A program made the translations under genes and the position numbers. DNA of 64,000 bases from contig NZ_JAKWJU010000002.1 in assembly GCF_022524345.1 (NCBI RefSeq), positions 4,378,501-4,442,500 of the forward strand, written 5' to 3'. Below the pieces are notes generated by a model. It had not been told where the DNA came from. It worked only from the letters and a program-made list of their open reading frames with translations, and searched no databases. Each line of letters starts with the position of its first letter. Position 1 is the stretch's first letter. This document shows, piece after piece, positions 1 through 64,000 of this stretch. The DNA comes from Streptomyces marispadix (GTDB lineage Bacteria; Actinomycetota; Actinomycetes; Streptomycetales; Streptomycetaceae).

Positions 1-1145
1 GTCCAGTCGTTGCCCTTCCAGTCCGTCAGATGAGCGGGCGTCTCCTCCGTCATGCCCTCCCACCACACGTCGCCGTCGTCGGTGAGGGCGACGTTGGTGA
101 AGACGGAGTTGCCCCAAAGGGTCTTCATGGCATTGGCGTTGGTGTGCTCGCCGGTGCCGGGCGCGACGCCGAAGAAGCCCGCCTCGGGGTTGATGGCGTA
201 CAGACGGCCGTCCTCGCCGAAGCGCATCCACGCGATGTCGTCGCCGATGGTCTCGACCGTCCAGCCCTTGATGGTGGGCTCCAGCATGGCGAGGTTCGTC
301 TTGCCGCAGGCCGAGGGGAAGGCGGCGGCGACGTACTTGGACTCGCCCCGCGGCGGCGTGAGCTTGAGCACGAGCATGTGCTCGGCGAGCCAGCCCTCGT
401 CGCGTGCCATCACGGAGGCGATGCGCAGCGCGTAGCACTTCTTGCCGAGCAGGGCGTTGCCGCCGTAGCCCGAGCCGTAGGACCAGATCTCACGGGTCTC
501 GGGGAAGTGGGAGATGTACTTGGTGGAGTTGCAGGGCCAGGGCACGTCCTGCTCGCCGGGCTCCAGCGGTGCGCCGACGCTGTGCACGGCCTTGACGAAG
601 AAGCCGTCCTCGCCCAGCTCGTCGAGGACCTGCTGTCCCATGCGGGTCATGGTGCGCATGGAGACGGCGACGTAGGCGGAGTCGGTGATCTCCACGCCCA
701 GCGCGGAGAGCGGCGAGCCGAGCGGTCCCATGCAGAACGGGACGACGTACATGGTGCGGCCGCGCATGGAGCCGCGGAAGATTCCCCCTTCCCCGTTCTC
801 GCCCTGGAAGACGGCCCGCATCTCGTCGGGGGCCTTCCAGTGGTTGGTGGGACCGGCGTCCTCCTCCTTCTCGGAGCAGATGAACGTACGGTCCTCGACG
901 CGTGCGACGTCGCTGGGGTCGGAGGCGGCGTAGTAGGAGTGGGGCCGTTTCACCGGGTCGAGCTTGGTGAACGTGCCCTTTTCGACGAGTTCTTCACACA
1001 GGCGCTCGTACTCCGCTTCGGAGCCGTTGCACCAGACGATGCGGTCCGGTTCGGTGAGAGCGGCGATTTCCTCGACCCAGGAGACCAGCTCCTGGTGGCG
1101 GGTGGGAACGGGGTTGATGGCGGGAGCCGCAGAACTGCGCGCCAC
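1..1145 (-). CDS. pckG: Phosphoenolpyruvate carboxykinase (GTP), N-terminal 381 codons
   Basis: Cytosolic enzyme converting oxaloacetate plus GTP to PEP, GDP and CO2; it links the TCA cycle to gluconeogenesis. The visible N-terminal part has the Cys-containing P-loop typical of GTP-dependent PEPCK (FPSACGKTN, Lys about residue 282) and the conserved blocks [13 protein letters not shown] and [21 protein letters not shown]. The GTG start at 1145 has a GGAGA ribosome site five to six bases upstream. Family members are about 610 residues, so roughly 230 C-terminal residues lie outside the window. The gene is transcribed away from the hemolysin III gene. GlpX and two fumarases elsewhere in the window act in the same central carbon routes. 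Identification is very secure. Confidence 0.97.
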
Positions 1146-1172
1146 GATCTCTCCAGACGTTGAGGGTTCGAC

Positions 1173-1192
1173 GGATAACTGCACTGGTATCC
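1173..1192. promoter_or_regulatory. Imperfect palindrome in the pckG upstream region
   Basis: GGATA at 1173-1177 is mirrored by TATCC at 1188-1192, with partial symmetry between. It lies 28-47 bp upstream of the pckG GTG, where a promoter or operator would sit. No regulator is assigned; the dyad is seen, its function is inferred. Confidence 0.35.
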
Positions 1193-1401
1193 GCATTTTT
1201 TGTCTCGTGCTTCAACTCGCCCCTTGGGGGCCGCGACCCGGATGCGTTCGTGGTGGTGCTGGGCTGGTGCGTCTGCGCGGCTCGCTCATCCGGTGTCACC
1301 CTTGCTCCTCTGAGCATGTGAGCGTAACGGCCGCCTGTCCAGATGGAAAGGATGTGTCCATCACCACTCCGATGAGCGGCATGCGTTCACGAAAGAGCAG
1401 G

Positions 1402-1430
1402 GTCGACGGTTACCGATCCGTAGCTACCAT
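1402..1430 (+). promoter_or_regulatory. Putative promoter for a leaderless hemolysin III mRNA
   Basis: GTCGAC (1402-1407), a 17-bp spacer and TACCAT (1425-1430) end seven bases before the ATG at 1438. There is no ribosome-binding site before that ATG. This spacing is the usual layout of actinobacterial leaderless transcripts. Assignment is by pattern only. Confidence 0.45.
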
Positions 1431-1437
1431 GGGCCGT

Positions 1438-2262
1438 ATGACTGACGCGCCCCTTCCGCACGAGGCCCCGAACCGCGCGGACTTCGAGAGCGGCGCGGAC
1501 GGGACCGAGAAGCCGGAACAGCCGGAACAGAAGGCCACGTCCGGGGGTTCCGCCTCCGCGTCGCTGGAGTCGGCGGCGGCTGCCGTGACTTCGGCGGCGT
1601 CCAAGGGCGCCGCCGCGATCCCCGCGCTGATCAAGCCGCGGCTGCGCGGCTGGCTGCACGCCGGGATGTTCCCCGCGGTGCTCACCGCCGGGATCTTTCT
1701 CACGGCGCTCGCCGACAGCACCCGCGGCCGTATCGCCTGCGGGGTCTACACCCTGACCGCCTGTCTGCTCTTCGGAGTGAGCGCGCTGTACCACCGCGGG
1801 GAGTGGGGGCCGCGTGCCACCGCCGTGCTGCGGCGGCTCGACCACGCGAACATCTTCCTGATCATCGCGGGGACCTACACCCCGCTGACGATCCTGCTGC
1901 TGCCCGACGGCGGTGCCTCGCCGCTGCTGTGGGGAGTGTGGGCCGCGGCCCTGTTCGGCATCGCCTTCCGGGTGTTCTGGGTCGGCGCCCCGCGGTGGCT
2001 CTACACGCCGTGCTACATCGCGATGGGCTGGGCCGCCGTCTTCTATCTGCCCGCGTTCCTGCGCGAGGGCGGCATCGCGGTGCTGGTGTGCGTGATCGCC
2101 GGGGGCGTGCTCTACAGCGTGGGCGGTCTGGTCTACGGCATCAAGAGGCCCAATCCGTCACCGCGTTGGTTCGGCTTCCACGAGGTGTTCCACTCGTTCA
2201 CGCTGGCCGCGTTCGTGGTGCACTACGTGGGGATCTCGCTGGTGGCGTATCAGCACGCGTAG
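1438..2262 (+). CDS. Hemolysin III / PAQR (TrhA) family membrane protein
   Basis: Integral membrane protein of 274 residues. A variable acidic, Ala/Ser-rich cytoplasmic N terminus of about 60 residues precedes seven hydrophobic segments. PAQR hallmarks are visible: a Ser-His-type block (SALYHRGEWGP), the ARLDHANIF-like block RRLDHANIFLIIAGTYTP, and the C-terminal HEVFHSFTLAAFVVHY, which supplies the conserved metal-ligand histidines. Bacterial members (TrhA) affect membrane homeostasis; the haemolysin name is historical. The ATG at 1438 is chosen because a leaderless promoter pattern precedes it; ATG at 1429 is also in frame. It converges with the deacylase gene, separated by 52 bp holding a small GTAC-rich dyad (2280-2295). 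Confidence 0.9.
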   Translation: MTDAPLPHEAPNRADFESGADGTEKPEQPEQKATSGGSASASLESAAAAVTSAASKGAAAIPALIKPRLRGWLHAGMFPAVLTAGIFLTALADSTRGRIACGVYTLTACLLFGVSALYHRGEWGPRATAVLRRLDHANIFLIIAGTYTPLTILLLPDGGASPLLWGVWAAALFGIAFRVFWVGAPRWLYTPCYIAMGWAAVFYLPAFLREGGIAVLVCVIAGGVLYSVGGLVYGIKRPNPSPRWFGFHEVFHSFTLAAFVVHYVGISLVAYQHA

Positions 2263-2314
2263 GGCCGCGGGCCGGGCGGGCGTACTCGTGTACGCGTGAA
2301 CCCGGCGGCGGCCG

Positions 2315-3967
2315 TCACTTGCCGGTACCGCCCCCCGCGCCGCCGCCCTTGAACGGCGTGCGGCGGACCGCGCGGCCCGCGAGTACGTCCGTGCGGCTCC
2401 CGTCGTCGATGACGAAGCGGCCGTCGATCAGTACAAAGGGGATGCCGACGGGCAGTACACGCGGCTGCTCGTAGGTGGCGCCCGCTGCGACCGTCGACGG
2501 GTCGAAGAGCACGAGGTCCGCCCGGTAGCCCTCCCGTACCAGGCCGCGGTCCGGGAGCCGCAGCCGGGACGCGGGGCGCGAGGTGAGACGGGCGACGCAC
2601 TCCTGGAGGGAGAGGACGCCCGACTCCCTTACGTAGTGGCCCAGATAGCGCGGGAAGGTGCCGTAGGCGCGAGGGTGCGGCTTGCCGCCCTGGAGGATGC
2701 CGTCGCTGCCTCCGGTGTGGGCGGGGTGGCGCATCATGTGCCGCACGTTCTCTTCGTGGCCCACGTGCTGGAGGATCGTCGTGCCCAGCCTGTCCTCGAT
2801 CAGCAGCCGGCGGGCGGTGACGAAGGGCTCCTCGCCCCTCTCGGCGGCCGACCGCGCGACCGTGGCTCCCACGTAGCCGGACAGCGCCGGTTCGGAGACG
2901 CCGGAGATCTCGATCGTCTCCCAGTCGATGGGCACGCCGTGGCAGCCGTCCGAGCCCTCGGCCTCCATCACATGCCGGATGCGCCGGCAGGTCTCATCGT
3001 GCGACAGCCGCGCCAGGATCGCCTCAGGGCCGCCCGCGCTCGCCCAGCTCGGCAGCATCGCCACCAGGGTCGTGCAGCCCGGGGTGTACGGGTAGGTGTC
3101 GAAGGTGATGTCCGAGCCGCCCGCGAGCGCACGGTCGAGGAGGGCCGTCAGCTCGGGGGCACGGCCCTTGTTGACGCCGAAGTTCATGGTGGCGTGGGCG
3201 AGATGGAGCGCGCAGCCCGCCTCGTGCGCGAGCGTGATCATCTCCTCGTACGCCTCCAGGGCGCCCTTGCCGTAGGAGCGGTGGTGCGGGCAGTAGTAGC
3301 CGCCGTATGAGGCCACCGTGCGGCACAGCTCGGTGAGTTCGGCGTCGGAGGCGTACATGCCGGGCGCGTAGGTCAGCCCGGACGACATGCCGACCGCGCC
3401 CTGCTCCAGGCCCTCGGCGACCAGGCGGTGCATCTCGCTCATCTCCAAGGGAGTCGCGGGCCGGTCGTCCCAGCCGACGGCCAGCATGCGGACGCTGCCC
3501 TGCGGTACGAGATACGCCACGTTGACGGCGGTGCCCTGACGGTCGACGCGGTCCAGATAGCCGCCGACGGTGCGCCAGTCGAAGTCGACGGAGGAGTCGC
3601 CGGGTGCGCTGCCGTTCCAGCCGGTGATGGCGCTGCGTACCTCGGCGAGGGTGCGGTCGTCGACGGGCGCGTAGGACAGGCCGTCCTGGCCCACGACTTC
3701 GAGGGTGACGCCCTGTGCGGCCTTGGCCGAGTGGTCCGGGTCCCGCAGCAGGGCCAGGTCGGAGTGGGCGTGCATGTCGATGAAGCCGGGGGCGAGGGCG
3801 AGGCCCGTCGCGTCGAGCACGCGGCGGGCGCCGAACGGGCGGCTCCCGCCCGCGGACTCGGGGACGACGGCAGTGATGCGGCCGCCGTCGACGGCGACGT
3901 CCGCGCGGTACGGGGCGGTCGCACCGGAGCCGTCGACGACGTCCGCGTTGCGGATGAGGAGATCCAT
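2315..3967 (-). CDS. D-aminoacylase-family amidohydrolase (N-acyl-D-amino acid or N-acetyl-D-glucosaminate deacetylase)
   Basis: A 550-residue zinc amidohydrolase of the N-acyl-D-amino-acid deacylase family, which removes the acyl group from an amino group on a D-configured carbon. The metal motif HAHSD is at residues 66-70, followed by HHRSYGKGALEAYEE, HLAHATMNFG and DTYPYTPGCTTL, all characteristic of the family. It begins with MDLLIRNADVVDGSG; the C terminus has the usual ADLVLFDP block. The start lies 43 bp after the stop of the DSD1-like gene, so the two are probably one operon. The neighbouring KDG-type kinase and GntP permease make N-acetyl-D-glucosaminate a plausible substrate; classic D-aminoacylase activity is the alternative. 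Family is secure, substrate is inferred. Confidence 0.88.
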   Translation of the reverse strand: MDLLIRNADVVDGSGATAPYRADVAVDGGRITAVVPESAGGSRPFGARRVLDATGLALAPGFIDMHAHSDLALLRDPDHSAKAAQGVTLEVVGQDGLSYAPVDDRTLAEVRSAITGWNGSAPGDSSVDFDWRTVGGYLDRVDRQGTAVNVAYLVPQGSVRMLAVGWDDRPATPLEMSEMHRLVAEGLEQGAVGMSSGLTYAPGMYASDAELTELCRTVASYGGYYCPHHRSYGKGALEAYEEMITLAHEAGCALHLAHATMNFGVNKGRAPELTALLDRALAGGSDITFDTYPYTPGCTTLVAMLPSWASAGGPEAILARLSHDETCRRIRHVMEAEGSDGCHGVPIDWETIEISGVSEPALSGYVGATVARSAAERGEEPFVTARRLLIEDRLGTTILQHVGHEENVRHMMRHPAHTGGSDGILQGGKPHPRAYGTFPRYLGHYVRESGVLSLQECVARLTSRPASRLRLPDRGLVREGYRADLVLFDPSTVAAGATYEQPRVLPVGIPFVLIDGRFVIDDGSRTDVLAGRAVRRTPFKGGGAGGGTGK

Positions 3968-4010
3968 CGGGGCGTCCCTTCGGCTCAGTTCGCGGTCGGG
4001 CCGCGGTGCG

Positions 4011-5288
4011 TCAGAAGAACGTGCGGATATAGCCGGTGACCGTGCCGTCCGCCGTCGTCTCGGGGATGAGCTGCCACTTGTCGAAGATCGTGCAGGGGTG
4101 GGAGAGGCCGAGGCCGACCCACTCGCCGACCTCGACCGGTGCGCCCGCCTCGGTACGTACCCATGCGTGCTGGTCGGAGAGGGCGGTGACCGTGACGCCG
4201 TCCGCGGGGCGCGTCGAGCCGTCGGTGGAGCGGATCGTGTGCGGCTGCGGCAGATGGAGGTCGAAGGCCGCGTCGCGCTTGCCCGCGTTGAGGAACGCCT
4301 GGTCCGGCGCGGGACGTGAGACGACCTGCGCCCAGAGCGTGAACGCCGCCTGGAGAGCGCCCTCTTCGGGCACGCGGTTGAACGGCGTCTTCTCGCGGTA
4401 GGCGCCGTCGTCGTGCGACACGTAGGCACCGGAACGCAGCAGCTTCAGCAACGGACGGGACAGCGGCGGGAGTTCGGCGAAGACCTCGGCGACGGCGTCG
4501 AACCAGGCGCTGCCGCCCGCGCTGACCACGATCTCGGTGAGCCCGGCGAAGCGGCCCCCGGCGTCGAACTCTGCGGCGAGGACCGTCAGCCGGCGCAGCC
4601 ATGCCGCGACCGACTCCGGGGTGGCGCCGGGGACTTCGCCCTCGTAGCCGGCGACTCCCACCAGCCGGAGGGTGGGCGCCGCGGCCACCGCGTCGGCGAC
4701 CGCCTCGCATTCGGCCTCCGTACGGGCTCCGGTACGGGCGCCCTCACCGGCGGCGAGTTCGACCACGACGTCGACGGGGCGCACGGCGCCCGACTCGGCG
4801 AGCGCGGCGTCCATCTGGGCCACGCCCTCGGTGGAGTCCACGTAGCAGACGAAGCCGAAGTCCGGGTCGGTGCCCAGCTCCTGGGCGATCCAGTGCAGCG
4901 CGGCGGGGTCGACCAGCTCGTTGGCGAGGAAGATCCGCGGAATCCCGAACGCCCTCGCCACACGCACCTGATGGGGCACGGCCAGCGTGATCCCCCAGGC
5001 GCCGTGGGCGAGTTGGCGGTGGAAGAGCTGAGGGGCCATGGACGTCTTGCCGTGCGGGGCGAAGGCGAGGCCGTGGCGCTCGGTGTACGTCTCCATCAGC
5101 GCGAGGTTGTGCTGGAGCCGCTCGGCGGAGAGGGCGAGCACCGGTGTGGTGAAGCCGCCGGTGAACAGGTTGCGGTGCTCGGCGGTGAGCGCGGCCACGG
5201 TGGTGCCCGCGGCGTCCGGGGGCAGCCCCTTGAAGCGGTGGTCCACATGCTCCGAGGCGAGTGGGGCGAGGGGGTCCGCGGCGGCCAT
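4011..5288 (-). CDS. Alanine-racemase-fold PLP enzyme (D-serine dehydratase / D-threonine aldolase-like deaminase)
   Basis: A 425-residue fold-III PLP enzyme of the DSD1/D-threonine aldolase group. The Schiff-base lysine is probably Lys81 in FAPHGKTSM. The C-terminal SHPCTIFDKW (His397, Cys399) is the pair that binds zinc in DSD1-type D-serine dehydratases. These enzymes remove ammonia from beta-hydroxy D-amino acids; relatives act on D-glucosaminate to give 2-keto-3-deoxygluconate. The ATG at 5288 is preceded by GGAG at good spacing. It is the first gene of a leftward unit with the deacylase and diverges from the kinase/IclR/RidA/permease genes. A nearby RidA, which hydrolyses enamine/imine intermediates of PLP dehydratases, supports a deaminase rather than an aldolase role. 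Confidence 0.85.
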   Translation of the reverse strand: MAAADPLAPLASEHVDHRFKGLPPDAAGTTVAALTAEHRNLFTGGFTTPVLALSAERLQHNLALMETYTERHGLAFAPHGKTSMAPQLFHRQLAHGAWGITLAVPHQVRVARAFGIPRIFLANELVDPAALHWIAQELGTDPDFGFVCYVDSTEGVAQMDAALAESGAVRPVDVVVELAAGEGARTGARTEAECEAVADAVAAAPTLRLVGVAGYEGEVPGATPESVAAWLRRLTVLAAEFDAGGRFAGLTEIVVSAGGSAWFDAVAEVFAELPPLSRPLLKLLRSGAYVSHDDGAYREKTPFNRVPEEGALQAAFTLWAQVVSRPAPDQAFLNAGKRDAAFDLHLPQPHTIRSTDGSTRPADGVTVTALSDQHAWVRTEAGAPVEVGEWVGLGLSHPCTIFDKWQLIPETTADGTVTGYIRTFF

Positions 5289-5424
5289 GGGGACTCCTGC
5301 TCCGTGAGTAGGGGCGGCTGGGTGCGTAGGGCGGCTGGGACGGGGCGACGAGTGTGCGGGGCGGCCCGTGCCCGGGTGATGCGGTTCGGCGGTCCTGCGT
5401 GCTAGTGAGTTGCCGCCCAGTGCC

Positions 5425-5441
5425 GTTGCAGTGACTGCAAC
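5425..5441. promoter_or_regulatory. Perfect 17-bp palindrome, candidate IclR operator
   Basis: GTTGCAG-TGA-CTGCAAC: two perfect seven-base arms around a three-base centre, in the 231-bp gap between the divergent catabolic units. It abuts the rightward -35 hexamer at 5447. A TGCATTGC half-site-like sequence follows. The IclR gene of the cluster is the obvious candidate binder (inference). Confidence 0.65.
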
Positions 5442-5446
5442 CTGCA

Positions 5447-5476
5447 TTGCGTATTTCGCTCAGAGCTGTCTAGCAT
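5447..5476 (+). promoter_or_regulatory. Putative promoter of the kinase-iclR unit
   Basis: TTGCGT at 5447-5452, an 18-bp spacer and TAGCAT at 5471-5476, with the perfect palindrome just upstream. The start codon is at 5520, leaving a leader of about 35 bases that includes AGGGAG. Confidence 0.5.
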
Positions 5477-5519
5477 CCCGCCGAACACCCGTCAATCGAC
5501 AAGGGAGCGGATACGAACG

Positions 5520-6728
5520 GTGCGGACAGTGGAGAGGCCGGAGGTCGTCTGCCTCGGCGAATCGATGGTCACGTTCCTGCCCTCGCGGGCGGGACGGCTC
5601 GCGGACGTACCGTCCTTCGAGCGGGCCATCGGCGGCGCCGAGTCCAACGTGGCCTGCGCGCTTGCCGGTTCGGGGCACTCCGTGCGCTGGATCAGCCGCG
5701 TAGGGGCGGACGGCTTCGGCGACCATCTGCTGGAGACGATCGCGGCGCGCGGAGTCGACGTCGGGACCGTCGGGCGTGATCCGCGGCGCCCGACCGGGAT
5801 CTACTTCCGTACGGACGGAGAGCGGCCGACCGGGCTCGACCCGCTCGGCGCCCCGGGCGGGAACTCCGGCCGGGGCTCGGACCGGGACTCGGACCGGACT
5901 TCGGACGGCGGCCCGGACGGGCGCTCGGCGACGGGCGGTGGCACCGCCGAAGTCGTCTACTACCGTGCGGGATCGGCCGCTTCGGCCATGTCACCGCGGA
6001 CCGTGGACCTCGCGGCCGTGGACGACGCCGACGTGCTGCATCTCACCGGCATCACCGCCGCGCTGTCACCGGGGTGCCTGGAGCTGATGCGGGTGCTCAC
6101 GGGAGCGCGTGCGCACCGGCCGCTCGTCTCCTTCGACGTCAACTACCGGGTGGGGCTCTGGGATCGGGGCCCGGACGGACCAGCCGCCCCCGGCGCGGGG
6201 CCCGGACCCGGAGTGCTGCTCGAACTCGCCCGCGGCTGCGACCTCGTGTTCGTGGGCGAGGACGAGGCGGAGGCCGCCTGGGGCGTCACGGGCGGTCCGT
6301 ATGCGATCAGGGAGCGGCTGCCCGAGCCGGGCGTGCTCGTCGTCAAGCAGGGCGCTACGGGGGCGACCGCCTTCGTACGGGGCGACGACGGAGGCAGCGG
6401 GGCGAGAGGCGACATGGCGGATCACGACGGGACCGGCGGCGACGGCGTCCACTCGGTCCCCGCGCTGCACATCGACGTGGCCGGTGCCGTGGGCGCGGGC
6501 GACGGCTTCGCCGCCGGGTTCATCTCGGCGACGCTGCGCGGACTGTCCGTACGGGAGCGGCTGCGTCACGGACACCTCATGGCCGCCGCGGCCCTGACCG
6601 TACCGGGGGATCTCGCGGAGCCGCCGGAGCGCGAGGTCGCCGACCGGCTGGCGGCGCTGGACGACGAGGCGTGGGGGACCCTGCGCCTCGGCCCCGGGTG
6701 GAACACACAGAAGGCGAACGTCAGATGA
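5520..6728 (+). CDS. PfkB-family sugar kinase, 2-keto-3-deoxygluconate kinase type
   Basis: A 402-residue ribokinase-family enzyme that phosphorylates a sugar or sugar acid with ATP. The N-terminal GGAESNVACALAGSG block and the C-terminal AGAVGAGDGFAAGF block with its catalytic Asp (about residue 329) are both intact. CLGESMVTFLP and the order of blocks are most like KDG kinases. Residues 101-142 form a Gly/Ser/Asp/Arg-rich low-complexity insertion not usual in the family. GTG at 5520 is used as start (GTG at 5529 is also possible). It overlaps the iclR start by ATGA, so the two are translationally coupled. With the upstream deaminase, KDG is the substrate that best explains the neighbourhood; this is inference. 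Confidence 0.85.
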   Translation: MRTVERPEVVCLGESMVTFLPSRAGRLADVPSFERAIGGAESNVACALAGSGHSVRWISRVGADGFGDHLLETIAARGVDVGTVGRDPRRPTGIYFRTDGERPTGLDPLGAPGGNSGRGSDRDSDRTSDGGPDGRSATGGGTAEVVYYRAGSAASAMSPRTVDLAAVDDADVLHLTGITAALSPGCLELMRVLTGARAHRPLVSFDVNYRVGLWDRGPDGPAAPGAGPGPGVLLELARGCDLVFVGEDEAEAAWGVTGGPYAIRERLPEPGVLVVKQGATGATAFVRGDDGGSGARGDMADHDGTGGDGVHSVPALHIDVAGAVGAGDGFAAGFISATLRGLSVRERLRHGHLMAAAALTVPGDLAEPPEREVADRLAALDDEAWGTLRLGPGWNTQKANVR

Positions 6729-7501
6729 GCCAGACCGTCGACCGCGCACTGAGCATCCTTCCCCTGCTCGCCGAGGGACCGGCGAACCTCGAGCAGGTCG
6801 CGAACAGGCTCGGCGTGCACAAGTCCACCGCGCTGCGCCTGCTGCGTACGCTCCACGAGCACGGCATCGTGCACCGCCAGCCCGACCACAGATACCGGCT
6901 CGGCGCGCGGCTCTTCGCCCTCGCACAGCAGGCCGTGGAGAACCTGGACGTGCGCGAGACGGCCCACCCCCACCTCGTCGAACTGAACGAGCGGACGGGG
7001 CACACGGTCCATCTCGCCGTGCACGAGGAGGACGAGGTCCTCTACATCGACAAGGTCGAGAGCCGCTACCCGGTGCGGATGTACTCGCGCATCGGCAAGC
7101 CCGTCGCGATCACGGTCGCCGCGGTCGCCAAGCTGCTGCTGGCCGATCTGCCCGAGCAGGAGCGGCGGTCGCTCGCGGAACGTCTCGACTACCCCCGCTA
7201 CACGGCCCGTTCGATCACCGACGCCACGGCCTTCCTCGCCGAGCTGGCGAAGGTGCGCGAACAGGGCTGGGCCACCGACCTCGGCGGCCATGAGGAGTCC
7301 ATCAACTGCGTCGCCGCCCCGGTGCGCGGGCCGGACGGGCGGGCCGTGGCCGCGATGTCCGTCTCGGCGCCCAACGTCGTCGTCAGCGCCGACGAACTCC
7401 TCACCCTCCTCCCGCTGGTGCGTCGTACGGCCGAGGCCATCAGCGACGAGTACTCCGGGAGGACCCCGGAGAGCCGCGAGCGCCCCCAGAGCAGCCCGTA
7501 G
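6725..7501 (+). CDS. IclR-family transcriptional regulator
   Basis: A 258-residue regulator. The N-terminal winged helix-turn-helix (about residues 1-60: VDRALSILPLLAEG ... LGVHKSTALRLLRTLHEHG) is followed by the IclR effector domain (about 75-245) with YPVRMYSRIGKPVAIT and VAAPVRGPDGRAVAAMSV. KDG-sensing KdgR proteins belong to this family, which fits the kinase next door. The ATG overlaps the kinase stop. The perfect palindrome at 5425-5441 upstream of the kinase is the likely operator, giving control of both divergent units. The target and ligand are inferred. Confidence 0.93.
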   Translation: MSQTVDRALSILPLLAEGPANLEQVANRLGVHKSTALRLLRTLHEHGIVHRQPDHRYRLGARLFALAQQAVENLDVRETAHPHLVELNERTGHTVHLAVHEEDEVLYIDKVESRYPVRMYSRIGKPVAITVAAVAKLLLADLPEQERRSLAERLDYPRYTARSITDATAFLAELAKVREQGWATDLGGHEESINCVAAPVRGPDGRAVAAMSVSAPNVVVSADELLTLLPLVRRTAEAISDEYSGRTPESRERPQSSP

Positions 7502-7545
7502 ATCAGCCCCCTGGAGACCCAAGAGCCCCCGGAGACGCGGCAGTC

Positions 7546-7563
7546 GGGACCCCTCAGGGTCCC
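7546..7563 (+). terminator. Short hairpin between iclR and ridA
   Basis: GGGACCC-CTCA-GGGTCCC forms a perfect seven-pair stem with a four-base loop. No T run follows, so it may attenuate, protect or separate the iclR and ridA parts of the transcript rather than fully terminate. Confidence 0.4.
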
Positions 7564-7621
7564 GGAAAGCCCCTCAAGACCCGAACGAGACCTTGAACAC
7601 CCCGGAGAAGGAACGGCATCC

Positions 7622-8047
7622 ATGAGCGACGAGCACGGCGGAAACCCGGCCAAGACGGCCGTCACCCCGCCCACGCACACCACACCGCCCGCGAAGTTCT
7701 CGCACGGCGTGCGCAAGGGCAACATCCTCCAGGTCGCCGGGCAGGTCGGGTTCGCGCCCGCGGCACCCGGCCAGGCGCCCGCCCCGGTGGGGCCGGGGCT
7801 GCGTGAGCAGACGCTGCGCACCCTCGCCAACGTCGAAGCCGTCCTCCGGGAGGGCGGGGCGAGTTGGGAGGACGCGGTGATGATCCGCGTCTATCTCACC
7901 GACACGGCCCACTTCGCCGAGTTCAACCAGATCTACGACGAGTTCTTCGCGGACCTCACCGAGGCGCCCGCAGCCCGTACGACCGTCTACGTGGGGCTGC
8001 CCGCCGGGCTGCTCGTAGAGATCGACGCGCTCGCCGTGCTCGGCTGA
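7622..8047 (+). CDS. RidA family imine/enamine deaminase
   Basis: A 141-residue YjgF/YER057c/UK114 protein. These cytosolic trimers hydrolyse reactive enamine/imine products of PLP dehydratases, such as 2-aminoacrylate. The conserved core VRKGNILQVAGQVGF, the ...MIRVYLTD block and the C-terminal ARTTVYVGLPAGLLVEIDALA with the substrate-binding Arg are present. The N terminus has about 20 extra Pro/Thr-rich residues. The ATG at 7622 follows GGAGAAGGA. Its place in a cluster with a DSD1-like PLP deaminase suggests it handles that enzyme's intermediate. Confidence 0.92.
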   Translation: MSDEHGGNPAKTAVTPPTHTTPPAKFSHGVRKGNILQVAGQVGFAPAAPGQAPAPVGPGLREQTLRTLANVEAVLREGGASWEDAVMIRVYLTDTAHFAEFNQIYDEFFADLTEAPAARTTVYVGLPAGLLVEIDALAVLG

Positions 8048-8050
8048 GGC

Positions 8051-8100
8051 GCCCGCAGGCGCACTGAGCCCGCAGGCGCACTGAGCCCGCAGGCGCACTG
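8051..8100 (+). repeat. Three 17-bp tandem repeats between ridA and the permease
   Basis: The unit GCCCGCAGGCGCACTGA repeats at 8051, 8068 and 8085 (the last copy lacks one base). The array starts four bases after the ridA stop, in the 169-bp gap before the permease. Function unknown. Confidence 0.9.
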
Positions 8101-8216
8101 CCTGCCCCGCCGGCGTACCGGCATTGCCGGGAACGCCGCCACCTCCCCAACCCCCTCCGCATGTCCCAACCCCCCGCAGAACACGAGCCGTTGACACAGA
8201 AACCCCGAGGCCCACC

Positions 8217-9686
8217 ATGCTGCTGCTCGCATCCGCGCCCGAGAAGGCGCCACCCCACACCGGCGGTCTGCTCGCCCTCATAGGCGGCACCCCAGGTCTG
8301 CTGACCGTCGCCGCCCTGGGAATCCTGCTGCTGCTCTTCCTCATCATCAGGGTCCGGCTGCAGCCCTTCGTGGCGCTGCTGGGCGTCTCCATAGCCGTCG
8401 GCCTTGCCGCCGGGCTGTCGGTGACCGAACTCTTCGGCACCGTGCAGAAGTCCGACGCCGTCTCCCTCATCGAGGACGGCATGGGCGGCATCCTCGGCCA
8501 TGTCGCCATCATCATCGGCCTCGGCACCATGCTCGGGTCGATACTCGAGGTCAGCGGTGGAGCCGAGGCCCTCTCCAGCAGGCTGCTGGCCCTGTTCGGC
8601 GAGCGGCGCGCGCCGCTGGCCATGGGCCTGACCGGCCTGATATTCGGCATCCCGGTCTTCTTCGACGTCGGGATCTTCGTGCTCGCACCGATCGTCTACG
8701 CCGCCGCAAAGCGCTCCGGCAAGTCGATCGTCCTCTACTCGATGCCGCTGCTCGCCGGGCTCTCCATGACGCATGCGTTCCTGCCGCCGCACCCGGGACC
8801 GGTGGCGGCCGCGGGCTTGCTGAAGGTCGACCTCGGCTGGATCATCCTGATGGGCGTCGTCACCGGCATCCCCGCCGTGCTGGCGGCCTGGGCGTACGCG
8901 GCGTGGATCGGCAACCGGCTCTTCGTCGAGGTGCCGCACGACATGGTCGAGGCGGCGGAGGAGGCCAAGGCGGCCGTCGCGGCGGAGCAGAAGGCGGCGG
9001 GCGTCTCCACGGAACGCCCCGTCTCGCTGGCCGTGGTGCTCGGCATCATCGGCACGCCGCTGCTGCTGATCCTCCTGGCGACGTTCTCGTCCATCGCGCT
9101 GGACCCCTCGACGCTCCGTTCCGTAGTGGAGTTCTTCGGGCATCCCTTCGTGGCGCTGACGATCGCGCTGCTGCTGGCGTACTGGCAACTCGGCCTGAAG
9201 CGCGGCTGGTCGCGCCAGTCGCTGGAGACCGTCTCCACCGCCTCGCTGAAGCCGATCGGCAACATCCTGCTGGTCGTCGGCGCGGGCGGGGTCTTCGGTG
9301 CGGTGCTCGACGGCAGCGGCGTGGCGCAGGCGCTGGCCGACACCTTCGGCGACGCGGGCCTGCCCGTCATTGTGCTGTCGTATCTGCTGTCGCTGGTGCT
9401 GCGCGTCGCGCAGGGCTCGGCGACGGTGGCGATCGTGACCACCGCCGGGATCGTCGCTCCGCTTCTCTCCTCGGGCGACTACTCGCAGGCGCACACCGCG
9501 CTGGTCATCATGGCGATCTCCGCGGGCTCCATCTTCGCCTCGCACGTCAACGACGGCGGTTTCTGGATCGTCTCGAAGTACTTCGGCATCTCGGAGCGGG
9601 ACACCCTGAAGTCCTGGACGGTGCTGGAGTCCGTGCTGTCGGTGGCGGGCTTCGCCGTGGCCGCGGCGGTGAGCCCCTTCGTCTAG
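8217..9686 (+). CDS. GntP-family permease (gluconate/aldonate or D-serine type)
   Basis: A 489-residue membrane transporter with 12-14 hydrophobic segments. GntP family blocks are clear: LFLIIRVRLQPFVALL, EDGMGGILGHVAIIIGLGTMLGSILEVSGGAE, FGIPVFFDVGIFVLAPIVYA, THAFLPPHPGPVAAA, LRVAQGSATVAIVTTAG and SHVNDGGFWIVSKYFG. The family carries gluconate and other aldonates by proton symport; one branch (DsdX) carries D-serine. In this cluster it most likely imports the acid processed by the deacylase, deaminase and kinase. ATG at 8217 is chosen as the first in-frame ATG before the hydrophobic region; no strong ribosome site is seen, so the start is less certain than the family. Confidence 0.92.
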   Translation: MLLLASAPEKAPPHTGGLLALIGGTPGLLTVAALGILLLLFLIIRVRLQPFVALLGVSIAVGLAAGLSVTELFGTVQKSDAVSLIEDGMGGILGHVAIIIGLGTMLGSILEVSGGAEALSSRLLALFGERRAPLAMGLTGLIFGIPVFFDVGIFVLAPIVYAAAKRSGKSIVLYSMPLLAGLSMTHAFLPPHPGPVAAAGLLKVDLGWIILMGVVTGIPAVLAAWAYAAWIGNRLFVEVPHDMVEAAEEAKAAVAAEQKAAGVSTERPVSLAVVLGIIGTPLLLILLATFSSIALDPSTLRSVVEFFGHPFVALTIALLLAYWQLGLKRGWSRQSLETVSTASLKPIGNILLVVGAGGVFGAVLDGSGVAQALADTFGDAGLPVIVLSYLLSLVLRVAQGSATVAIVTTAGIVAPLLSSGDYSQAHTALVIMAISAGSIFASHVNDGGFWIVSKYFGISERDTLKSWTVLESVLSVAGFAVAAAVSPFV

Positions 9687-9808
9687 CGGGACCTGCGCGT
9701 CGACGAGTGAGACGCGCGACCCCGGAGACGCGAAACCGCTGAGACGCGCAATCGCGCGGTCACCCGCACACACAGCGCTCGAACACGAGAACGCCTCGAA
9801 ACGCGCCC

Positions 9809-9851
9809 GGCGCCCCCGTACGGAACCTCATCTTCCGTTTCTGGGGGCGCC
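9809..9851 (+). terminator. Two-part hairpin terminator after the permease
   Basis: GGCGCCCCC (9809-9817) pairs with GGGGGCGCC (9843-9851); inside, ACGGAA pairs with TTCCGT. It lies about 120 bp after the permease stop and before the protease promoter region, as expected for a terminator. Confidence 0.65.
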
Positions 9852-9864
9852 GTTGGGGTCTTGT

Positions 9865-9906
9865 GGGGGTGACGCATCTGCACCAAGAATGCACGGCGTC
9901 ACCCCC
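9865..9906 (+). promoter_or_regulatory. Perfect 11-bp inverted repeat ahead of the secreted protease
   Basis: GGGGGTGACGC (9865-9875) and GCGTCACCCCC (9896-9906) are perfect complements around 20 bases that contain two GCAC copies. It ends 48 bp before the protease ATG, so it may be an operator or a leader hairpin. No known box is matched. Confidence 0.5.
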
Positions 9907-9954
9907 AACGAATCACCGCAACAAGATTCGGTGAAGGAGAGGAAACCCCCCACC

Positions 9955-10815
9955 ATGAAGAAACCTCTCGTCGTCACCCTGGCCGCGGGCTTCTTCGGAG
10001 CCGCCGCTGCCGCCGGGGTCGTCGCGTCCCCCGCCACCGCCGCACCGGCCCCCGAGGCGAAGGCCAAGGCCGAGGCGAAGGCGGCACCCGACTTCGCGGG
10101 CACCGTCGCGCTCAGCAACTGTTCGGGCGCGCTTGTGAAGATGCCCGAGTCCAAGGCGTCCGACCCGGGCCTGGTGCTCACCAACGGCCACTGCCGTGAG
10201 GCAGGCATGCCGGAGCCCGGCCAGGTCATCGTCGACGAGGACGTCAAGCGTGACTTCACCCTGCTCGACGCCAAGGGCGACGACGCGGGCAAGCTGACGT
10301 CCACGAAGATCGCCTACGGGACGATGACGGACACCGACGTCACTCTCTACGAACTCGACTCCACGTATGAGGAGATCAAGGAGAAGACGAAGATCGACCC
10401 GCTGGAGGTCCAGGCGGAGCACCCCAAGGAGGGCACCGCCATGACCGTCGTCTCCGGATACTGGAAGGAGACGTACAGCTGCTCCGTCGACGCGTTCGTG
10501 CCCGAACTGCGCGAGGACGGCTGGACGATGAAGGACTCGATCCGTTACACGAAGGAGTGCGAGACCAAGGGCGGCACATCGGGTTCCCCGATCATCGACG
10601 ACTCCACGGGCAAGATCCTCGGGATCAACAACACCCGTAACGAGGACGGCGAGGAGTGCACCCTCAACAACCCCTGTGAGGTGGACAAGGACGGCAAGGT
10701 CACCGTCCACGAGGGCATCGCCTACGGGCAGCAGACCCACACCCTCACGAGCTGCGTCGCCAAGGGCAACAAGGTGGACCTGAGCCTGCCGGACTGCAAG
10801 CTGCCCAAGCCGTAA
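9955..10815 (+). CDS. Secreted trypsin-like serine protease
   Basis: A 286-residue precursor with a Sec signal (KK, hydrophobic stretch, cleavage near ATAAPAP, residues 28-32) followed by an Ala/Lys/Glu-rich linker. The chymotrypsin-fold triad is visible: His79 in LTNGHC, Asp128 in TDTDVTLYEL and Ser209 in GGTSGSP. Cysteine pairs suggest disulfides. It is exported and probably acts on extracellular protein. The ATG at 9955 has GGAGAGG 12-18 bases upstream, and an in-frame GTG at 9931 would spoil the signal peptide. The gene converges on the chitinase with a strong terminator between. No inhibitor or propeptide partner lies adjacent. Confidence 0.9.
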   Translation: MKKPLVVTLAAGFFGAAAAAGVVASPATAAPAPEAKAKAEAKAAPDFAGTVALSNCSGALVKMPESKASDPGLVLTNGHCREAGMPEPGQVIVDEDVKRDFTLLDAKGDDAGKLTSTKIAYGTMTDTDVTLYELDSTYEEIKEKTKIDPLEVQAEHPKEGTAMTVVSGYWKETYSCSVDAFVPELREDGWTMKDSIRYTKECETKGGTSGSPIIDDSTGKILGINNTRNEDGEECTLNNPCEVDKDGKVTVHEGIAYGQQTHTLTSCVAKGNKVDLSLPDCKLPKP

Positions 10816-10920
10816 GCGTCGGGCCGCAGTACGGAGCCCGGCAGCCGCGGGCCGGTGGCGTGGTGCGGCGGCACCACGGCGCCGGCCGGCGGGCACTCCG
10901 GCGCACGGCCCAGGACGGAC

Positions 10921-10953
10921 GACGCCCCCCGGACGGCAGGTCCGGGGGGCGTC
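10921..10953. terminator. Strong bidirectional terminator hairpin
   Basis: GACGCCCCCCGGAC and its exact complement form a 14-pair stem with a five-base loop, between the convergent protease and chitinase genes. Confidence 0.8.
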
Positions 10954-11105
10954 GCATGCGTACGGGGAGGTGGGGGACACCCCGCAGCAGTACGGGGAGG
11001 AAGGGGCAGACGAGGGGGGAGAGCTGAGGGGCAGACGTGGGGCAGCGGTCCCGACAGCCCCGACAGCAGCTCCAGCGGTCCCCGACGGCCTCAACGGCCC
11101 TTCGG

Positions 11106-12167
11106 CTACGGCAGCTTGTGGACGTGCGGGCCGACCTTGCCCGACCAGGCGTTGCCGTTCGAGGCGTCCCAGTTGGTCGACCAGGTCATCGCGCCGCGGA
11201 TGCCGGGGTACTTCTTCTCCGGCTTGAAGCTTCCGCACTTCTCGCCCTTGGCCAGGCAGTCCAGGGCGTCGGTCACCACGCCGGGCTCGACGTAGCCGGA
11301 GCCCGCGGCGCTCGACGAGGCGGGGGTGCCGATGCCGACCTGCGAGGGGTCGAGGCCGCCTTCGAGCTGTACGCATGCGAGGCCGGTGAGGAAGTCGACG
11401 CTGCCCTGTGCGTAGGTCTTGCCGTCGCAGCCGTTCATCGAACCGCTGTTGTAGTACTGCATGTTGACGACGGTCAGATAGTCCTTGATGTTGAGCGCGG
11501 TCTTGAAGTACTCCTTCTCCGGCGACTGCATGTCGATGGTCTGCGGCGCCATCGTGACCACGACGTCCTTCTTCTTCGCGTGGATCGCGTCGAGCGCCTT
11601 GGTCATGTACGTCGAGTTGAGGCCGTTCTCCAGGTCGATGTCGACTCCGTCGAAGCCGTACTCGTCCATGAGCGATGTGATGCTCTTGGCGAACGCGTCG
11701 GCCGAGGCGTCGTCGGAGACGCTGACCGCGCCCTTCTCGCCGCCGACCGAGACGATGACCGATCTGCCCGCGTCGTGCAGGGACTTGATGTCGGCCTTGA
11801 AGTCGTCCTCGGAGCTGTAGCCCGTCGCGGGGTCCAGCTTGAAGTCGACCTCGCCCGCGGTGCCCGTGGCGTCGGCGAAGGCGACGGCGACGATGTCGTA
11901 GTCCTTGGGCACGTCGGAGAGCTTCTGGGTCTTCGCGCCGTTGTCGAAGTTCTGCCAGTAGCCGGTCACGGCGTGTGCGGGGACCTCCGAGGCGCCCACG
12001 GCCGGGCTGCTCGCCTTCTTGGCGGTGGCCGCACCGCCGTCGCCGGCGGGACCCGCGCTCGCGGTGCCGACCGTGACCATGCCGCCGACCGCGAGTGCCG
12101 CCACCGTGACCGCGGCGAGTACGCGCGGGCGCTTGAACGAGCTGGAAGGGAATGTTGCGCGTGCCAC
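11106..12167 (-). CDS. Secreted GH18 chitinase
   Basis: A 353-residue exported glycoside hydrolase family 18 enzyme that cleaves chitin beta-1,4 bonds with substrate-assisted catalysis. The signal peptide (FKRPRVLAAVTVAALAVGG ... TASA) ends near residue 38. The substrate motif SVGG is at 140-143 and the catalytic DGVDIDLE (DxxDxDxE, Glu180) at 173-180. MAPQTIDMQ, VVNMQYYNSG and GAMTWSTNWD are typical of the small, single-domain Streptomyces chitinases; no carbohydrate-binding module is attached. The GTG at 12167 follows GGAGG. Its promoter holds a DasR-type site. The gene product may supply substrates for the aldonate cluster at 2-10 kb (inference). Confidence 0.95.
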   Translation of the reverse strand: MARATFPSSSFKRPRVLAAVTVAALAVGGMVTVGTASAGPAGDGGAATAKKASSPAVGASEVPAHAVTGYWQNFDNGAKTQKLSDVPKDYDIVAVAFADATGTAGEVDFKLDPATGYSSEDDFKADIKSLHDAGRSVIVSVGGEKGAVSVSDDASADAFAKSITSLMDEYGFDGVDIDLENGLNSTYMTKALDAIHAKKKDVVVTMAPQTIDMQSPEKEYFKTALNIKDYLTVVNMQYYNSGSMNGCDGKTYAQGSVDFLTGLACVQLEGGLDPSQVGIGTPASSSAAGSGYVEPGVVTDALDCLAKGEKCGSFKPEKKYPGIRGAMTWSTNWDASNGNAWSGKVGPHVHKLP

Positions 12168-12242
12168 AACTGCCTCCGTGGTGGGGGGAGATGGGGAGGA
12201 AAGGTGCTCGGTGTGGTGCGCGGGGCCCTGCGCTTCGCTGAC

Positions 12243-12271
12243 AAGATGGTCCAGACCAATCGGGTTGTCAA
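12243..12271 (-). promoter_or_regulatory. Chitinase promoter with an embedded DasR-type operator (dre)
   Basis: Read on the minus strand, TTGACA (12271-12266) and CATCTT (12248-12243) are separated by 17 bp. Within this, TGGTCCAGACCA at 12247-12258 (palindromic TGGTC...GACCA) matches the dre/chitinase box bound by the GntR-family repressor DasR, which is released by glucosamine-6-phosphate. The box lies between and overlaps the hexamers, a classic repression position. Confidence 0.85.
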
Positions 12272-12373
12272 GGGCTTTGACGCCCGCCGGTGCCCTTGTA
12301 TTGATCGTCCGTCGGGGATTGGATGCGCCCCGGCAGGACCTCTTTGCGGGGACGAGCACGAAGGCGGTCTGAG

Positions 12374-13756
12374 ATGGCAACCGAGGACAGCAGGCAGAGC
12401 GGGGAATCCGCCTCCACACCGAGCGGCCCGGCAGACCCGGAGGGTCCGTCGGCTCCGCCCGTACGCAAGGCCAGTTGGAAGCTTGTCGGTCCGGGCATCG
12501 TCGTCGCCGCGACGGGCGTCGGCGCCGGCGACCTGGTGGCCACGCTCATCGCAGGCAGCAAGTACGGCTACACCCTGCTGTGGGCCGCCGTGATCGGCTG
12601 CATCGTCAAGATCGCGCTCGCCGAGGCGACCGGCCGCTGGCATCTGGCCACAGGGCGCACGATCTTCGACGGCTGGCGTTCGCTCGGGCCGTGGACCACC
12701 GTCTACTTCGCCGTCTACGTCGTGGTGTGGGGCTTCGTCTACGGCGGCACCGCCATGTCCTCCTCGGGGCTGCCCCTGGAGGCGCTCTTCCCCGGCGTGC
12801 TCGACCTCAAGGGCTGGGCGATCATCACCGGGCTGATCGGCCTCGTCTTCGTCTGGTTCAACCGGTACGCCGTCTTCGAGAAGGTCATGACGGTGCTGAT
12901 CGGCATCATGTTCGTGGTCGTGGTGTACGTCGCGATCCGGGTATCGCCGGACATCGGCGCGAGCTTCGCGGGACTGGCGCCCGTGCTGCCGGACGGCTCG
13001 CTCTTCTACACCCTCGGGCTGATCGGCGGCGTAGGCGGCACCATCACCATGGCCGCGTACGGGTACTGGGTGAACGCCAAGGGCTGGACGGACAGCAGCT
13101 GGATGAAGATGATGCGGCTCGACAACCGCGTCGCGTACATCACCACCGGCATCTTCGTCGTGGCGATGCTGATCGTCGGGGCGGAGCTGCTGCACTCCAC
13201 CAACATCGCCATCGCCGAGGGCGACAAGGGCCTCGCCGACCTCGACAAGGTGCTCGAGGACCGCTTCGGCGGCTTCACCTCCACGCTCTTCCTCATCGGC
13301 TTCTTCGCCACGTCGTTCACGTCGCTGATCGGCGTATGGCAGGGCGTGAGCCTGATGTTCGCCGACTTCGTCGAGCGGCTGCGTGCCGCCCGTGACGCGG
13401 GGAGCGAGGGCCCGAAGGAGAGCGAGGGCGCGAAGGAGGGCGAGGACGACCCGGTGCGCGCCGTCGCCGCCGGTCAGCGCGAGACCTCGCTGCCCTTCCG
13501 CGCGTATCTGCTGTGGCTGACGTTCCCGCCGATGACGCTGCTGTGGCTGGACCAGCCCTTCGCGCTCGTCGTGGCTTACGGCGTGCTCGGCGCGTTCTTC
13601 ATGCCCTTCCTGGCGCTCACGCTGATGTGGCTGCTCAACTCCAGCCGTACGCCGAAACAATGGCGCAATGGAATCGTGAGCAATGTGATGCTCTTCGTCT
13701 CCGGGATGCTCTTCATCGTGCTTTGTGTGCAGCAGGTGAAGGAGATTCCCTGGTAG
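12374..13756 (+). CDS. NRAMP-like (SLC11-related) divalent metal transporter
   Basis: A 460-residue membrane protein with about 11 hydrophobic segments of the NRAMP fold. Canonical manganese/iron NRAMPs carry DPGN in segment 1; here the equivalent reads GPGIVVAATGVGAGD, and the segment 6 MPH-type motif is not evident, so substrate cannot be assumed. A charged, Glu/Gly-rich cytoplasmic loop (about residues 335-365) is an insertion. The N terminus is a 30-residue Ser/Pro-rich tail. The ATG at 12374 follows GAAGG at long spacing. It diverges from the chitinase, so the two share about 200 bp of control region. Confidence 0.82.
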   Translation: MATEDSRQSGESASTPSGPADPEGPSAPPVRKASWKLVGPGIVVAATGVGAGDLVATLIAGSKYGYTLLWAAVIGCIVKIALAEATGRWHLATGRTIFDGWRSLGPWTTVYFAVYVVVWGFVYGGTAMSSSGLPLEALFPGVLDLKGWAIITGLIGLVFVWFNRYAVFEKVMTVLIGIMFVVVVYVAIRVSPDIGASFAGLAPVLPDGSLFYTLGLIGGVGGTITMAAYGYWVNAKGWTDSSWMKMMRLDNRVAYITTGIFVVAMLIVGAELLHSTNIAIAEGDKGLADLDKVLEDRFGGFTSTLFLIGFFATSFTSLIGVWQGVSLMFADFVERLRAARDAGSEGPKESEGAKEGEDDPVRAVAAGQRETSLPFRAYLLWLTFPPMTLLWLDQPFALVVAYGVLGAFFMPFLALTLMWLLNSSRTPKQWRNGIVSNVMLFVSGMLFIVLCVQQVKEIPW

Positions 13757-13890
13757 GGGCGTTGACGCCCGTACGGCATGGGAGGCGGGCCGCCGGGGCG
13801 GAACTGTAGCTAAGTGAGTACCGGCCGCCGCGGCGGATTGATCCGCGGACGGGGCGGGGTATGGCAGGGGCAGCAGCCGGGGCGAAGCTG

Positions 13891-13919
13891 TTCCGAGGGC
13901 GGGTCCGCGCCCGTAAGGT
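13891..13919 (+). promoter_or_regulatory. Putative promoter at the head of the tad operon
   Basis: TTCCGA (13891-13896), 17-bp spacer, TAAGGT (13914-13919). Predicted transcription start near 13926, about 66 bases before the ATG at 13992, which has a G-rich ribosome site. Confidence 0.45.
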
Positions 13920-13991
13920 GTGATGTCGTCAGATCAACTTGGCGGTCGGGTACTCGGGCCTCATGGCCCGACTGGGAGCTCGGGGGCGGGG

Positions 13992-15173
13992 ATGACCACT
14001 GCGATAGCAGTCACGAGCCACAGTCACATGCTGCCGCCGCCCGACCGGAACACCCCGCGGGCGTACACCTTCCAGCCGCCCGAGGAGCAGGCCTTCGACG
14101 TGGCGCTCGCGGAGACGCAGCGGCTGGTCGAACTGCACGGCCATGTCGTCGTCGTGCACCCCACCACGCTTCCCAAGACCTTCCTGCACAGGCTGCACGC
14201 GATCCGCTCGGTGCTGGAGAGCGACCGCATCGCGCTGATGCCGACGTCGCTGCCGCCTCTGGGTACGGCCGTACTCGTGCGGCAGTTGAGACAGCTCTCC
14301 TTGTGCGAGTTCAGCCCCGGCGTGCTGGGCGCGTCCGTACGGCTGCTGGCGCACTACATCTACGCGGGTGCACTGCTCAACTCCGTAGCCAAGCTCGACC
14401 ATCTGCCCGGCTCCCTGACCGCGAACGCCAAGTCCTGGAATCCCAGGGCGCAGTTCGCCGTGCTGGCCGCGCCGACGCCTCAGCTCGTCCGTACGGACAG
14501 CGCGGGCGGCAGCGGCGGAGCGGGCACGGGCGGCGCGTCCGGTTCCGGTGCGGGGCTGAGGGCGACGCTCGCCGGGCCGCAGTTCCCCACGCATCTCACC
14601 GTCGCCCGGGGCCAGCTCAACTCCCAGTGGGTCTCCTCCTCGCTGGCACCGCAGTGGCGCGTGGGCGACGTCCAGGAGACCTATCTCCCCGACGAGTCGT
14701 CCGCCTGGTGGGGGACGGGCAGGCTCGTCGAGTTCGCCGCCGCGATCCCCGACGTCTCCGTGCTCTACCGGCTGGTGTCGTCCGTGCGGCGGGACGAGTG
14801 CCACTGGTGCGGTCTCGAACTCATCGGTGACCGCTGTGCGTTCTGCGCGGCGCCCGCCCCGTACGGGCAGGGTCCGCGCACGCGCGGGGCGCAGGCCGCA
14901 CGGTCCGTTCCCTCCAGGAGCGGCGTGCGTCCGGGCTCCGTCGGCGGGCGCTCCGGCGCTGGTACGGCCGGAGGCCCGCCGGGCGGCTCCGCCTCCGGTG
15001 CCGGTTCCGGTGCCGGGCGGGACGGCGGTCGCCGCAACGAACTCCCCGGCAGGGGCAGTTCGGGGCTCGCCGCCTTCCTGAAGCAGAAGCACGCGGCCGC
15101 CGCCGAACGCTCCGAATCGCGCTCCGAATCGCAATCCCGTCACGCTGTTGTCGCCGATCCCCGAGGTCTGTAG
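13992..15173 (+). CDS. Conserved protein with C-terminal zinc ribbon, first gene of the tad operon
   Basis: A 393-residue protein I do not recognise as a named family. Residues 1-150 look globular, with hydrophobic stretches (VVVVHPTTLPKTFLHRLHAIR, LLAHYIYAGALLNSV). About 30 Gly/Ala/Ser residues follow, then a second domain. A zinc ribbon with two CxxC pairs (Cys270, Cys273, Cys282, Cys285) precedes a long disordered Gly/Arg/Ser-rich tail. No signal peptide is seen, so it is probably cytoplasmic. The stop is three bases before the cpaB ATG, so it is co-transcribed with the pilus genes. A role in assembly or regulation is inferred only from position. Confidence 0.75.
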   Translation: MTTAIAVTSHSHMLPPPDRNTPRAYTFQPPEEQAFDVALAETQRLVELHGHVVVVHPTTLPKTFLHRLHAIRSVLESDRIALMPTSLPPLGTAVLVRQLRQLSLCEFSPGVLGASVRLLAHYIYAGALLNSVAKLDHLPGSLTANAKSWNPRAQFAVLAAPTPQLVRTDSAGGSGGAGTGGASGSGAGLRATLAGPQFPTHLTVARGQLNSQWVSSSLAPQWRVGDVQETYLPDESSAWWGTGRLVEFAAAIPDVSVLYRLVSSVRRDECHWCGLELIGDRCAFCAAPAPYGQGPRTRGAQAARSVPSRSGVRPGSVGGRSGAGTAGGPPGGSASGAGSGAGRDGGRRNELPGRGSSGLAAFLKQKHAAAAERSESRSESQSRHAVVADPRGL

Positions 15174-15176
15174 TCC

Positions 15177-15908
15177 ATGAATTCACGCCAGCGCCGTGGC
15201 GTCATCCTGCTGGTCGTCTCCGTCCTCTGCGCCCTGGCGGCGTTCGGGGGCGTGCTGGCGCTCATACGTGACGTGGAGTCGAAGGTCGGCCCCGAGAAGA
15301 CGGCGTACGAGCTGAAGGCGGACGTGCCCGCCTACACGTCCCTCGACGCGGGGCAGTTCGAGAAGGTGTCCGTACCGGAGCGCTGGCTGCCGGAGACCGC
15401 GGTCACCGACCTCGGCGAGCTGCGCGACAAGGTCGCCGCCGGCAAGCTCCGCAAGGGATCGCTGCTCCAGTCGGACATGATGTCCGAGCGGCCCGAACTC
15501 AAGCCCGGCCAGCAGGAGATCGCGATCATGATCGACGCCGAGACCGGTGTCGCGGGCAAGATCGACCCGGGCAGCCGCGTCAACATCTTCGCCACCTTCG
15601 AGGGCGATCAGCCCGCGTCCGGCAAGGGCAGGACGCCCAACCAGTCGAAGGTCATCGTCAGCGACGCGAAGGTCATCGACGTAGGGAAGCTCACCCCGTT
15701 CAAGGAGAACTCCGACGAGGAGAACCGCGGAAGGCTCGGCGAACGCGACGGCGTCCCCATCACCTTCGCCCTCTCCACCGTGGACGCACAGCGCGTCGCA
15801 TACGCGGAGTCCTTCGCGGAGCACGTCCGTCTCGCCCTGGTCGCCCCCGGCGACGGCGGCGACATCCCCGAGAGCGACCGTACGTACACGCTCAACGGGG
15901 ACAAGTGA
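15177..15908 (+). CDS. cpaB: CpaB/RcpC-like Flp pilus assembly protein (SAF domain)
   Basis: A 243-residue membrane-anchored protein: one N-terminal transmembrane segment (about 8-29) then an extracellular SAF domain (AYELKADVPAYTSLDAGQFEKVSVPERWLP) and an RcpC-type beta domain (QQEIAIMIDAETGVAGKIDPGSRVNIFATF). In Gram-negative Tad systems CpaB/RcpC supports the secretin; there is no outer membrane here, so it probably scaffolds the pilus in the cell envelope. It starts three bases after the preceding stop and ends 15 bp before the ATPase gene. Confidence 0.88.
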   Translation: MNSRQRRGVILLVVSVLCALAAFGGVLALIRDVESKVGPEKTAYELKADVPAYTSLDAGQFEKVSVPERWLPETAVTDLGELRDKVAAGKLRKGSLLQSDMMSERPELKPGQQEIAIMIDAETGVAGKIDPGSRVNIFATFEGDQPASGKGRTPNQSKVIVSDAKVIDVGKLTPFKENSDEENRGRLGERDGVPITFALSTVDAQRVAYAESFAEHVRLALVAPGDGGDIPESDRTYTLNGDK

Positions 15909-15923
15909 GGCAGGAATCAGCCG

Positions 15924-18086
15924 ATGGTCACCCGCATTCAGCCAGCCGTCTCCGACCCGGAAGCCGCCAGGTCGGTCGTCGGCCTGCTCAGCCAGCTTCC
16001 CGACAGCGAGCCGGTGCCGCCCGCGGCCGACTCCACCCAGCTGCTGGAATCCCTCGCGCGGCTGGCGGAGGGGACCGTGGCGGACCTGCCGGAGGTCGTG
16101 CTCGTACACGAACTGATCCGGCCGCTGCCCGCGCTGGAGCTGATCCGTGAGATCGCGCTGCGCTTCCCCGCCGTAGGTGTCGTCCTCATCACGCGCGACA
16201 CCAGCCAGCCGCTGTACTCGGCCGCGATGGACGCAGGTGCGCGCGGCGTACTGGGGCTTCCCCTCAGCTACGACGACCTCGCCGCGCGGGTGGGCGCCGC
16301 CGCCTCCTGGGCGGTGGGCGTACGCAAGCACCTCGGCGGCATGCCCGAGGAGTCCGCGGGACTGGGCGGCACCGTCGTCGCGGTCACCGGTGCCAAGGGC
16401 GGCGTCGGCACCACCCTCGCCGCCGTCCAACTCGCCCTGGCGGCACAGGCGTCGGGGCGCGGCACGGCCCTGGTGGACATGGATCTCCAGTCGGGGGACG
16501 TGGCGTCGTACCTCGACGTGCAGTTCCGGCGCTCGGCGGCGGATCTCGCCGGTATCTCCGACATCTCCGCACGCGTGCTCCAGGACGCGGTGTTCGCCCA
16601 TGAGTCGGGGCTGGGGCTGCTGCTCGCGCCGGGCGAGGGCGAGCGCGGCGAGGAGGTCGACGACCGTGCGGCCCGCCAGATCATCGGTGCCCTCAGGGCG
16701 CGCTACGACATCGTCGTGATCGACTGCGGTACGCAGCTCAACGCCGCCAACGCCGCCGCGATCGAGACGTCCGACAGCGCGGTGCTGGTGACGACGCCGG
16801 ACGTGGTGGCCGTACGCGCGGCCAAGCGCATGGTGCGCATGTGGGACCGGCTCCAGATCCGCAAGGCGGAGGAGACCGTCACCCTCGTCAACCGCACGTC
16901 GCGCCTCACGGAGATCCAGCCCCCGCTGATCGCGCGCATCGTGGGAACTCCCGTGGCGGGCACGACGATCCCGGCCAACTACAAGGAACTCCAGAGCGCC
17001 CTGGACGCCGGGCGCATCCAGGACCTGGAGTCCAAGAGCGCGGTCAAGCAGGCACTTTGGGCCTTCGCCGGTGAACTCGGGCTCGTCACCGCCACCGAGG
17101 CGACGGGCGGCGGCAAGCACGGGAAGGGCGGCGGCCGCGGCTCGAAGGGCGCCAAGGGGCAGGGGTCGGGACAGCCGAAGCAGGTGCTGCCGCCGTCGGT
17201 GTCGAGTTCGTCCGGGCGGGCGCTGCCCCCGGGAGCCTCGTCCGGTACGCAGGGGCAGCAGGGAGCCGCGGGCGCACAAGCCGCACAGCCGGGTCAGTCC
17301 GCTCAGGCGGCGGCTGGTCAGGCGGGCCAGGGGCTCCACGGCCAGGGCGCCCACGGCGGGGCACCGGACCAGGCAGCGCAGCCGGGACTCGCCGGGCAGC
17401 CGGGCCGCCGTACGGGCCCGCCCGGACCCGGAGGTACCGCGGCGGCTCCCGAGGCACGCCAGGGCGACGTGGGCGGCCGTCAGGCGCTGCCTCCGGGCGC
17501 GTCGGGCCGTACGCTCGGCGCCTCGCACGACGAGCCGCCGGCGCGCGAATACCGCGACCACCGTGCGCCGCACGAGCCCAACAGCGCCGCGCCGTTCCAC
17601 ACCCGTACCAGGGTGGCGCCCGTGGGCCCCGACATCGGGCGCGTACAGAGCGGACGGCCCGTACGGCCCGCGCTGGACGACGACGACATCGACGACGAGG
17701 GCGAGACCAGCGTCTGGGGCGAAAAGGGCGCCGTCACCGTGGAGTTCGCGGGGATGGCGCCGGTCGTGCTGGCCGTGCTGGCCATCCTGTGGCAGTGCGT
17801 ACTGCTCGGCTACACGTTCTCGCTCGCGGGCAACGCGGCCGACGAGGCGGCACGTGCCGCGACCGCCGCCGCCTCGCAGGGCGACGCCCAGGGCGCGTGC
17901 AAGGCCGCCGCGACCAAGCATCTGCCCGCGGAGTGGCGGAAGAAGTCGACGGTGCGCTGCGACCTCGAAGGCCACCTGTGGAAGGCGGACGTCGGGCTGT
18001 CCGCGCCCGTCCTCTTCCCCGGCGCCGGGAAGCTTCCCTTCAGCATCAGCGGTACGGCGGGGGCCGCGCAGGAGGGCGAGGGGTGA
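15924..18086 (+). CDS. TadZ/CpaE-type ATPase fused to a TadE-like pseudopilin
   Basis: A 720-residue two-part protein. Residues 1-130 form a receiver-like domain without obvious phosphorylation signature. Residues 150-395 form a MinD/ParA-type ATPase with deviant Walker A TGAKGGVGTT (Lys158) and VDMDLQSGD; this part resembles TadZ/CpaE, which localises Tad machinery. A 200-residue Gly/Gln/Pro/Ala-rich linker follows. Residues 598-720 are a complete TadE pseudopilin: EKG-AVTVEF with a predicted prepilin cut after Gly602, Glu at mature position 5 (Glu607), a hydrophobic helix and a secreted domain with two cysteines. The whole is one open frame with uniform codon use. Cleavage would release the pseudopilin from the cytoplasmic ATPase (inference). 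Confidence 0.85.
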   Translation: MVTRIQPAVSDPEAARSVVGLLSQLPDSEPVPPAADSTQLLESLARLAEGTVADLPEVVLVHELIRPLPALELIREIALRFPAVGVVLITRDTSQPLYSAAMDAGARGVLGLPLSYDDLAARVGAAASWAVGVRKHLGGMPEESAGLGGTVVAVTGAKGGVGTTLAAVQLALAAQASGRGTALVDMDLQSGDVASYLDVQFRRSAADLAGISDISARVLQDAVFAHESGLGLLLAPGEGERGEEVDDRAARQIIGALRARYDIVVIDCGTQLNAANAAAIETSDSAVLVTTPDVVAVRAAKRMVRMWDRLQIRKAEETVTLVNRTSRLTEIQPPLIARIVGTPVAGTTIPANYKELQSALDAGRIQDLESKSAVKQALWAFAGELGLVTATEATGGGKHGKGGGRGSKGAKGQGSGQPKQVLPPSVSSSSGRALPPGASSGTQGQQGAAGAQAAQPGQSAQAAAGQAGQGLHGQGAHGGAPDQAAQPGLAGQPGRRTGPPGPGGTAAAPEARQGDVGGRQALPPGASGRTLGASHDEPPAREYRDHRAPHEPNSAAPFHTRTRVAPVGPDIGRVQSGRPVRPALDDDDIDDEGETSVWGEKGAVTVEFAGMAPVVLAVLAILWQCVLLGYTFSLAGNAADEAARAATAAASQGDAQGACKAAATKHLPAEWRKKSTVRCDLEGHLWKADVGLSAPVLFPGAGKLPFSISGTAGAAQEGEG

Positions 18087-18093
18087 GCGGGGG

Positions 18094-18597
18094 ATGAGCG
18101 GTACGCGGACGGTGAGACGCGCGGTGCGGACGGTGCGGGCTGTGTGCTCGGTACGGACCGCGCGGGCGGCTGGTGCCGTGCGCTCCGCCCGTGCCGCAGG
18201 GACGCGGGCGGGCGAGCCCGGTCGCGGTGCCCCTCGGAAGCGGCCCGGCGAACGTGAACGCGGCGCCTCCAGCCTGGAGTTGGCCGGAATGCTGCCGCTG
18301 CTGCTGCTCGTGGCGATGGCCGCGATCCAGCTCGGCGTCGCGGGTTACGCCGTGCAGCAGGCCGGTACGGGCGCACGCGCCGCGGCCCGTATCGCCAGCC
18401 GCGACGACTTCTCCGACGACTACGCGGCGTCGGGCAGGGCGGCGATGTCCCAGTGGACCGCGTCCCGCAGCAAGTTCTCCCTCGGAGGAGCGGAGGACGA
18501 GGTCAAGGTGACCACCAAGGTGACCATCCCGTCCGTGGTGCCCGGAGTCGACGACTTCGGCGACGCCTCCCGCTCCGCGACCATGCCGCGCGACTGA
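18094..18597 (+). CDS. TadE-like pseudopilin
   Basis: A 167-residue minor pilin-like protein. An unusually long Arg/Ala-rich leader of about 57 residues precedes RERG-ASSLELAG, a type III prepilin-peptidase site (cut after Gly57, Glu at position 5 = Glu62) and a hydrophobic helix (MLPLLLLVAMAAIQLGVAGYAV). The rest is a short extracytoplasmic domain. It starts seven bases after the stop of the fused ATPase/TadE gene. The ATG at 18094 follows GAGCGGGGG; internal GTG codons within the leader are possible alternative starts. Confidence 0.82.
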   Translation: MSGTRTVRRAVRTVRAVCSVRTARAAGAVRSARAAGTRAGEPGRGAPRKRPGERERGASSLELAGMLPLLLLVAMAAIQLGVAGYAVQQAGTGARAAARIASRDDFSDDYAASGRAAMSQWTASRSKFSLGGAEDEVKVTTKVTIPSVVPGVDDFGDASRSATMPRD

Positions 18598-18642
18598 GGC
18601 GGCCGCCCATATGAACGCGAACGCACAGAGAGGAGGCCGGAG

Positions 18643-19995
18643 TTGAGTCTGCGGGCCCGTATCACCACCCCCGAGACCCGGACGCGCAACGGTTCGGCCA
18701 CCGACGGCGGCACCACGCACCTCGTGTCGGTCTACCGCGCCAAGCTCCTGGAGGAGATCGACCTCGCCGAGATGTCCGCCCTCGCACCGCAGGAGCGAAG
18801 GGCGCGGCTGGAGCGCGTGCTCGGGCACATCATCAGCCGCGAGGGTCCCGTGCTGTCCACGTCGGACCGTGCGCTGCTCATCCGCCGCGTCGTCGACGAG
18901 GCGCTGGGACTCGGCGTGCTCGAACCGCTGCTGGAGGACGCCGGAATCACGGAGATCATGGTCAACGGACCCGACCAGGTCTTCGTGGAGCGCGCGGGCC
19001 GCGTGGAGCAGGTCCCCGTGCGCTTCGCCTCCGAAGAGCAGCTCATGCAGACCATCGAGCGCATCGTCTCCACCGTCAACAGGCGTGTGGACGAGTCGAA
19101 TCCGATGGTCGACGCCCGGCTGCCCTCGGGCGAGCGCGTCAACGTCATCGTGCCGCCGCTGTCCCTCAGCGGGCCCGCGCTCACCATCCGGCGCTTCCCG
19201 CGTGCGTACGCGCTGCACGAGCTGATCGCGCTGGGCACGCTCGACGAGTACATCCTGTCGCTGCTGTCGGCCTTCATCCGGGCGCGCTTCAACGTGATCG
19301 TCTCCGGGGGCACGGGCAGCGGCAAGACCACGCTGCTCAACGCCCTCTCCGGGCTCATCCCCGAGCACGAGCGCATCATCACCGTCGAGGACGCCGCCGA
19401 ACTCCAGCTCCAGCAGCAGCATGTGATCCGGCTGGAGACCAGGCCGCCGAACGTCGAGGGCAAGGGCCAGATCACCGTGCGCGACCTCGTGCGGAACTCG
19501 CTGCGCATGCGGCCCGACCGCATCATCGTCGGCGAGGTGCGCGGCGGCGAGACCCTCGACATGCTCCAGGCCATGTCGACCGGCCACGACGGCTCGCTGG
19601 CGACGGTGCACGCCAACAGCGCGGAGGACGCGCTGATGCGGCTCCAGACGCTCGCGTCGATGTCCGAGGTCGAGATCCCCTTCCCGGCGCTCCAGGACCA
19701 GATCAACTCCGCCGTGGACGTGATCATCCAGCTCGCGCGGTTCGCCGACGGGTCGCGGAAGATCGTGGAGATCGTGCTGCTCGCCTCGCACGGCAGGGAG
19801 GTCTTCCGCATCGCGTCCGTCGCCCGCTTCGACGCCCGGCCCATGTCCTCGGACGGCAAGGTGCACGGCGCGTTCGAGCATCTGGCCGTACCGAGGCGTG
19901 TGGCCGAGCGGCTGCACATGGTGGGCGAGACCGTGCCGCCGGTCTTCGGCGTCGCGGACGACGCGGATCAGCTCACCACGAGGGAGGCGGTGTAG
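18643..19995 (+). CDS. cpaF: CpaF/TadA family pilus-assembly ATPase
   Basis: A 450-residue secretion/pilus ATPase that powers Flp pilin polymerisation at the inner face of the membrane. The N-terminal domain (about 30-200) has ITEIMVNGPDQVFVERAG; the ATPase domain has Walker A SGGTGSGKTT (about 221-230), an Asp box ITVEDAAELQL, Walker B-like RPDRIIVGEVRGGE and the His box STGHDGSLATVHANS. The start is TTG at 18643, fixed by a perfect AGGAGG six bases upstream. Confidence 0.95.
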   Translation: MSLRARITTPETRTRNGSATDGGTTHLVSVYRAKLLEEIDLAEMSALAPQERRARLERVLGHIISREGPVLSTSDRALLIRRVVDEALGLGVLEPLLEDAGITEIMVNGPDQVFVERAGRVEQVPVRFASEEQLMQTIERIVSTVNRRVDESNPMVDARLPSGERVNVIVPPLSLSGPALTIRRFPRAYALHELIALGTLDEYILSLLSAFIRARFNVIVSGGTGSGKTTLLNALSGLIPEHERIITVEDAAELQLQQQHVIRLETRPPNVEGKGQITVRDLVRNSLRMRPDRIIVGEVRGGETLDMLQAMSTGHDGSLATVHANSAEDALMRLQTLASMSEVEIPFPALQDQINSAVDVIIQLARFADGSRKIVEIVLLASHGREVFRIASVARFDARPMSSDGKVHGAFEHLAVPRRVAERLHMVGETVPPVFGVADDADQLTTREAV

Positions 19996-20050
19996 CGAGC
20001 GGGGCCGGGGCACGGCACACCCGGTCGTGACAGAGCAGCACACAGCAAGT

Positions 20051-20090
20051 CCCGCACAGCTCGGGACAGCCCCGCACAGCTCAGGACGCT
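20051..20090 (+). repeat. Two 20-bp tandem repeats in the cpaF-tadB gap
   Basis: CCCGCACAGCTCGGGACAGC is followed at once by a near copy (CCCGCACAGCTCAGGACGCT). The surrounding 155 bp is CAG/CCAGGA-rich and is one of the few wide gaps in the operon. Confidence 0.8.
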
Positions 20091-20150
20091 CAGACAGCCC
20101 AGGACAGCCAGGAAACCCACGACCAGGAACCCCAGGATCAGGACCACGCC

Positions 20151-21095
20151 ATGGAGACCACCGCACAACTCGCGCTCGGCGCCTTCCTGTTGGCCGGCGC
20201 ACTGGCCGTCGCCGCGGTCATGGCGTTCGCGTCGGGACGCGCGCAGAAGAAGGCGCTCGTCGAGCGGCTCACCGCCGAGGCGGTCGGCCAGGAGCAGCCC
20301 GCGGACCGCCGCCGCGCCTTCACCGGCGTCGACAAGCGGCTGCGGCGTACCAGGCTGGGCCGCCTCGTGCAGAACCGGCTGGCCGCCACGGGCATGGACA
20401 TCACGCCCGGCGAGTTCTTCGTGTACGTCGTCGTCCTCGTGGCCGGACTGTGGCTGGTCGCCGCGTCCGTGCTCGCGCCGTTCTTCGGGCCGATCGCCGG
20501 GATACTGGGCGTGATCGCCGCGGGTGCGTTCCTCACCCACCAACGGCAGCGCCGCACCGAGCAGTTCATCAATCAGCTTCCGGAGCTGTCCCGCATACTC
20601 GCCAACGCCACCTCCGCCGGCCTCGCACTCCGTACGGGGCTCAGCATGGCCGCCGAAGAGCTGGACGCACCGGCGGGCGACGAACTCACCCTCGTCACCA
20701 ACCAGTTGGCCCTCGGCCGCTCCGTGGACGACGCGCTCGGCGAACTCGCGGAACGGCTGCCGTCACGTGAACTCGTCGTGCTCGTCACGACGTTGGTCCT
20801 CGCCAACCGCGCGGGCGGCACTCTCGTGGCGTCGCTGCGCAACCTCACGGACACCCTGGAGGAGCGCAAGGAGACCCGCCGCGAGGTGCGCACCATGCTC
20901 GCGGAGGTCAACGCGACCGCGTTCACCGTCCCCGTGCTCGGCCTCGGCGCGATGCTGATGATGAACACGATGATGCCCGGCGCCCTCGCCAGGGTCACCG
21001 GCTCCGCGCTGGGCCAGCTCGCGATCATCGTCGCGGTCGGCCTCTTCGCCGCGGGCTTCTTCGTCATCCGCCGGCTCGGCAAGATCGAGATCTGA
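20151..21095 (+). CDS. tadB: TadB-like type II secretion F-family membrane protein
   Basis: A 314-residue inner-membrane platform protein of the Tad pilus. One N-terminal membrane segment, a cytoplasmic basic region (DKRLRRTRLGRLVQNRLAATG), two central segments, a T2SF domain (QLPELSRILANATSAGLALRTGLSMAAEELD) and two C-terminal segments. It interacts with CpaF and TadC in known systems. The ATG at 20151 lies 155 bp after cpaF behind a weak AGGA. Confidence 0.9.
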   Translation: METTAQLALGAFLLAGALAVAAVMAFASGRAQKKALVERLTAEAVGQEQPADRRRAFTGVDKRLRRTRLGRLVQNRLAATGMDITPGEFFVYVVVLVAGLWLVAASVLAPFFGPIAGILGVIAAGAFLTHQRQRRTEQFINQLPELSRILANATSAGLALRTGLSMAAEELDAPAGDELTLVTNQLALGRSVDDALGELAERLPSRELVVLVTTLVLANRAGGTLVASLRNLTDTLEERKETRREVRTMLAEVNATAFTVPVLGLGAMLMMNTMMPGALARVTGSALGQLAIIVAVGLFAAGFFVIRRLGKIEI

Positions 21096-21109
21096 GGAGG
21101 AGAGTGACC

Positions 21110-22012
21110 ATGACCGCGGAGCTGATGCCCTTCCTCCTCGCCGGTGTCGCCGGGCTCGCCGTGTACGGAATCCTCGCGGGCGTCCGTATGTACCGAGCCG
21201 ACGCCGAACTGCCCAGCGACCTCGCCCTCGCCCTCGAGGTCGGCTCCACGCGAACCACCAAGCGCGGGGCGGCCGTCGACCGTCTCGGCATGCCGCTCGC
21301 ACCGCTCGTGCTGCGTCTGATGGGGGAGCGGCGCGTCGACAGCAAGCGCCGAAGGATCGACCAGGCGGGCAACCCCGGCGGGCTGACCATCCACCGCTAT
21401 GCGGCCCGGCGCGCCGCGTACGGCGTCTTCGGCGCAGGCATGGCGCTCGTCGGACTGGCCGCCGACAGTTGGCTGTTCACCATCATCGTGCTCGCCTTCG
21501 GCTTCTCCGCCGCCGACTTGGGCATCCGGCAGGCGGTACGCGACCGCAAGCGCGTCATCGAACGCACCCTTCCCGACTTCCTCGACGTACTCGCCGTCGT
21601 CGTCTCCGCGGGCCTCAGCTTCCGTCAGGCGATGGAGCGGGTCGCCGAGCACTACGAGGGGCCCTGGGCCGACGAACTGCGCATCACGCTGCGGCAGATG
21701 GACCTCGGAGTGAGCCGCCGCGAAGCCTTCGACGACCTGCGCAAGCGCAACGACAGCGACCAGGTCGACCAGTTCGTCTCCGCGCTTCAGCAGGGCGAGG
21801 AGCTGGGAGCGCCCATCGCCGACACCCTCATCCAGATCGCCACGGACATGCGCCGCACGGACGCTCAGAACGCCCGCCGCCAGGCGGCCAAGACCGTGCC
21901 CAAGGCCACGATGACGACCATCGGCTTCCTGCTTCCGGGGACGCTGCTGCTGATCGTGGCCACCTTCGTACTCGGCTCGGACACCGACTTCGGCTCCGTA
22001 CTGAACGGGTGA
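21110..22012 (+). CDS. tadC: TadC-like type II secretion F-family membrane protein
   Basis: A 300-residue partner of TadB: membrane segments near 10-30 and 100-135, a cytoplasmic T2SF domain (RTLPDFLDVLAVVVSAGLSFRQAMERVAEHYEGPW ... QQGEELGAPIADTL) and C-terminal segment. The GAGGAGGAGA ribosome site is nine bases from the ATG at 21110; the in-frame GTG at 21104 is too close to it. The gap to tadB is 14 bp. Confidence 0.9.
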   Translation: MTAELMPFLLAGVAGLAVYGILAGVRMYRADAELPSDLALALEVGSTRTTKRGAAVDRLGMPLAPLVLRLMGERRVDSKRRRIDQAGNPGGLTIHRYAARRAAYGVFGAGMALVGLAADSWLFTIIVLAFGFSAADLGIRQAVRDRKRVIERTLPDFLDVLAVVVSAGLSFRQAMERVAEHYEGPWADELRITLRQMDLGVSRREAFDDLRKRNDSDQVDQFVSALQQGEELGAPIADTLIQIATDMRRTDAQNARRQAAKTVPKATMTTIGFLLPGTLLLIVATFVLGSDTDFGSVLNG

Positions 22013-22373
22013 CGTGATGAAAGCCGGACAGAGACGAGAGTTCCAGGGGACGCACCCCACATGGATTCAGGGGGCGCCGCCCAAGCCGGCGTCGCCCCAG
22101 TCGGTGTCGCCGCCGGGCATGCTCCGGGGGCGCGCCGTGCACGCCCGTCGCTCCCAACTCCCCCTTTACGACGCCCCCTTCGCCCAGGGCGCCCGATGTG
22201 GCACAGTCTGCATTCGGGCAACGACGGTGGGCGACGAGGTGAGGGCGGCATGACGGGGCGTCGGACCACTTCAGCACCTTCCAGCTCCAACTCGTGTACG
22301 CCGGCTGCCCGTTTGGCCCGCGACGAGACCGTCAACAACTACACCGAGCCCGTCATCACCGAAGGAGACCGCG
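22013..22373 (+). other. 361-bp gap before the pilin gene
   Basis: No convincing gene. A possible 79-codon frame starting at 22014 lacks family features and a ribosome site. GC-rich dyads near 22065-22100 and 22115-22150 could fold. The gap probably holds an extra promoter or leader that lets the abundant pilin be made separately from the assembly genes (inference). Confidence 0.4.
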
Positions 22374-22577
22374 ATGTCGAATGCCATCCGCAACTGGCGC
22401 CGGCGCGCCATGGAGCGCATGCACGGCCGCGAGTCGGACAGGGGCGCCAGCGCCATCGAATACGCGGGCATCGTGATCATCGTCGCCGCGATCATCCTCG
22501 CGATCAGGGGGCTGGGCCTGAACACTGCGATCTCCGCGGGGATCGCGAAGGCCGTCAACAGCATCCTCGGCGGCTGA
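22374..22577 (+). CDS. flp: Flp-type major pilin
   Basis: A 67-residue prepilin. A basic leader of 24 residues ends in DRG; the predicted mature protein begins ASAIEYAG, with Glu at position 5 (Glu29) and Tyr at 6, the defining Flp motif, followed by one hydrophobic helix. A GAAGGAG ribosome site precedes the ATG. It should be the main subunit of the thin pilus built by CpaF/TadB/TadC; cleavage needs a prepilin peptidase not found in this window. Confidence 0.92.
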   Translation: MSNAIRNWRRRAMERMHGRESDRGASAIEYAGIVIIVAAIILAIRGLGLNTAISAGIAKAVNSILGG

Positions 22578-22621
22578 GAAGACGAGCCGGGGGCGGGGCC
22601 GGACGTGACGAGGGGGCGACC

Positions 22622-23173
22622 GTGATCCTCTACGGAGCGGTCATCGCCGGTCTGCTCTTCCTGGCCTTCGCCTTCTTCGCGGTGGCGCAGGCGGGCACCG
22701 TACGCAACGGCGGCCAGTCCGCCGCCGACGCCGCCGCGCTCGGCGCGGCCCAGGACGACCGGGACGAACTCTTCGAGGACTTCCTCGACGCGATCCTCGA
22801 CGGCAAGGACCTGGAGGACATCCTCGACGGTCTCGGCTCCATCGCCGGCGACGGATGCGGCGAGGCGGACCACTTCGCCGGCCGCAACCGCTCGGACGTC
22901 GTGAGCTGCGACCCGGTCGAACGGGACGGCCACAACGGCTACACCGTGAAGGTCCGTACCCGCTTCGACACGGGCGAGACGATCGTGCCCGGCGCGGACA
23001 ACAAGAAGGCGGAGGCCGAAGCCACCGCCGTGATCAAGCCCCGGTGCGAACTCGCGGACGACGGCGATCTGATCGAAATCACCTGCGACGGCGACGACTT
23101 CACCATCGACCCGGACGACATCGACCTCGAACTGAAACCGTCGGATCTCTTCTCGGTGGTGCTGGTCGGTTGA
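22622..23173 (+). CDS. TadG-like pilus-associated membrane protein
   Basis: A 183-residue protein with one N-terminal membrane segment (ILYGAVIAGLLFLAFAFFAVAQAG) followed by NGGQSAADAAALGAAQ, the signature seen in TadG/TadE-like proteins just after the helix. The remainder is an acidic extracytoplasmic domain with four cysteines and a Asp-rich tail. GTG at 22622 follows GAGGGGG. It lies 44 bp after flp and 32 bp before the lipoprotein gene. Confidence 0.78.
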   Translation: MILYGAVIAGLLFLAFAFFAVAQAGTVRNGGQSAADAAALGAAQDDRDELFEDFLDAILDGKDLEDILDGLGSIAGDGCGEADHFAGRNRSDVVSCDPVERDGHNGYTVKVRTRFDTGETIVPGADNKKAEAEATAVIKPRCELADDGDLIEITCDGDDFTIDPDDIDLELKPSDLFSVVLVG

Positions 23174-23205
23174 CGAGCGGACGACGAAGAGGGGACGAGC
23201 TACCC

Positions 23206-23796
23206 ATGACCATTCGGCGCACCAAGAGGCCCCGTAAAGGGATGACCGCGGCGGCGATCACCACGGGTCTGGTGCTCGCCGTGGCCGGTTGCAGCGGCGG
23301 AGACGACGGCGGAGACGGCGGCGCCAAGTCGGGCGACTCCTCCCAGCAGGACGGGTCGGGCGGCGCGGGCGGCGGTTCCGTCGACACGGACAAGGTGCTC
23401 GCGCAGGTCAAGGGCGGCAAGGGCGGAGACCTCACCCTGACCATCAACTCCGCGCAGCGCGACAGCTCCGGATTCACCACGTTCAAGGGGACGTTGAAGA
23501 ACGAGGGGCCCACGGTCGCCGTACTGCCGGGCTGGGCGAGCGACGAGTCCGAGCTCAAGGACAACGGCCTGTCGATGGCCGGGGCGACGATGATCGACAA
23601 GAAGGGCAAGAAGCGCTACTACATCCTCCGGGACACCAACGGCCACTGCCTGTGCACCAAGTTCACCGGCGGCTTCGAGCAGGGCGAGACGTCCGAATGG
23701 TTCGCGCAGTTCCCCGCCCCGCCCTCGTCGACCACCAAGGTCGACTTCCAGGTGGCGGACATGCCCAGCGCCACGGTCAAGCTGTCAGGTGAGTGA
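23206..23796 (+). CDS. Putative lipoprotein of the tad operon
   Basis: A 196-residue exported lipoprotein: basic N terminus, hydrophobic stretch and lipobox LAVAGC (Cys29), then an acidic Gly/Asp-rich linker. The C-terminal domain (about 65-196) has the look of a beta-sandwich (LTINSAQRDSSGFTTFKGTLKNEGPTVAVLPGW) like DUF4352-type domains. Its position suggests an envelope anchor or stabiliser for the pilus. Function unknown. Confidence 0.8.
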   Translation: MTIRRTKRPRKGMTAAAITTGLVLAVAGCSGGDDGGDGGAKSGDSSQQDGSGGAGGGSVDTDKVLAQVKGGKGGDLTLTINSAQRDSSGFTTFKGTLKNEGPTVAVLPGWASDESELKDNGLSMAGATMIDKKGKKRYYILRDTNGHCLCTKFTGGFEQGETSEWFAQFPAPPSSTTKVDFQVADMPSATVKLSGE

Positions 23797-23800
23797 CGAG

Positions 23801-24571
23801 ATGAAGCCGACCCGAGCGACCGGCGCGACCCGCGCCCATGTGCTGCGCACCCTGGTGTGCACGTCCGCCTCCGCCGTGCTGCTGACGGCGGTCACCGCGT
23901 CGAGCGCACGGGCGGACGACCCCGTCCCGGAGCCCACCGTGAAGGTCCCCAGTGGCCCCACGTCGCTCCCGGGCGCCGACGACCCCACGACCATCCCCAC
24001 CACGGCGCCCTCGCTGCCGGGCGAGGGCGGCGCACCCGCGCCCGACTACAGCGAACCGCCGGACAACATCGGCGACTCCAAGCCGCCGGTGAAGATCGAC
24101 CCGCAGGCGGCGGGCCTCAAGCTGGCGGACGGCGCCAAGCTCGCACCGTCGAAGGTGCTCGACATCAAGTTCGTCACCGAGGACCTGGGCGGTGCGGAAC
24201 GCCGCGAGGACAGCACGGGGAAGACGAAGTTCACGCTCCAGGCGGAGGTGCTGTTCCCGAGGGACAGCTCCAAGCTCGACAGCAGCGCACGGTCGCGCAT
24301 CTCGGACATCGCCGACGAGATCAACTCGCAGAAGTCGAAGGAGATCAACGTCTTCGGCTTCACGGACGACCTGGGCTCCTACGAGCACGGGAAGAAGCTG
24401 TCGAAGAAGCGCGCCGACGCCGTGCAGAAGGCGCTGGCCGAGGAGCTGGACCCCACCGTCGCCTTCAACGTCCGCGGCTACAGCGAGGATTACCCGATCG
24501 CGGACAACAACAGCGAAGAGGGACGGAAGAAGAACCGCCGCGTGGAGGTGTCCTTCCCGCGCCAGGGCTGA
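23801..24571 (+). CDS. Secreted OmpA-like peptidoglycan-binding protein
   Basis: A 256-residue precursor with signal peptide (cleavage near SSARADD, residue 38), a Pro/Ser-rich linker and a C-terminal OmpA domain (about 145-256). The domain has VLFPRDSSKLDSSARSRISDIADEI, FGFTDDLGSYEHGKKLSKKRADAVQ and KKNRRVEV, covering the diaminopimelate-binding Asp and Arg positions. It probably ties the apparatus to the cell wall. ATG at 23801 lies four bases after the lipoprotein stop; an in-frame GTG at 23789 would overlap it. It closes the operon. Confidence 0.85.
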   Translation: MKPTRATGATRAHVLRTLVCTSASAVLLTAVTASSARADDPVPEPTVKVPSGPTSLPGADDPTTIPTTAPSLPGEGGAPAPDYSEPPDNIGDSKPPVKIDPQAAGLKLADGAKLAPSKVLDIKFVTEDLGGAERREDSTGKTKFTLQAEVLFPRDSSKLDSSARSRISDIADEINSQKSKEINVFGFTDDLGSYEHGKKLSKKRADAVQKALAEELDPTVAFNVRGYSEDYPIADNNSEEGRKKNRRVEVSFPRQG

Positions 24572-24816
24572 CGGGTGTCGCCGCCCTGGCGGGACGGTGC
24601 GGGGCGTGTGCCCGGCCGTAGTGCGGGGCGTGTCCCGCCTCGCTCCACGGCTCTCGTCTCGCGCTTCGGTGGTATGCGCCGGTGTCAGGCGAGAGTCGCG
24701 CCGGTCCGGCTGGAGGTCGGGTCGCTGGCTCGGAAATCCGGGCGGTCAGGGCCAGTTGAACGGAATCCGGGACTCGGACGGAGCCGGAGCGCGGCCGGAC
24801 CCGTCTCTACGGGGGC

Positions 24817-24996
24817 TCAGGCCGCCCGTGTCACCTGGGCCTGAACGGCGCGCTTCCAACTCGTACGCAGCCGGTCCAGCTCGGCGAGGTCCGCCTGCGA
24901 CCAGATCGTGCGGCCCGAGACATACTGCCGGATCGCCTCGTTGGCTTCGGCAATGGTCTGACCGTCTGACCCTGGTGGCTGGGAAGTGGAGGACAT
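24817..24996 (-). CDS. Small hypothetical protein, 59 residues
   Basis: Starts MSSTSQPPGSDGQTIAEANE and continues with amphipathic helices (AIRQYVSGRTIWSQADLAELDRL), ending in RAVQAQVTRAA. Composition and GC-rich third positions look like a real gene. TAGTCT lies six bases before the ATG with no ribosome site, consistent with a leaderless transcript. The family is not recognised; no membrane segment or signal. It is convergent with the tad operon. Confidence 0.7.
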   Translation of the reverse strand: MSSTSQPPGSDGQTIAEANEAIRQYVSGRTIWSQADLAELDRLRTSWKRAVQAQVTRAA

Positions 24997-25260
24997 GTGT
25001 CAAGACTAGGGCCTCCCACTGACAGCGACGGCCAAATAGCGGGCGATTTAGGTCACGTGACGCCAACTCAGCTCATGTAAACCCCACTTGGGGCGAGGCG
25101 ACCCGACCATCCCGAACCCGCCCTGACCGGCGCCTTCGCCCCGCGGCACCCGCTGTCCGCGCCGCCTCGCGCCGTCCGCCGCCCTCGCGCGGACGGTCTC
25201 ACCGTGAGCGATGCCTCAGTCATGGGGGGGTCGTGATCCGGCCACGGGCGAGGGTCGGCA

Positions 25261-25437
25261 GTGGTTCATCGTCGACTGGCGGTGCTCCACGTCTACCTCG
25301 GCGGTTGGGAAAGACCTGAAGGCATCGCGGCGCTGGAGAACAGAGACCGCTCGGCCTTGAGTCAAACGCTCACCGAGTATTCCGACGGCCTTCTTGAGGG
25401 GCGACGACTGGACGTGGGCGTACTCCGCCGCACTTGA
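25261..25437 (+). CDS. Candidate short ORF, 58 residues, unrecognised
   Basis: GTG start with GGGCGAGGG upstream. The frame encodes VVHRRLAVLHVYLGGWERPE and then a regular mix of residues (EGIAALENRDRSALSQTL ... DVGVLRRT) that reads more like protein than the alternatives. There is no homolog I can name; it could be a small gene, a gene fragment or chance. It sits in the 660-bp space between the 59-residue gene and the 6C RNA. Confidence 0.35.
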   Translation: MVHRRLAVLHVYLGGWERPEGIAALENRDRSALSQTLTEYSDGLLEGRRLDVGVLRRT

Positions 25438-25654
25438 TCGCGGAGGCTGCCCCGCCCGCACCGTCACCGTCATCGTCGCCCCCGCGTGCGGGGGCTTCCG
25501 CGGCCCCCTACCCGGAGGCGTCAAGTCCGCGTTCGTCCGCGGGTCGCTCGTCGGGGTACCGCGGTCGGTGGCCGCCTCGGGCAGGCCGCAGGCGGGCCGA
25601 CAGGGCGGAGCCCAGGGCCTGAGGGCCGCGGGGCGCTGAAACGATGCGCCTCGT
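25438..25654. other. Intergenic stretch with one GC-rich hairpin
   Basis: No supported gene. GCCCCCGC-GT-GCGGGGGC at 25478-25495 forms an eight-pair stem. A second stem (CCGTCCGC/GCGGACGG, 25172-25196) lies before the short ORF. Neither is repeated, so they are not CRISPR units. Confidence 0.5.
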
Positions 25655-25750
25655 AAGTCAGTTGGTGCCCGGACGGGACCTTCTCAGGGGCTAGGGTGGG
25701 AACCCCCCCTCGGGCCGGTCCGTATCCCCCCACGGACCGGCCCGCTTTAC
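25655..25750 (+). ncRNA. Probable 6C small RNA
   Basis: A 13-pair perfect stem (CGGGCCGGTCCGT 25711-25723 with ACGGACCGGCCCG 25732-25744) has the loop ATCCCCCC. Immediately upstream, GGGTGGGAA precedes seven consecutive C residues. Two C-rich hairpin loops with at least six C are the definition of the actinobacterial 6C RNA. Position supports it: from memory, the mycobacterial 6C RNA also lies beside the tad genes. The 5' end is a guess (TAAGTC at 25654-25659 could be the -10 hexamer). Transcription ends at CTTTACGTT after the stem. Confidence 0.6.
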
Positions 25751-25807
25751 GTTACGGGCGTCGCACCGAACCCGGCGCCGACCCCAGCGCCCCAGCGCCC
25801 CGGTGCC

Positions 25808-26860
25808 TCAACTCTCGCTGCTGCGCGCCCAGATGTTCGTGCCGGGCTCGGAGACCGCGTAGGAGTCGATCTCGCGCAGCTCGTCCGCGGTGAGGTCCGG
25901 CCCGTCCAGCGCGGCCACGTTCGCCTCCAACTGGCGCACGCTGCTGGCGCCGATGAGCGCCGACGTCGTCCTCGGGTCCCGCAGCACCCAGCGGAGCGCG
26001 AGCTGCGCGAGGGACTGTCCGCGGCGTCGGGCGATGCCGTCGAGGCCGCGCAGCCGCCCGACCACGTCCTCCGTCAGGAGCGCCGGGTCCAGCGACGTCC
26101 CCTTCGAGGCGCGCGACCCCTCCGGGACGCCCTGGAGGTACTTGTCGGTGAGCAGCCCCTGTGCGAGGGGCGCGAAGCAGATGCAGCCCATGCCCTCGCC
26201 CTCCAGGGTGTCGAGCAGGCCGTCCTCCTCCGTCCAGCGGTTGAGCATCGAGTACGAGGGCTGGTGGATGAGCGCGGGCACTCCCATCTCCCGCAGCAGC
26301 GCCGCGGCTTCGCGCGTCCGCCGGGAGTTGTACGAGGAGATGCCGGCGTAGAGGGCCTTTCCCTGACGCACGGCGGAGGCCAGCGCCCCCATCGTCTCCT
26401 CCAGCGGCGTCTCCGGGTCGAAGCGGTGGGAGTAGAAGATGTCGACGTAGTCGAGACCCATGCGCCGCAGCGAGGCGTCGAGCGATGAGAGCAGATACTT
26501 GCGGGAGCCCCAGTCGCCGTAGGGGCCGGGGTGCATCGGATAGCCCGCCTTGGTCGATATGACCAGCTCGTCACGGTACGGGCGGAAGTCCTGGGACATC
26601 AGCTTGCCGAAGTTGGACTCGGCGGAACCGGGCGGCGGGCCGTAGTTGTTCGCCAGGTCGAAGTGGGTCACGCCGAGGTCGAAGGCGCGGCGGAGGATCG
26701 CCCGCTGCGTCTCCAGCGGGCGGTCGTCGCCGAAGTTGTGCCACAGGCCGAGCGAGACCGCGGGGAGCTTGAGGCCGGAACGGCCCGTACGCCGGTACTC
26801 CATGGAGTCGTAGCGGGCGTCGTCCGCACGGTAGGGGTGGAGGGAGGAGTCGTCCGTCAT
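25808..26860 (-). CDS. Aldo/keto reductase (YghZ / glyceraldehyde-3-phosphate reductase group)
   Basis: A 350-residue NADPH-dependent reductase with a TIM-barrel fold. The catalytic tetrad is present: Asp68 and Tyr73 (FDLANNYGPPPGSAE), Lys104 (VISTKAGYPM) and His145 (YSHRFDPETPLEE). The opening MEYRRTGRSGLKLPAVSLGLWHNFG and the NNYGPPPGSAE block are typical of YghZ-like and potassium-channel beta-subunit-like AKRs, which reduce methylglyoxal and L-glyceraldehyde 3-phosphate. Cytosolic. ATG at 26860 is the first start before the conserved region. It is convergent with the small RNA and divergent from the isoprenyl transferase. Confidence 0.93.
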   Translation of the reverse strand: MTDDSSLHPYRADDARYDSMEYRRTGRSGLKLPAVSLGLWHNFGDDRPLETQRAILRRAFDLGVTHFDLANNYGPPPGSAESNFGKLMSQDFRPYRDELVISTKAGYPMHPGPYGDWGSRKYLLSSLDASLRRMGLDYVDIFYSHRFDPETPLEETMGALASAVRQGKALYAGISSYNSRRTREAAALLREMGVPALIHQPSYSMLNRWTEEDGLLDTLEGEGMGCICFAPLAQGLLTDKYLQGVPEGSRASKGTSLDPALLTEDVVGRLRGLDGIARRRGQSLAQLALRWVLRDPRTTSALIGASSVRQLEANVAALDGPDLTADELREIDSYAVSEPGTNIWARSSES

Positions 26861-27069
26861 GGCCTCTTTCCTATCAGCGGCCCCCGACGGGCGCCCGGCC
26901 CCGCCTCCTCCCGGCTCGGGCACAGGCCCGCGCCCGCGACCCGCGAGCCCAGGTCCGCTTCCCCGTCCCGAACGCCCCCGAGTCCCCCCGGCCCCGAAGC
27001 CGCCGATACCTCCCGTACCGGCCCGAACAGCCCGAGTTCGTCCAAGGGCTTCACCCGCAGTAAGGTTCT

Positions 27070-27873
<804 letters not shown>

Positions 27874-28401
27874 CGACGCCGGGCACCGAGCCCGGCCTCG
27901 CACCGTCCCGGTGCCGTCCCGGCGGACCCGTACCGCCAAGGCGGACCCCGTACGGCTGCCGTCGCGCATCCGAACCCCGGCCTGCGCGTCGCCCCGTACC
28001 GCAACCCTCGCCGTCCCGCATCCCCTCGCACTCAGGGCGCGACGGTGTCCGTGAGGGCGCACCGATGCGCGCTCCCAAGGGGAGTGCGCCACCAGCGCAC
28101 GTTGTCGACCTGCATCTCGCGTCGCCGGTACGGGTCCGTGAAATCACCCTGCGGGGGCGGCCCGCATATGCCATTGCATGCTTGCGCTCAGCCGGGGGAA
28201 TATCCCCTCATGGCCGGGTGCCCTCCACAGGCGCCCGGCGCCGGGAGGCCCGATTGCAGACCACGGACCGCCGCAGCACTTCTGCGGTGACTGGGATGTC
28301 GCGGAGGGCCGGTATCCGGCCCGCCCCGTGCGGGCCCGGACCGGTCTCTTCCCTTGCGACGCCGTCGCACCCCGACCTCTTCCGAGGGGGTTCGTCCACC
28401 C
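27874..28401 (+). other. 528-bp gap with three hairpins before the PIN-PhoH gene
   Basis: No supported gene. Three perfect stems follow each other: GGGGA/TCCCC (28195-28207), CCGCAG/CTGCGG (28271-28287) and GGGCCGG/CCGGCCC (28306-28322). They would lie in the leader of the PhoH mRNA if transcription starts upstream of 28195. Not matched to a known riboswitch. Confidence 0.4.
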
Positions 28402-29724
28402 GTGGTGACAAGCAACAAGCGCAACGATTCCGGCCGGCGCACGTATGTCATCGACACCAGTGTGCTGCTCGCGGACCCGATGGCGATGGACCGTTTCGAG
28501 GAGCACGAAATCGTGCTTCCCGTAGTCGTGGTGACCGAGTTGGAGGCCAAGCGGCACCACCCGGAGCTGGGGTACTTCGCCCGGCAGGCGCTGAGGAGGC
28601 TGGATGAGTACCGCGTCAAGTACGGCCGCCTGGACGCGCCCATTCCCATCGGGGACGTGGGCGGCTCGCTCCGTGTGGAGCTGAACCACTCGGACCCCGG
28701 GGTGCTCCCCGCCGGCTTCCGGCTGGAGGACAACGACTCGCGCATCCTCGCCGTGGCGAGGAACCTTCAGGCGGAGGGCTTCGACGTCACCGTCGTCTCC
28801 AAGGACCTGCCGCTGCGTATCAAGGCGTCGTCCGTAGGGCTGCACGCGGAGGAGTACCGCGCGGAGCTCGCCATCACGGAGTCCGGCTGGACGGGCATGT
28901 CAGAGCTGACGCTGCCGGGCGAGGAGATCGACGAACTCTTCGCGAACGAGACCGTGTTCGTGCCCGACGCCGCCCAGATGCCCGTGCACACGGGCCTGGT
29001 GCTCCACTCCGAGAAGGGCAGGGCGCTGGGCCGGGTGACCCCCGAGGGGCAGATCAAGCTGGTGCGGGGCGACCGTGAGGCGTTCGGCATCAAGGGCCGC
29101 AGCGCGGAGCAGCGCATCGCGCTGGACCTGCTGCTCGACCCGGAGGTCGGCATCATCTCGATGGGCGGCCGTGCCGGTACGGGCAAGAGCGCACTCGCGC
29201 TCTGCGCGGGTCTGGAGGCCGTGCTGGAGCGCAGGCAGCACAGGAAGGTGATGGTCTTCCGCCCGCTGTACGCGGTCGGCGGGCAGGATCTGGGCTATCT
29301 GCCGGGCACCGAGGCCGAGAAGATGAACCCCTGGGCCCAGGCGGTCTTCGACACGCTCTCGGCCGTCACCAGCCGCGAGGTCATCGAGGAGGTCGTGGAG
29401 CGGGGCATGCTGGAGGTGCTGCCGCTGACGCACATCCGCGGGCGTTCGCTGCACGACGCGTTCGTGATCGTCGACGAGGCGCAGTCGCTGGAGCGGAACG
29501 TACTGCTGACCGTGCTGTCGCGCATCGGCTCCGGGTCGCGGGTCGTTCTCACCCATGACGTGGCGCAGCGGGACAATCTGCGCGTGGGCCGCTACGACGG
29601 AGTCGTCGCCGTGGTGGAGAAGTTGAAGGGGCACCCCCTCTTCTCGCACATCACGCTCAGCAGGTCCGAAAGGTCACCGATCGCGGCCCTTGTGACCGAG
29701 ATGCTCGAAGAGACCCATATCTGA
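28402..29724 (+). CDS. PIN domain-PhoH family ATPase (PhoH2-type)
   Basis: A 440-residue fusion: an N-terminal PIN nuclease domain (about 12-150, [15 protein letters not shown] with Asp18, and acidic positions in [16 protein letters not shown]) and a C-terminal PhoH ATPase (about 230-440, Walker [12 protein letters not shown] with Lys262, [10 protein letters not shown] as Walker B). PhoH2 proteins couple RNA unwinding to cleavage; some act as toxins, but no antitoxin-like gene lies just upstream here. GTG at 28402 is preceded by GAGGGGG. Cytosolic. Confidence 0.92.
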
Positions 29725-30150
29725 GGGGAGTTGTCCCTTTCGACGGGCGTTCGGCGCCGGCCGCTCCAACGGCGGTCGGCGTCCGCGCTGTTCAGGGACC
29801 CGAGGGCCGCCGTGCCTTCTAATGCGGGGTGTTGAGAGCGCGGCAGCTTAGTACTCCGGCGGGCGGCGCGTGCGTCTTTCCGTTGAACGTGACAGTCAAA
29901 CCAGGTGTGACCTATCCCACTCGGTGTGGAATTGCCTCAGGGTGCTCGGGTCCGGCAGGGTGTGGTTCCTGTCAGGCCCCGCATACGGCACTCCCGCACC
30001 AGCAATGGTGTTGCACCACAAGCGGTACAGCACAGTGCAGAACTGAAAAGCAGTCACGCCGTATGCCGCCCGAGCACCACGCGGGCCCTCCGCGCCCAAG
30101 GAGGGTCCCTACGGGCCCGTACCTCCGGTGACCGTGTTCCGAGGAGGTCT
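29725..30150 (+). other. Upstream region of the transglycosylase gene
   Basis: About 425 bp without a supported gene. It contains repeated GGTGTG motifs (near 29903, 29921, 29958) and a lower-GC patch around 30000-30060 suited to a promoter. I looked for a c-di-AMP (ydaO) riboswitch, common before cell-wall hydrolase genes, and did not recognise one. Confidence 0.4.
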
Positions 30151-30216
30151 GTGCCAGGGGCACGATCAGCGCCCGCGCGGTCACTCAAGCGGGCACGTTG
30201 GAAGGAAAACGTGTGA
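30151..30216 (+). CDS. Candidate 21-residue leader peptide overlapping the transglycosylase start
   Basis: GTG at 30151 follows AGGAGG closely (three bases). The frame runs 21 codons to a TGA whose bases overlap the GTG of the next gene (GTGTGA at 30211-30216). The peptide is basic (ends KRARWKENV). If translated, it would couple translation to the transglycosylase gene. Spacing to the ribosome site is short, so this is tentative. Confidence 0.35.
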   Translation: MPGARSAPARSLKRARWKENV

Positions 30217-30905
30217 CTCGGATCTCCGTCCGGGGATTCGCAGTGGCGTCCGCCACCGCGGTCACCACCGTCGGCGCCGTCGTCGGTGTGGCCTCCGGCA
30301 GCCAGCAGGGCCAGACGACGAACGACGTCGAGGCCACTGCCGCTGACTCGACGCTCCTCGAAGACATACCGGCGGGTCAGCAGGCCCGGGTACAGACCGC
30401 TTCCCTTACGCAGCAGGCCGACACGGCCTCCACCGCTGCACACGCCGAAGCGAAGAAGTCCGCAGAGGAAGAGGCGCGCAAGCAGGCGGCCGAGGCCGCC
30501 GCGGCGAAGAAGGCCGCCGCGGACAAGGCGGCCAAGGAGCGCGAGGCGAAGCTCGCGGCGAGCCGTTCTTCCGCTCGTGCCGATGCGGGTGACTTCCCGG
30601 CGCAGGCCTCTTACACGGTCGCCGAAGTCAAGTCCATGGCGCAGAAGATCGTCGGTGGAGAGAACTACCAGTGCTTCTCCGAGATCGTCGAGCGTGAGTC
30701 GGGCTGGAACTACCGCGCGAGCAACGCCAGTTCGGGTGCCTACGGACTCGTGCAGGCGCTGCCCGGCTCCAAGATGGCCTCGGCCGGAGCCGACTGGCGC
30801 ACCAACCCCGCCACGCAGATAAAGTGGGGCCTGAACTACATGAACGACCGGTACGGCAGCGCCTGCGGTGCCTGGGACTTCTGGCAGGCCAACAACTGGT
30901 ACTGA
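30213..30905 (+). CDS. Secreted lytic transglycosylase-like (SLT domain) protein
   Basis: A 230-residue exported protein. Residues 1-30 form a signal-like segment. Residues 75-118 are Ala/Lys/Glu-rich, likely a coiled coil. Residues 135-230 are a compact SLT/lysozyme-like domain: IVERESGWNYRASNASSGAYGLVQALPGSKMAS, with the predicted catalytic Glu162, then NPATQIKWGLNYMNDRYGSACGAWDFW and C-terminal NNWY. This short single-domain type is common in Streptomyces and probably cleaves peptidoglycan during growth or sporulation. GTG at 30213 has GGAAGGA upstream. Confidence 0.87.
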   Translation: MTRISVRGFAVASATAVTTVGAVVGVASGSQQGQTTNDVEATAADSTLLEDIPAGQQARVQTASLTQQADTASTAAHAEAKKSAEEEARKQAAEAAAAKKAAADKAAKEREAKLAASRSSARADAGDFPAQASYTVAEVKSMAQKIVGGENYQCFSEIVERESGWNYRASNASSGAYGLVQALPGSKMASAGADWRTNPATQIKWGLNYMNDRYGSACGAWDFWQANNWY

Positions 30906-30989
30906 GCAAGGCGGCCCTCAAGGCCCGGCTCTGAGTCGTACGACGCTCGCCGTCCAGGGCTCGTTCGACTACACAGTTCCATATGCTTC

Positions 30990-31032
30990 GACGCTCACCC
31001 TCGTCCCGTATCGCGGGCCGGGGGTGAGCGTC
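30990..31032 (+). terminator. Terminator after the transglycosylase gene
   Basis: GACGCTCACCC and GGGTGAGCGTC form an 11-pair perfect stem; the loop contains a smaller CCCG/CGGG stem. Confidence 0.7.
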
Positions 31033-31034
31033 TG

Positions 31035-31074
31035 CCGTGACCGGGCGGTGACATCGTCCGTGACCGGGCGGTGA
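31035..31074 (+). repeat. 17-bp direct repeat upstream of the AI-2E-family permease
   Basis: CCGTGACCGGGCGGTGA occurs at 31035 and 31058, a period of 23 bp (about two helical turns). It lies about 120-160 bp before the permease start and could be a binding site. Confidence 0.6.
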
Positions 31075-31192
31075 ACAACGTCGCGCCCCCGCCGCGCAGG
31101 CAACCTTCACGCCGGTAACGTCGTCATCCAACGAACGCCGTCATTCACGGCATCGGGCACGGACACGAGGTTTCCGGGGGCGGAGGAAGCGG

Positions 31193-32752
31193 ATGACGAG
31201 CAGGGTGGACAGGCTCCGGGACGGCGTGGCGCGAATGGCGGCTCGGATCGCGGCGCGACGCGAGGAACAGCTCGCGAAGGACGCTGAGATGACCGGACCG
31301 GGTCCGGTGTCCGGTCCGGGATCGGGGGCCGGGACGGTGCCGGAGCGTCCGCCCACAGCCGACGGCACGGGCGTACCCAGCGGCCCGGACGGCACGACGG
31401 GCCCGCCGCCCGCGGGCCCTGCCCGAGTCGTCCCCGCGGGCGACGGCAAGCCCGCGCCGTCCACGGCGGTGCCGTGGGGCATGCGGGTCGCCGCCGAGGC
31501 GGGCTGGCGGCTGCTGGTGCTCGCGGGTGTGGTGTGGGTGCTGATACAGGTGATCAGCTCCATCAGCCTGCTGGTGCTGTCGTTCTCCGCGGGTCTGCTC
31601 GTGACCGCGTTGCTCCAGCCGACCGTGGCGCGGCTGCGACGTCACGGCGTGGGGCGGGGACTTGCCACGGCGATCACCTTCATCACCGGCTTCGTCGTGA
31701 TGGGGCTCGTCGGCTGGTTCGTCGTCTGGCAGGTCACGGAGAATCTGCCCACCCTCACCGAGCGCGTGCAGGAGGCCATCGAGGAGGGCAAACGCTGGGC
31801 GATCCAGGGGCCGTTCCATGTGTCGAAGACCCAGGTCAACGACATCGCCAAGAACCTGAGCCAGTGGCTGGGCGACAACAGCCAGGAGGTCACCTCCGCC
31901 GGACTCGCGGGCGTCACCGTGCTGTTGGAGTTCCTCTCCGGCGCGGTGCTGACGATGTTCATCACCCTCTTCCTGCTCTACGACGGGCGAGGCATCTGGT
32001 CGTGGTTCCTCAAGCTCGTGCCGCGGAACGCTCGTGAGGGCGTCGCCGGCGCCGGGCCCCGGGCCTGGGTGACGCTCACCGGCTATGTGCGCGGGACCGT
32101 GATAGTCGCGATGATCGACGCGATCTTCATCGGTGTGGGCATCTTCATCCTCAAGGTGCCGCTGGCGGTTCCGCTCGCCGTCCTCATCTTCATCTTCGCG
32201 TTCGTACCGATCGTGGGCGCGGTGGTCTCGGGCGCGCTGGCCGTGCTGGTCGCGCTGGTGACCAACGGGCCCATCACGGGGCTGCTGGTGCTGGGCGTGG
32301 TGCTGCTCGTGCAGCAGATCGAGAGCCACATCCTCCAGCCGTTCATCCTGGGACGGCTGGTACGGGTGCATCCGCTGGCGGTGGTGCTCGCGGTCACCGG
32401 GGGCAGCCTCATCGCGGGGATTCCCGGGGCGGTCGTCGCGGTGCCGCTGGTTGCCGTACTCAATACGGCGGTCGGTTATCTACGGGCGTACTCGGAGGGG
32501 CAGTTCGACGGCGGACCGGCGCTCGCGGGTGCGGGCGGTCCCGTGAGCGGGTCCGGGGGCGGCAGGTCCGCGGGGAAGCGCGGCAAGGGCGGCACCACGG
32601 GAGCCCCGGGTGCCGGTGCCTCCGGTGCCTCCGGTGCCGCGACGGAACCCGGCGCCTCTCCCACGGAGTCCGCCGACGCTCCGCCGCCACCGGAACCCGA
32701 AACCGGTCCGGAGAGCGGGGAGGGAAGCGGGCCGGAGGGCTCACAGCGGTAG
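31193..32752 (+). CDS. AI-2E family (PerM/TqsA-like) membrane permease
   Basis: A 519-residue membrane protein. About 95 N-terminal residues are charged and then Gly/Pro-rich; seven to eight membrane segments span about 100-425; the C-terminal 80 residues are Gly/Ser/Pro-rich and acidic. The family block GAGPRAWVTLTGYVRGTVIVAMIDAIFIGVGIFILKVPLA and QQIESHILQPFILGR are diagnostic. Members export autoinducer-2, other small molecules or sodium; the substrate is unknown. GGAGGAAGCGG precedes the ATG. Confidence 0.9.
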   Translation: MTSRVDRLRDGVARMAARIAARREEQLAKDAEMTGPGPVSGPGSGAGTVPERPPTADGTGVPSGPDGTTGPPPAGPARVVPAGDGKPAPSTAVPWGMRVAAEAGWRLLVLAGVVWVLIQVISSISLLVLSFSAGLLVTALLQPTVARLRRHGVGRGLATAITFITGFVVMGLVGWFVVWQVTENLPTLTERVQEAIEEGKRWAIQGPFHVSKTQVNDIAKNLSQWLGDNSQEVTSAGLAGVTVLLEFLSGAVLTMFITLFLLYDGRGIWSWFLKLVPRNAREGVAGAGPRAWVTLTGYVRGTVIVAMIDAIFIGVGIFILKVPLAVPLAVLIFIFAFVPIVGAVVSGALAVLVALVTNGPITGLLVLGVVLLVQQIESHILQPFILGRLVRVHPLAVVLAVTGGSLIAGIPGAVVAVPLVAVLNTAVGYLRAYSEGQFDGGPALAGAGGPVSGSGGGRSAGKRGKGGTTGAPGAGASGASGAATEPGASPTESADAPPPPEPETGPESGEGSGPEGSQR

Positions 32753-32961
32753 CGCGGCAGCGGCCCGGCGTTCCTCTCCCGAGGCGGTGCCTGAACTGCC
32801 CCCGTCCGGGCGGTGGTTCGGGCACCACGAGCCTGGCCCGTCGCGAGCACGCCGCACCGCGAGCACCCACCGCGACTGCGGCCCACTGCGACTGCGGCCC
32901 CACGGTGAGCACCGCCCGTCCGCGAGCATGTGCGCGCGTCGTCCCTTCCATGGCCGCCGGT

Positions 32962-35049
32962 TCAGTAAGGCGCCTTGCGGTGGTCCATATAGCGCTTCAG
33001 ACGGTGGTAGTCGGCCGTGCTCCAGCCCTGTGCGGGCGGCGCCACCGCGGTCCACGCCTCCACCGAGCCTGTGCCGTAGCGGTGCCCGTGCGGTGCGTCC
33101 ACGTCGTACGAGACGGCCAGGTCGACCGTCGTCTGCCAGAAGGTGACGAACGGGAACCAGCCGACCTCCTCTGTGATGTCGGGGCCCAGCGGTTCGCGCA
33201 GCCAGCGGGGGCGCTCCACCGCCAGGTCCCAGGACCACCACACGATCGCGTCGGACGCGTTCTGCAGATACACCACCCGCGGGCCCCGCCAGGGCGCGGG
33301 CGGGCGCGGGAGGTCCCTCGCCGGCCACTGCGCGAAGCGGAAGTGCCTGCCTCGCTCGTACTGGGGGCGCCATACGGGGCTGCCCTCGTCGCGGTGGGCG
33401 GTGATCTCCCGGCGGATCGGTGAGAAGCCCGGCGTTCCCGCGAGCACCGCGCCGTCGACCTTCGACAGCAGATCGTCCGGGCCGTCGAACGCGGCCTCTA
33501 TCCCGTATGCGCCGAGGCTCTCGCCGAAGACCACCAGGCGCGGGCGGCTGCGGGCCGGTTCCTCCAGCCAGCGTGCCCTCACGGCCTTCACCAGTGCGCG
33601 GTTGGCCCGTCCCGCCTGCTCCTTGTCGACGACGAAGGAGACCCAGCTGGGCAGTTGGGAGTACTGCATGGCGACGATGGCGGTGTCCCCGCCGTGCAGA
33701 TATTCCAGGGGTTCGGCGTCTGTGGAGTTGACCCAGCCCATGCCCGTGGTGCCCGCGACGGCCAGCACCTCGCGGTCGAAGGCGCCCGTGCGCTCCAGTT
33801 CGGCGACGGCCAACTCGGCCCCGGCGGCGTAGGTCCCGGCCCCGTCCGATCCCAGGTCCTCGAAGGCGCGTCTGCCCACGTACACCCGTATCGGGTCCTT
33901 GGCGGGGCGGTGGACGACGTCGCCGATGTGGCGGGCGGTTGGCGTGGAAGCGGTGAAGTTGCGGCCCTCGTAGCCCAGTTCGCGCCACGTGATCAGCGAC
34001 TGCGGGCTGCCCGAGACGTAGCGCGAGCCGGACTGGACCATGCCCTCCTTGGTGCCGCGGTCGGTGCTCGCCGCCACGGAGGCGACGACGTCCACCACGC
34101 CGCGGTCGAAGACCACGTCGCGCATGCCGACGACCACCGCCGTCACGCTGATCAGCAGCCCCGCCACGACCGCGACCGGGCGCGGCACGAATCGGCACAG
34201 CCCGCGTATCAGCGTCCGGGTGCCCAGACGTATGGCACGCGCCAGGAGCAGCAGCAGCCCGCACAGCGCCAGCGTCATCAGGGTGATCATCATCGAGTGC
34301 CAGGTCAGCGTCTCCGGCAGGTCCTGCAACGCCCTCAACCGCCGCTGCATGCGGGCGCTTTCGGAGAGCGCCAGTACGGTGAGGCCGAGCGCGAGGACGT
34401 AGTACGTCTGCCATGCGTGCGCGCGGGCCCGCTCGCCGGGGACCCGCGGGAGGAGGCGGCGGCAGGCCGGTATGAGGGCGAGGCGCGCGAGGCGGCCGAG
34501 CAGCGCGCCGATCGCGTAGCCGATGGCGGCGGTGATGCCGCCGATGACGCCCTGGAGGTACCAGGGGCGCGGCACGAGGGACGGCGTCAGCGAGAGCCAG
34601 AAGAAGACGGTGGCGAGGCAGGCCGCGCTCAGATCCGGCCAGCGGCGTACGACGCGGGTGGGGTCGGTGCACTTCCGGTACGGGTGGCGGGCGAGGGCGA
34701 GGACGCGGGTGGCGGCCCGGACGAGAAAGCGGCGGAGGGCGTCGCCGTCGCCGGGAGCCTTCCCTGGTGCCTGGTGTCCGGCCCCGTACTGGTGGGGGAG
34801 CCGCGGCCGCTCCCGCGGAGGTTCCAGCGGCCGTCCCCGCGGTGGCGGAGGTACGGGAGCGTCCGGAACCGCCGGTGGCCGAGGGGGAGCCGGAAACCGG
34901 GGCTGGTGAGGGGGCTGGTGCTGGGGCCGGTGCTGTGGTGGAGCCTGGGGCGGGCCGGTGGGCTGCCGCGTGGGTTGCCGCGTGCCTGTCCCGCCCGTCG
35001 TACCGGCAGTGCGCCGAGCACCCGGAGCCTCTCCCGTCCTGTACCCCAT
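32962..35049 (-). CDS. Membrane-anchored alpha/beta-hydrolase (PF10081-type)
   Basis: A 695-residue protein. The first 115 residues are a Pro/Arg/Gln-rich disordered tail. About 140-330 hold four to five membrane segments. The C-terminal half is the actinobacterial alpha/beta-hydrolase_9 domain, with nucleophile motif FGESLGAYG (Ser511) and conserved blocks GSRYVSGSPQSLITW, EYLHGGDTAIVAMQYSQLPSWVSF and VYLQNASDAIVWWSW. The active site probably faces outside. The substrate is unknown. ATG at 35049 is the first start before the Pro-rich tail; an upstream in-frame ATG would add about 26 residues. Confidence 0.83.
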   Translation of the reverse strand: MGYRTGEAPGARRTAGTTGGTGTRQPTRQPTGPPQAPPQHRPQHQPPHQPRFPAPPRPPAVPDAPVPPPPRGRPLEPPRERPRLPHQYGAGHQAPGKAPGDGDALRRFLVRAATRVLALARHPYRKCTDPTRVVRRWPDLSAACLATVFFWLSLTPSLVPRPWYLQGVIGGITAAIGYAIGALLGRLARLALIPACRRLLPRVPGERARAHAWQTYYVLALGLTVLALSESARMQRRLRALQDLPETLTWHSMMITLMTLALCGLLLLLARAIRLGTRTLIRGLCRFVPRPVAVVAGLLISVTAVVVGMRDVVFDRGVVDVVASVAASTDRGTKEGMVQSGSRYVSGSPQSLITWRELGYEGRNFTASTPTARHIGDVVHRPAKDPIRVYVGRRAFEDLGSDGAGTYAAGAELAVAELERTGAFDREVLAVAGTTGMGWVNSTDAEPLEYLHGGDTAIVAMQYSQLPSWVSFVVDKEQAGRANRALVKAVRARWLEEPARSRPRLVVFGESLGAYGIEAAFDGPDDLLSKVDGAVLAGTPGFSPIRREITAHRDEGSPVWRPQYERGRHFRFAQWPARDLPRPPAPWRGPRVVYLQNASDAIVWWSWDLAVERPRWLREPLGPDITEEVGWFPFVTFWQTTVDLAVSYDVDAPHGHRYGTGSVEAWTAVAPPAQGWSTADYHRLKRYMDHRKAPY

Positions 35050-35215
35050 CGTCCGCCCCCACCCCTCGCCGGAACTCCGTCGCCGATACGGCTGACGCAG
35101 CCGGAAGGACTCGGGTTGAGTGTGCATATCCGGCCCGAATAAGGGTTGTTTCGCAACAACAAGGCCCGATAGGGCTGACAGGCAGGCGCGTAACGCAGGG
35201 AGGCAGGGAGTCACG

Positions 35216-36044
35216 ATGCCCGCACGCAGGTCCGGCCACGGGGGCAGGCCGTCGGCCCGGCTCGTACTGGCGGCGGAGGCGGTACGCCTCAGGGAACGCG
35301 CCGGGATCTCCCTAGCCGAGCTGGCGGCAAGGACCGGCTACGACAGCTCGTATCTACGGGAGCTGGAGACCGGCGAACGCCTCGGCACGCCCGCCGTGTT
35401 CGCGGCCCTGGACGCGGTGTACGACTGCGGAGGCCACCTCGGGGAGCTGTGGGAACTGGCCAGGGACGGCGTCTTCCGCGAGCGTTTCAAGCGCTTCATG
35501 GAGCTGGAGCGGCTGGCGACGGCACGGAACGAGTACGCCTCGGCCACCGTGCCCGGCCTTTTCCAGACGGAGGAGTACGCACGGGAGCAGTTGCGCACGG
35601 CACGGCTCGGCAACGCTCAGGAGCTGGAGGAGCAGGCAGCGGCCCGCGTGGGCCGTCAGGGTCTGCTGGTCGGCGAGGGCGCGCCGCGCTTCCGTGCGGT
35701 GCTGGACGAGGCGGTGCTGCGTCGGGGGCTGCGTGACGCGGCGGCGTGGGGGCGGCAGTTGGACCGGCTGGTGCAGGTCGCGCTGCTGCCACGGGTCACG
35801 TTGCAGGTGCTGCCGTTCACCTCCGGTCTTCAGCATCTGCTGGGGAGTTCGCTGACGCTGCTGTGGATGCCGGACGAGTCCGTCGTCGCCTACAGCGAGG
35901 GGGTGCTGGTCGGGGGAGTTGATCGAGGAGACCGAGGACGTGGACCGGCTGCGTCTCTCCTGCGACGTGATGAGGGACTCGGCGCTCTCGCCGGAGGAGT
36001 CGGTGGAGTTCATCGAGCGCGTGAGGAAGGAGGCCGCGCTGTGA
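35216..36044 (+). CDS. XRE-family regulator with DUF5753 domain, frameshifted near its 3' end
   Basis: The helix-turn-helix (about residues 17-75, LRERAGISLAELAARTGYDSSYLRELETGER) and Scr1-type DUF5753 domain are clear. In the run of five G at 35912-35916 the frame breaks: after VLVG the open frame goes to an unrelated sequence, while the next frame continues as expected with ELIEETEDVDRLRLSCDVMRDSALSPEE to a TGA at 36042-36044. Four G would restore a normal gene of about 275 residues. As given, the first frame reads on and fuses to the DUF397 gene. This is either a sequencing error or a real lesion. Such regulators are usually paired with a DUF397 protein, as here. Confidence 0.85.
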
Positions 36045-36286
36045 CGGCGTGTGCGGGTGCGGACGCGGACGCGGGTGCGAGGGGCCGCGTCCGCTGGCGC
36101 GCGTCCAGCTACAGCAACGCCGAGGGAGGCAACTGCGTCGAGGTCGCCCCGCTCTCCGGCGGCGTCCGGCTCGCGTCCGGCGCCGTCCCCGTACGGGACA
36201 GCAAGCGACCGCGGGGGCCCGCGCTGCGGTTCGGCGCCGGGGCGTGGGGGGCCTTCGTCGAGGCGGTGAAGTCTCAACGGGTCTGA
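36041..36286 (+). CDS. DUF397 small protein, partner of the XRE regulator
   Basis: An 81-residue protein with the DUF397 signature RWRASSYSNAEGGNCVEVAP, VPVRDSKRPRGPALRF and the closing W-x-FVEAVK. GTG at 36041 overlaps the TGA of the restored XRE gene by GTGA, the typical arrangement. In Streptomyces these pairs (BldB-/WhiJ-like loci) regulate development, where the small protein controls its XRE partner. Confidence 0.85.
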   Translation: MTACAGADADAGARGRVRWRASSYSNAEGGNCVEVAPLSGGVRLASGAVPVRDSKRPRGPALRFGAGAWGAFVEAVKSQRV

Positions 36287-36310
36287 TCCGCACGCCCGTT
36301 GAGCGTCCCG

Positions 36311-36328
36311 CCGGGCCGCTCGGCCCGG
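36311..36328. terminator. Perfect GC hairpin between DUF397 and padR
   Basis: CCGGGCCG-CT-CGGCCCGG, eight pairs with a two-base loop, 25 bp after the DUF397 stop. Confidence 0.55.
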
Positions 36329-36461
36329 TCCGCCGACTGCCGCCGTACGCAAGGCAGTCGCGCGAAGCTGTCGGTCTGGCCAGTCGAAGACAGCCGAGGC
36401 CAGTCGAGAAGCCGAGGCCCACCTCGCCTTTCATCGCAGGTCACAGCCCTTTTCCGGCGAT

Positions 36462-36494
36462 CTATACACGGCATGTATACCCGTGATGTATAGT
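36462..36494. promoter_or_regulatory. padR operator overlapping a leaderless promoter
   Basis: CTATACA (36462-36468), TGTATA (36474-36479) and TGTATAG (36487-36493) form nested inverted repeats in an AT-rich patch unlike its surroundings. TATAGT (36489-36494) lies seven bases before the padR ATG, fitting a -10 hexamer of a leaderless mRNA, so a bound repressor would block it. Autoregulation by PadR is inferred. Confidence 0.7.
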
Positions 36495-36501
36495 CCCCGC
36501 C

Positions 36502-37029
36502 ATGTCCATCAGCCACACGCTGCTCGGGCTCCTGGAGGAGTCCGGCCCCCGCCACGGCTACGACCTCAAGCGGGCCTTCGACGAACGCTTCGGGCACGAC
36601 CGCCCCCTCCACTACGGGCAGGTCTACTCGACGATGTCCCGCCTGCTGAAGAACGGCCTCGTCGAGGTCGACGGGATCGAAGCGGGCGGCGGGCCCGAGC
36701 GGAAGCGATACGCCATCACCGACGCGGGCATCACCGACGTCGCCGAATGGCTCTCGCGCCCCGAGAAGCCGGAGCCCTACTTGCAGAGCACCCTCTACAC
36801 CAAGGTCGTGCTCGCCCTCCTCACCGGGCGGGACGCCGGTGAGCAGCTCGACACGCAGCGCGCCGAACATCTGCGCCTCATGCGGGAGTTGACGCGGCGC
36901 AAGCAGGGCGGCGACCTGGCGGACCAACTCATCTGCGACCACGCTCTCTTCCACCTCGAAGCCGACCTTCGGTGGCTGGAGCTGACGGCAGCGCGGCTCG
37001 ACAAGCTGGCCACGGAGGTACGGCAATGA
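36502..37029 (+). CDS. PadR-family transcriptional regulator
   Basis: A 175-residue regulator with an N-terminal winged helix (LLGLLEESGPRHGYDLKRAFDERFG ... YGQVYSTMSRLLKNGLVE) and a helical C-terminal dimerisation domain (about 100-175). The last bases overlap the start of the ABC ATPase gene by ATGA. PadR proteins repress neighbouring efflux genes and are released by drugs or stress; the palindromes just upstream support autoregulation of this three-gene operon. Confidence 0.92.
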   Translation: MSISHTLLGLLEESGPRHGYDLKRAFDERFGHDRPLHYGQVYSTMSRLLKNGLVEVDGIEAGGGPERKRYAITDAGITDVAEWLSRPEKPEPYLQSTLYTKVVLALLTGRDAGEQLDTQRAEHLRLMRELTRRKQGGDLADQLICDHALFHLEADLRWLELTAARLDKLATEVRQ

Positions 37030-37781
37030 CGTCCACAGCATCCACAGCATCGGCGGCGTCCACCGCGACGGCCGCCTCACCCGGCGCCGGCAGTGCCCCG
37101 GACTCTCAGTTCCTGCTCTCGGCGAGCGGACTGCACAAGACCTACGGGTCGACCGCCGCCCTCGACGGCGCCGACTTCGCGATCCGCTCCGGCGAGATCG
37201 TGGCGGTCATGGGGCCGTCCGGGTCGGGCAAGTCGACGCTGCTGCACTGCCTCGCGGGGATCGTCCAGGCGGACGCGGGCACGGTGACGTACCGCGGCCA
37301 GGACCTGACCTCGATGAACGACGCGAGGCGCAGCGCCCTGCGCCGCTCCGACTTCGGCTTCGTCTTCCAATTCGGCCAGCTCGTACCCGAGTTGACGTGC
37401 CTGGAGAACGCCGGTCTGCCGCTGCGCCTCGCCGGACTGGGACGCAAGGAGGCCGAGTCGCGTGCCGCGGCGTGGCTGGAGCGCCTGGAGGTCGAGGACG
37501 TGGGCCGGAAGCGTCCCGGCGAGGTCTCCGGCGGGCAGGGGCAGCGCGTCGCCGTCGCCCGCGCGCTCGCGGCGGGCCCGAGGGTGCTCTTCGCCGACGA
37601 GCCGACGGGCGCACTCGACTCCCTCAACGGCGAGCGTGTGATGCAGCTTCTGACCGAGGCCGCCCGTGAGTCCAAGACCGCGGTCGTGCTCGTCACCCAC
37701 GAGTCGCGGGTGGCCGCCTACTCGGACCGCGAGGTCGTCGTACGCGACGGCCGCGCCCGCAGCATGGCGGGCGCCCTGTGA
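37026..37781 (+). CDS. ABC transporter ATP-binding protein (MacB/LolD-like)
   Basis: A 251-residue ATPase: Walker A GPSGSGKST, Q-loop region VFQFGQLVPELT, signature VSGGQGQRVAVARAL, Walker B VLFADEPTGALDS, and switch His in VTHE. The first 30 residues are Ala/Ser/Thr-rich. It pairs with the FtsX-like permease that overlaps its stop by GTGA. Such pairs act in antimicrobial peptide efflux, lipoprotein handling or cell-wall control. Confidence 0.93.
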   Translation: MTSTASTASAASTATAASPGAGSAPDSQFLLSASGLHKTYGSTAALDGADFAIRSGEIVAVMGPSGSGKSTLLHCLAGIVQADAGTVTYRGQDLTSMNDARRSALRRSDFGFVFQFGQLVPELTCLENAGLPLRLAGLGRKEAESRAAAWLERLEVEDVGRKRPGEVSGGQGQRVAVARALAAGPRVLFADEPTGALDSLNGERVMQLLTEAARESKTAVVLVTHESRVAAYSDREVVVRDGRARSMAGAL

Positions 37782-40291
37782 GCGCCTCGGACACCCGCGC
37801 CGAGGGGCGGACCGCGGAGCCCTACGGACAGAACGGGCAAGACGGGCAGCACGGACACGACGACCCCGGAGGGGCCGGAGCGGCGGGACCAGCCGGATCG
37901 GCCTTGCGGACAGGAGGAACCGGCACCGCTGCGTCGACGCGCGGCAGCGGCGCCGCCGGTCTCCGGGAGTGGGCTCGCGACCTCGCCCTCGGCGCACGCT
38001 TCGCCACCAGCGGCGGGCGGCAGGGATGGCTCCGTACGCTGCTGACGGCCGTCGGCGTCGCGCTCGGTGTGGCGGTGCTGCTGCTCGCGGCGGCGGTGCC
38101 GGAGATCGTCCGCAGTCAGGACACCCGCGAGGAGGCCCGCTCGGGCGCTTTCACCCACCAGAGCGCCGGCCCCGACCGCAGCGAGTACTCGGTCCTAGGG
38201 AAGGACGCCAACAACCGCTGGAACGGCTACCAGTTGTACGGGCGTCTGCTCCAGGCCGAAGGGTCCAGCCCGGCCACTCCCCCCGGGCTGGACCACATTC
38301 CCGGACCGGGCGAACTGGCCGTCTCACCGGCTTTGAAGAAGGTGCTCGAATCCCCCGAGGGCGACGTCCTGCGGGAGCGGCTGGACGGCAAGGTCACGGC
38401 CGTCATCGGCGACGAGGGGTTGCTCGGCCCGTCCGAACTCGCCTTCTACAAGGGCGCGGACGATCTGTCGGTGGCTCATGGGGCCACCCGCGTCACGAAG
38501 TTCGGCAGCCCGCAGGACGAACAGCCCATGGACCCCACGCTGGTGCTGCTGGTCGTGGTGGCCTGTGCGGTGCTGGTGATGCCGGTGGCCATCTTCATCG
38601 CGACCGCCGTGCGCTTCGGCGGTGAGCAGCGCGACGCGAGGCTCGCGGCACTGCGGCTCGTCGGCGCCGACATAGCGAGCGCACGCCGCATGGCGGCGGG
38701 GGAGACGCTGGTGGGCGCGCTGATCGGGCTGCTGCTCGGCGGCTGGTTCTTCCTGCTGGGCCGGGCGTTCATGGCCAAGATCGAGCTGTTCCACATCAGC
38801 CTCTTCCCCGAGGACGTCACGCCCGGCCTGCCGCTCGGTCTGCTGATCGCCGTCGGTGTGCCGCTGACCGCCGTGGCCGTCACCATCTTCGCGCTGCGCG
38901 GTGTCGCCATCGAACCGCTGGGCCTCGTACGCAAGAGCGGGCAGCGCAAGCGGCGGCTGCTGTGGCGGCTGGTCCCTCCGGCGGGCGGTGCGGCGCTGCT
39001 GCTGCCGCTCGCGGGCAGCCTGAACGGCGGCGGCTCGGTCAACGAGGTGCAGGTCAGCTCGGGTGTGGTGCTGCTGCTCAGCGGTGTCGTGCTGCTGCTG
39101 CCGTGGCTGGTGGAACGCCTCGTGGCACGGCTGCGCGGCGGGCCCGTCTCATGGCAGCTCGCCACCCGCCGCCTCCAGCTCAGCAGCGGCAACGCCTCCA
39201 GGGCCGTCAGCGGGATCACGGTCGCGGTGGCCGGTGCGATCGCGCTACAGCTCCTCTTCTCCGTCGTACAGGTCGACGAGGAGCGCAACGAGCACCTCGG
39301 GCAGGACAAGACGCAGCTCGACATATACGGGCCCAGCTCGACGCTCGCCGACGCGCAGGCGCTGACCGCGGAGTTGAGGCGTACCGAGGGCGTCACGCAG
39401 GCGAACGGCTATCTCCAGTCGTGGCTGGAGGCCAAGGGGAAGAGCGACGACGGTGTGAACGTCACCGTGGGCACCTGCGCGTCGCTGCGCAAGGCGGCCC
39501 GTATCGGCGACTGCCACGACGGTGACGCCTTCGTCGTACAGCCGGGCAAGGACGAGGGCCCACCGGTCGAGCGTGGAATGCCACTCGTGCTCAACGGGTC
39601 CTCCGGCGGCGAGAACGCGAAGGGTACGGAGGGCACGAAGGGCGCCGAGGGGAAGATCTGGCGTGTGCCCTCCTCCGCGCGCACGGTCGAGGGCATCACC
39701 TCACCGGAGGGCTATGCCAACTCCGGGCTGCTGCTCACCCCTTCGGTGCTCTCCGAGAAGCAGCTCGCAAGCCCGTCGTTCCAGGGCTGGGCCGTGACCG
39801 AACGCACCGACGAGGCGCTGGAGAGGCTCCGTACGACGGTCTTCCACACCGACCCCGCGTACACCCTGTGGGAGACCTCCGACCAGCAGCGTGCCCAGGA
39901 GATCGAGGGCGTACAGCAGGCGATCCTGGCGGCCTCGACGGCGGTGCTGCTGCTGATCGGCGCCAGTATGACCGTCTCGATGCTGGAGCAATTGCGGGAG
40001 CGCAAGCGGCAGTTGTCGGTGCTGGTCGCCTTCGGCACGAAGCGCTCCACGCTCGGCGCCTCGGTGCTGTGGCAGACGGCGGTGCCCGTTGTGCTGGGCA
40101 TCGGGCTGGCGGTGGTCTTCGGACTGGGCCTCGGCTGGGTTCTGTTGAGGATGCTCGACGAGGCGAAGCCGGACTGGCTGGTGTTCCTGCCGGCGGCCGG
40201 TGCGGGGGCCGCGGTGATCGCCCTGGTGACGGTGATCAGTCTGCCGTTCCTGTGGCGGATGATGCGGCCGGACGGTCTGCGGACGGAGTGA
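37778..40291 (+). CDS. ABC transporter permease, FtsX/MacB-like
   Basis: An 837-residue permease with a 60-residue Gly-rich N-terminal tail, a membrane segment near 85-108, a first extracytoplasmic domain (about 110-245), FtsX-type blocks near 255-380 and 690-830 (LVVVACAVLVMPVAIFIATAVRFG, QRDARLAALRLVGAD) and a second large outside domain (about 500-690). GTG at 37778 overlaps the ATPase stop. Substrate unknown; the PadR link suggests drug or envelope-stress response. Confidence 0.9.
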   Translation: MSASDTRAEGRTAEPYGQNGQDGQHGHDDPGGAGAAGPAGSALRTGGTGTAASTRGSGAAGLREWARDLALGARFATSGGRQGWLRTLLTAVGVALGVAVLLLAAAVPEIVRSQDTREEARSGAFTHQSAGPDRSEYSVLGKDANNRWNGYQLYGRLLQAEGSSPATPPGLDHIPGPGELAVSPALKKVLESPEGDVLRERLDGKVTAVIGDEGLLGPSELAFYKGADDLSVAHGATRVTKFGSPQDEQPMDPTLVLLVVVACAVLVMPVAIFIATAVRFGGEQRDARLAALRLVGADIASARRMAAGETLVGALIGLLLGGWFFLLGRAFMAKIELFHISLFPEDVTPGLPLGLLIAVGVPLTAVAVTIFALRGVAIEPLGLVRKSGQRKRRLLWRLVPPAGGAALLLPLAGSLNGGGSVNEVQVSSGVVLLLSGVVLLLPWLVERLVARLRGGPVSWQLATRRLQLSSGNASRAVSGITVAVAGAIALQLLFSVVQVDEERNEHLGQDKTQLDIYGPSSTLADAQALTAELRRTEGVTQANGYLQSWLEAKGKSDDGVNVTVGTCASLRKAARIGDCHDGDAFVVQPGKDEGPPVERGMPLVLNGSSGGENAKGTEGTKGAEGKIWRVPSSARTVEGITSPEGYANSGLLLTPSVLSEKQLASPSFQGWAVTERTDEALERLRTTVFHTDPAYTLWETSDQQRAQEIEGVQQAILAASTAVLLLIGASMTVSMLEQLRERKRQLSVLVAFGTKRSTLGASVLWQTAVPVVLGIGLAVVFGLGLGWVLLRMLDEAKPDWLVFLPAAGAGAAVIALVTVISLPFLWRMMRPDGLRTE

Positions 40292-40403
40292 ACTGCCGGG
40301 CGGTCTCCGGGAGTTCCGGCGGACCGGCGGGCTGAACGACCCGGCGTCACCGCAGTTCACCGCTGTTCCGATCCGGCGATCCGGAAGACCGCTCCCACCT
40401 GCG

Positions 40404-40446
40404 CACGGTTCCGGCCAGGCCCCCATGCTGGCCGGGACCGTGTTTC
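40404..40446 (+). terminator. Terminator after the permease gene
   Basis: CACGGTTCCGGCCAG pairs with CTGGCCGGGACCGTG (one G-T pair), loop nine bases, followed by TTTCT. Confidence 0.8.
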
Positions 40447-40452
40447 TGCGTT

Positions 40453-40468
40453 AAAGTGCTATCACTTT
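40453..40468. promoter_or_regulatory. Palindrome upstream of the SPFH gene
   Basis: AAAGTG-CTAT-CACTTT is a perfect inverted repeat, directly followed by TAGACA (40471-40476), a possible -10 hexamer. It is AT-rich relative to its surroundings. Regulator unknown. Confidence 0.6.
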
Positions 40469-40528
40469 GCTAGACAAGGCTGGTGGCGCGGGCCGCCGGC
40501 CGTCCGACACGGAGACGGGGGCATCCCT

Positions 40529-41542
40529 ATGTCAGCGCAGGACCCAGCACCGAAGACACCGAACACTTCCGGACCGGGCGCCGGTTCGCCCGGCTCGGGC
40601 GGACGCGGGACCGACACCGAGCCGCAGGACGTGCCCGAGATGCCCGACCCCGAGGTCCGCGAGGTCACCGCGCACAGCATCCCGGGCGGGCTCGCGCTCC
40701 TCCTCGGCCTCATCGGCTTCCTGCTGGGAGTCGCAGGGATAATCGTCGGCGGCGGCCTCGCCTCCGAGGGCACCGTCGGGCCCGGCGCGACCCTGATCGT
40801 CGTCGGCGTACTGGTGCTCATCGGCTCGGTCTTCGCGATGTGCGGCCTGAACATGGTCGCTCCGGGAGAGGCCCGCGTCGTGCAGCTCTTCGGGCGCTAC
40901 ACCGGCACGATCCGTACGGACGGCCTGCGCTGGGTCAATCCGCTCACGAGCCGCAGCAAGGTCTCGACGCGGGTCCGCAACCACGAGACGGCGGTCCTGA
41001 AGGTCAACGACGCCTACGGCAACCCGATCGAGCTGGCGGCCGTGGTGGTCTGGCAGGTCCGCGACACCGCGCAGGCGACCTTCGCCGTGGACGACTTCGT
41101 GGAGTTCGTGGCCACCCAGACCGAGGCGGCCGTGCGGCACATCGCCATCGAGTACCCCTACGACGCCCACGACGAGGACGGCCTCTCGCTGCGCGGCAAC
41201 GCCGAGGAGATCACCGAGAAGCTCGCCGCCGAACTGACCGTCAGGGTCGAGGCGGCAGGCGTGAAGATCGTCGAGTCCCGCTTCACGCACCTCGCCTACG
41301 CACCCGAGATCGCCTCCGCCATGCTCCAGCGGCAGCAGGCGGGCGCCGTGGTCGCCGCACGCAAGACGATCGTGGAGGGCGCGTGCGGCATGGTCGAGGA
41401 CGCCGTCACCCGCATCGCCGCGCAGGACTTCGTGGAGCTGGACGACGAGCGCAGGGCCCAGATGGTCAGCAATCTGCTGGTCGTGCTCTGCGGTGACCGC
41501 TCGCCCCAGCCGGTGCTGAACACGGGAACGCTCTACCAGTGA
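40529..41542 (+). CDS. SPFH/Band 7 domain membrane protein
   Basis: A 337-residue stomatin/flotillin-like protein. About 50 polar residues precede two membrane segments (about 52-75, 83-105), then the SPFH domain (about 108-300) with [31 protein letters not shown] and [22 protein letters not shown]. The C-terminal region is short. SPFH proteins organise membrane domains. Its stop overlaps the start of the small ribbon-helix-helix gene. Confidence 0.92.
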
Positions 41543-41850
41543 CCGACCCCCCTGAGCGCGACGGCTCCGCGGAGCCCGTGGATTCCGTACCGTCCGCGGA
41601 CGGTACGGACGGCGGGTCCGCGGACGCCCCGCGCGCCAAGCCGGGGAGGTCTGGGCGGCAGCGCAAGCAGGTGCTGTTGAGACTCGACCCGGCGATGTAC
41701 GAGGCGATCGCCCGCTGGGCGGCGGACGAACTGCGTTCCACGAACGCCCAGATCGACTATCTGCTGCGCAAGGCGCTCGCCGACGCACGGCGCCTGCCGC
41801 GCGACGCCAGGCCCCATCCGCGAAGGGGGCGCCCGAGGCGCGAGGAGTGA
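41539..41850 (+). CDS. Small ribbon-helix-helix-like protein coupled to the SPFH gene
   Basis: A 103-residue protein: acidic, disordered first 35 residues, then KQVLLRLDPAMYEAIARWAADELRSTNAQIDYLLRKAL, which fits a CopG/Arc-like beta-strand plus two helices, and a basic tail. GTG at 41539 overlaps the SPFH stop (GTGA), so the two are translationally coupled. It could bind DNA and regulate the SPFH operon, or assist the SPFH protein; function not established. Confidence 0.75.
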   Translation: MTDPPERDGSAEPVDSVPSADGTDGGSADAPRAKPGRSGRQRKQVLLRLDPAMYEAIARWAADELRSTNAQIDYLLRKALADARRLPRDARPHPRRGRPRREE

Positions 41851-41970
41851 CGGCGCTGCCGGGCCGCAAGTCCCGGCGGTCGGGCGGCGGTCGGGTCCGG
41901 GGTTCGGCGGGTGGCCGCAAGGGGGTGGTCACCCGCGGTGCCCCGCCGACGGCGCCTTCGGGGAACGCCG

Positions 41971-42249
41971 TTACGAGAGGACGTTGCGGAGCGCGCAGGT
42001 GATCGCCGCTCGTATGGCGTCCGGCGGGGACTGGGAGTTGCTGTCCGCCACGGCCAGAACGTTTTCGGCCACGGCATGCAACGCGACGCCGGAACTGCGC
42101 GCGACTCCGGCGAGAATGCCCGCCGCCACCTGTGCGCTACAGCCGTGGGCGCACATCAGGGCGTCCTGAGCTCGCTCGATCGTCTCTCTGCGGAAGCTGT
42201 CGTCTTGTTGCGGGCCGAGTTCGTTCCCAGGGTGCTCTGCACAGTTCAC
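41971..42249 (-). CDS. Small ANTAR-domain protein
   Basis: About 92 residues (start uncertain; GTG at 42249 follows AGTGGGG, GTG at 42261 and TTG at 42318 are alternatives). RETIERAQDALMCAHGCSAQ and then AGILAGVARSSGVALHAVAENVLAVA match the three-helix ANTAR pattern (I..A...LM..HGCS...A..IL..VA). ANTAR domains bind paired hexaloop hairpins in nascent RNA and act as antiterminators. There is no receiver or GAF sensor domain attached. It may be read from the minus-strand promoter at 42552-42580. Confidence 0.65.
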   Translation of the reverse strand: MNCAEHPGNELGPQQDDSFRRETIERAQDALMCAHGCSAQVAAGILAGVARSSGVALHAVAENVLAVADSNSQSPPDAIRAAITCALRNVLS

Positions 42250-42333
42250 GGTGTGCCCCACTTCTGCGCACAGGAGGAACCGGGTGGCTTGAATGCGCAC
42301 CCGCTGTCGTGCAGACAATCACAGAGTGTGCCC

Positions 42334-42522
42334 TCACGGCCACTGTGAGAGGTTTTGGCTTGACTTCCGGCCGGTTGTCGCACTCACCAACTGCCGGACG
42401 ACCGGCGATTGTTGGCCACAGGCGCGAGCACGGTCACGATCGGCCGTTCCATGGCGTACGCCGAACAGGGACGGACGGCGAGCAAGGGCCGGCGGCGGGA
42501 ACGGCGCAAAAAGAAAGGGCAA
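42334..42522 (-). CDS. Candidate 62-residue ORF behind a strong promoter and ribosome site
   Basis: TTG at 42522 lies 11 bases after a perfect AAGGAGG (42540-42534), itself just after the predicted start (about 42545) of a minus-strand transcript. The predicted peptide starts LPFLFAPFPPPALARRPSLF and is Arg/Ser-rich; no family is recognised. It may be a small resistance- or leader-type peptide, or the ribosome site may serve something else. Confidence 0.35.
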   Translation of the reverse strand: MPFLFAPFPPPALARRPSLFGVRHGTADRDRARACGQQSPVVRQLVSATTGRKSSQNLSQWP

Positions 42523-42551
42523 GAAGGTCGTTACCTCCTTGCCTCTCTCAA

Positions 42552-42580
42552 CCTATAGCGCACCGGGGGGCTTGCGGCAA
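42552..42580 (-). promoter_or_regulatory. Strong minus-strand promoter overlapping the RAE
   Basis: Minus strand TTGCCG (42580-42575), 17-bp spacer, TATAGG (42557-42552). The -35 lies inside the RAE match. Directed at the 62-codon ORF and the ANTAR gene. Confidence 0.6.
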
Positions 42581-42585
42581 GGCCC
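42567..42585. promoter_or_regulatory. Rifamycin-associated element (RAE) upstream of rox
   Basis: GGGGCTTGCGGCAAGGCCC, an imperfect 19-bp inverted repeat around CTTGCGGCAAG, matches the RAE as I remember it from rifamycin-inactivating genes of actinomycetes. On the plus strand it supplies TTGCGG (42572-42577), with CAGAAT (42597-42602) as a possible -10 after 19 bp. The rox ATG is 168 bp downstream. Confidence 0.8.
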
Positions 42586-42741
42586 GGGTCGTGGCGCAGA
42601 ATCCTCCGCCGAGGCCAGAACCTGCGGAAAAGACAGACTCGCGAAGTACGTGTGCCATTGCGGCCTTTGGTGTCGCAGGGAGACGGACGTCTGACCTGCG
42701 GTGAACACGCGGAGCGGCTGGCCGTGACACAGCCAGTTTGA

Positions 42742-44301
<1,560 letters not shown>

Positions 44302-44494
44302 GTTCGGGCGGGAAGGAGCGGCCGGGCGGCGCCGAGCGGCCCGGCCGGCCGCGCCCGGTCCCTGTCCGGCTGGTATCCCCGTGCCGGGACCGGCCCCCTA
44401 CGGAAGTCGTAGCGCAAGCCGCCTCTGTCATCCGAAAGTCCCCGCCCGCGCCCGCGCCCTGCCATGGCCCGCTCACCGGCGTTACATTCCGTAC

Positions 44495-45655
44495 GTGCCC
44501 CGGACCGCGGGCGACTGGATCGCCGACATCGCCCTCTTCCTCTTCGCGGCGTGCTTCGCCGTGCTGAGCGCCGACACCGTCCTGCACGGTGAACACCCGT
44601 CGCCTGCCGTGCTGTTCGCGGACCAGGCGGCGGGGGCGCTGGCGTGCGCCGCGCTCTTCCTGCGGCGCCGCCGGCCGGTCCAGCTCGCCGTGGCGCTGCT
44701 GGTGGCGGGCATGTTCTCGCACTTCATCACCGGTGCGACGATCGTCGCCGTCTTCACGGTCGCCGCAGGGCGGACGATCCGTACGACGGCGTGGGTGGCC
44801 GGGCTGGGCTTCCTTCCCGTACCGCTCTTCCTCGCCGGGGGCCCGAGCTTGGACGATCCGGCGACCGCTTCCGGCGTCACCTACTTCGTACTGCTGGCAG
44901 GCGCCATCGGCTGGGGACTGTTCGTACGGTCGCGGCGGCAGCTCGTGGAGTCGCTGCGCGAACGCGCCGAGAGCGCGCGCACCGAGGCGCGCCGTCAGGT
45001 GAGGGAGGACATCGCCCGTGAGATGCACGATGTGCTCGCGCACCGGCTGTCGCTGCTGAGCCTCCACGCAGGTGCGCTTGCCTTCAATCCGGGGGCCTCC
45101 GAGCAGGAGACGCGGGAGGCCGCGGAGGTCATACGGGACAGCGCGCACGAGGCACTTGAGGATCTGCGCGGGATCATCGGGGTGCTGCGCGCCCCGACGG
45201 GCGAGGTGTCACGTCCGCAGCCCGTGCTCACGGATCTGCCGTCGCTTGCGGAGGAGTCACGTAAGGCGGGCATGCGCGTCGACCTGGAGGTCGCCGTCGC
45301 GGCCGGGGAGGCGCCCGGCGCGCTGGGCCGTACCGCGTACCGGATCGTGCAGGAGGGCCTCACCAACGCCCGTAAGCACGCGCCGGATTCACCCGTGCAC
45401 GTGTCGGTGAGCGGCGGTCAAGACGAGGGGCTGAGCGTGCGGCTGCGCAACGGTCTCGCCGCCGCACCGGTGTCCGAGGTGCCAGGCGCCGGTCAGGGCC
45501 TGGCCGGTCTCGCCGAGCGGACTCACATCGCCGGAGGGAGGCTCGAACACGGCGTGTACGGCGGTGAGTTCGAGCTGCGGGCGTGGCTGCCGTGGGCGGC
45601 GCGGCGCGGTGCGCCCGAGACCGCCGCGCAGGTCTCCGGGCCGGGCTCGACGTGA
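44495..45655 (+). CDS. NarL-type sensor histidine kinase
   Basis: A 386-residue membrane kinase: five to six N-terminal hydrophobic segments (about 8-150), a HisKA_3 dimerisation domain with phospho-acceptor His178 (REMHDVLAHRLSLLSLHAGAL) and a HATPase domain (YRIVQEGLTNARKHAP; GQGLAGLAERTHIAGG). No separate input domain, so membrane or ligand signals are likely sensed in the membrane part. GTG at 44495 lies six bases after TACATT, a leaderless pattern. It is followed by its response regulator. Confidence 0.92.
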   Translation: MPRTAGDWIADIALFLFAACFAVLSADTVLHGEHPSPAVLFADQAAGALACAALFLRRRRPVQLAVALLVAGMFSHFITGATIVAVFTVAAGRTIRTTAWVAGLGFLPVPLFLAGGPSLDDPATASGVTYFVLLAGAIGWGLFVRSRRQLVESLRERAESARTEARRQVREDIAREMHDVLAHRLSLLSLHAGALAFNPGASEQETREAAEVIRDSAHEALEDLRGIIGVLRAPTGEVSRPQPVLTDLPSLAEESRKAGMRVDLEVAVAAGEAPGALGRTAYRIVQEGLTNARKHAPDSPVHVSVSGGQDEGLSVRLRNGLAAAPVSEVPGAGQGLAGLAERTHIAGGRLEHGVYGGEFELRAWLPWAARRGAPETAAQVSGPGST

Positions 45656-45693
45656 GGCAGAGGCACTCGGCGAACCCGCCGGACCGTACAGGG

Positions 45694-46440
45694 ATGTCCG
45701 GCGCATCCGACGAAGGGGACGGGCGCGACGCGGCGGACGCGCCGGACGCGCCTCGCGGCGCGGGCGCATCCGCAGCGATCCGCGTACTCCTCGTCGACGA
45801 CGACCCGCTCGTACGGTCCGGGCTGCGGCTGATGTTCGGCGGCGCACCGGACATCGAGGTCGTCGCCGAGGCCGCGGACGGCAGCGAGGTGCCGGGGCTC
45901 GTCGACGCCCACGCACCGCATGTCGTGCTGATGGACATCCGTATGCCGGTGGTGGACGGACTGGAGGCCACGGAGAGACTGCGGGGACTCCGACGCCCGC
46001 CGGAGGTCGTGGCGTTGACGACGTTCAACACGGACGCACATGTGCTGCGTGCCCTGCGCGCGGGTGCGGCCGGCTTCGTGCTGAAGGACACTCCACCGGC
46101 GGAGATCGTCCAGGCGGTGCGGAAGGTCGCGTCGGGAGAGCCCGTGCTGTCGCCGGAGGTGACGCGCCAGTTGATCGCGCGGGTGTCGGGCGGCGGCACG
46201 GAGCGCGAGGCGCGTGCGAGGCGGGCGCGGCGGCAGATCGCCGAACTCGGAGAGCGGGAACGCGAGGTGGCCATGGCCGTCGGACGGGGCATGTCGAACG
46301 CGGAGATCGCCGCCGAGCTGTACATGGGCGTCCCCACGGTCAAGACGCATGTCTCGCGCATCCTGAGCAAGCTGGGCCTCGACAACCGCGTCCAGATCGC
46401 ACTTCTGGCCAGCGACTCCCGCGCGGACGCCGGCGATTGA
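45694..46440 (+). CDS. NarL/FixJ-family response regulator
   Basis: A 248-residue regulator. A 28-residue Asp/Ala-rich tail precedes a receiver domain (VLLVDDDPLV; phospho-acceptor Asp81 in VVLMDIRMPVVDG; Lys in FVLKDTPP) and a C-terminal LuxR-type helix-turn-helix (LGEREREVAMAVGRGMSNAEIAAELYMGVPTVKTHVSRIL). The upstream in-frame GTG at 45652 overlaps the kinase stop and is the alternative start. It pairs with the kinase just before it. Confidence 0.92.
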   Translation: MSGASDEGDGRDAADAPDAPRGAGASAAIRVLLVDDDPLVRSGLRLMFGGAPDIEVVAEAADGSEVPGLVDAHAPHVVLMDIRMPVVDGLEATERLRGLRRPPEVVALTTFNTDAHVLRALRAGAAGFVLKDTPPAEIVQAVRKVASGEPVLSPEVTRQLIARVSGGGTEREARARRARRQIAELGEREREVAMAVGRGMSNAEIAAELYMGVPTVKTHVSRILSKLGLDNRVQIALLASDSRADAGD

Positions 46441-46524
46441 CCTGAGGCCTACGGCCTGACGCACGGGGTCTACGGCCCCAGACCCGGGGCCCACGGCCCG
46501 GAGTCCGCGGTCCGCGACGGCGAA

Positions 46525-46549
46525 GGGCCGGCCCTTGGAGGGCCGGCCC
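46525..46549. terminator. Bidirectional terminator between regulator and phosphatase genes
   Basis: GGGCCGGCCC-TTGGA-GGGCCGGCCC: ten-pair stem, five-base loop, between convergent genes. Confidence 0.7.
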
Positions 46550-46574
46550 GTCCAGGTCCGCTCCTGGGACCTCC

Positions 46575-46626
46575 GCGGTCGGAACAACGCAGTCGGAACA
46601 TCCGCGGTCGGAACAACCGCGGTCAG
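46575..46626. repeat. Three 14-15-bp repeats at the 3' end of the phosphatase gene
   Basis: GCGGTCGGAACAAC-type units at 46575, 46589 and 46604 run into the stop codon of the phosphatase gene. Confidence 0.7.
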
Positions 46627-49136
46627 TTCACCGGCAGTTCGAACCACACGACCTTGCCCGTCGACAGCCGCGTCGCACCCCAGCGCCGTGCGAGCCGGTT
46701 GACGAGGTACAGCCCGCGGCCTCCCTCGTCGGTCGCCCGCGCCTGCCGCAGCCGGGGAAGCTGCGGCACGTCGTCGCCGACCTCGCAGCGGAGGGTGTCC
46801 GTACGCAACAGCCGTAGCGTGATGGGACGTTCGGCGTACCGCACCGCGTTGGTGACGACCTCGCTGACCAGCAGCTCGACCGCGTCGGACAGCTCCTCCA
46901 GGTCCCAGCGGGCCAGCGCGCGCCGCGCCAGCCTGCGTGCCTGGCCCGCCGTCTGGGCGCGGGGGTCGAGGAACCAGTAAGCGACGTCGCTCGGCGCGAT
47001 CCCGTCGAACCGGGCGGCGAGCAGGGCGATGTCGTCGTCACGGTCGCCCGGGCCGAGGATGTCCAGCACCTCGTCGCAGAGCGGCTCCAGCGGAGCCGAC
47101 GCGTCCGGGCGGGTCAGCCGTGCCGTCGCCGTCAGCTTCTCGCGCAGATGCTCGATGCCGGTCCAAACGTCCCGCTGGCGCGACTCGACCAGCCCGTCGG
47201 TGTAGAGCAGCAGCGTGGCGCCCGCCGGGGCGTCCAGCTCCACCGCTTCGAAGTCGACACCGCCGACGCCGATCGGCGCGCCTGCCGGTATGCGCAGCAC
47301 CTCCGCACGCCCGTCCCGATGCAGCAGAACGGGCGGCGGATGACCGGCGTTGGCGATGATGATGCGGTGCGCCACCGGGTCGTAGACCGCGTAGAGGCAG
47401 GTCGCCATGCGGTCGCTGCCCAGGCGCTGCGCCTGCTCGTCCAGGTGGTGCAGCACCTCCTGCGGCGGCAGGTCGAGCTGCGCGAGCGTCTGCGCCGTGG
47501 TGCGGAGCTGGCCCATGATCGCCGCCGATGTCATGGAGTGGCCCATCACATCGCCCACGACCAGGGCCACCCTGCTGCCCGGCAGCGGAATCGCGTCGTA
47601 CCAGTCGCCGCCGACCCGGGCCGTCTCGGCCGCGGGAAGATAGCGGCTGGCCAGATGGCAGCCCGTCGGCTGCGGCAACTCGTCGGGGAGCATGGTGCGC
47701 TGGAGCTCGTCGGCGATGTACGCCTCACGCCCGTAGAGGACCGCCTTGTCCACGCCCAGCGCGGTGTGGGTGGCGAGCTGCGCGGCGATCAGCAGATCGT
47801 CCGGCTCGAACGGCGCGCGCTCGGGGCCGCGCATGAACACCGCGGCGCCGATGACCCGGCGCCGCCCCCGCAGCGGAGCGAGTATGGCGCGCTGGCCCGA
47901 GGGCACGTCGGGCCCGGAGCCGAGGAGTTCGGGAAGCGCGTCGCGGGCGGCGGGCGCGTCGGCGAAGACGGGCCGCACGCCTCGCAGCACCTCGGCCAGC
48001 GGTCCGCCGGAGAGCACCTCGGCGTATTCGGCGGCACCGGCCGTGCCGTCCGACACCGCGGAGAGCGAGGGGCCCGTCGTGGTGCCGGGGCCGCCCGCCA
48101 TGTCGCCGTCGGGCTGCGACCGGCCGTCCGCGGCTGACGCCGCCGCCACCATCGCGTGCGGATCGTCGGGGATGCGGTCGCTGCGCCGAAGCCGCAGCAC
48201 CACCGGGCCGGTGGGCCGCTCGTCGCCCACGGGCAGCGGATCGCGCAAGTAGACGAGGATCGCGTCGGAGTACGCGGGCACGCTCGCCCGGCACAGACCC
48301 AGCACGGTCTCGTCCAGGTCCATGCCTCGGGCGATACGGCGAGTGGCGGCGCCGACGAAGCGCAGCCGGTCGCCGCCGCGCCGCTCCCGCTCGGCGGCGT
48401 CGCCGTTCCCCGGTGCCGCTTCACGGGCGGGGGGATCGGAGGCCTGGGCCTGGGGGGCGGCGGGCGGTACGTCGGCGGCGGTCATGTCGCCGGTGGTCGG
48501 ATGAGACACGGCACCGCTCTCCGCGGTAGGGGGTTGGGACGGGTTGTGGGACGGCCGCTCGGACGCGGCTCCCGGCCCGCTGTGGGACGGTTCGGGGACG
48601 GCGCGCCCTGCGCCGCCCCTCCCGCTGGAGCCCCTTGAGGCTTCGGCGGTCTGCTGCTGGGACCTGTGCTGCTGTGATGCGTGCTGGTGCTGGTGCTGCG
48701 GGGGACGCTGGGCACCGGCGCCGGATTCCGGTCTCGTGCCCGGTTTCGCACCGGAGCCCTTGCCGGATGCACCGGCGCGCGGTCGTGTACGGGGGCGCAC
48801 CTGCTCCACCTCCTCGCCGCCGGCGCATGTCGAGGGCAGCGCGCCGTCGTACGAGGTACCCGCCGCCGAAGGCGACGGACCGTCCCGCTCCGGGGAACGG
48901 CCGGGGGCCTGCTCGGGGGCACGGCCCTGCGCACCGCCCGGGGCCGACGGTGCTGAAGTCCCGGACGGCGCACGGCTCTCCGCACCGGCCGGCCGCGGGC
49001 CCACGGGAGGCGAGGTGCCCGCGGAGCGCAGGCCGAGGCCCGCCGACCCCGTCGTGGGTGTGCCCACAGCCGGAAGCGGCGGCGCTGCTGTGCCTGTCGC
49101 AGGCTCTTGGTGCTCCGTCACGCGTTCGGTTTCCAT
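46623..49136 (-). CDS. GAF-SpoIIE phosphatase with C-terminal HATPase (anti-sigma-type) domain
   Basis: An 837-residue multi-domain signalling protein. The first 245 residues are Pro/Ala/Gln-rich and disordered. A GAF-like sensor (about 255-470) precedes a PP2C/SpoIIE phosphatase (about 490-690: GGDWYDAIPLPGSRVALVVGDVMGHSMTSAAIMGQLRTTA and TLLLYTDGLVE hold the metal-binding Asp/Gly). Residues 705-837 are a HATPase of the RsbW type (VSEVVTNAVRYAERPITLRLL, EGGRGLYLVNRLARRWG). Such proteins control partner-switching of sigma factors. No anti-anti-sigma gene lies beside it. It lies 66 bp after the methyltransferase gene. Confidence 0.9.
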   Translation of the reverse strand: METERVTEHQEPATGTAAPPLPAVGTPTTGSAGLGLRSAGTSPPVGPRPAGAESRAPSGTSAPSAPGGAQGRAPEQAPGRSPERDGPSPSAAGTSYDGALPSTCAGGEEVEQVRPRTRPRAGASGKGSGAKPGTRPESGAGAQRPPQHQHQHASQQHRSQQQTAEASRGSSGRGGAGRAVPEPSHSGPGAASERPSHNPSQPPTAESGAVSHPTTGDMTAADVPPAAPQAQASDPPAREAAPGNGDAAERERRGGDRLRFVGAATRRIARGMDLDETVLGLCRASVPAYSDAILVYLRDPLPVGDERPTGPVVLRLRRSDRIPDDPHAMVAAASAADGRSQPDGDMAGGPGTTTGPSLSAVSDGTAGAAEYAEVLSGGPLAEVLRGVRPVFADAPAARDALPELLGSGPDVPSGQRAILAPLRGRRRVIGAAVFMRGPERAPFEPDDLLIAAQLATHTALGVDKAVLYGREAYIADELQRTMLPDELPQPTGCHLASRYLPAAETARVGGDWYDAIPLPGSRVALVVGDVMGHSMTSAAIMGQLRTTAQTLAQLDLPPQEVLHHLDEQAQRLGSDRMATCLYAVYDPVAHRIIIANAGHPPPVLLHRDGRAEVLRIPAGAPIGVGGVDFEAVELDAPAGATLLLYTDGLVESRQRDVWTGIEHLREKLTATARLTRPDASAPLEPLCDEVLDILGPGDRDDDIALLAARFDGIAPSDVAYWFLDPRAQTAGQARRLARRALARWDLEELSDAVELLVSEVVTNAVRYAERPITLRLLRTDTLRCEVGDDVPQLPRLRQARATDEGGRGLYLVNRLARRWGATRLSTGKVVWFELPVN

Positions 49137-49202
49137 CCATCCGTGGCCGCGCGCCCTGTGCGCGGCGCTCCCTGCGCTCCCCGTACTACGTCCGTCGTCG
49201 TA

Positions 49203-50009
49203 CTACGGCCGCCTTCGGCACTGGAGGAAGATCTGGATCTCGGGCGGCACGTCCGTGCTTGCCGGAGCGTAGGCATAGGCGTCCTCCCCGGCGATCTCGA
49301 AACCCGCATCGCGCACGAGCTGGCGCAATTCGTCCCGCAGATAGCCGGATACCCGGATCGTGTTGCCCAGGAACGGCAATGAGAAGTCATCGACATCCGC
49401 TTCCACCATCGACATGGCCATCGGTGCGCCTTCCCGCAGTTGCTGGTGCAGCATGCGCAGCGCGTAGGGAATTTCCGCCCGAGGCAGCATCAGGAGGGAG
49501 AAGAAAGCGGCGGCACCGTCGAAGGGACCGAGGTCGTACCTCTCGAACTCGGCGATGTCCATGCGGCGGAAGTCGCCGTCCGGCACGTTCTCCTGGGCGA
49601 GTTTCACCATGCCCGGCGAGAGGTCGATGCCGATGACCCGGTGGCCCGCCTCGCTGAGCTGGCGCGCGGTCGGCAGCCCGGTGCCCGAACCGAGGTCCAG
49701 CACGCGGGAGCCGGGGGCCAGTTGCTCGGCGAGCCAGGCGCCCGAGGCGATCTGGCCCTCTTTGTGCGGGAAGGCCTCGTCGTAGCGGTCGCCGATCGCG
49801 TCGAAGGCGTCGGCCTGCCCGGTGCGGTCCAGCGAACCCCAGTCGAAGCCCTTGTAGGCGCGCGCCTTCGACCTCGGGGGCACGGCGTCCTCGCGGCGGG
49901 CCCTGGCGCGTTCGCCCGGGTCTCCGCGGTCTTCGGGGTCCGCGGCACCGCCGGTGTCCTCCGGACCTGGCCCCGGCGGATCCCCGTGGCCTCCGTACGT
50001 GCTGCTCAC
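49203..50009 (-). CDS. Class I SAM-dependent methyltransferase
   Basis: A 268-residue cytosolic enzyme. Motif I VLDLGSGTGLPTARQLSEAGHRVIGIDLSPGM (about 103-135) binds S-adenosylmethionine. The first 45 residues are Pro/Gly/Glu-rich and not conserved. KGFDWGSLDRTGQADAFDAIGDRYDEAFPHKEGQ is typical of a Streptomyces methyltransferase group often found in secondary metabolism. Substrate unknown. GTG at 50009 follows GAGAGGAG. Confidence 0.88.
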   Translation of the reverse strand: MSSTYGGHGDPPGPGPEDTGGAADPEDRGDPGERARARREDAVPPRSKARAYKGFDWGSLDRTGQADAFDAIGDRYDEAFPHKEGQIASGAWLAEQLAPGSRVLDLGSGTGLPTARQLSEAGHRVIGIDLSPGMVKLAQENVPDGDFRRMDIAEFERYDLGPFDGAAAFFSLLMLPRAEIPYALRMLHQQLREGAPMAMSMVEADVDDFSLPFLGNTIRVSGYLRDELRQLVRDAGFEIAGEDAYAYAPASTDVPPEIQIFLQCRRRP

Positions 50010-50360
50010 GCTTGATCTCCTCTCTGGCCACGCGTCGCCAAATCCCCGAGGGGGAGGGGAGTTGTTGCAGCAGTGCGCCTACGGACGCTGATCCTACGTT
50101 TGCAGTATGGGGGCGCAGCAAGAGGGAACGGGAGGTCGAAGCGGGCGCGTGTCGTCCGACACATCCGGCACATCCACGCAAGTACGGAAGAGGGTGCGCT
50201 CCCGGGCCGACAAAGCGGGCCCCGCGGGGCGGCCGAACGGCCCGTGAGGGGCCGGGAGTCCGGCTGCCGGATTCGTGGGGGCCGGTGCGCACCGGAATCC
50301 GGACGGCGGGCCGGGGCCGGGCGTGAGCGGTCAGCCGGGCCGGGCGGTTCGCCGAGCGGT
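50010..50360 (-). other. Intergenic region between DUF402 and methyltransferase genes
   Basis: About 350 bp with no supported gene. It holds the methyltransferase promoter region; TGCAGTATGG-like lower-GC sequence near 50100 is the most promoter-like patch. No strong dyads seen. Confidence 0.4.
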
Positions 50361-51428
50361 TCACGGCCGTCGCCCTTCACCTTGAGGGCGGCCACCGGGG
50401 GTTCCGGCCTCGCGGCGGCAACTCCCGGCTGCGTGCGTGCCGTCGTATGCCTCGCTGTCGCTGCCGCATGCCTCGCTGCCGCTTCCGGCGTGCGCCGGGC
50501 CGTCGTTGGCCGGGCCGCCCTCGGCCGGGGTGTCGTTCACTGTGCCTTCGGCTGTGCCGTAGACCGTGATGTCCGTCCGGCCGTACGGCTTCGCCGCTCC
50601 GGGAGGCGGACGGCCGTCCCAGTCCTGTGGGAGCGACGGCACCGGCCAGCGCGGATCGGGACGCCAGTGCTCCCAGCCGTCACGGAACGGCGACGCCCAG
50701 GAGCCGATCTGCTCGACCACCGCGCGCCCGGCCGCCCGTACCCGCGCGGCCAGTTCGTCGTCGACGAGGCCCGCGCTGCGCGCCGCAGCGAACTCGTCCT
50801 CGTCCCGCCACTCCCAGCTACGGTCCGGATAGACGGCGATGTCGAGGAAGTGGTCCTCGGAGTCGATGCCACCGGCCCAGCGGTGCCTGGGCTCCTCGAG
50901 GTTGACGTACCAGTTCTTGAACTGCCAGTCCCGCTCCCAGAACAGCCACACCGACCATGGCTCGCCGGGGCGTGCGAGCTTCAGCACGCCTGTGCCGAAC
51001 CAGCGTGAGAGCACCGTGCGGCGTGGCTTGGTGTAGCGGGTCGCCAGCGGCTCGTGGTGTACGGGTGTGCCGTCCGCGATCTCCGGCTTGACGCATACGG
51101 TGCCCGGCGCGACCCATGCGGCGAGCAGTTCGGGGGAGTCGCGGACGACGGTCACGGGGCGGCAGATGTGGGGGAGACCGGTGCCGTTGGCGCGATAACG
51201 CCACAGGATGCGGGTGCCGGGCGCCCAGCGGTCAGCGACGCCGGCTGTGTCACCGGCCGCGTCACCTGCTGTGTCACCGGCCGCTTCCGGGGCCTGGGTC
51301 TCCGACCGCGTTCCGGCGCTGGACGCTGAGCGGGCCTCCGCGGGTGACTCCGCTCGCGCCGACTCTGCCCGCGCCCGGGTCACTTCCGGTGCTTCGGCCG
51401 CTGCCGACCCTGCCCTCTCCGCTGTCAT
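50361..51428 (-). CDS. DUF402 domain protein
   Basis: A 355-residue protein. The first 70 residues are Ala/Glu/Thr-rich with a repeated AAGDTAGDAAGDTAG pattern. The DUF402 core (about 120-260) includes WSVWLFWERDWQFKNWYVNLEEPRHRW, DSEDHFLDIAVYPD and WEWRDEDEF with the acidic metal-binding residues seen in relatives such as FomD, which hydrolyse phosphoanhydride bonds in nucleotide derivatives. The last 70 residues are Gly/Ser/Glu-rich. Cytosolic; natural substrate unknown. Confidence 0.82.
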   Translation of the reverse strand: MTAERAGSAAAEAPEVTRARAESARAESPAEARSASSAGTRSETQAPEAAGDTAGDAAGDTAGVADRWAPGTRILWRYRANGTGLPHICRPVTVVRDSPELLAAWVAPGTVCVKPEIADGTPVHHEPLATRYTKPRRTVLSRWFGTGVLKLARPGEPWSVWLFWERDWQFKNWYVNLEEPRHRWAGGIDSEDHFLDIAVYPDRSWEWRDEDEFAAARSAGLVDDELAARVRAAGRAVVEQIGSWASPFRDGWEHWRPDPRWPVPSLPQDWDGRPPPGAAKPYGRTDITVYGTAEGTVNDTPAEGGPANDGPAHAGSGSEACGSDSEAYDGTHAAGSCRREAGTPGGRPQGEGRRP

Positions 51429-51551
51429 GCGCAGATCCTAGGTGCGCCCCGCAGCCGCCGCCGTGAGCCGAGGCCCGAACGCGCCACGCCCCCGGCCCCT
51501 CCCGCCCGGCCCTTCCGACGCCCTGTCACCGGCCGCCCGACCGGGCCCGAA

Positions 51552-51609
51552 CCCGCCCACGGACCGGCCACGGGACCGAGCCCGCCCACGGACCGGCCAC
51601 GGGACCGAG
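51552..51609 (+). repeat. 29-bp tandem duplication
   Basis: The 29-bp unit starting CCCGCCCACGGACCGGCCAC occurs twice in direct succession (51552 and 51581), in the 228-bp gap between fumC and the DUF402 gene. Confidence 0.9.
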
Positions 51610-51656
51610 CCTCAAGCCCCGGATCAGGAACGGACCAGGAACGGACCCGGACCTGC

Positions 51657-53051
51657 TCAGGGCCGGGTCATGCGCAGCACGTCCAGCGCCTCGTCGAGTT
51701 CTTCGAGCGTCAGCTCTCCCCGCTCCACATGCCCGGCCGCGAGCACTGCCTCCCGGATCGTCATACGTTCCGCCAGCGCCTTCTTGGCCGCCGCCGCGGC
51801 GTTCTCGTAGCCGATGTACCTGTTGAGGGGCGTCACCACGGACGGCGAGGACTCCGCGTACTCGCGGGCGCGCTCCTCGTCCGCCTCGATGCCGTCCACG
51901 GTGCGCTCCGCGAGGAGCCGGGAGACGTTGGAGAGCAGCCGTACCGACTCCAGCAGGTTCTTGGCCATGACCGGCATCATGACGTTCAGTTCGAAGTTCC
52001 CGGACGCCCCGGCCGCGGCGATCGTCGCGTCGTTGCCCGTGACCTGGGCCGCGACCATCAGCGCGGCCTCGGGGATCACCGGGTTCACCTTGCCCGGCAT
52101 GATCGACGAGCCCGGCTGGAGGTCCGGCAGCCTGATCTCGGCGAGGCCGGTGCGGGGGCCCGACGCCATCCAGCGCAGGTCGTTGCAGATCTTGGTGAGG
52201 CCCACGGCGATCGTCCGCAATTGCCCCGAGGTCTCCACCAGCGCGTCCCGCGCGCCTTGTGCCTCGAAGTGGTCGCGTGCCTCGGTGAGCGGGAGCCCGC
52301 TGTCCGCCGCGATCCGTTCCACGACGGCCGCCGCGAAGCCGGGCGGGGTGTTGATGCCGGTGCCCACGGCCGTTCCGCCGAGGGGGAGTTCGGCCAGCCG
52401 CGGCAGCGACGAGCGCAGCCTCTCGACGCCGTTGCGGATCTGCGCCGCGTATCCCCCGAACTCCTGGCCCAGAGTCACCGGGGTCGCGTCCATCAGATGC
52501 GTACGCCCCGACTTCACCACTCGCTGGAACTCCCGCGCCTTGCGCGACAGCGAAGCCTCCAGCACCTCCAGCGCCGGGATCAGATCGCGGGTGACGGCGG
52601 CCGTGGCGGCGATATGGACGGAGGAGGGGAAGACGTCGTTGGACGACTGGCTGGCGTTGACGTGGTCGTTGGGGTGTACGGGCGCGCCCAGCCGCTCGGT
52701 GGCGAGCGTGGCCACGACCTCGTTGACGTTCATGTTGGACGACGTGCCCGAGCCCGTCTGGAAGACGTCGACGGGGAAGTGCTCGTCCCAGCGGCCCGTG
52801 GCGACCTCCTCGGCCGCGCTGCGCACCGCCTCGGCCAACTCCGGCTTCAGCACGCCGAGTTCACCGTTGACCCGGGCCGCTGCCGCCTTGATGAGGGCCA
52901 GCGCCTCGATGTGCGCACGTTCCAGACGCTGCCCGCTGACCGGGAAGTTCTCCACCGCGCGCTGCGTCTGCGCACGCCACTTGGCGCCGGCGGGCACCCT
53001 GACCTCGCCCATCGAGTCGTGCTCGATCCGGTACTCCTGGCTTTCGCTCAT
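51657..53051 (-). CDS. fumC: Class II fumarate hydratase
   Basis: A 464-residue iron-independent fumarase converting fumarate and malate in the TCA cycle. The family signature [11 protein letters not shown] is at 314-324; [31 protein letters not shown] and [12 protein letters not shown] complete the active-site set (catalytic His185 and Ser315/316). ATG at 53051 begins [15 protein letters not shown], the normal start. It lies 206 bp downstream of the class I fumarase gene on the same strand. Confidence 0.96.
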
Positions 53052-53257
53052 CGCGTGTGCGCCTCTCCGTACGGGCCTTGCGTGTGCACGTCCGTACGGG
53101 ACAGCGGTCGCGCCGCGCGAGGACATTCCCGTTCCGCCCTCTCGCCGTCCCGGCGTCCCGCGGACCGGTGTCCCGTCGTCTGCCGTCCGCTGCGTCCCGC
53201 CGTCCCGCTCGGCCCGTGTACCCCGCCGCGCGGTGCGAACCCCGCCCGGCGCCCCCG

Positions 53258-54955
53258 CTACGAGCCGCTGCGTACGGGGATCGAGGTGACGAACGGCTGT
53301 GCCGGGCCGGGGTCGGTGAAGAAGTCGTTCCCCTTGTCGTCCACGACGATGAACGCCGGGAAGTCCTCGACCTCGATCCGCCAGACCGCCTCCATGCCCA
53401 GCTCCTCGTACTCCAGGACCTCGACCTTCTTGATGCAGTCCTGCGCGAGCCGCGCCGCGGGCCCGCCGATGGACCCCAGATAGAAGCCGCCGTGCGTCGC
53501 GCACGCCTCGGTCACCTGCGGGCTGCGGTTGCCCTTCGCCAGCATCACCATCGAGCCGCCCGCGGCCTGGAACTGCGCCACGTACGCGTCCATGCGGCCC
53601 GCCGTCGTGGGCCCGAAGGAGCCCGACGCATAGCCTTCGGGAGTCTTCGCGGGGCCCGCGTAGTAGACGGGGTGGTCCTTGAGGTACTGGGGCATCTCCT
53701 CGCCCGCGTCGAGGCGTTCCTTGATCTTGGCGTGGGCGATGTCGCGGGCGACGACGAGGGTGCCGGTCAGCGAAAGCCGCGTCTTCACGGGGTGCCTGGA
53801 GAGTTCCGCGAGGATCTCCGGCATGGGCCTGCCGAGGTCGATGCGCACGGCGTCCGAATGGTCCGCGCCCGCGCCCTCCGTAAGCTCCTCGTCGGTGGTC
53901 TCCGGGAGGAAGCGCGCCGGGTCCCTCTCCAACTGCTCAAGGAAGACGCCCTCGGCGGTGATCTTCGCCTTGGCCTGGCGGTCGGCCGAACAGGAGACCG
54001 CGATCGCCACGGGGCAGGAGGCGCCGTGCCGCGGCAGGCGCACCACGCGTACGTCGTGGCAGAAGTACTTGCCGCCGAACTGCGCGCCGATGCCGATGCG
54101 CTGCGTCAGCTCGAAGACCTGCTGCTCCAGCTCCTTGTCGCGGAAGCCGTGCCCGGCCGGTGAGCCCTCAGCGGGCAACTCGTCGAGGTAGTGGGCGGAG
54201 GCGTACTTCGCGGTCTTCAGCGCGTACTCGGCGCTCGTGCCGCCCACCACGATCGCCAGGTGGTACGGCGGGCATGCGGCCGTCCCCAGCGAACGGATCT
54301 TCTCCTCCAGGAACTTCATCATGCTCGCCTCGTTGAGCACGGCCTTCGTCTCCTGGAAGAGGAAGGACTTGTTGGCGCTGCCGCCGCCCTTGGCCATGAA
54401 GAGGAACTTGTAGGCGTCGCCGTCCGCCGCGTACAGCTCGATCTGCGCGGGGAGGTTCGTGCCGGTGTTCTTCTCGTCCCACATGTTCAGCGGCGCCATC
54501 TGCGAATAGCGCAGGTTGAGCTGGGTGTACGCGTCGTAGACGCCCCGCGAGATCGCCTCCTCGTCGCCGCCGGAGGTGAGCACCTGCTGGCCGCGCTTGC
54601 CCATGACGATGGCCGTGCCGGTGTCCTGGCACATGGGGAGCACGCCCGCGGCGGCGATGTTCGCGTTCTTCAGCAGGTCGAGCGCCACGAAGCGGTCGTT
54701 GGCGCTGGCCTCCGGGTCGTCGAGGATGCGGCGCAGCTGCGCGAGATGTCCTGGCCGCAGGTAGTGGGAGATGTCGTGCATCGCCTCGGCGGCGAGCCGC
54801 CGCAGAGCCTCGGGCTCGACCTGGAGGAAGGTCCGCCCGCCGGCCTCGAAGGTACGCACCCCCTCCGAGGTGACGAGGCGGTACGGGGTGGGGTCCTCGC
54901 CCAGCGGGAGCAGGTCGGTGTACGTGAAGTCCGGTCGGGACGGGCTGGCGGCCAT
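53258..54955 (-). CDS. Class I (iron-sulfur) fumarate hydratase
   Basis: A 565-residue FumA/FumB-type fumarase with a [4Fe-4S] cluster. Probable cluster cysteines are Cys109 (MCQDTGTA), Cys228 (ACPPYHL) and Cys322 ([10 protein letters not shown]). The alpha part and the C-terminal beta part (from about residue 380) are fused as in E. coli FumA. Oxygen damages such clusters, so having FumC next to it gives a stable back-up. It diverges from the DUF1707 gene and is close to wblI. Confidence 0.95.
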
Positions 54956-55308
54956 CGTTGGGGTCTTCCTCTCGTACGGCTCGTACGGCTCTCGGCTGGG
55001 TTCGGCTGGGGCTCGGCTGAGGACAGCGCGTTCATCAGCGTAGAGCGCCGGGGCAAGGGCGTGGGGGTGAGGTCGGCCTCAGAAGGCCCGGCTGAGAGGG
55101 ATGGGCCTCCGGGCCGCCGCATCAACTCGGCCTCGGGGAAGCCGGGTTGGTGCGGCGGCCCGGAGGCTCCGGGCGTACGGCGGGGCGGCGGTCCGGCGGC
55201 TCGGCGGCTCCGGGCGTACGGCGGTACGGCCGCTCCGACGCGATACGGGGTCATCGATGCCGCCGCCGGGCTAGTCGCGATCTATCGCGTTTGGGTACGC
55301 TGCTCGTT
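54956..55308. other. Divergent intergenic region with a 19-bp direct repeat
   Basis: About 350 bp without a gene. GGCTCCGGGCGTACGGCGG occurs at 55165 and 55206. GGCTCGTACGGCTC and TCGGCTGGG-type repeats lie near the fumarase start. TACGCT (55296-55301) seven bases before the GTG at 55309 is a leaderless -10 candidate. Confidence 0.6.
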
Positions 55309-56031
55309 GTGACTGAATCCCCGCTCGAAAAGAAGCCCGGACCGGCCGCCGGACCGGAGACCCGGCCCGCGGTCAAGGACGCGGAGGCGGCGCCCGTCCC
55401 GGTGCGTGCCTCGGACGCCGATCGCGACCGCGTCGCCGACATCCTCCGTGAGGCGCTGGCCGAGGGACGGATCGACGCGGAGGAGCACTCGGAGCGCATC
55501 GACTCCGTCTACCAGGCCAAGACCCTCGGCGAACTGGAGCCGCTCGTAAGGGACTTGCCCGCAGGAAGGACGCAGCAGCAGGCGGCGCACCCGGTGCGCG
55601 AGGCCGCGCCCGCCGGGGAGTGGCCGGAGACGCCCGCGACCGGCGGCTGCTCGAAGGACAACCTCGTCGCCATCTTCAGCGGCTCGACCAGGAAGGGCCG
55701 CTTCCGGGTCCCGGCGAAGATCAACGCCTTCGCATGCTTCGGCGGCGTCGAGATCGATCTGACGGAGGCCGTCTTCGAGCGGCAGCATGTGCAGATCAAC
55801 GCCACGGCGATCTTCGGCGGCATCGAGATCCGCGTCCCCGAGAACGTCACGCTCCGGCAGAAGGGCGCCGGGATCTTCGGCGGATTCGACGTGCACACCG
55901 CGGAGTCCGACGATCCGCACGCTCCGGTCGTACTCGTCGAGGGCGCGGCGATCTTCGGCGGCGTCGAGGCGAAGCCGAAGCGCGGCAAGCGGCTGCGCGA
56001 TCTGCGCCACCGCATGCGCAAGGAACTCTGA
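55309..56031 (+). CDS. DUF1707 protein with LiaF-like C-terminal domain
   Basis: A 240-residue cytosolic protein. The DUF1707 domain (about 31-80: VRASDADRDRVADILREALAEGRIDAEEHSERIDSVYQAKTLGELEPLVRDLP) is followed by a linker and a beta-rich domain of the cell-wall-active antibiotic response (LiaF-like) type, with repeated GG turns (ACFGGVEIDL, IFGGIEIRVPENV, IFGGFDV, IFGGVEAK). No membrane segment. GTG at 55309 suggests a leaderless mRNA. In Streptomyces this gene commonly sits between fumarase and wblI. Confidence 0.87.
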   Translation: MTESPLEKKPGPAAGPETRPAVKDAEAAPVPVRASDADRDRVADILREALAEGRIDAEEHSERIDSVYQAKTLGELEPLVRDLPAGRTQQQAAHPVREAAPAGEWPETPATGGCSKDNLVAIFSGSTRKGRFRVPAKINAFACFGGVEIDLTEAVFERQHVQINATAIFGGIEIRVPENVTLRQKGAGIFGGFDVHTAESDDPHAPVVLVEGAAIFGGVEAKPKRGKRLRDLRHRMRKEL

Positions 56032-56208
56032 ACGCGCCGCACGGAGACGGCCCCGCACACCCCGCACACCCCTCGCACTCCCTGACCAGGGCCGGGCGGC
56101 CGGGCGCGTATGGCCGTCCGCCGGGGGTGAACTCAGGGTTCCGCAGCGGCCGATGCAGGCGCGGCGCCCGTGCCGGCGGTCCGGGCACGGAACCCGCCCG
56201 CATTCCTA

Positions 56209-56222
56209 CGGTATGCATACCG
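56209..56222. promoter_or_regulatory. Perfect 14-bp palindrome upstream of wblI
   Basis: CGGTATGCATACCG is exactly self-complementary and sits 109 bp before the wblI GTG, in the 299-bp gap after the DUF1707 gene. A regulator has not been identified. Confidence 0.6.
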
Positions 56223-56330
56223 GTGCGTACAGCGGGTAGAGCCTGGGCATCGTCGTACGGCGGCAGCGCGAACTGCCGTGCGCAGCAAGTCGGGTGAAGG
56301 TGCCCCCCGTCGTCCCGTCAGGAGTTGACC

Positions 56331-56702
56331 GTGCTGCAACCGCCGCATCAGTCCCTTCAGGCAGCCCCCTCTGTCCCCGTGCCGCGAGCGACCGCACGTG
56401 AGGACGAGGAGGGCCCCTGGCACTCGGAGGCGGTCTGCCGCCGGGATGAGGCGGGACTGTTCTTTGCCCCGTCGAAGGAGCCCACGGCGGCGAGGCTTTC
56501 GCGCGAGCAGGCCGCCAAGCGGGTCTGCTCCCGCTGCCCTGTGATGGTCGAGTGCCGTGAGCACGCTCTGGTCCTGCCGGAGCCCTACGGCGTGTGGGGC
56601 GGGCTGACCGCGGCCGAGCGACGCGTCGTACTGGCCAGGCGCCGCAGGCGGGAAGCCGCTGCTGCCGCGGGCGAGGCCGGACAGGTCCCGCGGATCGCCT
56701 GA
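56331..56702 (+). CDS. wblI: WhiB-like iron-sulfur regulator
   Basis: A 123-residue Wbl protein. Four cluster cysteines are present: Cys36, then Cys66-x2-Cys69-x5-Cys75 (VCRRDE ... VCSRCPVMVEC). They are followed by the GVWGG turn and a basic C terminus (RRVVLARRRRR) for DNA contact. Such proteins bind the principal sigma factor and sense redox or nitric oxide through a [4Fe-4S] cluster. The gene order with fumarases and glpX matches wblI of S. coelicolor as I recall. GTG at 56331 has GGAG six bases upstream; TTG at 56325 is less likely. Confidence 0.88.
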   Translation: MLQPPHQSLQAAPSVPVPRATAREDEEGPWHSEAVCRRDEAGLFFAPSKEPTAARLSREQAAKRVCSRCPVMVECREHALVLPEPYGVWGGLTAAERRVVLARRRRREAAAAAGEAGQVPRIA

Positions 56703-56933
56703 AACGCGAAGCTACGCGCGTGGCAGGGGCGCGGACCGGGTCAAAAGCGACCGGCACCGCGCCCCCGTAGAGGCTCGGGCTCCGCGGGCCGGGACGTGAA
56801 CTGCTCCCACGGGCCGAGGCGTTGAAGGCCCACGCACTCGACGCTGACGCCCTGCGCGCCGATGCCCTGCGTGCCGATGCTCTGGGCGCGCACGCCCTCC
56901 ACGCCCGCCGCTGAACGCTCATGCCCCGAGGGC

Positions 56934-58121
56934 TCAGGAACCGCCCTCCCCGAAGGGGCCGCCCGCGGCGAAGGCGAGCTTCGTGAAGCGTTCGCCCATG
57001 AGCCGGTGAGTGGCGGCGTCCGGATGGAGCCCGTCTTGCAGCGGCATCTCCAAGTGGTCTGCCTCGCCGTAGAGTTCGCGGCCGTCGAGGTGGTGCAGGT
57101 GCGGATCGCCGTCCGCGCGTTCCGCCACGATCCGGGCCAGCTCTTCCCGTATGACGCCCAGCGTCAGCTTTCCGTACGCACGCTCGGCCGGGTCGCCCGT
57201 GGCCCGGAAGCGCAGCCGCCCGGCGCTCAGCGAGGTGAAGTCCGGGGCGGTCGGCCCCGGAGTGTCCTCGTGAAGGGGGCAGTGCACGGGCGAGATCACC
57301 AACAGCGGGGCGTCCGGGTGCCCTTCGCGCACGGTGTCGAGAAAGCCGTGCACGGCCGGTGTGAACGCACGCAGGCGCATCGCGTCCGAGTTGACCAGAT
57401 TGATGCCGATCTTGACGCTGATCAGGTCGGCAGGGACATCGCGCATCGCACGTGAGGTGAACGCGTCGAGCAGCGCGCCGCCGCCGAACCCCATGTTGAT
57501 CAGTTCCACGCCGCCGAGGGAGGCGGCGAGCGCGGGCCAGGTCCCCGTGGGGCTCGCGGCCTCGGAGCCATGGCTGATCGAACTCCCGTGATGCAGCCAC
57601 ACCTTGCGGACCCGGTCGTCCTGTACGGGCGTCACGGGGGCGTCCGTACGCAGCGCCGTCAACTCGGTGGTCTCGTCGTGCGGCAGCCAGATCTCGACGT
57701 TCTTCATACGGGCGGGAAGACCGCCGAAGCAGACGGTCCCGGGCGTCCCCTCGCGCTTCTCGGCCGTGCCCGAGGTGAGGTCGATGGTCAGCGTCGCGCC
57801 GCCGGAGACGCTGCCCTGCCCGTGCAGACGCCCGTCGACGAGCAGGTCGTACACGCCGTCCGGGCGGGGCGGTGCGCCCGTGTAGACGCGCTTGGTGGGC
57901 AGCGTGTCCAGTTCCACGGCGGTGGCACGGGTACGGAAGACCAGCCGCACGCCGGAGGGCTGCGACTCGGCCATGGCGAGCTGCGGGTCGGTGCACTGGG
58001 CGCGGGCACGGGCGGGCAGCCGGTGCGGCAGCACGCCCCGCGCGGTGCGCTCCAAGTCGAGGGCGCCGCGCAGCAGTTCCGCTGTGACGGGTGTGGTGGT
58101 CCAGGTCCGGTCGGTGTGCAT
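56934..58121 (-). CDS. SGNH/GDSL-family hydrolase
   Basis: A 395-residue esterase-like protein without a signal peptide. An N-terminal beta-sandwich (about 1-165) precedes the SGNH domain: block I WLHHGSSISHGSEA with the nucleophile Ser, block III KIGINL, and block V DGLHPD with catalytic Asp and His. The two-domain layout is like acetylxylan esterase/lipase-type SGNH enzymes of Streptomyces. It is 133 bp downstream of the TetR gene on the same strand. Substrate unknown. Confidence 0.85.
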   Translation of the reverse strand: MHTDRTWTTTPVTAELLRGALDLERTARGVLPHRLPARARAQCTDPQLAMAESQPSGVRLVFRTRATAVELDTLPTKRVYTGAPPRPDGVYDLLVDGRLHGQGSVSGGATLTIDLTSGTAEKREGTPGTVCFGGLPARMKNVEIWLPHDETTELTALRTDAPVTPVQDDRVRKVWLHHGSSISHGSEAASPTGTWPALAASLGGVELINMGFGGGALLDAFTSRAMRDVPADLISVKIGINLVNSDAMRLRAFTPAVHGFLDTVREGHPDAPLLVISPVHCPLHEDTPGPTAPDFTSLSAGRLRFRATGDPAERAYGKLTLGVIREELARIVAERADGDPHLHHLDGRELYGEADHLEMPLQDGLHPDAATHRLMGERFTKLAFAAGGPFGEGGS

Positions 58122-58254
58122 GGCATCGCCTGTCGGGTCGGTGGGCGGACGGGAAGCGGGGCGGAAAGCGGGAACGGAAGCCGGGGCGGGCCGGATCGGC
58201 CGGAGTTCGGCATGGATCGGCCGGGATCGCTCGGGATCGCCCGGTGAGCGCCGC

Positions 58255-58851
58255 TCAGGCAGTCCCTTCCGGCTCGGGCTCCTCCGGCGCGGGCCAGTGC
58301 CGCAACAGGGCGTCGAGGGCGTCCAGCACGCGCGACCAGGTCTCCTCCGTATCCGGGGCGCTGTGGCTGAACCCTCCGCCCAGCTCCAGCGATACGTAAC
58401 CGTGGAAGACGCTGCCGAGCAGCCGTACGGCATGGGTCTGGTCGGTGCCCGTCAGGTCGTAGCCGCGCAGGACCGCCCTCGTCATCCGTGCGTGCCTGAC
58501 GCCCGCGCTCGCCGCCGCCGTATCGGGGTCGAGCCGGAGCTGGGCGGCGGCATAGCGGCCGGGATGCTCGCGGGCGTAGTCGCGATAGACGCCGGCGAAG
58601 GCGGTCAGCGCGTCCTTGCCCGCGCGCCCGGCGAGGGCGTCGGCGGCACGGTCGGCCATCTCCTCCAGGGCGAGGAGCGCGATCCGGGTCCGCAGGTCCT
58701 GTGAACTCCTCAGATGCGAGTACAGACTCGCGACCTTCACATCGAACCGCCGGGCGAGCGCCGAGACCGTCACCTGGTCGAAGCCGACCTCGTCGGCCAG
58801 CTCCGCCCCGGCCCGCGTGAGCCGTTCCGCGGTCAGCCCCGCACGTGCCAT
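58255..58851 (-). CDS. TetR-family regulator with WHG-type C-terminal domain
   Basis: A 198-residue regulator. The N-terminal helix-turn-helix (AGAELADEVGFDQVTVSALARRFDVKVASLYSHL) is followed by a WHG-like ligand domain (HARMTRAVLRGYDLTGTDQTHAVRLLGSVFHGYVSLELGGGF). ATG at 58851 has AGGAGGGG upstream. It leads a probable two-gene unit with the SGNH hydrolase and has an inverted repeat over its promoter. Confidence 0.9.
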   Translation of the reverse strand: MARAGLTAERLTRAGAELADEVGFDQVTVSALARRFDVKVASLYSHLRSSQDLRTRIALLALEEMADRAADALAGRAGKDALTAFAGVYRDYAREHPGRYAAAQLRLDPDTAAASAGVRHARMTRAVLRGYDLTGTDQTHAVRLLGSVFHGYVSLELGGGFSHSAPDTEETWSRVLDALDALLRHWPAPEEPEPEGTA

Positions 58852-58908
58852 GCCGCCTGCCCCTCCTGCGCCTGCTCCTGCTCCTGCTCCTGCGAAAGCA
58901 ATCGTGCA

Positions 58909-58941
58909 ATTACCTAAAGAGTATAGGCAACTCGGTAATTC
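58909..58941. promoter_or_regulatory. TetR operator over its own promoter
   Basis: AATTACC (58909-58915) and GGTAATT (58935-58941) are perfect inverted arms around 19 bp that hold, on the minus strand, TATACT (58926-58921). AT-rich against a GC-rich background. Autorepression is inferred. Confidence 0.7.
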
Positions 58942-59100
58942 CAGTAGGGAGGCGTTCTGGGTACCGGAACGCGGACTGCGTGAGGCCGCACGACGAACCC
59001 CCGCCACCCCGGGCGGCAGTCCGCACCGGTGCGACGGGGGAGATGTGACGGGGGAGACCTGACGGGCGAGGGGGGCGGCGGCCAGGGCGCAGGCGCCGCC

Positions 59101-60135
59101 CTAGCGTGCGCGGTCGAAGTCGACGGCGCTGTAGGCGCGCAGCTTGGAGAGCTTGTGCGTCGAGTCGATCATGCGGATCGTGCCGGACTTCGAACGCATC
59201 ACGAGCGACTCGGTGAAGGCCCGCTCGCCCCTGTAGTGCACTCCACGCAGCAGATCGCCGTCCGTGATGCCGGTCGCGACGAAGAAGACGTTCTCGCCGC
59301 TTACGAGGTCCTCGGTGTGCAGCACCCTGCCCAGGTCGTGCCCCGCGTCCAGCGCCCGCTTCTTCTCGTCGTCGTCCTTGGGCCAGAGCATGCCCTGGAT
59401 CGTGCCGCCGAGGCACTTGATCGCGCACGCGGCGATGATGCCCTCCGGCGTACCGCCGATGCCGAGCAGCAGGTCGACGCCCGTGCCCTCGCGTACGGCC
59501 ATGATCGCCCCCGCGACGTCGCCGTCCGAGATGAACTTGATGCGCGCACCGGTCTCGCGCAGCTCCTTGACGATGCCGTCGTGCCGTGGCCTGTCGAGGA
59601 TGACGACGGTGACGTCGTCCGGCGTGCAGCCCTTCGCCTTGGCCACCCGCCGGACGTTGACCGCGGGCGGCGCCGTGATGTCGACGAATTCCGCCGCGTC
59701 CGGGCCCGTGACGAGCTTGTCCATGTAGAAGACGGCGCTCGGGTCGAACATCGAGCCGCGTTCCGCCACGGCCAGTACGGACACCGCGTTGGACATGCCC
59801 TTGGCCGTGAGCGTCGTCCCGTCGACCGGGTCCACGGCCACGTCGCACTCCGCGCCCGTGCCGTCGCCGACGCGCTCCCCGTTGTAGAGCATCGGCGCCT
59901 CGTCCTTCTCGCCCTCGCCGATGACGACGACGCCGTTCATCGAGACCGTGGAGACGAGATGGCGCATGGCCTTCACGGCCGCGCCGTCCGCGCCGTTCTT
60001 GTCGCCGCGGCCCACCCAACGGCCGGTGGCCATCGCGCCCGCCTCCGTGACCCGTACGAGTTCCAGGGCGAGGTTGCGGTCGGGGGCCTCGGGACTGACG
60101 TCGAGCGGGGGAGGGAGGTGCTGATGATCGGTCAT
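59101..60135 (-). CDS. glpX: Class II fructose-1,6-bisphosphatase
   Basis: A 344-residue gluconeogenic phosphatase (fructose 1,6-bisphosphate to fructose 6-phosphate), cytosolic, metal dependent. GlpX blocks: [48 protein letters not shown] and [32 protein letters not shown] ribosome site precedes the ATG at 60135. It is the main or only FBPase in most actinobacteria. Divergent from the DUF4245 gene. Confidence 0.96.
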
Positions 60136-60364
60136 CGGGGCACACCTTTCTGCTCGGCTGACTGGCCTGACTCGGCTGACAGGGCTGAGACGGCGGCCGG
60201 GCTACTGAGGGTGCTTCGAGGGTACCCAGCATCCGACAGAGTGAGCAGAGGGCCCCACGGATGAGCGCCGTCACATGGCTACGTAGCGGGACATGTCAGG
60301 GAGAAACCCGCAGCGCACCGCCCGGCCGGTTCCCTGGGTACCCCGCGGCCGGACTCTCTCCCCC

Positions 60365-61104
60365 ATGAGCGACGATGGTGGCGTGGCAGAAGAAGGCGTG
60401 GCGACAGAAGCCGTGACGGCAGAGGGCGCGGCAGCGGAGGCGGAGCAGCCGGAGAAGCGGCGGGGCGCGCGGACCGTGCGCGGCATGGTGCCCTCGCTCG
60501 CCGTGGTCCTGCTCGCGGCCTTCTTCATCTATCTCTTCATCCCGCACGACGAGAGCGCCGACCCGGTCAAGCCCGTCGGCTACAAGGTCGAGCTGGACTC
60601 CGCCCGACGCGCCGCGCCGTATCCCGTGCTGGCCCCCGAGGGGCTCTCCGCCAAGTGGCGTGCCACGTCCGTACGTTACGAGGCGAACGGCCCCGGCGGA
60701 CACGCCTGGCACCTGGGCTTCATGACTCCGGACACGCAGTACGCGGCGGTCGAGCAGAGCGACGACCCCCGCCCCGTGCGGTACGTGGAGGACGTCACGC
60801 AGGGTGCCCGTAAGACGGCGAAGACGGTACGGGTCCGGGGCGAGGAGTGGACGCGCTACGAGGGCGAGAAGTACGACGCGCTCGTACGGGTCTCGCGCCG
60901 GCCGGGGGCGGTTCCGGTTCCGGCTCGGGCTCCGGGGAGGCCGCTGGGGACGCCGGGGACCGCGGAGGGCGCAAGGCCCGTGCGCACACCACCGTCGTGA
61001 CCGGCACGGCCACCTTCGAGCAGCTTCGGACGATGGCGGCGGCGCTGCGCCCCGGCGAAGGCAAGGGCGGAGACGGGGACGGCGACCCCGCAGGCAAGCG
61101 CTGA
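60365..61104 (+). CDS. DUF4245 membrane-anchored protein, frameshifted
   Basis: An N-terminal cytoplasmic tail, one membrane segment (SLAVVLLAAFFIYLFIPHDE) and an extracytoplasmic domain (YKVELDSARRAAPYPVLAPEGL ... WHLGFMTPDTQYAAVEQS) define DUF4245. After KYDALVR the frame breaks in GTACGGGTC (G run 60888-60890). The given frame ends at 61000 in Pro/Arg-rich sequence. The next frame carries a Gly/Ser linker and then the expected family ending TTVVTGTATFEQLRTMAAALR, stopping at 61104. One extra G would restore the gene. Either a sequencing error or a recent mutation. Divergent from glpX. Confidence 0.82.
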
Positions 61105-61221
61105 CGCCCCGTCCCCGCGAGCGTCCCTGTCCCCCGAGAGGTCCCGCTCTGCGACAGGCGATCGCTGTCGCGCACGTCACGGACCGCTGCGGACGCCGCC
61201 CGTCCCTGCCCGGAGCCGCCG

Positions 61222-61815
61222 TCAGACGGTCGTGACCGCGTCGTCGTACGAGAGCCGCGGCTGCCGCGGCCGGTAGGCGTCCTCGCCCGGCCTGCCGATG
61301 TTGACCACCAGCAGCGACTTCTGGGTGCCGTCGCCGAAGAACTCCTTGTCGACACCGTGCTTGTCGAAGCCGCTCATCGGGCCCGCGGCCAGCCCGGCCG
61401 CCCGTACGCCGACGATGAAGTAGCCCGCCTGGAGCGTCGCGTTGAACGTGCCGGACGTCTCGCGCGCCTCTGCCTCCGAGAAGAACTTGTCCTTCAACGC
61501 CGGGGCCAGCGGCTGGAGTTCGGGCAGCCGCTCATGGAACTCCAGGTCCACGGAGAGGATCGCGGTCAGCGGGGCCGCGGACGTCTTGGGCCTGTTCCCC
61601 TCCGACATGTGCTTCACCAGGCGGCTGCGTGCTTCGGCGGAGCGCACGAGCGTGATCCTCAGCGGGCTCTGGTTGAACGCGGTGGGGGCGTACTTGACCA
61701 GTTCGTACACCGCCCTTATCTGCTCGTCGCTCACCGGCTCGTCGGAGAAGGTGTGCGCCGTGTGGGCCTCCAGGAAGAGCAGTTCCTGGGCGGTTCGGTC
61801 GAGGGCGAGAGTCAT
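61222..61815 (-). CDS. RutE/HadB-like malonic semialdehyde reductase (nitroreductase family)
   Basis: A 197-residue FMN-dependent reductase. TAHTFSDEPVSDEQIRAVYELVKYAPTAFNQSPLRI is the typical opening; GYFIVGVRAAGLAAGPMSGFD and LLVVNIGRPGEDAYRPRQPRL complete the RutE-like pattern. E. coli RutE reduces malonic semialdehyde in pyrimidine breakdown; orthologs here may act on other aldehydes or nitro compounds. ATG at 61815 has AAGG ten bases upstream. Confidence 0.88.
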   Translation of the reverse strand: MTLALDRTAQELLFLEAHTAHTFSDEPVSDEQIRAVYELVKYAPTAFNQSPLRITLVRSAEARSRLVKHMSEGNRPKTSAAPLTAILSVDLEFHERLPELQPLAPALKDKFFSEAEARETSGTFNATLQAGYFIVGVRAAGLAAGPMSGFDKHGVDKEFFGDGTQKSLLVVNIGRPGEDAYRPRQPRLSYDDAVTTV

Positions 61816-62064
61816 GTGGGGAAGCCTTGCCTTTACGCGATGTCGTTGCATACGAGCGGCCCACCGTAAGCGGTGGACCTCTTGCCGCCCCGTCAACAAT
61901 CGGACTGCGCGTAATCTTCCATCTCACCGTTCACGCTCGTCCCACGCAGCTCAGCGGGCCTCTCCGCCATCACCCGCACCGGCTTCCTCACGCAGCGTCG
62001 CCCTACGTGCGGGAGCGCCCGTGGGACCGCGAGTCACGCGACCGGGACCCTGCGCAGCGCCGGG

Positions 62065-62418
62065 TCACGCTCCGGCGCCGTCCTCCTCGCCGTCCCCGTC
62101 CCGTCCGTCCTCCTCGTCGGTCCATGTGCCGTCGGGGCCGGTGCCCTCCGGGTCCGCGTCCTCGCCCGCCTCGGCCTCCGCCTCCAGCACGGCGTCAAGA
62201 CGCGCCCTGGCCCCCTCCAGCCACTCGCGGCAGACACGGGCCAGCTCCTCGCCGCGCTCCCACAGCGCGAGCGACTCCTCCAGCGTGGCGCCGCCCGCCT
62301 CCAACTGCTGGACCACACGGACCAGTTCGCCCCGGGCCTGCTCGTAGCTGAGTGCGGAGTGCGCCTGCTGCCTGTCCGTCTCCACGCCCGATTCCGTCTT
62401 CGTGTCGTCCGAGGTCAT
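62065..62418 (-). CDS. xseB: Exodeoxyribonuclease VII small subunit
   Basis: A 117-residue protein; the XseB core [41 protein letters not shown] (about 23-64) is intact, followed by a long acidic tail ([10 protein letters not shown]...) not present in most families. Together with XseA it degrades single-stranded DNA to oligonucleotides. It starts nine bases after the xseA stop. Confidence 0.93.
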
Positions 62419-62427
62419 GGCGCAACC

Positions 62428-63642
62428 CTAAGCGTCCGGTCCGACCGTCACGCCGAACTCGCCCTCCGCGACCCTGGCCCTCAGCTTCTCCCCCTCGCCG
62501 GTCTCCTCCGGCGACCTGATCACGCTGCCGTCCTCCCGCTGAAGCACCGCGTACCCCCGCTTTAGCGTCGCAGCCGGGGAGAGCGCGACGACCCGGGCGT
62601 GCGTGTGCGCCAGCTCGTCCTCTGCGCGCTCCAGCCGGTGCCCCAGAGTGCGCCGTGCGCGCGCCAGCAAGTGCCCGGTCTCCTCCGCCCGTTCGGCCGT
62701 CATCGCATACGGATCGGCCATCACGGGACGGCTCATGACATCGGCGAGGCCGCGCTCCTCCCGGTCGAGGAAGCCGTTGATCACCCGGTACGCCCGTGCT
62801 CTCAACTCCCTTACGCGCTCGTGCTCCTCGCCCACGTCGGGCACCACGTCCTTCGCCGCGTGCGTCGGCGTGCGAGAGCGCAGATCGGCGACGAGGTCGA
62901 GCAGCGGCGCGTCCGCCTCGTGCCCGATGGCCGAGACCACGGGCGTACCGCACGCCGCGACCGTGCGCACCAACTGCTCGTCGGAGAACGGCAGCAGGTC
63001 CTCCATGCTGCCGCCGCCACGGGTGACGATGATCACGTCGACGTCGGGGCGCTCGTCCAGCTCCCGCACCGCGTCGATCAGTTGGGGAACGGCCCGTACG
63101 CCCTGGACCGCCGTGTGCCGGACCTCGAAGCGGACCGCGGGCCAGCGCTCGCGCGCAGTGTGCAGCACGTCCCGCTCGGCGTCGGAGGCGCGGCCCGTGA
63201 CGAGCCCGACGCGGCCCGGCAGGAACGGCAGCCGCCGCTTGCGCTCGGCGGCGAACAGGCCCTCCGCCGCCAGCGACTTCTTCAACTGCTCCAGCCGCGC
63301 CAGCAGTTCGCCGATGCCGACCGGCCGGATCTCGGACGCCCTCAGCGACAGCGTGCCCGCCCGCCCGTACCAGACGGGCTTGGCGTGCACGACGACCCGC
63401 GCGCCCTCCGATACGACGTCCTTCACCCGATCGAAGACGTCACGGAAACAGGTGACGCTGATGGAGACGTCGCGCGAGGGATCGCGCAGCGTCAGGAACG
63501 CCATCCCCGCACCCGGCCTGGGCGAGAGCTGGATGATCTGCCCCTCGACCCACACGGCTCCCAGCCGGTCGATCCAGCCGCCGATCAGCCGGGACACCTC
63601 ACCGACGGGGACGGGGGCCTCGGGAGTGGTGATGAGAGCCAT
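62428..63642 (-). CDS. xseA: Exodeoxyribonuclease VII large subunit
   Basis: A 404-residue catalytic subunit. N-terminal OB-fold ([26 protein letters not shown]), catalytic domain ([78 protein letters not shown]) and a C-terminal coiled region. ATG at 63642 is the natural start. The gene leads an operon with xseB and perhaps the RutE-like gene. Confidence 0.95.
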
Positions 63643-63737
63643 ACGAGGACACTAACGGCCGCCGCCGACAGCGCCGGTCCGCCGTACGCCGCGGCCGGCC
63701 CCTCCGCCGGGCAGCGCCCGTGCTCAACGCCCTTACG

Positions 63738-64000
63738 ATGGACGCATGTCTGCAACGCCCTCCCATCCCCTCGGGCCCGGCCCTGGGGAGACCCCAAGGT
63801 CCGACGCCGACGCCCCCGACCGCTCGGCCGCCGCCCGGCCGAGCCGCCGCCGACCACGCCGAGAAGCCCTCCGGGACCGAGGCCGACGCGAACGGCGACC
63901 GCCGCCGCGTGCTGCTCGCCGCGCCCCGCGGCTACTGCGCGGGCGTGGACCGCGCGGTCATCGCCGTCGAGCAGGCCCTGGAGCAGTACGGCGCCCCCGT
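63738..64000 (+). CDS. ispH: 4-hydroxy-3-methylbut-2-enyl diphosphate reductase, 5' end (start uncertain)
   Basis: [33 protein letters not shown] (from about 63900) is the diagnostic start of IspH, with the first cluster cysteine; this is the last enzyme of the MEP isoprenoid pathway. The C-terminal remainder lies outside the window. Two starts compete. ATG at 63738 is in frame but its first 33 codons have poor GC3. ATG at 63746 has a leaderless -10 (TACGAT, six bases upstream) and good GC3 ([15 protein letters not shown]) but is out of frame by one, implying an indel near 63835-63855. GTG at 63909 is the shortest option. Confidence 0.85.

Follow-up and report, generated by a model that had tools for sequence, protein, structure and literature searches.

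A candidate unit for the catabolism of N-acetyl-D-glucosaminate, the oxidised end of chitin fragments, in Streptomyces marispadix

Within a 64,000-nucleotide stretch of the Streptomyces marispadix genome (the window), a compact divergent locus very probably encodes the breakdown, by an actinomycete, of N-acetyl-D-glucosaminate (GlcNAc1A), which forms the C1-oxidised end of chitin fragments. Streptomycetes rank among the principal degraders of chitin in soil, and our literature search found no paper on actinomycete use of oxidised chitin ends. If correct, the assignment would provide an actinomycete route for these ends, together with a predicted regulator, operator and importer, would add to enzymology a new family of deacetylases as well as a fused hexosaminidase-deacetylase, and would correct widespread D-amino-acid annotations.

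The predicted chemistry runs from N-acetylglucosaminate through glucosaminate and KDG to KDPG, like the marine ong pathway, and is supported by gene content and genomic context. The GntP permease would bring in the GlcNAc1A monomer, and a separate ABC transporter, whose operon shares the operator-like motif of the cluster, would take up the oxidised disaccharide, to be cleaved by a GH20 enzyme. The deacylase would strip acetate from N-acetyl-D-glucosaminate, the DSD1-like PLP enzyme, aided by RidA, would deaminate D-glucosaminate to KDG, and the PfkB kinase would convert KDG to KDPG, from which an aldolase would yield pyruvate and glyceraldehyde-3-phosphate. Both operons would be governed by the IclR protein, acting through TTGCR-N5-YGCAA.

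Gene content of the locus

The six open reading frames lie where the preliminary description had placed them and belong to the families it had named (Table 1), with the IclR start moved to the ATG at 6725, where it overlaps the kinase stop (ATGA), and the GntP start perhaps at the ATG at 8217 instead of the TTG at 8124. By family, genes for a regulator and a transporter stand together in the window with those for the deacetylase, PLP deaminase, KDG kinase and RidA of the pathway.

Table 1. Features of the locus and the neighbouring chitinase gene, with proposed roles
Feature	Position	Strand	Basis and proposed role
Deacylase, D-aminoacylase fold	2315..3967	-	Amidohydro_3; GQDG metal motif; proposed N-acetyl-D-glucosaminate deacetylase
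Fold-type III PLP enzyme, DSD1-like	4011..5288	-	PF14031, 3gwq E 9e-78, PHGKT and SHPC; proposed D-glucosaminate deaminase
Operator-like palindrome GTTGCAGTGACTGCAAC	5425..5441		Divergent intergenic region; proposed IclR site
PfkB kinase	5520..6728	+	Best solved match 1v19; proposed KDG kinase
IclR-family regulator	6725..7501	+	PF01614, PF09339
RidA-family enamine/imine deaminase	7622..8047	+	PF01042
GntP-family permease	8124..9686	+	TIGR00791, PF02447; proposed free sugar acid importer
GH18, ChiA-type chitinase (neighbour)	11106-12419	-	3ebv E 5e-131

The PLP enzyme combines the Pfam domains D-ser_dehydrat and Ala_racemase_N, scores 68.7 bits against PF14031 (cut-off 22), and carries PHGKT and SHPC, which we take to be the PLP-lysine motif and the C-terminal metal motif, respectively. 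The kinase (PF00294) had been called KDG-type, and this call holds: its best solved relative is the 2-keto-3-deoxygluconate kinase 1v19 (E 5e-33), and in alignment with it the motifs YYRAGSAAS, DVNYRVGLW and GAGDGF appear, presumably of KDG-kinase type by residue role, though the protein stays under the cut-off of the NCBIfam equivalog NF040938 (146.9 bits vs 400). For the IclR regulator, the closest NCBIfam models are KdgR and BhcR, neither of which reaches its cut-off. The permease passes the curated TIGR00791 cut-off (375 bits vs 293), and a free sugar acid is proposed as its substrate.

Conservation and genomic partners

The core of deacylase, deaminase, kinase, IclR and RidA genes was present in all eight other same-genus loci examined, and GntP in six of them. 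Among the best 80 of 538 loci (tblastn E<=1e-6), a sample biased towards relatives of the query and not independent, the deaminase was found in 78, RidA in 73, IclR in 70, the kinase in 65 and GntP in 49; the kinase was not found in 15 and the deaminase in 2, some of these loci ending at contig edges. In seventeen control regions of 20 kb, IclR was matched once (34%), and the remaining five genes were not found. Because the grouping is conserved in relatives and near-absent from control regions, it is not a matter of chance.

Several additional partners, which lay beyond the view of the preliminary description, support the proposed course from N-acetylglucosaminate to KDPG. Directly after the deacylase gene, a KDPG-aldolase homologue occurs in 28 of the best 80 of 538 loci and in 0/17 controls, two such homologues being confirmed by Pfam; it was not found in the other 52, some of which end at contig edges. 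In one related locus the kinase is fused to a KDPG aldolase, and the genome of S. marispadix holds two KDPG-aldolase-family genes unlinked to the cluster. The best 80 loci further include a lactonase in 12 (0/17 controls), sugar ABC binding proteins in 9 (0/17 controls) and GH20 in 10 (1/17 controls), GH20 not being found in 70, again with some loci cut by contig edges. Microbacterium carries a fusion of a window-type deacylase with a GH20 beta-N-acetylhexosaminidase, as checked by Pfam in two loci; the two domains stand together in 120/120 of the matches listed, of 290 found. Two of the fusion loci adjoin NagB-like and ROK genes.

These partners also bear on a galacto variant of the same chemistry, in which another 2-acetamido-aldonic acid, such as N-acetyl-galactosaminate, would lead to galacto isomers of KDG and KDPG. 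The top NCBIfam model of the kinase is a bifunctional KDG/KDGal kinase, with a score below the cut-off; GH20 enzymes can cut GalNAc too, and the PF01081 family includes KDPGal aldolases. On the other hand, the best solved match of the kinase is a KDG kinase, and both the NagB-like and ROK genes by the fusion and the genomic AA10 genes speak for GlcNAc and chitin, so that we regard a galacto substrate as highly improbable.

Furthermore, a shared motif links the cluster to a distant operon. The intergenic palindrome follows the pattern TTGCR-N5-YGCAA, and this motif class was present in 75/75 regions examined, which were those of 90 loci where both genes were found with a gap below 700 bp. Its strict form occurs once in the S. 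marispadix genome, at the cluster itself, and the relaxed pattern has one further match, upstream of an ABC-transporter/GH20 operon. The motif stands upstream of the ABC binding-protein gene in 24 of the 25 same-genus genomes with that gene (0.02 expected) and was not met in 340 kb of control sequence; the transporter gene is absent from 16 of 41 same-genus genomes. Whole transporter operons were retrieved for 15 of the 25 genomes, plus S. marispadix: GH20 is present in 12 of the 15 and missing from 3. The GH20 protein of the S. marispadix operon has no evident signal peptide. GH20 is thus tied to the unit from outside the window, through the second operon with the same motif and through fusion and neighbourhood in relatives.

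Source of the oxidised chitin

A chitinase 1.4 kb away had been offered as a further sign of chitin use. The neighbour is a ChiA-type GH18 gene, yet it is weak evidence for the unit: GH18 occurs in only 4 of the best 80 of 538 loci, as well as in 5/8 same-genus loci, and the gene has a DasR-like site of its own at its 5' end.

The proposal that lytic polysaccharide monooxygenases (LPMOs) release the substrate fared similarly. Three AA10 genes with predicted action on chitin are found in the S. marispadix genome, but none in any of the best 80 of 538 loci, and the predicted link of LPMOs to the cluster is circumstantial. The pathway may accordingly be right with a substrate drawn mainly from other oxidases or from scavenging from neighbours, a possible though rather doubtful reading which does not exclude the main one. 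It would fit the lack of AA10 in those 80 loci, the absence of any other relaxed-pattern site in the S. marispadix genome, and the 15 of 35 deacylase-orthologue carriers outside the genus that have no AA10 match. It is countered by AA10 in 40/40 same-genus genomes and by its enrichment outside the genus, where 20/35 orthologue carriers have it vs 59/319 others (matches at E<=1e-135, the 40 same-genus genomes set aside; Fisher p 2e-6, kinship uncorrected).

Comparison with D-aminoacylases and known glucosaminate routes

PpOngB is a GlcNAc1A deacetylase of known structure (PDB 9kb1/9kb3), and its description gives the OngB family a metal site of Cys97, His222 and His252, a catalytic Asp368, the specificity residues Ser292 and Gln298, and activity on GlcNAc1A only (PMC12017989). 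The window deacylase shares its fold with OngB and D-aminoacylases alike; the window enzymes are not orthologous to OngB and OngC, and the deacylase does not carry the OngB residue signature. In the window deacylase, Asp95 stands at Cys97, with His228, His258 and Asp422 retained; Thr299 replaces Ser292, and no Gln is aligned at Gln298, where the alignment is gapped. Relative to PpOngB, Lys254 is also changed to Thr and Ala256 to Asn. The GQDG motif is present in 80/80 relatives of the window deacylase. In a quick midpoint-rooted tree (61 of 112 gathered deacylases), window deacylase and OngB do not group but form separate clades, as do the window deaminase and OngC (49 of 102 gathered deaminases).

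The D-aminoacylases AfDam, BbDam and that of Klebsiella (1m7j, 3gip, 9g5m) differ as well, belonging to another clade and using a Cys metal ligand; the Cys/His/His site of AfDam and BbDam (subtype V amidohydrolases) is not found in the window deacylase, in which Asp replaces Cys. An Azospirillum D-aminoacylase gene adjoins a D-amino acid dehydrogenase gene, whereas the window locus has a kinase instead. Sco4986, which we take to be a probable orthologue of the window deacylase, was reportedly tested in a 2009 study and described there as a D-aminoacylase acting on hydrophobic D-amino acids (N-acetyl-D-Phe/Trp). Together with the loci in which the kinase (15 of the best 80) or the aldolase (52 of the best 80) was not found, this assay is the chief counter-evidence to the GlcNAc1A reading. 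It speaks for scavenging of N-acyl-D-amino acids, whereby the deacylase would release D-serine or D-threonine, the DSD1-like enzyme would form 2-oxo acids, RidA would clear the enamine and the kinase would be incidental. The family names and folds of both enzymes agree with it, as do two D-aminoacylase-like features, Thr299 and a hydrophobic residue close to where OngB has Gln298. D-Phe and D-Trp, however, have no beta-hydroxyl and are unsuited to DSD1-type elimination. In favour of scavenging, OngC itself also accepts D-Ser and D-Thr (PMC9537276). As the preliminary description had argued, the kinase (65/80 of the best 80 of 538 loci) is left unexplained by a plain D-serine route, and so are the adjacent aldolase (28/80), the GH20 fusion, the lactonase and the motif common to the GH20 operon. 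We therefore consider such scavenging very unlikely.

The reading as a GlcNAc1A unit leads back to the ong cluster, which encodes the oxidative route of chitin utilisation in Pseudoalteromonas prydzensis (PMC9537276). The likeness by family covers a D-aminoacylase-fold deacetylase, a fold-type III PLP deaminase, a PfkB KDG kinase and RidA, and extends to GH20, a transporter and a dedicated regulator; the latter two differ in kind, being IclR and GntP/ABC in the Streptomyces locus and MurR/RpiR and an SSS transporter in ong (PMC9537276). GH20 and ABC genes form a separate operon in S. marispadix, unlike in the ong cluster. The published screen required at least 4 genes above 30% identity to strain ACAM 620 (PMC9537276). 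Compared with P. shioyasakiensis instead of ACAM 620, the deacylase gave 32 and 37% in two pieces, the deaminase 31% and RidA 30.0%, and the kinase had no match to KdgK. Membership of the ong cluster by descent is contradicted by identities of about 25-37% between ong and window proteins, the separate clades, Asp at the OngB metal-ligand Cys and the missing specificity residues.

We consider it probable, as one joint proposition, that the oxidative catabolism of chitin has at least two origins, the Actinomycetota having taken their own deacylase (Asp for Cys) and DSD1-like deaminase into service for GlcNAc1A, joined them to GH20, lactonase and ABC genes under an IclR operator and, in Microbacterium, arrived at the fusion, with streptomycete enzymes misnamed. 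If so, many streptomycete "D-aminoacylases" and "D-serine deaminases" bear the wrong name, and Microbacterium has merged hexosaminidase and deacetylase in one enzyme. A further likeness lies in haloarchaeal chitin degraders, for which a glucosaminate route ending in KDPG is predicted and in which members of the IclR and RutC (RidA) families are encoded close to chitinases; there, phosphorylation is predicted ahead of deamination, via a glucosaminate-6-phosphate ammonia-lyase homologue (PMC12343721).

The cluster and its neighbourhood in relatives

The locus is very probably an actinomycete unit for the catabolism of N-acetyl-D-glucosaminate (GlcNAc1A), the C1-oxidised end of chitin, via KDG and KDPG; we stop short of certainty because of possible promiscuity or wrong inference. 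The preliminary description had named six genes here, and in ORF and family checks every one proved to be an open reading frame of the family given; the start of the IclR gene overlaps the stop of the kinase gene (ATGA). The genome containing the window has 6.7 Mb. Among 394 genomes of the class, 126 have a match to the deacylase at E ≤ 1e-60; with the cut-off at E ≤ 1e-135, matches remain in 39 of the 40 genomes from the same genus and in 35 of the rest (counted by hand). In a quick tree it falls within Streptomyces and Nocardiopsis sequences. All 8 of the other loci compared within the genus have the five-gene core, and 6 of these 8 have GntP as well.

Gene presence was scored by tblastn (E ≤ 1e-6) in loci from a scan of named genomes, the best 80 of at least 538 and biased to relatives of the query. 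The deaminase is present in 78/80, RidA in 73/80, IclR in 70/80, the kinase in 65/80 and GntP in 49/80; the kinase is thus absent from 15 and the deaminase from 2, some loci ending at contig ends. A KDPG-aldolase homologue immediately follows the deacylase in 28 of the 80 (Rhodococcus, Nocardia, Kitasatospora, Kribbella, Arthrobacter and others), and two of these were checked by Pfam. GH20 occurs in 10 and GH18 in 4 of the 80. The expectation for GH20 is about 0.7 of the 80, even when counting GH20-bearing genomes alone (34 places in 60 genomes, by Pfam there and by tblastn for the loci), and 4 of the 10 loci are Amycolatopsis and hence non-independent. Lactonases (12/80) and sugar ABC binding proteins of this type (9/80) were each found in 0/17 control stretches of 20 kb; the lactonase genes fit the pathway because C1 oxidation yields a lactone first. 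The controls held no deacylase, deaminase, kinase, RidA, aldolase or GntP, and IclR, ROK and GH20 once each. At one locus (L158), a 46%-identical deacylase lies close to a GH89 alpha-N-acetylglucosaminidase.

Several partial arrangements were also seen. Three genomes of 1.3–1.5 Mb (family f92; L153, L155, L157) carry a divergent deacylase (44–48%), deaminase and RidA, with no kinase in range and no AA10 match in the genome; the substrate may be different there. Two f3 genomes (L038, L039) have a deaminase homologue (45–47%), other cluster genes being absent within 20 kb. At L040 and L043, a ROK-type regulator accompanies homologues of the deaminase and of the kinase; L040, where the stretch gave no deacylase match, additionally encodes a sugar ABC binding protein and an enzyme of family GH4. 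L166 (GQDG type) and L167 have deacylase homologues (42–43%), kinase and IclR, without a deaminase in range.

Features and gene orders in the window and in related loci
Locus	Position	Feature
Window	5425-5441	Palindrome GTTGCAGTGACTGCAAC, divergent intergenic region
Window	8048-8110	18-base unit (GCCCGCAGGCGCACTGAG-like) repeated in tandem about three times, in the RidA–GntP gap
Window	12247-12258	TGGTCCAGACCA, DasR-like site, 5' end of ChiA-type chitinase gene
L046	60-526; 559-1004	Amidohydro_3; two GH20 domains, single ORF
L098, Streptomyces viridochromogenes	10004-13330	Deacylase frame extending to 1109 codons, either a possible fusion or a possible sequence error
L082, Actinokineospora		Deacylase, then 7-bladed-propeller lactonase, GH20, GntR-UTRA regulator, ABC binding protein
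L075, Amycolatopsis; L074, Saccharopolyspora		Deacylase, then GntP, lactonase, ABC genes, GH20

Gene fusions and LPMOs

The L046 fusion of deacylase and GH20 (database name Microbacterium sp. M28) has the deaminase immediately upstream, then RidA, and a ROK regulator, ROK kinase and NagB-like protein downstream, an order repeated at L163. A database search for this fusion returned 290 proteins; both domains are present in 120 of the 120 listed, among which the named ones are Microbacterium, except for one MAG labelled Actinomycetota only. The fusion deacylase sits within the window-type clade. A single case (L042) has a kinase–KDPG aldolase fusion protein; its locus also includes IclR and RidA, along with the deaminase and a more distant deacylase.

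AA10 LPMOs are encoded in 40/40 same-genus genomes, and the window's genome has three such genes. Outside the genus, they occur in 20/35 carriers of a deacylase orthologue versus 59/319 other genomes (p 2e-6, kinship not corrected), the remaining 15 carriers giving no AA10 match. None was found in the best 80 loci.

An operator-like motif and the transporter operon

The pattern TTGC-N(5-9)-GCAA is present in 75/75 divergent intergenic regions of the window and its relatives (0.9 expected by shuffling), and the stricter TTGCA/TGCAA form in 33. The window's genome contains GTTGCANNNNNTGCAAC once and the relaxed GTTGCRNNNNNYGCAAC twice. This number is uninformative, because base composition alone predicts, by our estimate, one or two per genome (reversed-pattern controls, 0–3 in 41 genomes); the position of the second site, unlike the number, is telling. 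That site's end lies some 25 bp upstream of what we read as the probable GTG start of a solute-binding protein gene. This gene comes first in an operon that also contains a permease and GH20 (L178), and its product is 46% identical to the in-cluster Amycolatopsis binding protein.

The binding-protein gene is present in 25/41 same-genus genomes. In 24 of the 25, the exact 15-bp motif lies upstream of the protein's aligned part, at a distance of no more than 260 bp (0.02 expected); in the other (L247) it overlaps the aligned start, and 340 kb of controls had 0 sites. GH20 is part of 12 of the 15 transporter operons that were fetched, and in every one of these 15-kb stretches the motif occurs only once, always at the binding-protein gene. 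The common motif connects the cluster with the uptake and splitting of an oligosaccharide that contains N-acetylhexosamine. From the place and conservation of the sites, we infer that the IclR protein binds them.

Proposed pathway and known systems

GntP and the ABC transporter would import GlcNAc1A and its beta-linked disaccharide, and GH20 (no evident signal peptide, by our reading) would split the disaccharide containing GlcNAc1A. GlcNAc1A would be deacetylated and then deaminated to KDG, which would be phosphorylated to KDPG; aldol cleavage would presumably fall to one of two PF01081 proteins of the genome, both unlinked to the cluster.

Against this reading stands a 2009 study in which Sco4986 was reportedly assayed as a D-aminoacylase acting on hydrophobic D-amino acids, with substrate libraries said to be without sugar acids. 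We take Sco4986 to be probably the same gene as the window deacylase. The reason is that S. coelicolor chiA is SCO5003 (PMC4398421) and a ChiA-type chitinase lies near the cluster in the window. The same source gives chiA with a DasR-like site similar to that of the window.

The known oxidative chitin pathway is marine. Neither "Actinobacteria" nor "Streptomyces" appears in the main text of PMC9537276 or PMC12017989, and the former, screening for at least 4 genes at >30% identity, places the ong cluster in Gammaproteobacteria and one Achromobacter. The OngB active site is described in PMC12017989. According to PMC9537276, OngB is the GlcNAc1A deacetylase, OngC the deaminase that turns glucosaminate into KDG and KdgK the kinase acting on KDG; growth depends on OngD, a RidA protein.
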